Made by a program: the position numbers and the translations under genes. A stretch of DNA of 28,869 nt from a virus, in IMG/VR virus record IMGVR_UViG_3300032820_000080, positions 1 to 28,869 of that record; one strand, 5' to 3'. Position 1 is the first letter of the stretch; each line of letters starts with the position of its first letter. This document shows, piece after piece, positions 1 to 28,869 of this stretch. The notes beneath the pieces were generated by a model that saw nothing but the letters and a program-made list of their open reading frames with translations, had not been told where the DNA came from and searched no databases.

Positions 1-84
1 AATGTTCCCACCACACACACACCCGTGCCTGCCGGGGTTCTGAAGAAGGAGCATAGCGGAACTGAAGCGGAAAGGAGACGGTGA
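1..84 (+). CDS. Possible C-terminal end of an upstream gene (partial)
   Basis: Frame 1 is open from the left edge to a TGA at 82-84 and would encode the last 27 residues of a protein. The tail is rich in Pro and Thr, then charged, ending in three arginines. There is no start codon in view and the stretch is too short to recognise. It could equally be non-coding DNA. The next gene begins 110 bases further on, so this would be the last gene of a preceding unit. Confidence 0.25.
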   Translation, partial: NVPTTHTPVPAGVLKKEHSGTEAERRR

Positions 85-193
85 AGGAGTCTTGACAACG
101 ACCCCACCCCACCCCTTTTTTTATTTCTATTATTATTATATATTCTACCCATTCAGTCATCCCAATTTTTAAGTATCATAAGCAATTCCTTAT
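85..193 (+). promoter_or_regulatory. AT-rich leader before the late module
   Basis: This non-coding stretch precedes the first long gene of the rightward operon. It has a C-rich tract (101-115), a run of seven T (116-122), then an AT-rich block to 193. A perfect TTGACA lies at 92-97, but no -10-like hexamer sits 16-18 bases downstream; the TATTAT and TATATT hexamers at 128-144 are too far for a sigma70 pair. It is a plausible site for a late promoter only because it is the one sizeable gap ahead of the operon. The ATG at 194 has no evident Shine-Dalgarno sequence. Confidence 0.25.
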
Positions 194-2239
194 ATGGCAA
201 CAGATTATCGCAAAGAGAACTTACGAGGTTTGCTATCTGATGTAGGAAGGTCAGCATGGGAAACGCCTGTAACGCTGGGCGCTCAGCTTGGTATGATGCC
301 AATCGCTGGATTAAGCGGTTTGGTTAGTGGAGCTTTGGGTGGCGATGCGCAAGGCACTATGGATAAGGTTCAGTCTTGGGCTTACCAACCAAGATCGCAA
401 GCAACTGCTGACAGCTTGCAAGCCATTGGTGGCGCGATGGAGGTTATTGATAAACCTTTTCAAGCGTTGGGTGATTTCGCAGCCGGAGAGGAATCTCAAA
501 GGCCGCTGTTGGGAACTATGGCTTATGCCTTACCTCAACTACTAGCTGGCGCTATACAGCCTACAAAGCTCATAGGAAGCGGATTAATGACCGCCGCTAA
601 ACTTGCTAGAAAAGCAACACCGTTGGATGTTGTGGGGAAGGCGGCAAAATTTGTGGGTGATACAAGATATAATGTGCTAAATCCAGCAGCGGGGCAGCTA
701 GTATCTAGGCAGCAGTTGGCTGGAGAAAAGCCCGGAGTTGTGCAGACCAGATTAGACTATGAGCAGAAGGTTATACCTAACTGGTATTTTGACAACCCTG
801 AAGCTTATAATGTTTTATTGAAGTCCATAAAAAAGGGTGATGGGGATGATGTTAGACCACTGTCTACCTTGCATGAAGAATTGCCTCTAGAGGGGTTAGA
901 GAGCAAGGCAAAAGTGCAGCATCTCAAGGAGATGTTCAAGCAAGCTGCTTGGCGCAACCCGTTACAGAGATTTACAGATACGCAAGAAGCTTGGCTCAGG
1001 GACACATTCGGGATTACCGGAAATGTTTATAGGGAGTTGGAGAGGCTGTCTCAAACTACGCAAAGAGCGGCTAAGCAAGCTGCGGAGAGAAAAGAGTTTT
1101 ACACTGATTCCGCTGGAAACAGAATAGGTAGGGAGTCATCGGAAGCGGGAGAAACTGGCAATTTCTTTACACCCCGGCAAATGATAGACAAGGCGGAAGA
1201 GCAGTACCATTCACAGTTGGCTTATAATGCATCAATATTAGAGAAATTTCACCCCGGTGATCCTAGACTAGGTAGGCTTATTTCTGGAGATATCAACAGG
1301 TATTTGACGCCGGTGCATCGAAGGGTTGCTCAAAGTAAGTTACGGGATGACCCAAAGATTGTAAATGATTTACTAATGCTTGATGAGTATAAACCGGGTT
1401 ATCGTGCGTCACTGGGCATAACAGATGACGTAATAAAAAATCATGTATCGGCTAGAATTAAAGCAGACAACAAATTAAACGATGACGTTGTGCATATAAG
1501 CAGCAAACCATTCTTTGTAAAATCAATAAAGAATCAAGCTAATTCGGGAAATGTGGACCCGCCTTATGCTCCAATGCTTATGACAGTTGTGCGTCACCTG
1601 AAGAATAATAATATTGAAGTTACCAAGAAAAACATTATAGATGATTTCAAGAGAAGAAACGAGGCTAGAAAAACTGACCCTCCTAGTAAGGAGCAAAATT
1701 TTTACTTTGATCCAGCTAGGCTAGAGAGGGACTTAATAGACTCTGATGGGTTTGTGAGCATGAATCAAGGGGTTAGAATTCAGGATTCTCTGCTTGCCAC
1801 AATACAGGTAAGATACTTGGTAAATAAACTGGACCCAGAAAAGGGGTTGCAAGTCCTGCAAGACCAGATGAAGCAAGGTGCAGGTAAAAAATATATAGAT
1901 TTTTTCTTGGATACCGGCTCTGATACAAACAGGATTTATCTGGACTATAGGCCGCTAGTAGCTGAGGGTATTGAATCCGGCGGTGTGCGGCGAATGATGC
2001 CAAGAGAAGACCCCGGAGTTTATAAGGTTGGATCTAAGAGGGGACAGCAAAAACCAAGTAAACCGATAACAGAACGCAAAGTGGGTGAAGCAGTAAGAAC
2101 AAGAGCAATGGACCAGTTTGAATCAGGTCCATCAGAAAGATATAGAAGAATACATTCTTGGAAAAGGCACGCCCCCTATGCTAGTCCCGCCGCTAAGGCA
2201 GGAATATTACAAACGGCAATAGATGGGCGGGATTACTGA
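194..2239 (+). CDS. Large putative internal virion / ejection protein
   Basis: A 681-residue protein whose function is not certain. The first 150 residues hold alternating Gly/Ala-rich hydrophobic helices, a YQPRSQAT segment near residue 64 and a further hydrophobic segment around 105-135. This pattern is familiar from the N-termini of large polyvalent or ejection-type proteins of marine podoviruses. The remainder is charged, mostly helical and lysine/arginine-rich, with no recognisable catalytic motif. The protein ends in an overlap with the next gene (TGATG at 2237-2241). Its place directly left of the terminase genes suggests a virion or packaging-associated role. An alternative is a non-structural protein delivered with the DNA. 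Assignment as an ejection protein is inference from composition and context. Confidence 0.45.
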   Translation: MATDYRKENLRGLLSDVGRSAWETPVTLGAQLGMMPIAGLSGLVSGALGGDAQGTMDKVQSWAYQPRSQATADSLQAIGGAMEVIDKPFQALGDFAAGEESQRPLLGTMAYALPQLLAGAIQPTKLIGSGLMTAAKLARKATPLDVVGKAAKFVGDTRYNVLNPAAGQLVSRQQLAGEKPGVVQTRLDYEQKVIPNWYFDNPEAYNVLLKSIKKGDGDDVRPLSTLHEELPLEGLESKAKVQHLKEMFKQAAWRNPLQRFTDTQEAWLRDTFGITGNVYRELERLSQTTQRAAKQAAERKEFYTDSAGNRIGRESSEAGETGNFFTPRQMIDKAEEQYHSQLAYNASILEKFHPGDPRLGRLISGDINRYLTPVHRRVAQSKLRDDPKIVNDLLMLDEYKPGYRASLGITDDVIKNHVSARIKADNKLNDDVVHISSKPFFVKSIKNQANSGNVDPPYAPMLMTVVRHLKNNNIEVTKKNIIDDFKRRNEARKTDPPSKEQNFYFDPARLERDLIDSDGFVSMNQGVRIQDSLLATIQVRYLVNKLDPEKGLQVLQDQMKQGAGKKYIDFFLDTGSDTNRIYLDYRPLVAEGIESGGVRRMMPREDPGVYKVGSKRGQQKPSKPITERKVGEAVRTRAMDQFESGPSERYRRIHSWKRHAPYASPAAKAGILQTAIDGRDY

Positions 2240-2481
2240 TGGCCTTAACTAAAGTTCAAAGAAAAGCTAGGAAAAAGCCCGGCGGATCAAACGTCGGTGA
2301 GTACAATAGAGTAAAAGACTCAGACTTCTGCGGCCCTGCTGGCGGTGCGCCTAAAGGAAGCTTTCCAGTTAATACACTGGCTAGAGCTAGGTCGGCAATA
2401 AAGTTAGCGCACAACGCGCCTAACCCATCTGGAATCCGATCTTGCGTATACAGAAAATGGCCCACACTAAGGAAAAAATGA
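2239..2481 (+). CDS. Small basic protein, DUF6582-like
   Basis: An 80-residue basic protein. The central part (FCGPAGGAPKGSFPVNT, about residues 30-46) followed by an Ala/Arg helix resembles the DUF6582 pattern, in which a 'cGP...SFPi' segment precedes a helix with arginine and histidine. That domain occurs in phage head-associated proteins, often next to prohead protease or scaffold genes. Here it stands alone between the ejection-like protein and the small terminase. The start overlaps the previous stop by one base, and its own stop overlaps the terminase start in an ATGA. The molecular role is unknown; the family resemblance is from memory of the motif, not a search. Confidence 0.55.
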   Translation: MALTKVQRKARKKPGGSNVGEYNRVKDSDFCGPAGGAPKGSFPVNTLARARSAIKLAHNAPNPSGIRSCVYRKWPTLRKK

Positions 2482-2879
2482 GAACAGAAAAGCAAGAAAC
2501 CTTCATCGAGCAATACTGTCTGACGGGTAATGCAACCCGTTCAGCAGAACTCGCTGGCTATGGTTCACCAAAGCAGCGAGGACATGAGCTAAAGAACAAG
2601 TACGCTAGAGAGATAGAAGAGCGGCAGAAGAAGATGTTGCAGGATTGTGTACCGGGTGCGTTAGCACAGTTACGCAGCCTTGTTGACGCAGCGGAGTCTG
2701 AAAGTGTCAGACTGGGTGCGATCAAAGATGTGCTGGACAGGGCTGGTTTAAAGCCTGTAGAAAGGGTTCAGCAAGAAATATCCCACGTTGAGCAAGCTTC
2801 GACAGATGAATTGAAGAGGGAGCTAGAGGCTTTAATGGGGACTTCTACAACTGATGAAATACCGGAACTTATGAATTAA
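2478..2879 (+). CDS. terS: Terminase small subunit
   Basis: A 133-residue protein that recognises phage DNA for packaging. The N-terminus (KQETFIEQYCLTGNATRSA, about residues 5-23) is the typical 'f..eYl..gNat.AA..AGy' helix-turn-helix of small terminases of the Terminase_2 type, followed by a coiled helical oligomerisation region and an acidic tail. I chose ATG 2478 because it forms an ATGA with the previous stop and has a TAAGGA Shine-Dalgarno at 2468-2473. In-frame TTG 2442 and ATG 2457 lie inside the preceding gene and lack one. The large subunit gene follows after one small membrane-protein gene, the usual order for a packaging cassette. Confidence 0.85.
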   Translation: MRTEKQETFIEQYCLTGNATRSAELAGYGSPKQRGHELKNKYAREIEERQKKMLQDCVPGALAQLRSLVDAAESESVRLGAIKDVLDRAGLKPVERVQQEISHVEQASTDELKRELEALMGTSTTDEIPELMN

Positions 2880-3059
2880 ATGAAACACCTGAAAGAGCAG
2901 AATAAAAACTATTTTGAGCATTTAGCCTTTTCTTGGAAAACCAGCAGCCAGCTATTAGTATTGGTTGTGGTTGGGGTTATACATGGGATTTTCCCATTTA
3001 TATTCTCAGAGTGGGTTTCCTCAGAAGTGCACAGAATAAATAATAAATTAGACGTTTAA
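2880..3059 (+). CDS. Small single-pass membrane protein, DUF6356-like
   Basis: A 59-residue ORF directly after the terS stop (TAA 2877-2879, ATG 2880-2882). It reads MKHLKEQNKN, then YFEHLAFSW, a hydrophobic helix at about residues 24-43 containing VIHGIFPFIF, and a polar tail. The 'YFEHl.fs...l...g..alIHg.fPf.F' arrangement matches my memory of the DUF6356 family, small membrane proteins of unknown function found in bacteria and marine phages. The family typically has an N-terminal amphipathic segment and one membrane helix, as here. The gene lies inside the packaging cassette, between terS and terL, where no membrane protein is needed for packaging. Its role could be at the host membrane late in infection. 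Confidence 0.7.
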   Translation: MKHLKEQNKNYFEHLAFSWKTSSQLLVLVVVGVIHGIFPFIFSEWVSSEVHRINNKLDV

Positions 3060-3074
3060 AAGTTAAACCAATTT

Positions 3075-4547
3075 ATGGTAAAGGCCAAGCAAGCCAGTAG
3101 GGTAGAGCTGCAAAAAGCTGTAGAGATGATGCGGGAACTAAGGAGGCGGGAGCGGTATAACAAGCTTGACTTCTACGACCCATACCCGTACCAGAAAGGA
3201 TTTCACGAAACTGGCCTAGAAGCCAACCAGAGATTGTTGATGGCGGCAAACAGAATAGGAAAATCCTATTGTGGTGCTGCTGAGTTGTCATACCATATAA
3301 CTGGGTTATACCCTAAGTGGTGGAATGGTCGTAGGTTTACGCAGCCTATCACAGCGTGGGCTGGCGGCGTATCAAACGAAACAACAAGAGATATAGTACA
3401 AGCAGAATTATTGGGTTCCCCCGATGACCCTGAAGCATACGGTTCCGGCTCGATTCCCCTAAATACTCTTATAAAAACGGAACGCAAGCCCGGTGTACCA
3501 AACGCTAAGTCGATGGCGCTAGTTCGCCATGTCAGCGGTGGGAACTCATCTTTATTCTTCAAGGCCTACGAAATGGGCGTTGAGAAGTGGCAGGGGCGCT
3601 CAGTAGACTGTATATGGCTTGATGAGGAGCCGTCTAGGGATATATATTCCCAAGCGGTTACAAGAACGCTAGACAGGCGCGGCATGGTGTACATGACGTT
3701 TACTCCTGAGTCTGGCATGACAGAGACAGTGGCAAGCTTTGTGAACAACTTAAAGCCGGGACAGTCCCTAACCAATGCAACTTGGGATGACGCTTCTGAG
3801 AGAATAATGTCCATGATGGGGAAAAAGGGGCATCTTAACGAGTCGGTGATGGAGCAGATACTGTCCAGTTATTCTCCGCATGAACGTGAGATGAGGAGAT
3901 ACGGAAGACCCTCTCTAGGTTCGGGCCTTGTCTTCCCTATAGCAGAAGATAAACTATTCATTGATCCTATAAAGATAGAGGAACACTGGCCTAGAATAGC
4001 GGCGATAGATTTTGGCTGGGATCACCCGACAGCAGTAGTGTGGTGCGCCATAGACCAAGATACAGATACGTTTTACATTTATGATTGCCATAGAGCTTCT
4101 AAAGCTTCTCCGGCAACCCACTCAGGATTTATAAAAAGCAGGCCCAGTTTTATACCCATAGCCTACCCGCATGACGGCAATCGCAGGGATAGTATGGGAA
4201 ATCCGGGCCTTGCTGACCAATACAGGAACTTAGGTTGTAATATGCTTCTGGAGCATTTCACTAATCCTGCTGCGTTAGGCGAGAAGAAGGGTGGCAATAG
4301 TGTAGAAGAGGGGATCATGGCGATCCTTCAAGCAATGGAAGCAGATAAGTTCAAGGTCTTTTCAACTCTGTCAGATTGGTTTGAGGAGTTTAGGATGTAC
4401 CATAGGAAAGAGGGCAAGATCACGCCCATAAGAGATGATCTAATGTCTGCAACAAGATACGCATTCCAATCTAAAAGGTATGCTGTAGCTGGATCGGACC
4501 CTAGCTGGACTAACGAAGTAGAGTACAAGCAATATGGAATTATTTGA
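3075..4547 (+). CDS. terL: Terminase large subunit
   Basis: A 490-residue packaging motor ATPase and nuclease. Visible motifs, in order: an adenine-binding-like YPYQKGFHE (37-45), a Walker A variant AANRIGKS (57-64), Walker B VDCIWLDEE (177-185, with acidic D183/E184/E185), the coupling motif TFTP (208-211), and a RuvC-like C-terminal nuclease. The nuclease Asp residues are probably D312 (IDFGWDHPTA), D367 (YPHDG) and D454/D455 (PIRDDLMSATRYA). Length and motif spacing are normal for the family and all key residues are present. The stop overlaps the portal start by one base. Terminase in the host cytoplasm docks on the portal to translocate DNA into the prohead. Confidence 0.95.
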   Translation: MVKAKQASRVELQKAVEMMRELRRRERYNKLDFYDPYPYQKGFHETGLEANQRLLMAANRIGKSYCGAAELSYHITGLYPKWWNGRRFTQPITAWAGGVSNETTRDIVQAELLGSPDDPEAYGSGSIPLNTLIKTERKPGVPNAKSMALVRHVSGGNSSLFFKAYEMGVEKWQGRSVDCIWLDEEPSRDIYSQAVTRTLDRRGMVYMTFTPESGMTETVASFVNNLKPGQSLTNATWDDASERIMSMMGKKGHLNESVMEQILSSYSPHEREMRRYGRPSLGSGLVFPIAEDKLFIDPIKIEEHWPRIAAIDFGWDHPTAVVWCAIDQDTDTFYIYDCHRASKASPATHSGFIKSRPSFIPIAYPHDGNRRDSMGNPGLADQYRNLGCNMLLEHFTNPAALGEKKGGNSVEEGIMAILQAMEADKFKVFSTLSDWFEEFRMYHRKEGKITPIRDDLMSATRYAFQSKRYAVAGSDPSWTNEVEYKQYGII

Positions 4548-6499
4548 TGGCTGAAAAAATTAGCGAAGAAGACATTGTAACTAGGATACGCGGAGAGATC
4601 ACAGACTCTCTTGGTTACAGTGATACTATATCTAAACAGCGTGAAATGGCTATGGACTACTACTATGCGTTGCCCTTTGGGAATGAGGTAGAGGGCCGAA
4701 GCCAGTTTGTTGATTCCACTGTTCAGGATACTATTGAGTGGATAAAGCCATCATTGATGCGTATATTTGCGTCTGGTGACGATATGGTCAAGTTTAGTCC
4801 TGTCGGTCCTGAAGATGTTGCTATGGCTAAACAGGCAACAGACTATGTTAATTATGTGTTTGCTAAGGATAACGATGGCTGGGAAGTTCTGTATTCGTGG
4901 TTTACAGATGCTTTGATGCAGAAGAATGGTATTGTAAAAGTTTGGTGGGATGAGTACGAAGAAGCGCAGCGAGAAGAATACCACAATCTAGAAGAAATGG
5001 AATTGCAGATTTTAATATCTAGCAATGACATAGAGGTAGTGGAGCATACAGATTTCGAAGATGGCACGCATGATCTTGTATTAAAGAGGACATCTTATAC
5101 AGGTAGAGTTAGAGTAGAGAATGTTCCGCCTGATGAGTTTCTAATATCGAGAGAAGCGAAGGCTATGCAGGACGCTAGATTCGTTTGTCACCGTTTGCCG
5201 AAAACATTATCCGATCTTAGGGAAATGTATCCTGACAAAAATCTTGAGTCTGGAGATTTGTCTGGTGGTGGATTCAACGAAGATGAATACTCAATGGAGC
5301 GGTTGTCAAGATATGAGTTCGATAAGTCTGCAAATTACTGGGGCGATGCGTGGGGGGCTGGAACAGATGATGAATCGTTGCAAGTATATTGGTTGCATGA
5401 AAGCTTTCTGAGGGTAGACTATAACAATGATGGTATAGCAGAATTAAGAAAAGTTTGTACTGTTGGTGATTATGTTTTACAGAATGAAGAGGTAGACTCT
5501 ATACCATTCGTAAGCATTACACCGATCAAAATCCCACATAAATTTTTTGGGTTATCCATATCCGATTTAGTAATGGATCTGCAATTGATTAAGAGTACAT
5601 TGATGCGGAACCTAATGGACAATATGTATAATCAGAACTTTGGGCGTTATGCTGTATTAGAGGGCCAAGCGAATTTAGATGATTTGCTAACGCAGAGACC
5701 GGGCGGTGTGGTTCGCGTAAAATCTCCCAATGCTATCACCCCTTTGGCGACCCCATCACTGGAGCCGTATTCATTCCAGATGCTTGAATACTTAGATAGC
5801 GTAAGAGAGTCTAGAGCTGGCGTTTCTAAAATGTCTCAAGGCTTGAACGAGAATGCTTTAACATCCCACACTACAGCAACCGCTGTTAATGCGGTGATGA
5901 CAGCAGCGCAGAGCAGGGTTGAACTGATTGCAAGGAATTTTGCAGAAACAGGCGTAAAGGAATTAATGCGTAGAATCTACGAATTACTATTAAAGAATCA
6001 AGACAAGGAAAGAACCGTAATGATTCGCAATGAGTGGATTCCTGTTCGACCTGATGCTTGGAACGACAAAGCAGATTGCACTGTATCTGTAGCGTTAGGC
6101 AACGGCAATAAAGACCAGCAACTAGCGCACCTGTCGGCTATGTTACAATTCGCTGGAGAAGCGATGAAGGGTGGATTACCTATAGTAAATGACCAGAATA
6201 TGTATAATATAGGGGCTGCTATGGTAAAGAATATGGGGTTTCAGAATGTTGATGACTTCTTAACTGACCCATCTAGAATGCCACCAAAACAAGAGGGGCA
6301 AGAACCCGAACAACAAATGGCTGCTATGGAGATGCAGTTAAAGCAGAAAGAGCTTGAAATAAAGGCTGCTGATATCCAAGTAAAGCAGATGAAAATTCAA
6401 CAGGTGGCTGCGGCTGACGCGGTTGACGCAGAATTAAAAATGCAAGAACTTCAACTAGAGCGTGAACAAAAACGCGCAGTAGCTATAGGAGACACATGA
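4547..6499 (+). CDS. Portal protein (P22-like family)
   Basis: A 650-residue portal protein, expected as a dodecamer at the head vertex through which DNA is packaged and ejected and to which the terminase and adaptor bind. The N-terminus (YYYALPFGNEVEGRSQFVDS at about 39-58, then the WIKPSLMRIF helix) has the typical 'gr..vvd..v...ie...p.l...f' pattern of P22-type portals. The C-terminal part (about 590-645) is a long glutamine/glutamate/lysine coiled coil resembling a portal barrel. I chose ATG 4547, which overlaps the terL stop in TGATG, rather than the in-frame TTG 4544. Its own end overlaps the next gene in an ATGA. Position between terL and scaffold is standard. Confidence 0.9.
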   Translation: MAEKISEEDIVTRIRGEITDSLGYSDTISKQREMAMDYYYALPFGNEVEGRSQFVDSTVQDTIEWIKPSLMRIFASGDDMVKFSPVGPEDVAMAKQATDYVNYVFAKDNDGWEVLYSWFTDALMQKNGIVKVWWDEYEEAQREEYHNLEEMELQILISSNDIEVVEHTDFEDGTHDLVLKRTSYTGRVRVENVPPDEFLISREAKAMQDARFVCHRLPKTLSDLREMYPDKNLESGDLSGGGFNEDEYSMERLSRYEFDKSANYWGDAWGAGTDDESLQVYWLHESFLRVDYNNDGIAELRKVCTVGDYVLQNEEVDSIPFVSITPIKIPHKFFGLSISDLVMDLQLIKSTLMRNLMDNMYNQNFGRYAVLEGQANLDDLLTQRPGGVVRVKSPNAITPLATPSLEPYSFQMLEYLDSVRESRAGVSKMSQGLNENALTSHTTATAVNAVMTAAQSRVELIARNFAETGVKELMRRIYELLLKNQDKERTVMIRNEWIPVRPDAWNDKADCTVSVALGNGNKDQQLAHLSAMLQFAGEAMKGGLPIVNDQNMYNIGAAMVKNMGFQNVDDFLTDPSRMPPKQEGQEPEQQMAAMEMQLKQKELEIKAADIQVKQMKIQQVAAADAVDAELKMQELQLEREQKRAVAIGDT

Positions 6500-6735
6500 A
6501 CCGAGAGGCAGAGGCAAAGAGACTCTTAGAGAACGAATTATTTGTAGAAGCATTTGACACACTAGAGAAAGAGTTGTTACTGAGTTGGTCTAGAACTGGC
6601 TCAAATGATGTAAGCCAGCGCGAGTCATGCTGGTTAGCGACGAGACTGCTTGAAAGAATCAAGGCACATATAACGTCCATAGTTGAAACTGGACACATGG
6701 CTAAGGTTCTAGAAAAGCAACACCCACATATATAA
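6496..6735 (+). CDS. Small helical protein between portal and scaffold
   Basis: A 79-residue, charged, all-helical protein that begins with Asn-Arg-Glu-Ala-Glu-Ala and contains a conserved-looking ETGHMA segment near the C-terminus. No function is recognised. Small helical proteins of this size in the portal-scaffold gap are common in marine podoviruses. It overlaps the portal stop (ATGA 6496-6499) and is followed by a good Shine-Dalgarno for the scaffold gene. It is probably a minor head-morphogenesis factor; that role is inferred from position only. Confidence 0.7.
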   Translation: MNREAEAKRLLENELFVEAFDTLEKELLLSWSRTGSNDVSQRESCWLATRLLERIKAHITSIVETGHMAKVLEKQHPHI

Positions 6736-6747
6736 GGAGAAGTAAAA

Positions 6748-7803
6748 ATGGCGGATACGCAAAATGCCCCGTCTGTGCCGCAAGGCCCAATAGCTCCCTC
6801 AGAAAGTATTGAGGCAGCCCATAATGCAATTCTTGGCTTATTAGATTCCGACGAGGAAACACCTGAGAGCGAGGAAGAGCAACCTTCAGAAGAGGAAGAG
6901 TCTACAGAGGAAACTCAAGACGAATCATTGGAAGAAGTTTCCGAAGAGGAAGAAGAATCTGAGGACGAAGAGTCCGAAGAGGAGGAAGAATCTGAGGAGT
7001 CCGAAGAAGAGAGCGATGACAAAGATGCACTTTATGAGGTTCGCGTTGATGGCGAAGACCATGAAGTTACCCTCGATGAACTTGTAAAAGGATATTCTCG
7101 ACAGTCGGATTACACTAAAAAAACTCAAGCGTTGGCAGCAAGCAGGGAGGAGGCAGAGTTATCTAAATCTCAGTACGAAGCTGCACTACCTGAACTCCAA
7201 CATTTGAAACAGCAGTACGTTGACGCTTTAGGTCAAGTCATAAATAACTCTATGGCTGGACTTGAAAGGTTTAACATTGATTGGGAAACCCTAAAAGAAG
7301 ATGATCGCGAAGAGTATCTTCTGAAGAGGGATGAGTTTAGGCAGGCTCAGGAATCAATACAAAGAACGCAACAGCAAAGGCAACACGAAGCTGAGAATAT
7401 GCAGCGCGAAGCGCAGGATTCTCATCAAAGAATGGTGGAGCAAGAGCAGGCGAAACTTGTAAAGATGGTTCCAGAATGGGGCAAAGCAGAAACCAGACAA
7501 TCATTGGCTATTGAATTGCGCGATTATGCGCTATCTCAAGGGTTTACAAAAGAGGAGATATCCTCATTAATAGACTCAAGATCGTTTGTTGCTTTAATGA
7601 AAGCAATGAAATACGACGCTTTATCTGGAACAAAAATAAAAGCAAAGAAGATAAAGAACAAGCCAAAAGTTATACGTTCAGGTACAGGAACCAAGAGAAA
7701 GGCAGAGGCAAAAAGCAAACGTAACGCCCAAATGAAGCGTCTTAGAGAGACAGGTCATTTAGATGACTCAGTAAGTCTCTTTGAGGATTTTATAGACATT
7801 TAA
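6748..7803 (+). CDS. Capsid scaffolding protein
   Basis: A 351-residue protein with the classic charge polarity of a phage scaffold. Residues 33-92 are almost entirely Glu, Asp and Ser. Then comes a short domain (YEVRVDGEDHEVTLDELVKG, 96-115) with the usual 'v.vdGe..evtldEL..GYsrqsDYTkKTq' pattern. A glutamine-rich coiled coil covers about 130-235, and the C-terminus (about 300-340) is strongly basic. The basic end would bind capsid subunits during prohead assembly and the protein would leave or be lost before maturation. No protease motif is visible. The Shine-Dalgarno AAGGAG lies at 6734-6739, eight bases before the ATG. The major capsid gene follows after a 17-base gap. Confidence 0.85.
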   Translation: MADTQNAPSVPQGPIAPSESIEAAHNAILGLLDSDEETPESEEEQPSEEEESTEETQDESLEEVSEEEEESEDEESEEEEESEESEEESDDKDALYEVRVDGEDHEVTLDELVKGYSRQSDYTKKTQALAASREEAELSKSQYEAALPELQHLKQQYVDALGQVINNSMAGLERFNIDWETLKEDDREEYLLKRDEFRQAQESIQRTQQQRQHEAENMQREAQDSHQRMVEQEQAKLVKMVPEWGKAETRQSLAIELRDYALSQGFTKEEISSLIDSRSFVALMKAMKYDALSGTKIKAKKIKNKPKVIRSGTGTKRKAEAKSKRNAQMKRLRETGHLDDSVSLFEDFIDI

Positions 7804-7820
7804 AATAGGAGGATTGCATT

Positions 7821-8819
7821 ATGGCAGTTCCTGCAAATACTAGGCTAACCTTTAGCGCCATTGGCATTAGGGAAGACCTAAGTAACATTATATACAATAT
7901 CAGCCCAACGGACACCCCATTTCTTAACGGGTGTGGCAGAGGAACCGCTGATAACACTCTATTTGAGTGGCAGACAGATGAGTTGGCAACTCCTGCTGCT
8001 AACAGGCAGTTAGAAGGTGATGATTATGCTTCGACTGCTGCAACAGAGCCGAGGCGTTTGACAAATTACACCCAAATCTCCGCAACGCAAGTCCAGAGTT
8101 CTGGAACTGCTGAAGCCGTGGATTTTGCTGGGCGTAAATCAACTCAGGCTTATCAGCTTGCTAAACGTGCTAAAGAAATGAAGCGCGATATGGAACAGAT
8201 GCTACTTGATGGCACAGCTAAAGTTGCTGGTGGTGCTGGTGCTGCTAGAGAGTCTGCGTCTTTTGCTACTTGGGTTGGTACTAACGTTATCGGTACAACG
8301 CCTATCGTAGCTGCGTCTACTGGTCTTGGTCTTGTTAATAACGGTGCAGCGGGTTATCCTGATGGCACGACAAGTTCCTTAGGTGGTGGCGCTAATACGG
8401 CTGTTTCACTTTCTCTAATCAATGAGGTAGTGGGCCGCATTTGGGATCTTGGTGGATCACCTGATACCATTTTGTGCAGAAGCGATGTAAAACAAACCAT
8501 TAGTTCCGCCGCTGTTGGTGGTTCTGTTGTTGCTGACCCTGTAGGTAACACTTCGGGTAGCAAACCCATCACCGCTGTAAATGCGGTTGACGTTATGGTA
8601 ACAGACTTTGGTACGTTTAAGGTTGTACCTGATCGCTTTTTGCCTGCTGGTAACTGTGATTTCATTGACTTTGATCTGTGGTCTGTAGATTATTTACGGC
8701 CTTTCCGTACAGAAACTCTTGCCAAATCTGGTGATAGTGTGAAGCAGCTTTTGATTGCTGAGTACGGGTTGCGTTCAAAAAATGGTCTTGGCAGCGGCAT
8801 GCTCAAGAGCGCAATTTAA
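7821..8819 (+). CDS. Major capsid protein (DUF5309 / SU10-like)
   Basis: A 332-residue capsid subunit. The N-terminal region (FSAIGIREDLSNIIYNISPT, about 11-30, followed by DTPFLNGCG) and the later QLEGDDY and TNYTQI segments match the pattern of the DUF5309 / phage SU10 major capsid family (HK97 fold). The C-terminus (VDYLRPFRTETLAKSGDS, about 290-307, then an isoleucine/alanine strand) is also typical. The start has a perfect AGGAGG at 7807-7812. It follows the scaffold gene, the normal order. A strong hairpin lies directly after the stop, compatible with separate control of capsid messenger level. Length is normal and nothing looks broken. Confidence 0.92.
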   Translation: MAVPANTRLTFSAIGIREDLSNIIYNISPTDTPFLNGCGRGTADNTLFEWQTDELATPAANRQLEGDDYASTAATEPRRLTNYTQISATQVQSSGTAEAVDFAGRKSTQAYQLAKRAKEMKRDMEQMLLDGTAKVAGGAGAARESASFATWVGTNVIGTTPIVAASTGLGLVNNGAAGYPDGTTSSLGGGANTAVSLSLINEVVGRIWDLGGSPDTILCRSDVKQTISSAAVGGSVVADPVGNTSGSKPITAVNAVDVMVTDFGTFKVVPDRFLPAGNCDFIDFDLWSVDYLRPFRTETLAKSGDSVKQLLIAEYGLRSKNGLGSGMLKSAI

Positions 8820-8832
8820 TTTGCTTTGGTGT

Positions 8833-8850
8833 AGCCCCCTTCGGGGGGCT
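8833..8850 (+). terminator. UUCG-tetraloop hairpin after the capsid gene
   Basis: AGCCCCC (8833-8839) and GGGGGCT (8844-8850) form a perfect 7-bp stem closed by C-G around a TTCG loop, an exceptionally stable RNA tetraloop. Only three T residues precede the following ACC, so there is no proper U-tract. It may be a partial or factor-dependent terminator, or an RNA-stabilising / processing hairpin at the capsid mRNA 3' end. The position resembles the terminator downstream of the T7 capsid gene. The next gene's Shine-Dalgarno (AGGAG 8860-8864) follows 10 bases later. Confidence 0.7.
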
Positions 8851-8871
8851 TTACCTCACAGGAGAAACAAG

Positions 8872-9081
8872 ATGGCAAATATAGGACAACCACCCAGCAA
8901 GGGTAGTGCAACAGCTATTGGCCCCGATATGAACCCGCCGCCTTATAGTGAAGGGGAACCTAAACTTAGAAAGTATGGGCCGGGAAAGGATGGTGCTTTA
9001 GGCACCACAGAACACAACGGAAGTATAGATAACGTCATAAGCACACAAGTTTCTAAAGTAGGTAAAGTGTATGGCTGGTAA
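8872..9081 (+). CDS. Small proline/glycine-rich head-region protein
   Basis: A 69-residue protein of unknown function. It is rich in Gly, Pro and Lys and includes PPPYSEGEPKLRKYG (about 22-36). It contains no hydrophobic segment. I chose ATG 8872 because AGGAG at 8860-8864 sits seven bases upstream; an in-frame earlier ATG at 8755 lies inside the capsid gene and would include the hairpin. The end overlaps the next small gene by 11 bases. Such small proteins between capsid and adaptor genes may be decoration or neck components; this is inference from place. Confidence 0.65.
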   Translation: MANIGQPPSKGSATAIGPDMNPPPYSEGEPKLRKYGPGKDGALGTTEHNGSIDNVISTQVSKVGKVYGW

Positions 9082-9223
9082 AAAAAGTAAGATTTCAAAG
9101 CAGAGTTCAGTCAAGAAATCAAAGACTACAAAACCCCCAACTAAGGAAGAAAGTCTTTCCAGTGTTGTAAGGGGCATGGAGGCCATTGCGACAGGCAAGG
9201 ATTCGAGGTATCATTTAAAATGA
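9071..9223 (+). CDS. Small lysine-rich protein
   Basis: A 50-residue ORF beginning MAGKKSKISK and ending in RYHLK. The first half is almost all Lys, Ser, Thr and Gln, the second half a short helix (SLSSVVRGMEAIATGKD). It overlaps the preceding gene by 11 bases in another frame and its TGA overlaps the following ATG (ATGA 9220-9223). The tight two-sided coupling supports a real gene despite the short length. No function is recognised. The high positive charge would allow DNA or RNA contact. Confidence 0.6.
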   Translation: MAGKKSKISKQSSVKKSKTTKPPTKEESLSSVVRGMEAIATGKDSRYHLK

Positions 9224-9540
9224 AGAAAAATGCTTTAGCGCAATCTACTCCAGTAGAGACATTTCATTCTAATTCGGATGAAACTGAGTTTACTATCAAC
9301 ACCTATCAGGATTGTGAACCTATACTAGACGAAAACAAGAAAGCATATAATAATTATGGCGACTTGTTGACTCCCGGAAAGACTGGTGAAGGTGTAAGAG
9401 TTGCATCTATACCGCTAAATGTATGGACTCAGTGGATGAAAGAAACCAATGGGGCAATAGAGAAAGATCATAAACTTATGAAGAAGTATCTAAACGACCC
9501 AGATAATAAATATTTTAGAACGACACCAACGAGGGTTTAA
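9220..9540 (+). CDS. Conserved small head/neck-region protein
   Basis: A 106-residue soluble protein with a predicted helical C-terminal half and the ending LNDPDNKYFRTTPTRV. A terminal 'lNdpdn.yfRT..grv' segment is a recurring feature of small proteins encoded just upstream of the adaptor gene in marine podoviruses. The biochemical role is unknown. Start overlaps the previous stop by four bases. The following 97 bases contain only a doubtful micro-ORF before the adaptor. Confidence 0.7.
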   Translation: MKKNALAQSTPVETFHSNSDETEFTINTYQDCEPILDENKKAYNNYGDLLTPGKTGEGVRVASIPLNVWTQWMKETNGAIEKDHKLMKKYLNDPDNKYFRTTPTRV

Positions 9541-9542
9541 TT

Positions 9543-9638
9543 ATGTGGTTATACGCACATGGTGTTTTAGGACACACGCAAAGAAACTATAGAATTCTGA
9601 ATCAAAGCGTATTCTTCTCGAAACGTAATGTGACCTAA
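9543..9638 (+). CDS. Possible 31-residue peptide
   Basis: An ATG two bases after the previous stop opens a 31-residue frame (MWLYAHGVLG start) that ends in TAATG, overlapping the adaptor ATG at 9638. The exact fit into the gap and the coupling favour a gene. There is no Shine-Dalgarno beyond what the preceding gene's terminating ribosome would supply, and the peptide is not recognised. It could simply be a coupling leader for the adaptor. Confidence 0.3.
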   Translation: MWLYAHGVLGHTQRNYRILNQSVFFSKRNVT

Positions 9639-10306
9639 TGGCTATAGGTACTTACAGCGAACTACAGACTGCTGTAGCTAACTGGCTGGACAGAGATGAT
9701 CTGACAGATAGGATACAAGAGTTTATCTCTCTAGCGGAGGCCCGAATGAATCGGATTCTCCGCTTGTCGATAATGCTTAATGTAGATCAAACTACATTAG
9801 GAGGGGCTGCCGCATTAGTGGGCGGAACTAGGGAGTATGCGTTGCCGTCTGGTTATCTTCAGATGCTAGATTTTCATCTGAGAACTGATCCTATAACTAC
9901 GTTGTCTTATATCACTCCTGAGAACATGAACAGAATGTGGGCAGGAAGTCAAAGCGGAAGACCAGAAGCCTACACTATCTTCTCAGATAATTCTAGTGGA
10001 ACACCAATAAAGAAAGTTCGTTTGGGGCCAGCACCAGATTCTGCTTATGATTATTCGATAACATTTTTCAAGAAGATTGATGCTCTTTCAATAACTAATA
10101 CTACAGAGCAGATGTTGACAAACAATCCAGATGTATATCTGTATGGAGCGTTAATGGAGGCAGAGCCATTTCTAATGAACGATGCTAGGGTTCAATTATG
10201 GGCCACAGCTTTTCAACAGGCTATTGCTGATTTACAGGAACAAGATAACAAAGACCGTCATTCGGGCAGCGCAATGAGGGTTATGAATACAGGTGGGTAC
10301 TACTAA
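9638..10306 (+). CDS. Head-tail adaptor protein
   Basis: A 222-residue protein. The start (GTYSELQTAVANWLDRDDLT, residues 3-22, then the QEFISLAEARMNR helix) is the familiar 'Ty.eL..av..wl.R.Dl...i..fi.laE.rinr.lr' opening of phage adaptor/head-completion proteins of short-tailed phages. The family forms a ring under the portal and connects it to the tail hub. The C-terminus (about 160-215) is helical, ending in a GGYY. It is coupled to the upstream micro-ORF and to the fibre gene downstream (TAATG at 10304-10308). Length is normal. Confidence 0.8.
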   Translation: MAIGTYSELQTAVANWLDRDDLTDRIQEFISLAEARMNRILRLSIMLNVDQTTLGGAAALVGGTREYALPSGYLQMLDFHLRTDPITTLSYITPENMNRMWAGSQSGRPEAYTIFSDNSSGTPIKKVRLGPAPDSAYDYSITFFKKIDALSITNTTEQMLTNNPDVYLYGALMEAEPFLMNDARVQLWATAFQQAIADLQEQDNKDRHSGSAMRVMNTGGYY

Positions 10307-11502
10307 TGGCACTAGAAACTGGTAATTATATTGATGATCTGGTAATCACAAATCCCACGGCTTCAGACCCAATTAGTCAGGGAGATGACCATCTTCAATT
10401 AATCAAGAAAGTTGTAAAGCAATCGTTCCCGTCTGTTGACTCAGCGGTACATGCTATTCATCCATCTGCGACAGCTCCAGCAACATCCCTTACTGCTGGT
10501 CTTATGTGGTTCGATACATCTGCAAATCTATTGAAGATAAGAAATGAAGCTAACGATGCGTGGGTTACATTAGCAGTATCCATCATAACAAGTAATTCAG
10601 TAGACGTTGATGCGGGAACTGTTGACGGTGCAGTGATTGGCGGGGCAACTCCTGCTGCAATTACAGGAACAACCTTAACTGGTAATACAAGCCTTGCATT
10701 GGCTACAGGCGCTACAGTAACTGGTATTGATAATGGTGCATTAGGCTCAAGCGCTACATTGCTTGCAACGCAGGGTGCAGTAAAGACCTATGTAGACGCT
10801 CAAGTTACTGCACAAGATTTAGACCTTATCTCTGATTCTGGAACTATAGATATTGACCTAGACTCTGAAAGTCTAACCGTTTCTGGTGGTGAAGGGATTG
10901 ATACAAGTGCTACTGGAACGACGCTAACCATTGCTGGCGAAGATGCCAGTACATCCAATAAGGGTGTTGCTTCGTTTCATTCTGATAATTTTTCAGTATC
11001 TTCTGGTGCGGTAACAATCAAAGATGCTGGTGTAGCGAATGCCGAACTAGCGGATATGGCAGCTAATACGGTAAAGGTTAGAAATGCTAACTCCTCTGGA
11101 GTGCCGTCTGATCTAGCTCTAGCCACCACTCAGATTATGATAGGCGATGGTACAGGCTTTACAGTAGCCGCATTATCTGGTGACGCCACCATGACAAATG
11201 CTGGAGCGGTGACAGTTACTGGTATACAGGGCGAATCAGTTAGTGCTGCTTCAGCGGCTAACGATCAATACTTGAAGTATTCAACTGCATCCTCAGAGTG
11301 GCAAAAGGTGGATGTTCTTGCTCCTGACAGACTGACAACAAAAGGTGATCTGCTTGTCTACAATACTGTGGACTCAGAAACCAGACTGCCCGTTGGGGCT
11401 AACAATTTAGTATTAACTGCGGACTCAACAGCTACCAATGGTGTAGCATGGGCAAGTACCGCCTCTGCTGGCTTCTCAGTTGCAATGGCGATTGCTCTCT
11501 AA
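10306..11502 (+). CDS. Tail fibre protein
   Basis: A 398-residue fibre. The N-terminus (LETGNYIDDL, then ASDPISQGDDHLQLIK, about 19-34) is the standard virion-attachment segment of podovirus fibre proteins. A WFDTSANLLKIRN motif (about 68-80) follows. The rest is low-complexity Thr/Ala/Gly/Val beta-repeat sequence typical of an elongated trimeric shaft. The region around 290-370 (KYSTASSEW, LTTKGDLLVYN) is a common fibre segment before a distal tip, and the protein ends hydrophobically without an obvious receptor domain. The tip may be supplied by the following separate proteins. Confidence 0.8.
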   Translation: MALETGNYIDDLVITNPTASDPISQGDDHLQLIKKVVKQSFPSVDSAVHAIHPSATAPATSLTAGLMWFDTSANLLKIRNEANDAWVTLAVSIITSNSVDVDAGTVDGAVIGGATPAAITGTTLTGNTSLALATGATVTGIDNGALGSSATLLATQGAVKTYVDAQVTAQDLDLISDSGTIDIDLDSESLTVSGGEGIDTSATGTTLTIAGEDASTSNKGVASFHSDNFSVSSGAVTIKDAGVANAELADMAANTVKVRNANSSGVPSDLALATTQIMIGDGTGFTVAALSGDATMTNAGAVTVTGIQGESVSAASAANDQYLKYSTASSEWQKVDVLAPDRLTTKGDLLVYNTVDSETRLPVGANNLVLTADSTATNGVAWASTASAGFSVAMAIAL

Positions 11503-11513
11503 AGGTAAATATT

Positions 11514-11855
11514 ATGGCACAAGACTTTACAAAAGACTATAAATCACAAGTTACTACTGCACCGCATACGCTACGGACAGCTAACTCGAATGATGCGTTG
11601 ATTGGCATTAGGCTAACAAACATTACAGCGAGTGCTGTTACTGTAGACGTATGGATTGATGTAGCGGCGGCAGGATCAACGGCATCTGTTGTTTACCTTG
11701 CTGATGACTTACAGGTTCCTCCAAAGTCATCGGTGGAGCTAATACAAGGCGGCGCTAAAATAGTTATGCAAAGCACCGACCTTCTAAGGATTCAGGCTTC
11801 TGCGGTAACTTCCATAGCAGCTTGGGTTAGCGTTGTAGACGCAATCTCAGCATAG
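11514..11855 (+). CDS. Small beta-rich fibre-associated protein
   Basis: A 113-residue beta-strand-rich protein starting AQDFTKDYKSQVTT after the Met. It contains an 'l.gi.ltNitasavtvdv.i' pattern and VPPKSSVELIQGGAKIVMQS, both typical of small phage proteins predicted as a beta-sandwich. Similar proteins are found beside fibre genes, perhaps as accessory tip or tail decoration. I chose ATG 11514 over the earlier in-frame start at 11448 because that one lies inside the fibre gene and would add a cysteine-containing leader. The next gene's AGGAGG overlaps this stop. Confidence 0.65.
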   Translation: MAQDFTKDYKSQVTTAPHTLRTANSNDALIGIRLTNITASAVTVDVWIDVAAAGSTASVVYLADDLQVPPKSSVELIQGGAKIVMQSTDLLRIQASAVTSIAAWVSVVDAISA

Positions 11856-11863
11856 GAGGCATT

Positions 11864-12040
11864 ATGGTTGGCGAAACAAATGGAACGCTGTATCTTAACA
11901 ATCCGCCGGGTAAGGAAGGGTTCTTCCTCAACCAAGCTACTATTGATGGTGATTACACCATAGCTGACAACGGTGTGGTAGCAGGGCCAGTAACCTTCAC
12001 TGGAACAGTTACAGTCACAGGAACACTGGTAATCGTATGA
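11864..12040 (+). CDS. 58-residue fibre-like peptide
   Basis: A short ORF (58 residues) with a perfect AGGAGG at 11854-11859 and an ATGA overlap with the next adhesin. It has a GTLYLNNPPGKEGFFLN start and a C-terminal repeat of Thr, Val and Gly ending TVTGTLVIV. Similar short beta-repeats occur at the ends of fibre proteins, where they stabilise trimers. It may be a separate trimerisation module or mini-fibre. No enzyme motif is present. Its good start signal and coupling make it likely to be translated. Confidence 0.65.
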   Translation: MVGETNGTLYLNNPPGKEGFFLNQATIDGDYTIADNGVVAGPVTFTGTVTVTGTLVIV

Positions 12041-12780
12041 GCAAGATTAATGTAGATACATGGGAACCTGAGTCTGGTACTGCTGCTACTCTGATGGCAT
12101 CTGGTGATACCGTTACGGTGCCATCGGGAGCGGAACTTGATATTGCAAGCGGTGCAACATTAGATGTCAATGGGACTATCGATGTAACTGGTGCGACTAC
12201 TACAGGATTTCCTGCTGGTGGTATGGCGGGGGTTCAGGTTTATACCGCTGGTGGCACATGGACTAAAGCAACTAGGGAATCGGCTCTTGGTGTAACCATT
12301 ACTAAGGTAATTGTTGAAGTTCAAGGAGCGGGTGGCAGTGGTGCTGCAACGGGTTCAGGTTACGGGGGTGGTGGAGGAGGTGGATATTCCAAAAAAATTG
12401 TAGACGTTTCTTCGGTCACAGCATCGACAATAACAATAGGCACAGGTGGGGCGGCTGTTGGGGCAAACGCTGGAGCGGGAGCTGCAGGGGGTTTATCTTC
12501 ATGGGCAGACTCAGTGAATACAGATGTTGTTGGTAATGGTGGAGCGGGTAAACCCGCCTCCGCTGCAGTCGGAACGGGTGGAACCGCTACTGGTGGTGAC
12601 CTTCAAATTACTGGTGGAGATGGAACTATTTATGCCGGAGGATCAAATGTGTTTGGCGATGGACAGATTATGTATACTAAGGCTGGTCAAGGTTATGGTA
12701 GTGGTGGTGGTTACGGGCATGTAGCTTACGGATCTGGCGCGGGAGCAGGCGGTATCGTCGTAGTGTGGGAGTATCAATAA
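12037..12780 (+). CDS. Glycine-rich tail fibre adhesin
   Basis: A 247-residue protein. Residues 1-60 form a beta-repeat stalk containing DIASGATLDVNGTIDVTGA. A bridging segment includes a GGTWTKA motif. From about 95 to the end the protein is extremely Gly-rich, with GYGGGGGGGYSKK near 107-119, then a pattern of GG-flanked turns and a terminal GGIVVVWEYQ. The 'fta.GtwtkP.g...v.v...GaGGgG' architecture is that of glycine-rich phage adhesins that bind outer-membrane receptors. The stalk is shared almost word for word with the adhesin at 13060, so the two are modular relatives with different tips. A tail-assembly-type gene follows in TAATG. Confidence 0.8.
   Translation: MSKINVDTWEPESGTAATLMASGDTVTVPSGAELDIASGATLDVNGTIDVTGATTTGFPAGGMAGVQVYTAGGTWTKATRESALGVTITKVIVEVQGAGGSGAATGSGYGGGGGGGYSKKIVDVSSVTASTITIGTGGAAVGANAGAGAAGGLSSWADSVNTDVVGNGGAGKPASAAVGTGGTATGGDLQITGGDGTIYAGGSNVFGDGQIMYTKAGQGYGSGGGYGHVAYGSGAGAGGIVVVWEYQ
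12133..12214 (+). repeat. Direct repeat copy 1 in adhesin stalk
   Basis: This 82-base segment matches 13207-13288 in the next adhesin with roughly four in five bases conserved, and encodes a 27-residue stalk segment that differs at two positions between the copies. Differences fall mostly at third codon positions, so the copies are old enough to have drifted but are held at protein level. It is a natural recombination point for swapping tips. Confidence 0.8.
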
Positions 12781-13058
12781 TGGCTAATTACGCAGTAGTA
12801 AAAAATGGCGCAGTAGAAAACATAGTTATATGGGATGGGGTTACAGAGTTCTCTGTACCCGATTCTGAGCTGATCGAAGCTACGGCAGATGCGCGTATCG
12901 GTGGCACCTACGATGGTGTATTCCATTATGTAGAACCACCCGTCCCAGAACCCACAGCAGAACAAGTAGCCGCAGCCGAAGCAAAAGCAAGCGCTATTGA
13001 AAAACTAAAATCTCTCGGCCTAAACGATGCTGAAATAGCCAGTATCACAGGAGGATAG
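12780..13058 (+). CDS. Fibre-associated chaperone-like protein 1
   Basis: A 92-residue protein starting MANYAVVKNGAVENIVIWDG, a beta hairpin typical of the 'yaiV.nG.v.NvvlwDG' family encoded after phage fibre genes. A proline-rich middle (EPPVPEPT) follows, then a helix-turn-helix-like C-terminus ending KLKSLGLNDAEIASITGG. It most likely assists folding or caps the preceding adhesin. I chose ATG 12780 because it overlaps the adhesin stop in TAATG; the in-frame alternative at 12765 lies inside that gene. The C-terminal 'KL..LGL...Ei' tail recurs in the second chaperone at 13732. Confidence 0.7.
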   Translation: MANYAVVKNGAVENIVIWDGVTEFSVPDSELIEATADARIGGTYDGVFHYVEPPVPEPTAEQVAAAEAKASAIEKLKSLGLNDAEIASITGG

Positions 13059-13059
13059 T

Positions 13060-13731
13060 ATGGCATCCGAAGTAAAAACAAATAAACTATCCCCTGCAAC
13101 TGGAACAGATGTAACGCTAGGAGATTCCTCTGATACGTTTACTCTTCCTTCTGGCTCGGCAATAACTGTAGCCTCTGGTGGAGATATAAATGTAGCTTCT
13201 GGGGGTGAGATTGATATTGCTAGTGGCGCAACGCTGGATGTTAATGGGACTATTGATGTAACTGGAGCAACCCTTACTGGATTTCCGGGGCTATTTTCAT
13301 CTTATGCACATATAGTAGATTCTAAAGCGGAGGGAACTAATGGCGGAACATTTACCCTCGGGGCTTGGCGAACGAGAGATTTGAATACGGAGGTAACTGA
13401 CCCAGATGGTATAGTTTCAATATCTGCGAATGCGTTTACTTTGGCTGCTGGAAGTTATTTGATTAAATGGATATGCCCAGCTTATTCTGTTGGTGAGCAT
13501 AAATCTCGGTTATATGATGTTACTGGTACAGCAGGCATACAAAATGGCATGTCCGCCTACTCTCCCGCCGCCAGTTCTGGGGCTGCACGTGTAACCCCAT
13601 CAGGAAGTAATGTTTACAGGATTGAGCATTGGTGTATTACGACCTTAGCCACGTACGGGTTCGGTGTGGATACTGGCACTGGCACTGGTGTAGAAATTTA
13701 CGCGCAAGTCGAAATTCTCAAGGAGTCCTAA
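13060..13731 (+). CDS. Tail fibre adhesin with C1q-like tip
   Basis: A 223-residue protein. The stalk (1-75) has repeated 'vasGg.i.vasGg.idiasGatldvnGt' units. From about 80 on there is a jelly-roll-like domain: HIVDSKAEGTNGGTF, a WRTRDLNTEV strand, LAAGSYLIKWICPAYSVGEH, and a final VEIYAQVEILKES. That series matches C1q/TNF-like tip domains of marine phage fibres, where the 'r.LNt...dp.g..si....ftl.aGtY.i...aPay.v..hk.rl' sequence is characteristic. Receptor binding at the cell surface is the likely job. It starts one base after the upstream stop with AGGAGG just ahead, and the chaperone-like gene follows directly. Confidence 0.8.
   Translation: MASEVKTNKLSPATGTDVTLGDSSDTFTLPSGSAITVASGGDINVASGGEIDIASGATLDVNGTIDVTGATLTGFPGLFSSYAHIVDSKAEGTNGGTFTLGAWRTRDLNTEVTDPDGIVSISANAFTLAAGSYLIKWICPAYSVGEHKSRLYDVTGTAGIQNGMSAYSPAASSGAARVTPSGSNVYRIEHWCITTLATYGFGVDTGTGTGVEIYAQVEILKES
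13207..13288 (+). repeat. Direct repeat copy 2 in adhesin stalk
   Basis: Second copy of the 82-base segment at 12133-12214. It encodes the stalk of the C1q-type adhesin just before the tip domain begins. The break in similarity after the shared Gly-Phe-Pro marks the module boundary. Confidence 0.8.
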
Positions 13732-13998
13732 ATGGATATTAATCATTGCATTGACCATTTAGGTCTTAATAGAAACTCTTACGGTTTAAACAAAAGTAAT
13801 CCTCCACACGAATTCATTAGGTGGGATGGCCCAGATCCGCAACCAACGCAAGAAGAGTTGGAAGTTGCTTGGGTTGAGGCGCAACAAGTAGCCTCTGAAG
13901 CTGCTATTGAAAAATCTAATAGACAAGACTCTGTCAAAGCAAAACTTGAGGCTCTTGGTCTAACTACAGAAGAAGTGCAGGAGGCTTTTGGATTATGA
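13732..13998 (+). CDS. Tail-assembly-type chaperone protein 2
   Basis: An 88-residue protein. The N-terminal third carries a 'd.l.HLGL' segment; the centre IRWDGPDPQPTQEELEVAWVE (about 32-52) is the 'w.g.d.pqPT.eElea.w.e' pattern of small phage tail-assembly proteins (XkdW-like). The C-terminus KLEALGLTTEEVQEAFGL is helical and resembles the tail of the first chaperone. It directly follows the C1q adhesin (stop TAA then ATG) and overlaps the third adhesin in ATGA. A role in assembling or folding the preceding fibre is inferred from family and position. Confidence 0.75.
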   Translation: MDINHCIDHLGLNRNSYGLNKSNPPHEFIRWDGPDPQPTQEELEVAWVEAQQVASEAAIEKSNRQDSVKAKLEALGLTTEEVQEAFGL

Positions 13999-14744
13999 GC
14001 GAAGTTAAAGTTGACACAATTTCTGAACGTACCGCTGCTGGTGGAGTAACCATTGATGGTGTATTACTTAAAGACAGTATAGTAAACACAGATAATATCG
14101 CAGAGAAAACGGCAGCCGCTGGCGTCACCATTGATGGTGTTCTAGTCAAGGATGGTGTAGCAACCTTCCAGACTGCTGCTGGCTCCCCACTTGTCTTTGA
14201 GGGAGCTACAGCAAATGCTTTTGAGACTACGTTTGCCATCACTGATCCGACTGCGGACAGGACTATTACTTTTCCTGATGCAGATGTAACTCTTGGTGCT
14301 TCTGGAGATAACACCCCAAGTTTTAGGGCTAGTGGTGGTTATACGGCTGCAGCTTCAGGAACATGGTATACGATGCAATTAAGCAACGAATCATGGGATA
14401 CAGATAATGCTTTTGATACATCCACTTATAGATTTACTGTTCCTGTTGGAAAAGGCGGCAAGTATGTGATTAGTTACGACGTGACTGCAAACACTGCGTC
14501 TGCTGGCCAACGTGTTATTGGTCGTGTGGATAAAAATGGTAGCGACTCAGATGCCACTATGGTCTCCGGTAGTCCGGGTGCTAGTTCACAGAGAGTAAAT
14601 GCCGTTCTTACAATGATCCTTGAGTTGGACGCAGGAGACTATATTGAACTGAAGGGGCAACAGAATAGAGGTGTTGATTACGATTTCAGATCTGGTGAAA
14701 CATGGATGGCAGGATACAAATTAATAGGCATAGATGATGCATAA
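13995..14744 (+). CDS. Third tail fibre adhesin, C1q-like
   Basis: A 249-residue protein. Residues 1-50 contain an internal tandem repeat (GVTIDGVLLKDS, then GVTIDGVLVKDG) of the 'e.taa.GVtiDGvllKDg' type very common in phage fibres. Next comes FAITDPTADRTITFPDA, another standard fibre linker. The C-terminal domain (about 115-249) has YTAAASGTWYTMQL, TYRFTVPVGKGGKYVISYDV and LELDAGDYIELKGQQ strands, a C1q/TNF-like jelly roll. It differs in stalk and tip from the two adhesins before it, so the array is not a simple duplication. Overlap with flanking genes indicates coupled translation. Confidence 0.85.
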   Translation: MSEVKVDTISERTAAGGVTIDGVLLKDSIVNTDNIAEKTAAAGVTIDGVLVKDGVATFQTAAGSPLVFEGATANAFETTFAITDPTADRTITFPDADVTLGASGDNTPSFRASGGYTAAASGTWYTMQLSNESWDTDNAFDTSTYRFTVPVGKGGKYVISYDVTANTASAGQRVIGRVDKNGSDSDATMVSGSPGASSQRVNAVLTMILELDAGDYIELKGQQNRGVDYDFRSGETWMAGYKLIGIDDA

Positions 14745-15042
14745 AAATCGAGGATTACAACAATTAGGGTTTATTACAAATGAGGACTTTTCCCTTCAAG
14801 ACGATGGGGATGGCATCTACATTAGGCGATGGCTCTCCGAAAAACCTCAGCCTTCTGATGCGGAAATAGAAGAGGCTTACGTTGCTTGGGAAAATGACCA
14901 TACTTGGAAACGAAAAGCAGAATACCCATCAATAGATGAACTTGTTGTGGCGCTTTGGGAAGGTGTGGTTGAAGAAAGAATGGCTGCGGTTACTTCACTA
15001 GAAGGAAAGCGTCAGGCTGTAAAAACCAAATATCCTAAATGA
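14734..15042 (+). CDS. Tail-assembly-type chaperone protein 3
   Basis: A 102-residue protein. It contains YIRRWLSEKPQPSDAEIEEAY (about 29-49), the same 'w....pqPs..Ei..a' motif as chaperone 2. A helical C-terminus includes YPSIDELVVALWEG (about 68-81) and ends KTKYPK. The 'YPsi.eql.alweg...e.......i.aVk.kYPk' ending is a well-known phage motif in tail-fibre-associated proteins. Two successive ATGs (14734 and 14737) can start it; both overlap the adhesin stop. Its own stop overlaps the 54-residue membrane gene in ATGA. It most likely serves the third adhesin. Confidence 0.75.
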   Translation: MMHKNRGLQQLGFITNEDFSLQDDGDGIYIRRWLSEKPQPSDAEIEEAYVAWENDHTWKRKAEYPSIDELVVALWEGVVEERMAAVTSLEGKRQAVKTKYPK

Positions 15043-15203
15043 GTTTTATAGTAGGGATAGCAAGAATAGCGCATTGGTTTTTTATCCCTTTCTTGATAAT
15101 ATGGATGACAATAGCACCAAACGATATGCTTCCTAATTGTCTTATCGAAGCAAAGCAGGCTGTGTCTAATAAATTTAGTGGCGGATATTTCGGGGAAGAA
15201 TAA
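15039..15203 (+). CDS. 54-residue single-pass membrane protein
   Basis: A small ORF linked on both sides: ATGA with the chaperone gene and TAATG with the IscA-like gene. After a short MSFIVGIARI start there is one hydrophobic helix at about residues 8-27 (WFFIPFLIIWMTIA), then a polar tail with one cysteine and the ending GGYFGEE. No family is recognised. Holin-like or membrane-anchoring roles are both possible. The coupling to the iron-sulfur carrier suggests they are made in step. Confidence 0.65.
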   Translation: MSFIVGIARIAHWFFIPFLIIWMTIAPNDMLPNCLIEAKQAVSNKFSGGYFGEE

Positions 15204-15526
15204 TGGTGACAGTAACAGACAGCGCAATGGACAAGGTTGCTGACCTATTAGAAAGTCAACCAGACATGGTGGGCATCCGTGTATTCGTATATGGGGGAGG
15301 CTGTAGCGGAATGAAGCATAGCATGACCTTTGCTGATGTTAGAGAAAAGAGAGACATTGAACTTTCATCCAATCTTTACATAGACCCAGTGGCAATCCAG
15401 TACATGGATGGCGCTACAATAGACTACGATGCATCAACTATGAACCCTACCTTCAGGTTCCTTGACGTCTTTCAGGCGCAGGGTGGTTCAGGTACATGCG
15501 GTGGTTGTGGGGCTGCTGGTGGATAA
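15203..15526 (+). CDS. IscA/HesB-like A-type iron-sulfur carrier 1
   Basis: A 107-residue protein of the HesB/IscA (A-type carrier) family, which holds a 2Fe-2S or 4Fe-4S cluster, or iron, on three cysteines and passes it to apoproteins. Visible: RVFVYGGGCSGM (26-37) with Cys34, a central beta region with IDPVAIQYMDGATIDYD, and a C-terminal CGGCG with Cys99 and Cys102. The family normally ends in CGCG (Cys-X-Cys); here there is an extra Gly, giving Cys-X-X-Cys, and a glycine-rich tail without the usual SF. That is odd and may alter metal binding. It follows the small membrane gene in TAATG and precedes the gp10-like tail gene. Viral copies could support host metabolism or be virion parts; neither is shown here. 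Confidence 0.8.
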   Translation: MVTVTDSAMDKVADLLESQPDMVGIRVFVYGGGCSGMKHSMTFADVREKRDIELSSNLYIDPVAIQYMDGATIDYDASTMNPTFRFLDVFQAQGGSGTCGGCGAAGG

Positions 15527-15550
15527 GGGAAGCTATTTCGGAGAACAGTA

Positions 15551-17392
15551 TTGTCATTAATTGCTTTAGAAAATGCTGGGCAGACAGGAATCGTCCAAGA
15601 CATACAACCGTGGCAGTTGCCCATCAATGCGTGGAGCGATGGCAATAATGTACGGATGGAGCATGGCTCTGTATTTAAATGCAAGGGTTATTCTTCAGTC
15701 ATGGAAACCTGCCCTATCGCCCCTTATCATATTGCCTACATTAAAGTATCAGGCAATAAATACTGGGTAGCCTGTGGGCTTGCAGCTATCCATGTCTTTG
15801 ATGCTACTGAAAAGACAACCGCCCTAGATGGTGGTATTAGTGCAGCGGCTACAGGTATTACAGTGGATAGTGTAGTTGGTTTTGAGACTGCTGGCACTAT
15901 AACTATAGGCTCCGAAGAGATTCCCTATACAGGTATTTCAACAAATACATTTACAGGGTGTGTAAGGGGAGGCGGTGCTACGACCCATTTAGATGGAGCA
16001 ACAGTAACCAGAACTAAGAAGTGGTATGACATTACCAGAGGCGGTGGGGCTGGCGGTGCGTATTCTGCTACCGCTTCGGAGACTTGGGCTTCTACGGTTA
16101 TAGGCGGTGTGCTTGTTGTAACTAATGGATTTGATAAGCCTCAGTTTTGGGAACTTGTCGATGGTGTGCCAGCAACCATTCAGAAGATGCAGAACCTGAC
16201 TAGCTGGCCTGTGGCGACAGAATGTAAATCAATGAGAGCGTTTCGCTCGTTCTTGGTTTCTCTCAATATAACTGCGTCAAATGTTAATTTCCCCAGAGTA
16301 GTAAAGTGGTCAACAGAGGCCGCAATACAAACAGTCCCCGCATCTTGGAACGAGGCGGATGCTACGGTAGATGCTGGTGAATATGAATTAGCAGACACTA
16401 AAGGAGCAATACTAGACGGTCTTCCATTACGCGATTCCTTTATGATCTATAAGGAAGATGCTGTCTATTCAATGACCTATGTCGGTACACCTTTTATCTT
16501 TTCATTTAGGCAGCTTTCACCTTCAGTTGGGATTCTCTCTAAAAACTGTGTTGCAGAGTTCGACGGAGGCCATTTTCTTTTCGGTAATGGTGACATTTAC
16601 CTAAACGATGGGCAAAGGATTTCATCTCTATTACCCCATAAAATGCGGGATCATGTATTCGCGCTAGTAGATGGGGATCACATTGAGAAGTCTTTTGTAG
16701 TTGCTGACTACGGAAGGACAGAGATGTTAGCTTGCTTTGTTTCTACGAGTGCTGGAACAGATAACCAATGCGACAAGGCTTTGATATGGAATTGGGTAAA
16801 TAATACTTTCTCCATTAGGGATATACCCAATCTTGCCCACATGGGTTACGGTAGTGTAAAGAATGAGTTATCCTATACAACTTGGACTGCTGCCGCTGCA
16901 CTTCCCCCTTCCCCTGCTGGCCCATCTTGGTCTGCCGCTATTGGAGCATGGGCCGTATCATGGGATGATGTGGAGAATGTGCTTCTTTTTGCTGACCCTG
17001 TAAGCACAAAACTATACAGGGATGGATCAGGCAACAAGGAAGACACTACGGATATGGTATCTTATGTTGAAAGAACAGGCTTGACATTCACTGCCCAAAA
17101 TCAGCCAGACCAATCAACAGTAAAACGTATAAAGGCTATATGGCCCAAGATGACTATAGCGAGTGCTGATACAGTAAATTTCTACATCGGAACCCAGATG
17201 TCTACAGAAGAGGCTATTACATGGAGTTCTCCAATAACTTTCAACCCAGACACCCAATCTAAGGTATCTTGTAGAGCGAGTGGAAAACTTTATGGAATCA
17301 AAATTGAATCCACTGGTGACACTTCTTGGAGACTTGATGGGCTAGAGTTTGAGTTAGACGATGCAGGAAGACGTGGTTCTAGGAGTTACTAA
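15551..17392 (+). CDS. Tail hub / packaged-DNA stabilization protein, P22 gp10-like
   Basis: A 613-residue protein. The N-terminus (PWQLPINAWSDGNNVRMEHG, about 20-39) is the typical 'lpp.aWsdg.NVrf.dG...k..G' opening of gp10-like stabilization proteins in marine podoviruses. An inserted small beta domain (about 98-150) carries ITVDSVVGFETAGTITIG and a TFTGCVRG turn, common in phage structural proteins. The rest is beta-propeller-like, with SKNCVAEFDGGHFLFG around 330. The protein would sit below the adaptor and plug the DNA channel. The start is a TTG at 15551 with GGAG at 15539-15542, eight bases upstream; the same frame has no ATG nearby. The stop overlaps the next gene in TAATG. Confidence 0.8.
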   Translation: MSLIALENAGQTGIVQDIQPWQLPINAWSDGNNVRMEHGSVFKCKGYSSVMETCPIAPYHIAYIKVSGNKYWVACGLAAIHVFDATEKTTALDGGISAAATGITVDSVVGFETAGTITIGSEEIPYTGISTNTFTGCVRGGGATTHLDGATVTRTKKWYDITRGGGAGGAYSATASETWASTVIGGVLVVTNGFDKPQFWELVDGVPATIQKMQNLTSWPVATECKSMRAFRSFLVSLNITASNVNFPRVVKWSTEAAIQTVPASWNEADATVDAGEYELADTKGAILDGLPLRDSFMIYKEDAVYSMTYVGTPFIFSFRQLSPSVGILSKNCVAEFDGGHFLFGNGDIYLNDGQRISSLLPHKMRDHVFALVDGDHIEKSFVVADYGRTEMLACFVSTSAGTDNQCDKALIWNWVNNTFSIRDIPNLAHMGYGSVKNELSYTTWTAAAALPPSPAGPSWSAAIGAWAVSWDDVENVLLFADPVSTKLYRDGSGNKEDTTDMVSYVERTGLTFTAQNQPDQSTVKRIKAIWPKMTIASADTVNFYIGTQMSTEEAITWSSPITFNPDTQSKVSCRASGKLYGIKIESTGDTSWRLDGLEFELDDAGRRGSRSY

Positions 17393-17670
17393 TGGCACTT
17401 GCCGATGTAAAGAGGGTCAAGTCTGTAGTTCGTTATGAGCCGGGACCACTACCAGAAGACAAAGAGGATTTGGGAATCTATGTGGTTACAGAATTTAAGA
17501 GATTAGGAAACATACTATTCAACCAATCGGTGATGAGACTTGAAGAAACAAACACAGCCCCCGCAAAACCAAGAGATGGAGACATCAGATACGCTGATGG
17601 ATCAAACTGGAATCCGGGAGCGGGTACAGGAATTTATTGGTTCGATGGCACCACATGGAACAAGCTGTAA
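17392..17670 (+). CDS. Small tail protein
   Basis: A 92-residue protein ending in a beta segment with GDIRYADGSNWNPGAGTGIYW (about 63-83) and a final FDGTTWNKL. The 'aPakPrdGdirYADGtnWnPG.G.G.y...gtWn' sequence is a recurrent signature of small tail-region proteins in podoviruses of marine bacteria. The N-terminal half has an EDLGIYVVTEFKRLG helix. The precise role is unknown. Start overlaps the gp10-like stop (TAATG 17390-17394); the end overlaps the GNAT-like gene by 26 bases in a different frame. Confidence 0.7.
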   Translation: MALADVKRVKSVVRYEPGPLPEDKEDLGIYVVTEFKRLGNILFNQSVMRLEETNTAPAKPRDGDIRYADGSNWNPGAGTGIYWFDGTTWNKL

Positions 17671-18082
17671 GGTTGGAGTAGTACACCCAGAAGAAGTACC
17701 CAAACTCTGGAAGAAGGTATTGCCGCAAATAGAGCGGTGCGTACCCCACTCAGAGGGGGAGATGGAGTCTCCTGACTTCTATGTGGCCCTTGTTGACGGT
17801 GAAATGCAGTTATGGATAGCGGTAGAAGACGAAGAGGTTATCGCTTCTATGGTTACTCAGATCATACCTTACCCCCAAAAGAAGGTGTTGAGAATCATCG
17901 CAATAGCTGGTGGAGATATGGATAAGTGGTTCCACTTTGAGCCTGACTTGGAAGAGTTTGCAATCCTCATGGGTTGTACATCCTTAGAAGCTTGGGGTCG
18001 GAAAGGATGGAAGAAGATATTAACGGATTGGAAAGATTCATACGTTGTCTACACAAAAGAACTAGATAGAAGGTTACATTAA
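17645..18082 (+). CDS. GNAT-fold acyltransferase-like tail-region protein
   Basis: A 145-residue protein with a GNAT-like layout. An N-terminal helix includes WKKVLPQIERC; LWIAVEDEEVIASMVTQI (about 57-74) is the central beta pair; then come VLRIIAIAGGDMDKW, a helix EEFAILMGCTSLEAWGRKGW, and a final strand with YVVYTKEL. The 'vgg..t.i..YP.kkv.riv...G.....wf......e.fA...GC..vea.gR.gW.k.l' series is typical of small GNAT proteins encoded in podovirus tail modules. The acetyl-CoA loop is weak (IAIAGG only), so activity is uncertain. I chose ATG 17645; AGGA at 17628-17631 is 13 bases upstream. An earlier in-frame ATG at 17540 would overlap the preceding gene by 131 bases. Confidence 0.7.
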   Translation: MAPHGTSCKVGVVHPEEVPKLWKKVLPQIERCVPHSEGEMESPDFYVALVDGEMQLWIAVEDEEVIASMVTQIIPYPQKKVLRIIAIAGGDMDKWFHFEPDLEEFAILMGCTSLEAWGRKGWKKILTDWKDSYVVYTKELDRRLH

Positions 18083-19626
18083 TGGCTTCAAAAACCGTCA
18101 CAGTACCAACAAGACATAAAGGATTATTGGCTGCTTATATCACGCCCGAAGAGGCTGGTATACTTGTCGATATGTTTCATAAAGAATCTGACCCGCCCAA
18201 AGCTGGGCCGGGTGGATTGCTTATGTATGAGGGTGGTGGTGAGGATTGGTATCTGGAGGAATTGTACGAGAAAGCTGCTGAAGAAGCTGCTGGCAGAAAG
18301 CTATCAATGGATGAAAAAGCTTCTATCGTTGGTGGAGTTTGGGGCGGTGCTGATGATACTGATAAAGTATCTTCGGAGGAAGGTGCGAGAAGGTATGGTG
18401 AAGCTTTAGCTTCTGGCGCACATTCCGACACTCCTATAACTGCCTCAGCAAGCGTAATAGAGACATTAGGTTATGATCCGGGTTCAGATGTTGATCTTTC
18501 CTATGACTATGATGCGGGGCGTTATAGAGCCACGGAGCATGTTGAAATGTCTCCACGCGAGGCTGGAGATATTCATGGTTACGGGCATGGTGATGACGCT
18601 GGGCGTATGGGTTACTATGTCCCAGAAGGCGGCATGTGGACTGTAGAGATGGACCCAATTGGTTCTGGCAGCTCAACGCCAACAACAGTTGTTCCATTCC
18701 CCGGAGCTGGTGGTGGTGCTGCTGCTGGTGGTGGTGGAGCTGCTGCTGGTGGTGGTGGTGGCGGTGGAGTGGCTGGGGGTGGTGGGGTTAGAGTCCCATC
18801 AGGACCGGGTGGCTACAGAGCGTCTGCTAGTGGGGGAGTTAGACCATTAAGCGGCGGTTATGTACCATACTCAAGATACAGTTTAGTATACCCTATGACG
18901 ATGCCAGAGGCTCCTAGCGGAGCTGGTGCAGCCGACCCCTACCGTACTGGAAGAAAGGCTACATGGGAGTCTACAGGAGTTCCTATGGAGCTGTGGGATT
19001 ATGAAGCACCAACCATTCGCGGTATGCGTGGTGGTGGTGGCTTTATGGCTGGTGGTATCCCAACATCTTACGCGCCCATAGCTCCACCCGGATTAATCGG
19101 TGGACCCATTGGTGGCGGTGGTGGACCCGGTGGCGGTGGAATAGGGCCGGGATCATTTGTCGGAGGTGGTTGGGAGCCACCATTTGAGGTTTTTGAAGGT
19201 GGGCATGATCCTGAGGGTGGCCCCACCTCTACATGGGGTGGTTATTTACCGGGAATGGGTGGCGTTGCGGCGGGTTATACTGGTGCTGACCCCACGTGGG
19301 CAGGAAGCTCAAGTTATGGTGGTTATGTTCCGGGGGCGCACCATGTAGGAGTAGAAATGGAACCGCACGATTACACTAGCCCGGTATCAACAACCGCTCT
19401 AGATGATTACGTCTCCCCCGTCCCAAGCTCTGTGGTTACTGGAATAGCTCCTCCGTCTGTACTATCAGCTCCGGTATCAGCGCCAGTTCCAACATTTAGT
19501 TTTGATGATTCTTTCGCTAGCGGCGGGTTTGATGTAGAGGAGCATTTTGGTTTGGGATCAGAAGGTTATGGCGGTGGGTTTGGCGCTCCCGGTGGTTCTG
19601 GTGGCGGCGGTGGATTCGAAGTTTAA
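18082..19626 (+). CDS. Glycine-rich structural-like protein
   Basis: A 514-residue protein I do not recognise. The first 190 residues are mixed and charged, with a helix (EELYEKAAEEAAGRKLS) and an acidic DLSYDYDAGRY segment. From about 190 on the protein is mostly Gly, Pro, Ala and Ser with scattered Tyr, Met and acidic residues, including poly-Gly/poly-Ala blocks at about 208-236. No signal peptide, membrane helix or catalytic motif is evident. The terminal residues are again poly-Gly with FEV at the end. It sits between the GNAT-like gene (TAATG overlap) and the S74-type gene, so a virion role is likely. The disordered composition could act as a flexible linker or glue. Confidence 0.55.
   Translation: MASKTVTVPTRHKGLLAAYITPEEAGILVDMFHKESDPPKAGPGGLLMYEGGGEDWYLEELYEKAAEEAAGRKLSMDEKASIVGGVWGGADDTDKVSSEEGARRYGEALASGAHSDTPITASASVIETLGYDPGSDVDLSYDYDAGRYRATEHVEMSPREAGDIHGYGHGDDAGRMGYYVPEGGMWTVEMDPIGSGSSTPTTVVPFPGAGGGAAAGGGGAAAGGGGGGGVAGGGGVRVPSGPGGYRASASGGVRPLSGGYVPYSRYSLVYPMTMPEAPSGAGAADPYRTGRKATWESTGVPMELWDYEAPTIRGMRGGGGFMAGGIPTSYAPIAPPGLIGGPIGGGGGPGGGGIGPGSFVGGGWEPPFEVFEGGHDPEGGPTSTWGGYLPGMGGVAAGYTGADPTWAGSSSYGGYVPGAHHVGVEMEPHDYTSPVSTTALDDYVSPVPSSVVTGIAPPSVLSAPVSAPVPTFSFDDSFASGGFDVEEHFGLGSEGYGGGFGAPGGSGGGGGFEV
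18703..18786 (+). repeat. GGN/GCN trinucleotide tract
   Basis: An 84-base in-frame stretch of GGT, GGC, GGA and GCT codons with two near-identical blocks, each a GCTGCTGCT followed by a run of GGT. It encodes alternating poly-Gly and poly-Ala in the glycine-rich protein. The triplet nature means that slippage would change length without changing frame. Confidence 0.85.
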
Positions 19627-19639
19627 CGAGGAATAAATT

Positions 19640-20605
19640 ATGGCTGGTGGATCAAAAACTACAACGACTACAAGTGAGCCGTGGGCTGAGCAAAAAGACT
19701 TTCTAAAGAAAGGTTTTGCTAGAGCAGAGAATCTTTATGCAGCAGAGCCTAGAGGCCCAGCTTACTATCCGTCTGCAACCTTAGCGGGATTTGACCCAGC
19801 ACAGGCTGAGTCTCAACGTATGGCGCTAGGCTATGCGGCGGGTGATCGCCCAGCAGAGCAGCAGAGGTTCGCAGAGAGGAACATCAACCAGATGCAGACA
19901 GGCATGGTTGATGAGGCCAGCTTTAATCCACAGCTAGAGGCTATGAAGCGACAGATGACCTCACGCTTAACTGGCTCTGTATTGCCGGGTATTCGGCAGT
20001 CTATGGTGCAGTATCAGCCCGGTGGTAGTAGCCGTGGCGATCAGGTGCAGGCACAGGCTATTGCAGCAGCTAATCAACAGTTCTTAAACAAAGAAGCGGA
20101 GATGAGGCAGCAGGCTTATGAGGCCGCTCAGGGGCGCAGGGTTAGTGCTTTAGGCGCTTATCCATCTATTATGTCAGCGCCACTAGGAATGGCTGAGGCT
20201 GTTGGTCAAGTTGGTGCAGACCGTAGAGGAATGTCGCAAGAGGCGATGAACAGAGATATCCAACGATACATGTACGAATCTCAAGCGCCACAAACTGCGC
20301 TCAATCAGTATATGGCAAATATATCGGGAGATTATGGTGGGACTTCTACTCAAAATGTGCCGGGAACAAGTTCCATTGGCTCTATCATGGGTGCAGTGTT
20401 GCCAGCGTTAATCTCTGACGAGCGATTGAAGGAAAACATTGAGCCTATAGGTGAACATAAAGGATTCAAATGGTACAGTTACAACTACATCTGGAGTCCT
20501 AAGAAATTCATCGGTGTGCTTGCTCAAGAGGTTGAGAAGATTCTTCCAGAAGCGGTCATTACGATTAATGGTGTTAAGGCTGTTCGTTATGGGATGATTG
20601 TATAA
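19640..20605 (+). CDS. Virion protein with minimal S74-type C-terminal chaperone
   Basis: A 321-residue protein. The N-terminus is MAGGSKTTTTTSEPWAEQKD, then a helical part with PAYYPSATLAGFDPAQAESQ (about 40-59), common in marine phage virion proteins near the ejection genes. Residues 60-250 are glutamine-rich and helical. The last 63 residues (259-321) carry SDERLKENI, GVLAQEVEKILPEAV and a YGMI end: the core of an intramolecular chaperone of the peptidase S74 type, where self-cleavage occurs before the Ser of 'SD.RLK.NI'. The usual long helical extension is absent, so it may fold or trimerise without cleaving. An AGGA Shine-Dalgarno precedes the ATG; the stop overlaps the next gene in TAATG. 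Confidence 0.75.
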   Translation: MAGGSKTTTTTSEPWAEQKDFLKKGFARAENLYAAEPRGPAYYPSATLAGFDPAQAESQRMALGYAAGDRPAEQQRFAERNINQMQTGMVDEASFNPQLEAMKRQMTSRLTGSVLPGIRQSMVQYQPGGSSRGDQVQAQAIAAANQQFLNKEAEMRQQAYEAAQGRRVSALGAYPSIMSAPLGMAEAVGQVGADRRGMSQEAMNRDIQRYMYESQAPQTALNQYMANISGDYGGTSTQNVPGTSSIGSIMGAVLPALISDERLKENIEPIGEHKGFKWYSYNYIWSPKKFIGVLAQEVEKILPEAVITINGVKAVRYGMIV

Positions 20606-21054
20606 TGGCTGGTTCATTAATGTCTATGGTGCCACCTTCATTTTCTAATTTCGGAAGAAACATAGGAAGCGCCATCAGGGGGTTTGGTCAGGATATTGGA
20701 TTATCCCCTAGAAAGCGAAGACAATACACTGGCAACCCGCACTTACAGCAAAGGCGATACACTGGAAATCCACACTTAGACCCAACTCCTGAACAGGTGC
20801 AAGCCATGACAAGTGAGGGTTTCTTTGATGCGGAACTTGCGGCTGCGCTGTCTGGTATTAAATCAAAAGAAGGTCAATTAAGAGCGCCAAGACCGGGTAA
20901 ATTTGGCCCACGCAAAACATACGCCAAGCTTCAGCCTCCTATGGCACAGTTTGATAATCGTTCGTATGCTGGTGTGATGGGTCCGCGAAAACGTAGAATG
21001 TTTGGATATAACCCTAGAGTTGGTGGGTATGTAGGAGGTTCACGGAATGCGTAG
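20605..21054 (+). CDS. Basic repeat-containing internal-type protein
   Basis: A 149-residue, strongly basic, Gly/Pro/Arg-rich protein. Short N-terminal amphipathic stretch (MAGSLMSMVP start), then two adjacent copies of a YTGNPHL motif (41-47 and 52-58) between arginine clusters, and a later GPRKRRMFGYNPRVGG. No known domain is recognised. Composition and place between the S74-type protein and the larger internal proteins suggest a DNA-contacting virion component. The start overlaps the previous stop by one base; the end overlaps the next gene by eight. The 738-residue neighbour begins with a similar GDPRLRKRRR segment. Confidence 0.6.
   Translation: MAGSLMSMVPPSFSNFGRNIGSAIRGFGQDIGLSPRKRRQYTGNPHLQQRRYTGNPHLDPTPEQVQAMTSEGFFDAELAAALSGIKSKEGQLRAPRPGKFGPRKTYAKLQPPMAQFDNRSYAGVMGPRKRRMFGYNPRVGGYVGGSRNA
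20721..20778 (+). repeat. Tandem 25-base repeat in basic protein gene
   Basis: Bases 20721-20745 and 20754-20778 are near-identical (ATACACTGG core followed by A/C-rich CCGCACTTA or CCACACTTA) and 33 bases apart in frame. They encode the duplicated YTGNPHL motif. Confidence 0.75.
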
Positions 21055-23263
21055 TCCTAACTATGGTTTATTTGACTCCCCTTATTGGGGCGTACCGGGC
21101 AGACTTCAGTATAATCCGTCCGCCCCTCCCGGCTCACAAAACTTGATAGGTGATCCGAGACTGCGGAAGCGCAGGAGGCTTACACCAGCTCAGGTGTTAC
21201 CATCGTCAAGAGCTATGCAAGAGGTTTTAAGCGCACCTAACCCTCAGTTCATGGGCGGTGCTTTGCCCCAAGCCGTGATGACTCCTCAACAGCGTCAACA
21301 TGCTATGCGTTCTCGTACCTTTAATCGCTCTCCAGATCCACGCGCCCAAGCTCCCGCACCAGTTCGGGTTCCAGATGTTGCGTATCCTTTTGAGCGGTCT
21401 CAGGGGAGGGCAATGTTTGATCCAGAGATTGTGGGTCCAGCGGCACAACATGCTAGAATGTTGCAAGCTAACGCAACTCAACGATCTCGTTATGCGGGTC
21501 CGGGGCCTAGAGGCCACACGCGATCCCCTCCACCTGTTGACGAGTTTAGAGGGATAGAACCACCATTTGTTGATGTGGGGCAAGGCGACTATACTGGCAC
21601 CGTTGCTGACGATGAAAGTTTGGGTATGCGTGATTGGTATGCCCGTGAAGCCCAAGAGCAGCGCAGGGTAAAGGATAGAACTACGGCTCCTAAACCAGAA
21701 GATATTGCTGCTTGGATGCAGAGGCGTCGGCTTGCGATTCAGAAAGAGTATGATAAAGACATTATTGCATTTCAGGACGATGAGTATGGTGCTACTCCCG
21801 GTGGACAAGCTGGGCTGTTAGAAAGGGTTGATGATTGGATCAGAACCCCAACAAAGACGGGCGATAGTGCTTACGCCGACACAATGATACAAGACCAGAA
21901 CACTCGTATAGAAGAGCAGCAGCAAAGAGATATATTGGGTAGTGGAACGAAGTCTATAGGTCAAGTTATGTTTCCGAATGCTGACGAGCAAATGGCTGTT
22001 CGTAGAATGGTTTCTGGTGAGAAAGCTCCGGTGCATGGTCCTGTATCTGCTATTGATAACTTTAAAGAAATTATTGAGAAGGTTCATAGCGGAGGGCCAA
22101 TAGGCAGAGACCCCACAAAATCGCACGATAAGAAATATAACGAGGCATACGATAAACTTACAGTAGTTGATAAAGACAAACAAACAGAGATTGTAAATAC
22201 TTGGGCTGCGGATAAGACATTCGATGCTGAAGGTTATATCTCCCCAACTACAACCTCTAAAGAGCCGCCAATAGATTCAAAAGATTTAACGGGCGAAGTT
22301 GCTTCTTCTGTTAAAATAGCAGCAAAATCTAATGATGTACCAAGCAAAGATGCTGCTGATATCGTAACATCAACGCCACAGCAAAATGCAGAAAGAATTT
22401 GGGGTAACTTCTCAAGAGACTCAGGAAGCAAGAGAACTAAATACTTATCTGCAATGAATGATATGTATAAGAAGATGATGATCCTTAACGTCATTGCTGC
22501 GCTTACTGGTTCAGAAAGTCAAGCTCCGTTATTCATGGAGATGGCTATGGCTAAGATGAAAGCTATGGAAAGTTTTGATGGAATGGAGCGCCTTGATAGC
22601 ATCAGGAAAGGTGTGTTCTATACTGAGGATGGTAAGTTCGATCCACCTAAGTCTCGTCTGATGGCTTTCAGGAGAGCAATTAGATTTGGAGCTAATGAGA
22701 AAGAAGCGGAAGCTTTAAGCGGTCATCACCCAACCCCATCCAAAACTCCAGTAGGTTTTGAAACGTGGCACAGAGTTGGGGCAGATGGTAACTTAGAGCA
22801 AAAAACAGTGCCAAGAGGAACCAGACCCCCGGCAAATGGTGGAAGACCTTACATAAAGGGTCAGGGTTCGGCTGGTGCTTTGACTACTCAATATATTAAA
22901 TCTGTTGAAGGTGCCATAGCTTCCGGGAATATACCGTTAGCGAAAAAGTTGATTGGTAGGCAATATACGATTGATGGTTATGATAGACTTATGGGACCAC
23001 CCACGCCAGAGAGCATTCAAAAGTATGTCGATGCTACCTATCCGCAATTTGCTGGGATAGTTAGCGCGAGGGCTAACCCTCCCGCGCAAGCCCCAGCAGT
23101 ACAGCCCACCACTCAAACAGCACAGCCCGTAGCTGAGCAAGCTCAAGGTAAAACATTAGCACCACAAAGCGCTATTAATTATTTAATGGAAAATAATACT
23201 GAAGCTGTTCGAAAAGCGTTTTTAAATAAGTATGGGTATCTTCCGGAAGGGTTTTCAAATTAA
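21047..23263 (+). CDS. Putative internal virion protein
   Basis: A 738-residue protein of unknown function. The N-terminal 150 residues are Pro/Arg-rich and probably extended (LFDSPYWGVPGRLQYN, GDPRLRKRRRLT). The middle is charged and helical, with QQRRVKDRTT and an IEEQQQRD coil. A hydrophobic helix with MYKKMMILNVIAALTGSE lies at about 470-487, and the C-terminus is a proline/alanine/glutamine linker followed by AINYLMENNTEAVRKAFLNK. No catalytic motif is visible. Size, charge and position between the S74-type and the 958-residue proteins fit a set of ejection proteins packed inside the head. This is inference from context. Confidence 0.55.
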   Translation: MRSPNYGLFDSPYWGVPGRLQYNPSAPPGSQNLIGDPRLRKRRRLTPAQVLPSSRAMQEVLSAPNPQFMGGALPQAVMTPQQRQHAMRSRTFNRSPDPRAQAPAPVRVPDVAYPFERSQGRAMFDPEIVGPAAQHARMLQANATQRSRYAGPGPRGHTRSPPPVDEFRGIEPPFVDVGQGDYTGTVADDESLGMRDWYAREAQEQRRVKDRTTAPKPEDIAAWMQRRRLAIQKEYDKDIIAFQDDEYGATPGGQAGLLERVDDWIRTPTKTGDSAYADTMIQDQNTRIEEQQQRDILGSGTKSIGQVMFPNADEQMAVRRMVSGEKAPVHGPVSAIDNFKEIIEKVHSGGPIGRDPTKSHDKKYNEAYDKLTVVDKDKQTEIVNTWAADKTFDAEGYISPTTTSKEPPIDSKDLTGEVASSVKIAAKSNDVPSKDAADIVTSTPQQNAERIWGNFSRDSGSKRTKYLSAMNDMYKKMMILNVIAALTGSESQAPLFMEMAMAKMKAMESFDGMERLDSIRKGVFYTEDGKFDPPKSRLMAFRRAIRFGANEKEAEALSGHHPTPSKTPVGFETWHRVGADGNLEQKTVPRGTRPPANGGRPYIKGQGSAGALTTQYIKSVEGAIASGNIPLAKKLIGRQYTIDGYDRLMGPPTPESIQKYVDATYPQFAGIVSARANPPAQAPAVQPTTQTAQPVAEQAQGKTLAPQSAINYLMENNTEAVRKAFLNKYGYLPEGFSN

Positions 23264-23266
23264 ACT

Positions 23267-26143
23267 ATGGCTAACGTATTCGATCAATTTGACGAGAAGA
23301 AAAAGCCAAACATATTCGATCAGTTTGATTCGTCATCCATACCCGGTCAAGAAGACCAATCCTTTTTGTCTTCTGCTGGAAGCGCTATTAGTGAGGGGTG
23401 GGAAGCTCTGCCTAAGCCTGTATCGGCTACTGCCGAATTTCTTGCTGGTCCTATTATCAGTGCTGGGAAGTATGGTGGTAGCGGAGTCATGTCTGCTCTG
23501 CATCAGCTAGGTAGACCGCAAAGCGCAATCGCTGGCGGCATCCATAATATAGTTGAAGAGTACCGCAGACCTGATGACCCAAGCGATGATAGATCGTTAT
23601 GGGAGAAGTATGCTACAGAAACTTTACAAGATATGGGTAAAGGTTTTACTTACGAAGATGAAAAAAGAATACAGGACGTTATTGCTTTAGCAGACCCAGA
23701 GTGGGTCAAGGATCATCCGATATGGTCTACTGTTCTTGGTTTTGCTGGCGATGTTATAACTGATCCCCTAAATCTTGTAGGTGTGGGCTTGCTTAGACAT
23801 GGTATATCCGTTCCCGTCAAAGCTTTGAATAAAGCTATCGCAGCCACAGCCCCCGGAAGGGCGCTTATGGCTGCCGCAGATAACCCCATACTCCGCGCCT
23901 TTAACGTGTATACCGGAGATAAAAAGAAAGCTAGGGATTTGTATGTTCAGTACCTTGATAATGTTCGTGGCGCTCATGGTAAGCTATCAAGAGCAAGGAA
24001 CGTTGAGAAGAAGGTTCTTAAAGACGCAGCCTCTAAGCTTGGTGTTTCCGTTGATGACCTTGAGCGGCAGATTATACGCGAGGCGGAAGGTGGTGCTATA
24101 GATGCGGCAGCTAGAGGATTACCCGCCGACCTAAAGGGTCCAGCACTAGCTAAGGCGCAAGAGGAAGCTAAGGGTGTTACTAAGATCATGGAGGGGTTTC
24201 TAGCTAAGGAAGGCGCAGATGTTCCGATAGCAGGTATGGGTGAAGGAGCCAGAGTTATTGCTCCAGACATAGGTGACGTTGCCGCTCGTAGTGGTGATCT
24301 TGGTGTGGAGGGTTATATACCCCACATCCTTAGTGAATCTGGAAGGAAAACAGCAGAGAAAAGCGGTACGCTGCGTGACGTCTATAGGACGCACCCTAGT
24401 ATGATACAGCGTCAAAAAGCTGGCACAGTTGAAACAAATAATCTGAAGCATGGCGAAGATTATTTCATCACTGACTTGCCTACTATTAAAGCTGTGCGCG
24501 GCGCTAGAAGTGCACAGGTTGTGGCTGGCACCAACTTCTTAAAGGAGACTGCTGAAACATTAGGCCGACCTGTGGGTTCTGTTGGCACTGATGGTTGGAT
24601 ACCCATCGCGGGGATTGAAGGCGTTGTCTTTGATCCGGGTGTTGCAGGCATGGTGAAGGGCATGGCTAAAACAATTCGTGATCCTAAAGAACTAGGTAAA
24701 TACCTGAAGTATTTTGACGGAGCTACTAGGTGGTGGAAGATGTGGTCTTTAGGACTGAGGCCAGCTTACCATTCACGAAACATAGTCGGTAACATTTGGA
24801 ACGCTTACCATATCGGAGGGTTGAGCAACCCCCTGTACTTTGGTAAGGCTATGAAAATACAGAGGGATGCCTCAAGGAAGGGTGGTGCAGAAGCGATAAC
24901 AGGAAAAATTAATCTTGGTAAATATAATGGTGGGGAAGCTGTAAAGAGAGAGGTTATTTGGAAGGAGGCGATGGAAGATGGGGTGTTCAACCACGGACAA
25001 TACTCCGATGACCTTATATCTAACGTGCAAGATTACGCAGTACAAAGCGCCCCAAAGAACGCAAAACAATCATTAGCCCAGTGGGTTACACCATCCACAA
25101 AGAATAGGTTATTGCAGGGTGGGTTTGCTACAGGTAAGGCTCTAGAAAATAATGCTAGGCTTGCGTTGTACATGGACACTCTGGCTAAAACGGGATCGAG
25201 AAGTGCTGCAAGAGCTAACGTAAAGAAAGCATTGTTTGATTACTCTGACCTCTCTGATTTTGAGCAAGGCGTAATGAAGCGAATGATGCCATTCTATACT
25301 TGGTCAAGGAAAAATATCCCAGCCCAAATAGAGGCTATGATAAAGAACCCGCAAAGAGCCGCTAAGGTTCATCACCTTATTGATAACATTCAGTACGGTG
25401 TAGATACACCATCATTAGACGAGGTTAGCGAGTTTGTTGCGGGTAGAAACCCTGTGTTCATTGACAAATTCTTCAAGTCGGAAGGTGGTGAGAAAGACGT
25501 TCATAACGTGATAACGCTAATGAACTGGCTCCCCCTTGCTGACCCAGACAGATTGTTAGATTGGAAGCCCATACGAGAAGGCAAAGCTGGATCAACCGGA
25601 ATTCCCTTCCCAAGCTTGATTGCTGAAATGACAAACCCTTATATCAAATCTGTGTTTGAAGGTATAATGAATTATGATATATACCGAAGGAGAGATATAG
25701 AAGAATTAAAGGGGCAGACTGTTGACTTTCTAGGGATAAGGATGAGTCCACATATCGCTAAACTGGCGCAAAATTTAATAATGCTTTCTGAGTTTGACAG
25801 GCTGAATGTTGGGGGGGTATTTGGGGAGAGGTCAAGGGATGCGGCTGGTAACTTGGTGTCATCTCCTGCGAAGTTTACTCCTCCGTGGCAGGACGAGCCT
25901 AGTATGCGAGAAAGCAGAACAGACTTACCAATGTCTCAAAGACTGCTACAGTATCTTGTAGGGTTACGACCATACGAGGCAAAAGTAGACAGGAAGAAGT
26001 GGGAAAAGATAGCGATAAGAAAAGACTTTAGGGAGCTTAGGTCTAAGTTGCGTAGCGCACTCAGGTCTGGGAAAGTACAACAATCGCAGGAAATAAGAGA
26101 GTCGTTAAGAAGAATGCAAAGGGTAATGGGTGATATGCAATGA
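23267..26143 (+). CDS. Large internal virion / ejection protein with polyvalent-type region
   Basis: A 958-residue protein. It begins with a tandem motif (VFDQFDEKKKP, then IFDQFDSS) of the 'n.FDqFd' type frequent at N-termini of podovirus ejection proteins. Near residue 498-520 is GLRPAYHSRNIVGNIWNAY and near 658-690 DYSDLSDFEQGVMKRMMPFYT, followed by WSRKNIPAQIE. The 'l.pa.h.rN..gN' and 'fdYsdls.fE..v.kr.iPFytw.rkNiP.qie' segments recur in large polyvalent proteins thought to be injected with phage DNA. No transglycosylase or protease signature is seen. The end overlaps the secreted-protein gene in ATGA. Length is normal for such proteins, which run to over 1000 residues. Confidence 0.7.
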   Translation: MANVFDQFDEKKKPNIFDQFDSSSIPGQEDQSFLSSAGSAISEGWEALPKPVSATAEFLAGPIISAGKYGGSGVMSALHQLGRPQSAIAGGIHNIVEEYRRPDDPSDDRSLWEKYATETLQDMGKGFTYEDEKRIQDVIALADPEWVKDHPIWSTVLGFAGDVITDPLNLVGVGLLRHGISVPVKALNKAIAATAPGRALMAAADNPILRAFNVYTGDKKKARDLYVQYLDNVRGAHGKLSRARNVEKKVLKDAASKLGVSVDDLERQIIREAEGGAIDAAARGLPADLKGPALAKAQEEAKGVTKIMEGFLAKEGADVPIAGMGEGARVIAPDIGDVAARSGDLGVEGYIPHILSESGRKTAEKSGTLRDVYRTHPSMIQRQKAGTVETNNLKHGEDYFITDLPTIKAVRGARSAQVVAGTNFLKETAETLGRPVGSVGTDGWIPIAGIEGVVFDPGVAGMVKGMAKTIRDPKELGKYLKYFDGATRWWKMWSLGLRPAYHSRNIVGNIWNAYHIGGLSNPLYFGKAMKIQRDASRKGGAEAITGKINLGKYNGGEAVKREVIWKEAMEDGVFNHGQYSDDLISNVQDYAVQSAPKNAKQSLAQWVTPSTKNRLLQGGFATGKALENNARLALYMDTLAKTGSRSAARANVKKALFDYSDLSDFEQGVMKRMMPFYTWSRKNIPAQIEAMIKNPQRAAKVHHLIDNIQYGVDTPSLDEVSEFVAGRNPVFIDKFFKSEGGEKDVHNVITLMNWLPLADPDRLLDWKPIREGKAGSTGIPFPSLIAEMTNPYIKSVFEGIMNYDIYRRRDIEELKGQTVDFLGIRMSPHIAKLAQNLIMLSEFDRLNVGGVFGERSRDAAGNLVSSPAKFTPPWQDEPSMRESRTDLPMSQRLLQYLVGLRPYEAKVDRKKWEKIAIRKDFRELRSKLRSALRSGKVQQSQEIRESLRRMQRVMGDMQ

Positions 26144-26520
26144 CTTCTAAAATAATAATCTCCGCATTATGGTTCTTATTGCTGGTGTCCCCCGATTCTA
26201 TGGCGGTGAACCCAAAGATATTTAAATCCGTTGTGTCTCTCCAAGTCCTATGTACTTCAGGTGGCCCTGAAATACTTATGCAGGAACTTCTTGATGGCTA
26301 CAATGAGAAGCCTGTTCATGGTATGGACATAAGTACAGACTCTGGATTGAATATACAGATGTATATTACAGAAAATAAAAATAATCCCAGCAGTACTGTC
26401 TTATTGCACAATCAGAATGTGGACAAAACCTGTATCTTCTGGTCTGCCCAAGACACTATCAAGACAATAGAAACAGAAAGTCTGCCAGCTAAAACGCCAG
26501 AGCGTAAGGAAGATACATGA
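26140..26520 (+). CDS. Secreted small protein with signal peptide
   Basis: A 126-residue protein. Residues 1-22 form a signal peptide: MTSK, a hydrophobic core IIISALWFLLLV, and a likely signal peptidase I site after SMA. The mature part has two cysteines, in LQVLCTSGGPE (about 36) and DKTCIFWSA (about 103), likely one disulfide, with LLDGYNEKPVHG between. The 'C.....i...L...Y.E.P...G...........C..W' outline resembles small periplasmic proteins found in marine bacteria and phages. The function is unknown. It begins a run of envelope-related genes. Both ends overlap neighbours in ATGA. Confidence 0.65.
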   Translation: MTSKIIISALWFLLLVSPDSMAVNPKIFKSVVSLQVLCTSGGPEILMQELLDGYNEKPVHGMDISTDSGLNIQMYITENKNNPSSTVLLHNQNVDKTCIFWSAQDTIKTIETESLPAKTPERKEDT

Positions 26521-26819
26521 ATATAGATGCGAAATTCTTTGGGGCCATTATGTTTCTTCTAGTTCAAACTGTTGGTGCAATATGGTGGGCTTCAGGTCTA
26601 ACCTCTGAAGTTGAGCGCCTTGCTGGTATACAGGGACGCGCTATACCGGCGCTAGAAGCGGAAGCCAAGCAGTGTGGTATTGAGATACATAATCTCAAGA
26701 AGCTCACAGGCGACCAAGAGAAGATAGCGGAATCTGTAAAGAACCTAGATGTTATGCTGTATAGGCTGCAATCTATTGAACAGATGCTGGACAAGATTCT
26801 AGCCACAAAGGTACGGTAA
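26517..26819 (+). CDS. Membrane-anchored coiled-coil protein
   Basis: A 100-residue protein with one N-terminal membrane helix (about 7-26, AIMFLLVQTVGAIWWAS) and a charged coiled coil for the rest, with a single cysteine near residue 53. This topology fits an inner-membrane spanin (Rz-like) or a holin-associated anchor. No catalytic residues are visible. It is coupled on both sides (ATGA, TAATG) to other small envelope-protein genes. Spanin identity is inference from topology only. Confidence 0.6.
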   Translation: MNIDAKFFGAIMFLLVQTVGAIWWASGLTSEVERLAGIQGRAIPALEAEAKQCGIEIHNLKKLTGDQEKIAESVKNLDVMLYRLQSIEQMLDKILATKVR

Positions 26820-27106
26820 TGTCTGAGTATACGGGTCCAGAGCGACGGGGTAATGGTGGGTGGCACATGTCAAAGAGTCTCAGCGTCTCTCATCTGCTAG
26901 GCACTCTTGCCATTGCTGTGGGATTCTTTACTTACGTAACTGGAATTGAACAAGATACTATCCGAAACCAGCTTGAACTCAGAAGTTTAGTTGAGCGTAT
27001 GGATAGATCAGACGCTAGAAACTCTGAGCAGTTTGGGGAAATAAAGGATATGTTGAAATCACTGTCTGTTAAGATAGATAATCTAGGGCATCGACGTGAA
27101 CGATGA
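26819..27106 (+). CDS. Small membrane protein with coiled-coil tail
   Basis: A 95-residue protein. The N-terminal MSEYTGPERRGNGGWHMSKS is a 'yTGpeRR..gwh.ek.is' motif often seen at the cytoplasmic end of small phage membrane proteins. One hydrophobic helix lies at about 22-41 (LLGTLAIAVGFFTYVTG), and a charged coiled coil ends in HRRER. A holin-antiholin or spanin-like role is possible but unproven. The gene overlaps the IscA-like gene downstream by four bases (ATGA 27103-27106), and its start overlaps the gene before. Confidence 0.65.
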   Translation: MSEYTGPERRGNGGWHMSKSLSVSHLLGTLAIAVGFFTYVTGIEQDTIRNQLELRSLVERMDRSDARNSEQFGEIKDMLKSLSVKIDNLGHRRER

Positions 27107-27408
27107 ACATAACGCCATCAGCGGAGAAGAAGATAGAACAGACCCTAAACGATTCAGAATATCTAAGGGTGGAGGTAAATGGTGGTGGTTGCAGTGGCTT
27201 CACAGTAGGATTGTCGAAGACAGATGGAGCCAACGAGAGCGATATATGGCTGAACGGGAACTTGGTTATAGACTCCATCTCGGCGGAGTATTTATCAAAG
27301 GCAACTCTGGATTGGATTGATGACGCATTTTCGCCAACATTTAAATTTGACATACCCAACACCAAATCATGTGGTTGTGGCAACTCTTTCACACTTGAGG
27401 AAACTTAA
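27103..27408 (+). CDS. IscA/HesB-like A-type iron-sulfur carrier 2
   Basis: A 101-residue A-type carrier. VNGGGCSGF (25-33) holds Cys30, and KSCGCGNSF (88-96) holds Cys90 and Cys92, the full canonical three-cysteine set with normal Cys-X-Cys spacing. The middle (DIWLNGNLVIDSISAEYLSK, 47-66, then ATLDWIDD) follows the family pattern. It is related to the carrier at 15203 (shared GGGCSG, Y...ATIDY/ATLDW and PTFRF/PTFKF segments) but otherwise quite different, so they are divergent paralogues or separate acquisitions. It lies between two small membrane genes, coupled in ATGA upstream and TAATG downstream. Cluster delivery to a host or viral protein is inferred from the family. Confidence 0.88.
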   Translation: MNITPSAEKKIEQTLNDSEYLRVEVNGGGCSGFTVGLSKTDGANESDIWLNGNLVIDSISAEYLSKATLDWIDDAFSPTFKFDIPNTKSCGCGNSFTLEET

Positions 27409-27506
27409 TGGAATCATTAAAAATCTGGGCAAAAGAAAACCCTATGTTCGCCGTAGCAGCAGTTCTACTAGCCGCTACGCTTGTTTACTCTCTGTTCTTT
27501 GGATAG
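27408..27506 (+). CDS. 32-residue single-pass membrane peptide
   Basis: A short ORF coupled in TAATG to the iron-sulfur carrier; GAGG at 27397-27400 is seven bases before the ATG. MESLKIWAKENP is followed by one helix (about 13-31, FAVAAVLLAATLVYSLFFG) up to the stop. Small peptides of this 'k.w...NP..a.aav.l....l' type precede lipoprotein genes in marine phage lysis regions. The lipoprotein gene overlaps it in another frame. Function is unknown. Confidence 0.6.
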   Translation: MESLKIWAKENPMFAVAAVLLAATLVYSLFFG

Positions 27507-27838
27507 GCGGATGTACAAGCCTAAAGAAAGCAGCATTGATAGGGGGAGGATCACTAGGAGCGGGTGCGATTGCCTCGATTGCGACATCGGGGACTGCTCC
27601 TGTGTTACTGGCGGGAGCGGCAGGTGCCTCTGTGACGAGTGTGGTTGCGGACGTAATGACTCCATCGAAGAAAGGAGGAGTCATGCCTACAGCAGTTAGT
27701 TGTGCAGAAACTAATTTTTGGGATGTTATTGGTCAACTTATAGAGATGGGCGGATGGTTACTAATCTTAGTTGTGTTGATTCCTATGGTACTGGGGTGGA
27801 TTCTACCCGGACCTCTGGAACGCAAGAAGAAAAAGTAA
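27425..27838 (+). CDS. Lipoprotein / holin-like membrane protein, start uncertain
   Basis: This frame encodes an IGGC lipobox (Cys about residue 30 from the CTG), a Gly/Ala-rich zipper-like segment (KKAALIGGGSLGAGAIASIA), and a C-terminal membrane helix in GGWLLILVVLIPMVLGW followed by ILPGPLERKKKK. The ending is one I recall from small lipoproteins of marine phage lysis regions. There is no ATG, GTG or TTG in a position to include the lipobox. CTG 27425 would give a good basic signal-peptide start (MGKRKPYVRR), but lies within the 32-residue gene and has no Shine-Dalgarno. A second start, ATG 27683 with AGGAGG at 27673-27678, would make a 51-residue helix-plus-lysine protein on its own. A sequencing indel is possible. 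Confidence 0.55.
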   Translation: MGKRKPYVRRSSSSTSRYACLLSVLWIGGCTSLKKAALIGGGSLGAGAIASIATSGTAPVLLAGAAGASVTSVVADVMTPSKKGGVMPTAVSCAETNFWDVIGQLIEMGGWLLILVVLIPMVLGWILPGPLERKKKK

Positions 27839-28092
27839 ACTTCACCATTTATAAAGTCTGCCGCGTGCAGTGGCGGGATGTAATAGCTTCCAACGAGTGG
27901 GAGAAGCATGTAGATATTAAATGCCCCACGCTAGAAAGCATAGGGTGGCATGTCTACGAAGACGATGACACCATTAAGATTGCCAACACCTTAGACTACG
28001 AAGATTGGGAAGGTAAGTCTGATGACAGGCCAGTACCCTATGGGATAACAGCGTTCCCAAAGGGGTGCGTCGTAGACGTAACCTACCTCTAG
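27796..28092 (+). CDS. Small conserved phage protein
   Basis: The conserved part, from about VNFTIYKVCRVQWRDVIAS to the end, has a beta start, CPTLESIGWHVYEDDDTIK and a final GITAFPKGCVVDV. The 'v.V.W.Dv.....W.......cp...siGwl.e.dd..i.ia.t.d......g...aiPkg.v..v..l' pattern is a small phage protein family of unknown function. The start is unclear: GTG 27796 inside the preceding gene is the nearest; the same frame also has ATG 27718. Either way it overlaps the lipoprotein gene. It is the last rightward gene in the window. Confidence 0.55.
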   Translation: MDSTRTSGTQEEKVNFTIYKVCRVQWRDVIASNEWEKHVDIKCPTLESIGWHVYEDDDTIKIANTLDYEDWEGKSDDRPVPYGITAFPKGCVVDVTYL

Positions 28093-28145
28093 CCTAAGAA
28101 AATAAAAAGAGCAAGACCAAGCAACACCAAGCTAAGAGCGTCCAC
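28089..28145 (-). CDS. 18-residue hydrophobic micropeptide
   Basis: On the minus strand a GTG (28145) with GGGAGG at 28153-28158, seven bases upstream, opens an 18-residue frame MDALSLVLLGLALFIFLG then TAG. It is one continuous membrane helix with an acidic second residue. It overlaps the end of the 81-residue leftward gene by 14 bases and the end of the rightward operon by four. The good start signal for such a short frame is the main evidence. It resembles tiny phage membrane peptides in form only; function is unknown. Confidence 0.4.
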   Translation of the reverse strand: MDALSLVLLGLALFIFLG

Positions 28146-28377
28146 GCTGTTTCCTCCCGTTTGTTTTGAGTTCCCTTTTCTCAACATCCTCAACTATAAC
28201 CTTATCCCTATGCTCAGGAGATTCAAATGGTCCGGGGTTGACAGACAAATAAGTATGGTCTGAATTGGATAACAGGTATCCAAACTTAGCACCTTCACAC
28301 TTCCCCATCTTCTCCGCTCTCCAGTAATCCCCATACCCCACCTTACCAAATCCGCAGTTATCCCATTTTACTTGCAT
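28132..28377 (-). CDS. Small leftward protein of unknown function
   Basis: An 81-residue charged protein starting MQVKWDNCGFGKVGYGDYWR, with two cysteines and a basic end (KTNGRKQRGRS). GGAGA six bases before the ATG at 28377 supports this start; a longer reading from 28506 would overlap the upstream gene throughout. The start overlaps the upstream leftward gene by 20 bases. No family is recognised. Confidence 0.5.
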   Translation of the reverse strand: MQVKWDNCGFGKVGYGDYWRAEKMGKCEGAKFGYLLSNSDHTYLSVNPGPFESPEHRDKVIVEDVEKRELKTNGRKQRGRS

Positions 28378-28564
28378 TAAGTTTCTCCATTCGTTTGTGA
28401 TAAGCATACTCGTCAAGTGACATCTTGTACCACTCCCTAAACTTCTGCCCCCATGTCCCTCCAGTTGGGCATGGGCGATCTCTATTCCTCCAGCAGTACC
28501 TCGCATTACAAAGCATCTTCTGCTTCCTCCACTCTTCCTGTTGCTCCTTACTTGGGTTTAGCAT
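28358..28564 (-). CDS. Small leftward Cys/Trp-rich protein
   Basis: A 68-residue basic protein with two cysteine-bearing segments (MLCNARYCWRNRDRPCP, about 17-33), many Trp and Tyr, and a C-terminal helix DEYAYHKRMEKLNASK. It may be a small metal-binding or nucleic-acid-binding protein, but the three close cysteines do not form a standard zinc motif. An internal ATG at 28516 has GGAGG nine bases before it and may be the true start, giving 52 residues. It overlaps the genes on both sides. Confidence 0.5.
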   Translation of the reverse strand: MLNPSKEQQEEWRKQKMLCNARYCWRNRDRPCPTGGTWGQKFREWYKMSLDEYAYHKRMEKLNASKMG

Positions 28565-28709
28565 CTTCAGGAACGATCATAACATATATTCTATCTCCGA
28601 TTCTAATGATGTACTCAGTGCCTGTAGGAGTATCGTTCGTAACACAATACTCCGCAGCATCGCATTGGCTTATCAAGTAAGCATCAACGCCATCTAAATT
28701 ACAATCCAT
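28548..28709 (-). CDS. 53-residue leftward protein
   Basis: A small acidic ORF, MDCNLDGVDAYLISQ start, with three cysteines in the first 22 residues and a beta-rich second half (EYIIRIGDRIYVMIVPED). GGAGA lies nine bases before the ATG. It overlaps the preceding leftward gene by 11 bases and the next by 17. No function is recognised. Confidence 0.5.
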   Translation of the reverse strand: MDCNLDGVDAYLISQCDAAEYCVTNDTPTGTEYIIRIGDRIYVMIVPEDAKPK

Positions 28710-28869
28710 TATCTAAGTCTCCTATCCTCATGTTGTACATATCGGCCCAAGTCATAAAGTTATTAGACTTGTCCACATCTCCATGATTCTTTTTTTCAGC
28801 ATCTTCAAAATATTTATTGGCGCTATAATATCCGCACAACCAAATTGACTTTGGCTTTTTGTACCACTT
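28699..28869 (-). CDS. C-terminal part of a leftward gene (partial)
   Basis: The minus strand is open from the right edge to a TAA at 28699-28701, 56 residues. The visible sequence includes KPKSIWLCGYYSANKYFED and NFMTWADMYNMRIGDLDNGL, charged and aromatic, with no known motif. The start lies outside the window. It overlaps the next leftward gene by 11 bases and so belongs to the same unit. Confidence 0.55.
   Translation of the reverse strand, partial: KWYKKPKSIWLCGYYSANKYFEDAEKKNHGDVDKSNNFMTWADMYNMRIGDLDNGL

Follow-up and report, generated by a model that had tools for sequence, protein, structure and literature searches.

The question raised by this locus is why a marine phage should carry two predicted iron-sulfur cluster carriers among its late genes, each with a membrane protein gene coupled to it. 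The window, by which we mean the whole stretch of DNA analyzed, is a 28,869-base IMG/VR virus record, a fragment with packaging, head, tail, and lysis-type genes; matches to phage families were obtained for its portal, scaffold, major head protein, and tail protein. The nearest cultured portal, that of the Pelagibacter phage HTVC106P, is only ∼40% identical to the portal of the window, so the collection searched has no cultured phage close to this lineage. The two carrier genes, IscA1 and IscA2, are listed with their surroundings in Table 1. Their coordinates and coupled junctions (TAATG, ATGA, and TAATG, in gene order) are exactly those given in an earlier note on this DNA. Mem54, mem95, and mem32 each have a single hydrophobic segment, with maximum mean Kyte-Doolittle values of 2.06, 1.59, and 2.33, respectively.

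Table 1. Genes at the two carrier loci of the window and candidate clients in related contigs
Feature	Position	Strand	Basis or remark
mem54, 54-aa single-span membrane protein	15039..15203	+	one hydrophobic segment; TAATG-coupled to IscA1
IscA1, 107-aa HesB/IscA-fold protein, variant C..CxxC tail	15203..15526	+	PF01521, TIGR00049, AlphaFold model
Virion structural (tail) protein adjoining IscA1	15551..17392	+	phrog_3287, E 1e-114
Small secreted-type protein, first gene of cassette	26140..26520	+	N-terminal hydrophobic segment, two Cys
100-aa membrane plus coiled-coil-like protein	26517..26819	+	mobile inside cassette
mem95, one-span membrane protein, holin-like candidate	26819..27106	+	ATGA-coupled to IscA2
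IscA2, 101-aa HesB/IscA-fold protein, canonical C..CxC	27103..27408	+	PF01521, TIGR00049, AlphaFold, Foldseek
mem32, 32-aa single-span membrane protein	27408..27506	+	hydrophobic segment; TAATG-coupled to IscA2
Lipoprotein-like gene, u-spanin-like topology	27506..27838	+	lipobox GGC, C-terminal transmembrane segment; 5' end uncertain
DUF7227 protein	L265 (G009) 7366-8013; G002:9266-9913		possibly undescribed Fe-S family
Peptide deformylase, possible client	L276 (G034) 15683-16431	-	directly after, overlapping end of IscA2 gene

Family, Fold, and Cysteines of the Two Proteins

Both proteins score above the cut-offs of the Pfam model Fe-S_biosyn (PF01521; 36.8 bits for IscA1 and 40.0 bits for IscA2, cut-off 26.3) and of NCBIfam TIGR00049 (63.5 and 72.4, cut-off 58.8), so that the likeness is not one of chance and their description as HesB/IscA-type proteins holds. 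The equivalog cut-offs were all missed, whether for ErpA (117; 61.8 for IscA1 and 64.8 for IscA2), IscA (150.6; 49.5 and 49.8), or SufA (136.2; 56.3 and 43.5). The AlphaFold models of the two proteins (pLDDT 80 for IscA1 and 90 for IscA2) match solved IscA/SufA-type structures, with no other good match. Compared with E. coli SufA and IscA, the IscA1 model gives Z scores of 12.7 and 12.0 (for SufA over 87 residues), and the top Foldseek match of IscA2 is an IscA with a [2Fe-2S] cluster (1x0g, TM 0.78), with 2d2a and 1r94 also matched.

The three-cysteine layout claimed for both proteins is found as such in IscA2, where Cys-30, Cys-90, and Cys-92 make up the canonical C...CxC and are invariant in a 17-row alignment. 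In IscA1 the cysteines are Cys-34, Cys-99, and Cys-102, giving CxxC instead of CxC and thereby departing from the C...CxC signature of the carriers; this spacing is seen in all nine IscA1 sequences and in none of the 167 other carriers compared. The CxxC pair sits in the last 16 residues of IscA1, which are disordered in the AlphaFold model, and such a tail would test how far the cysteine geometry of a carrier can vary. This departure, the disorder of the tail, and the failure of both proteins to reach any equivalog cut-off count against reading the proteins as carriers. IscA1 and IscA2 are distinct, intact genes for proteins of the HesB/IscA fold.

Selection and Phylogeny

Median pairwise dN/dS is 0.06 for IscA1 (35 pairs) and 0.15 for IscA2 (106 pairs), and all cysteines are invariant in both sets. 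Both genes are under strong purifying selection and are not decaying; neither copy is the recent degraded acquisition that would have counted against the proposal of the earlier note.

In the carrier tree, which was built from a short alignment of 110 columns and in which long branches were flagged, the IscA1 sequences form one phage-only clade (support 100/100) and IscA2 joins 42 further phage sequences in a separate phage-only clade (99/98). The stems of the two clades are long (0.83 and 1.48 changes per column). The tree places IscA1 and IscA2 apart, but the AU test does not reject a joint clade of the two (p-AU 0.30); we therefore treat the paralogues of the earlier note neither as proven duplicates nor as proven separate captures. 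Outside phages, IscA2 is closest to alphaproteobacterial carriers, with ∼34–46% identity.

It could be argued that these are ordinary captured host carriers giving general metabolic support and that their position reflects only common insertion sites for extra genes. The alphaproteobacterial affinity would agree with this, as would the standing of ATC genes as known auxiliary genes of marine phages (PMC5332604). The long phage-only stems, together with the conserved neighborhoods described below, point instead to long residence and specialization over simple capture, and we consider general support of this kind rather unlikely.

Matches to the carriers among cultured phages were discarded, as the three records that were opened proved to be bacterial sequence filed as phage. 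The phage collection holds bacterial chromosome sequence in L396, L397, and L398, with isc operon and erpA neighborhoods. Neomarinimicrobiota, suggested by 74% matches in L284 and L285, was likewise rejected as host or donor; both contigs bear the same phage cassette and are therefore phage contigs within a metagenome-assembled genome (MAG). Their presence in a Neomarinimicrobiota MAG, as contigs of this phage group, is either a weak host hint or a binning artifact.

IscA2 in a Lysis-type Cassette

A profile search for mem95 found 68 loci, 55 of them distinct and followed by 1.5 kb of sequence or more. IscA2 lies within 350 nt downstream of mem95 in 42 of these 55, abutting or overlapping it in 32 and further off in 10, counts that are somewhat biased by a profile built from copies beside IscA2. 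No IscA2 occurs in the next 1.5 kb in the other 13, two of which have a truncated mem95. The slot without IscA is empty in L062, L064, and L066, holds a proline-rich protein in L070, and holds structural-type genes in others. In L082 the slot between the mem95 and mem32 homologues is taken by a GH108 plus PG_binding_3 endolysin (E 1e-19; PHROG endolysin, E 1e-40), which also weakly matches NF040573, a holin-associated muramidase, and is followed by a 38-residue membrane protein and then by a lipoprotein bearing a membrane segment at its C-terminal end. It is because of this endolysin, in one locus, that we refer to the block 26819–27838 as a lysis-type cassette.

Contig G031 (32.9 kb) carries a mem95 nearly identical to that of the window, differing at few positions, with no detectable IscA, and in G034 and G038 IscA2 is found apart from mem95. 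The partnership of mem95 and IscA2 is common and is obligatory in neither direction. The carrier-free mem95 of G031 and the endolysin of L082 together place IscA2 in what, from this comparison of gene content, is the cargo slot of the cassette.

Among the other members of the cassette, the 26140..26520 gene has a homologue in most IscA2 loci, and that of the 26517..26819 gene is found, in relatives, on either side of IscA2. Homologues of mem32 (30–49 residues) occur in most IscA2 loci and also in loci without IscA2, and the lipoprotein gene is conserved, with a pN/pS of 0.33 in its frame and a Kyte-Doolittle value of 2.43 for the C-terminal segment. Mem95, mem32, and the lipoprotein matched no Pfam or PHROG lysis family, and their topology suggests that holin and spanin roles may be filled within the cassette. 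A Pfam search for an endolysin in the window and in G009, covering large virion proteins and others, recognized none.

These observations bear on the proposal that IscA2 and the membrane proteins encoded in the cassette share a lysis-linked role, for instance with IscA2 as a cluster-based redox switch on the holin-like mem95 or as a source of iron-driven damage at lysis. The overlapping or abutting genes in 32 loci would fit such a role, as would the use of the same slot for the endolysin of L082; the near-identical mem95 that does without an IscA, the loci in which IscA2 lies away from mem95, and the other cargo found in the slot all argue against it, and we judge it decidedly unlikely.

A Cys-rich frame overlapping the lipoprotein gene (27511–27699; CDCLDCDIGDCSCVTGGSGRCLCDECGC) was rejected as a gene and as an Fe-S partner of IscA2 on its pN/pS of 1.20, the corresponding values being 1.30 for the third frame and 1.23–1.48 for the non-coding frames of IscA2. 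Four cysteines in it are identical in 41 of 41 loci though the lipoprotein sequence varies between subtypes; the substitutions in this frame look non-coding, but the lipoprotein frame shows a somewhat reduced level of synonymous change. For the lipoprotein gene (window 27317–27838) no start codon is clearly conserved; the gene overlaps mem32 in another frame, and a frameshift is possible.

IscA1 in the Tail-fiber Module

The corresponding profile search for mem54 found 55 related loci in viral contigs, 46 of which are distinct and have at least 300 nt downstream. IscA1 is the next gene in five of the 46 (the window and L023–L026), and mem54 runs straight into the tail gene in L130, L134, and L137 and into other genes elsewhere. 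In four other loci, L027–L030, IscA1 directly follows a non-membrane gene, the tail-fiber-associated gene of the 14734 type, with no mem54 between them. The membrane coupling of IscA1 is therefore incidental, and it is the tail-fiber module, not mem54, that forms the constant part of its surroundings. Hence the conserved membrane neighbors that the earlier note made the measure of its proposal are not found in the case of mem54 and are found at most mem95 loci, although not as an exclusive association. The further idea that each carrier and its membrane partner form a functional unit finds no support at either end, with IscA1 placed after non-membrane genes and the mem95 of G031 present without IscA.

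Only 25 nt separate IscA1 from the downstream tail protein gene, the product of which had been a plausible recipient of metal. Whether or not a phage has IscA1, this protein has the same cysteines, which make up no cluster motif, and we rejected it as the metal client of IscA1. The large late proteins encoded at 18082, 19640, 21047, and 23267 contain no cysteine. A use in the virion or tail, with one or both carriers packaged or with metal loaded into a tail protein for iron delivery or redox reading at entry, could be suggested by the structural genes that surround both carriers in the loci read and by the proximity of IscA1 to a cysteine-containing tail protein. Given the indifference of those cysteines to IscA1, the lack of cysteine in the four large late proteins, and the movement of both carriers between phages with different capsids, we find it very doubtful.

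The Carrier Pair as Optional Cargo

Besides the window, contig G009 (39.6 kb) also has two carriers, whereas G018 and G014 (40 and 43 kb) each gave one carrier match, to IscA2. Both IscA1 and IscA2 are found in phages with different capsid genes. The pairing is thus not fixed but is a combination that part of the group has, and the genes each move as cargo. Relatives, too, have late structural/lysis surroundings for both carriers, so that the late location assigned to them is sound; the word "lysis" in that assignment rests on L082, the window itself having no recognized endolysin. In these gene arrangements, both carriers behave as conserved optional cargo among late genes, and nothing suggests that they depend on, or act for, their membrane neighbors.

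Relation to Known Systems

That HesB/IscA-like genes are known in marine phages, as the earlier note stated, is confirmed by Nishimura et al. (2017, PMC5332604), which describes 14 marine phage genomes with an ATC (sufA-like) gene and proposes that these genes help to sustain the Fe-S proteins of host and phage. Those genes and ours are alike in being A-type carriers of marine tailed phages, but the text available mentions no lysis-cassette site, no two-carrier genome, and no CxxC tail, all three of which are seen here. In the part of the literature covered, we came across no carrier within a lysis cassette, no phage with two carriers, and no carrier with a CxxC tail. Carrier genes in marine phages are thus already published, whereas these three features appear to be new.

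The phage proteins share with bacterial ErpA, IscA, and SufA (PF01521, TIGR00049) the fold (2d2a, 1r94, 1x0g), the GGGCSG motif, and the C-terminal cysteine pair. They differ from them in identity (∼25–46%, below every equivalog cut-off), in forming phage-only clades, in the CxxC of IscA1, and in lying outside an isc/suf operon, on contigs in which a search showed no IscU gene. Both also match PHROG 17776 (E 7e-20 for IscA1 and 7e-19 for IscA2), which is annotated as of unknown function. The order in L082, mem95, endolysin, small membrane protein, and lipoprotein, resembles a holin-GH108 endolysin-spanin cassette; in the window IscA2 stands in the place of the endolysin.

Proposed Role and Candidate Clients

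We propose, with moderate confidence, that both proteins are working A-type carriers of phage-specific lineages, carried as late cargo, that would feed Fe-S enzymes of the host or the phage. Their gene position suggests late expression, and cluster binding, transfer, and use are predicted for both. Each carrier would use its three cysteines to take a cluster, or iron, from the ISC/SUF scaffold of the host and would pass it to apo-proteins, and host or phage Fe-S enzymes might thereby be kept active until lysis. An IscU scaffold (NifU_N) had no match in 15 contigs, mostly fragments and including the window, and any cluster would therefore have to come from the host. That IscA2 instead belongs to the lysis programme, as an Fe-S protein made from the holin-spanin cassette whose cluster state ties the timing of lysis to cellular iron or redox conditions, with a separate late task for the CxxC variant IscA1, seems to us highly improbable. 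Iron-sulfur carriers borne by phages are mostly treated as aids to host metabolism. As working carriers, these two long-established phage lineages would offer concrete genes for asking why Fe-S delivery should matter at the end of infection, and why IscA2 is repeatedly kept in a lysis cassette where a relative has its endolysin.

One possible client is the DUF7227 protein, with CxxxCxxC and CxxCxxC motifs, which was found in G009 and G002, two of 36 contigs; another is a peptide deformylase in G034. Peptide deformylase is a metalloenzyme able to use iron. No client shared by every carrier emerged, DUF7227 being limited to those two contigs, and this tells against the proposed role. The Radical_SAM family (PF04055) was rejected as a source of clients, with no match in 15 contigs and none to the DUF7227 protein, and the GP88 model gave one sub-threshold match, in G018. 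The protein encoded after the capsid gene in the same contig (L266, 12904–13659) shows by eye a likeness to prolyl-4-hydroxylase-type iron oxygenases.
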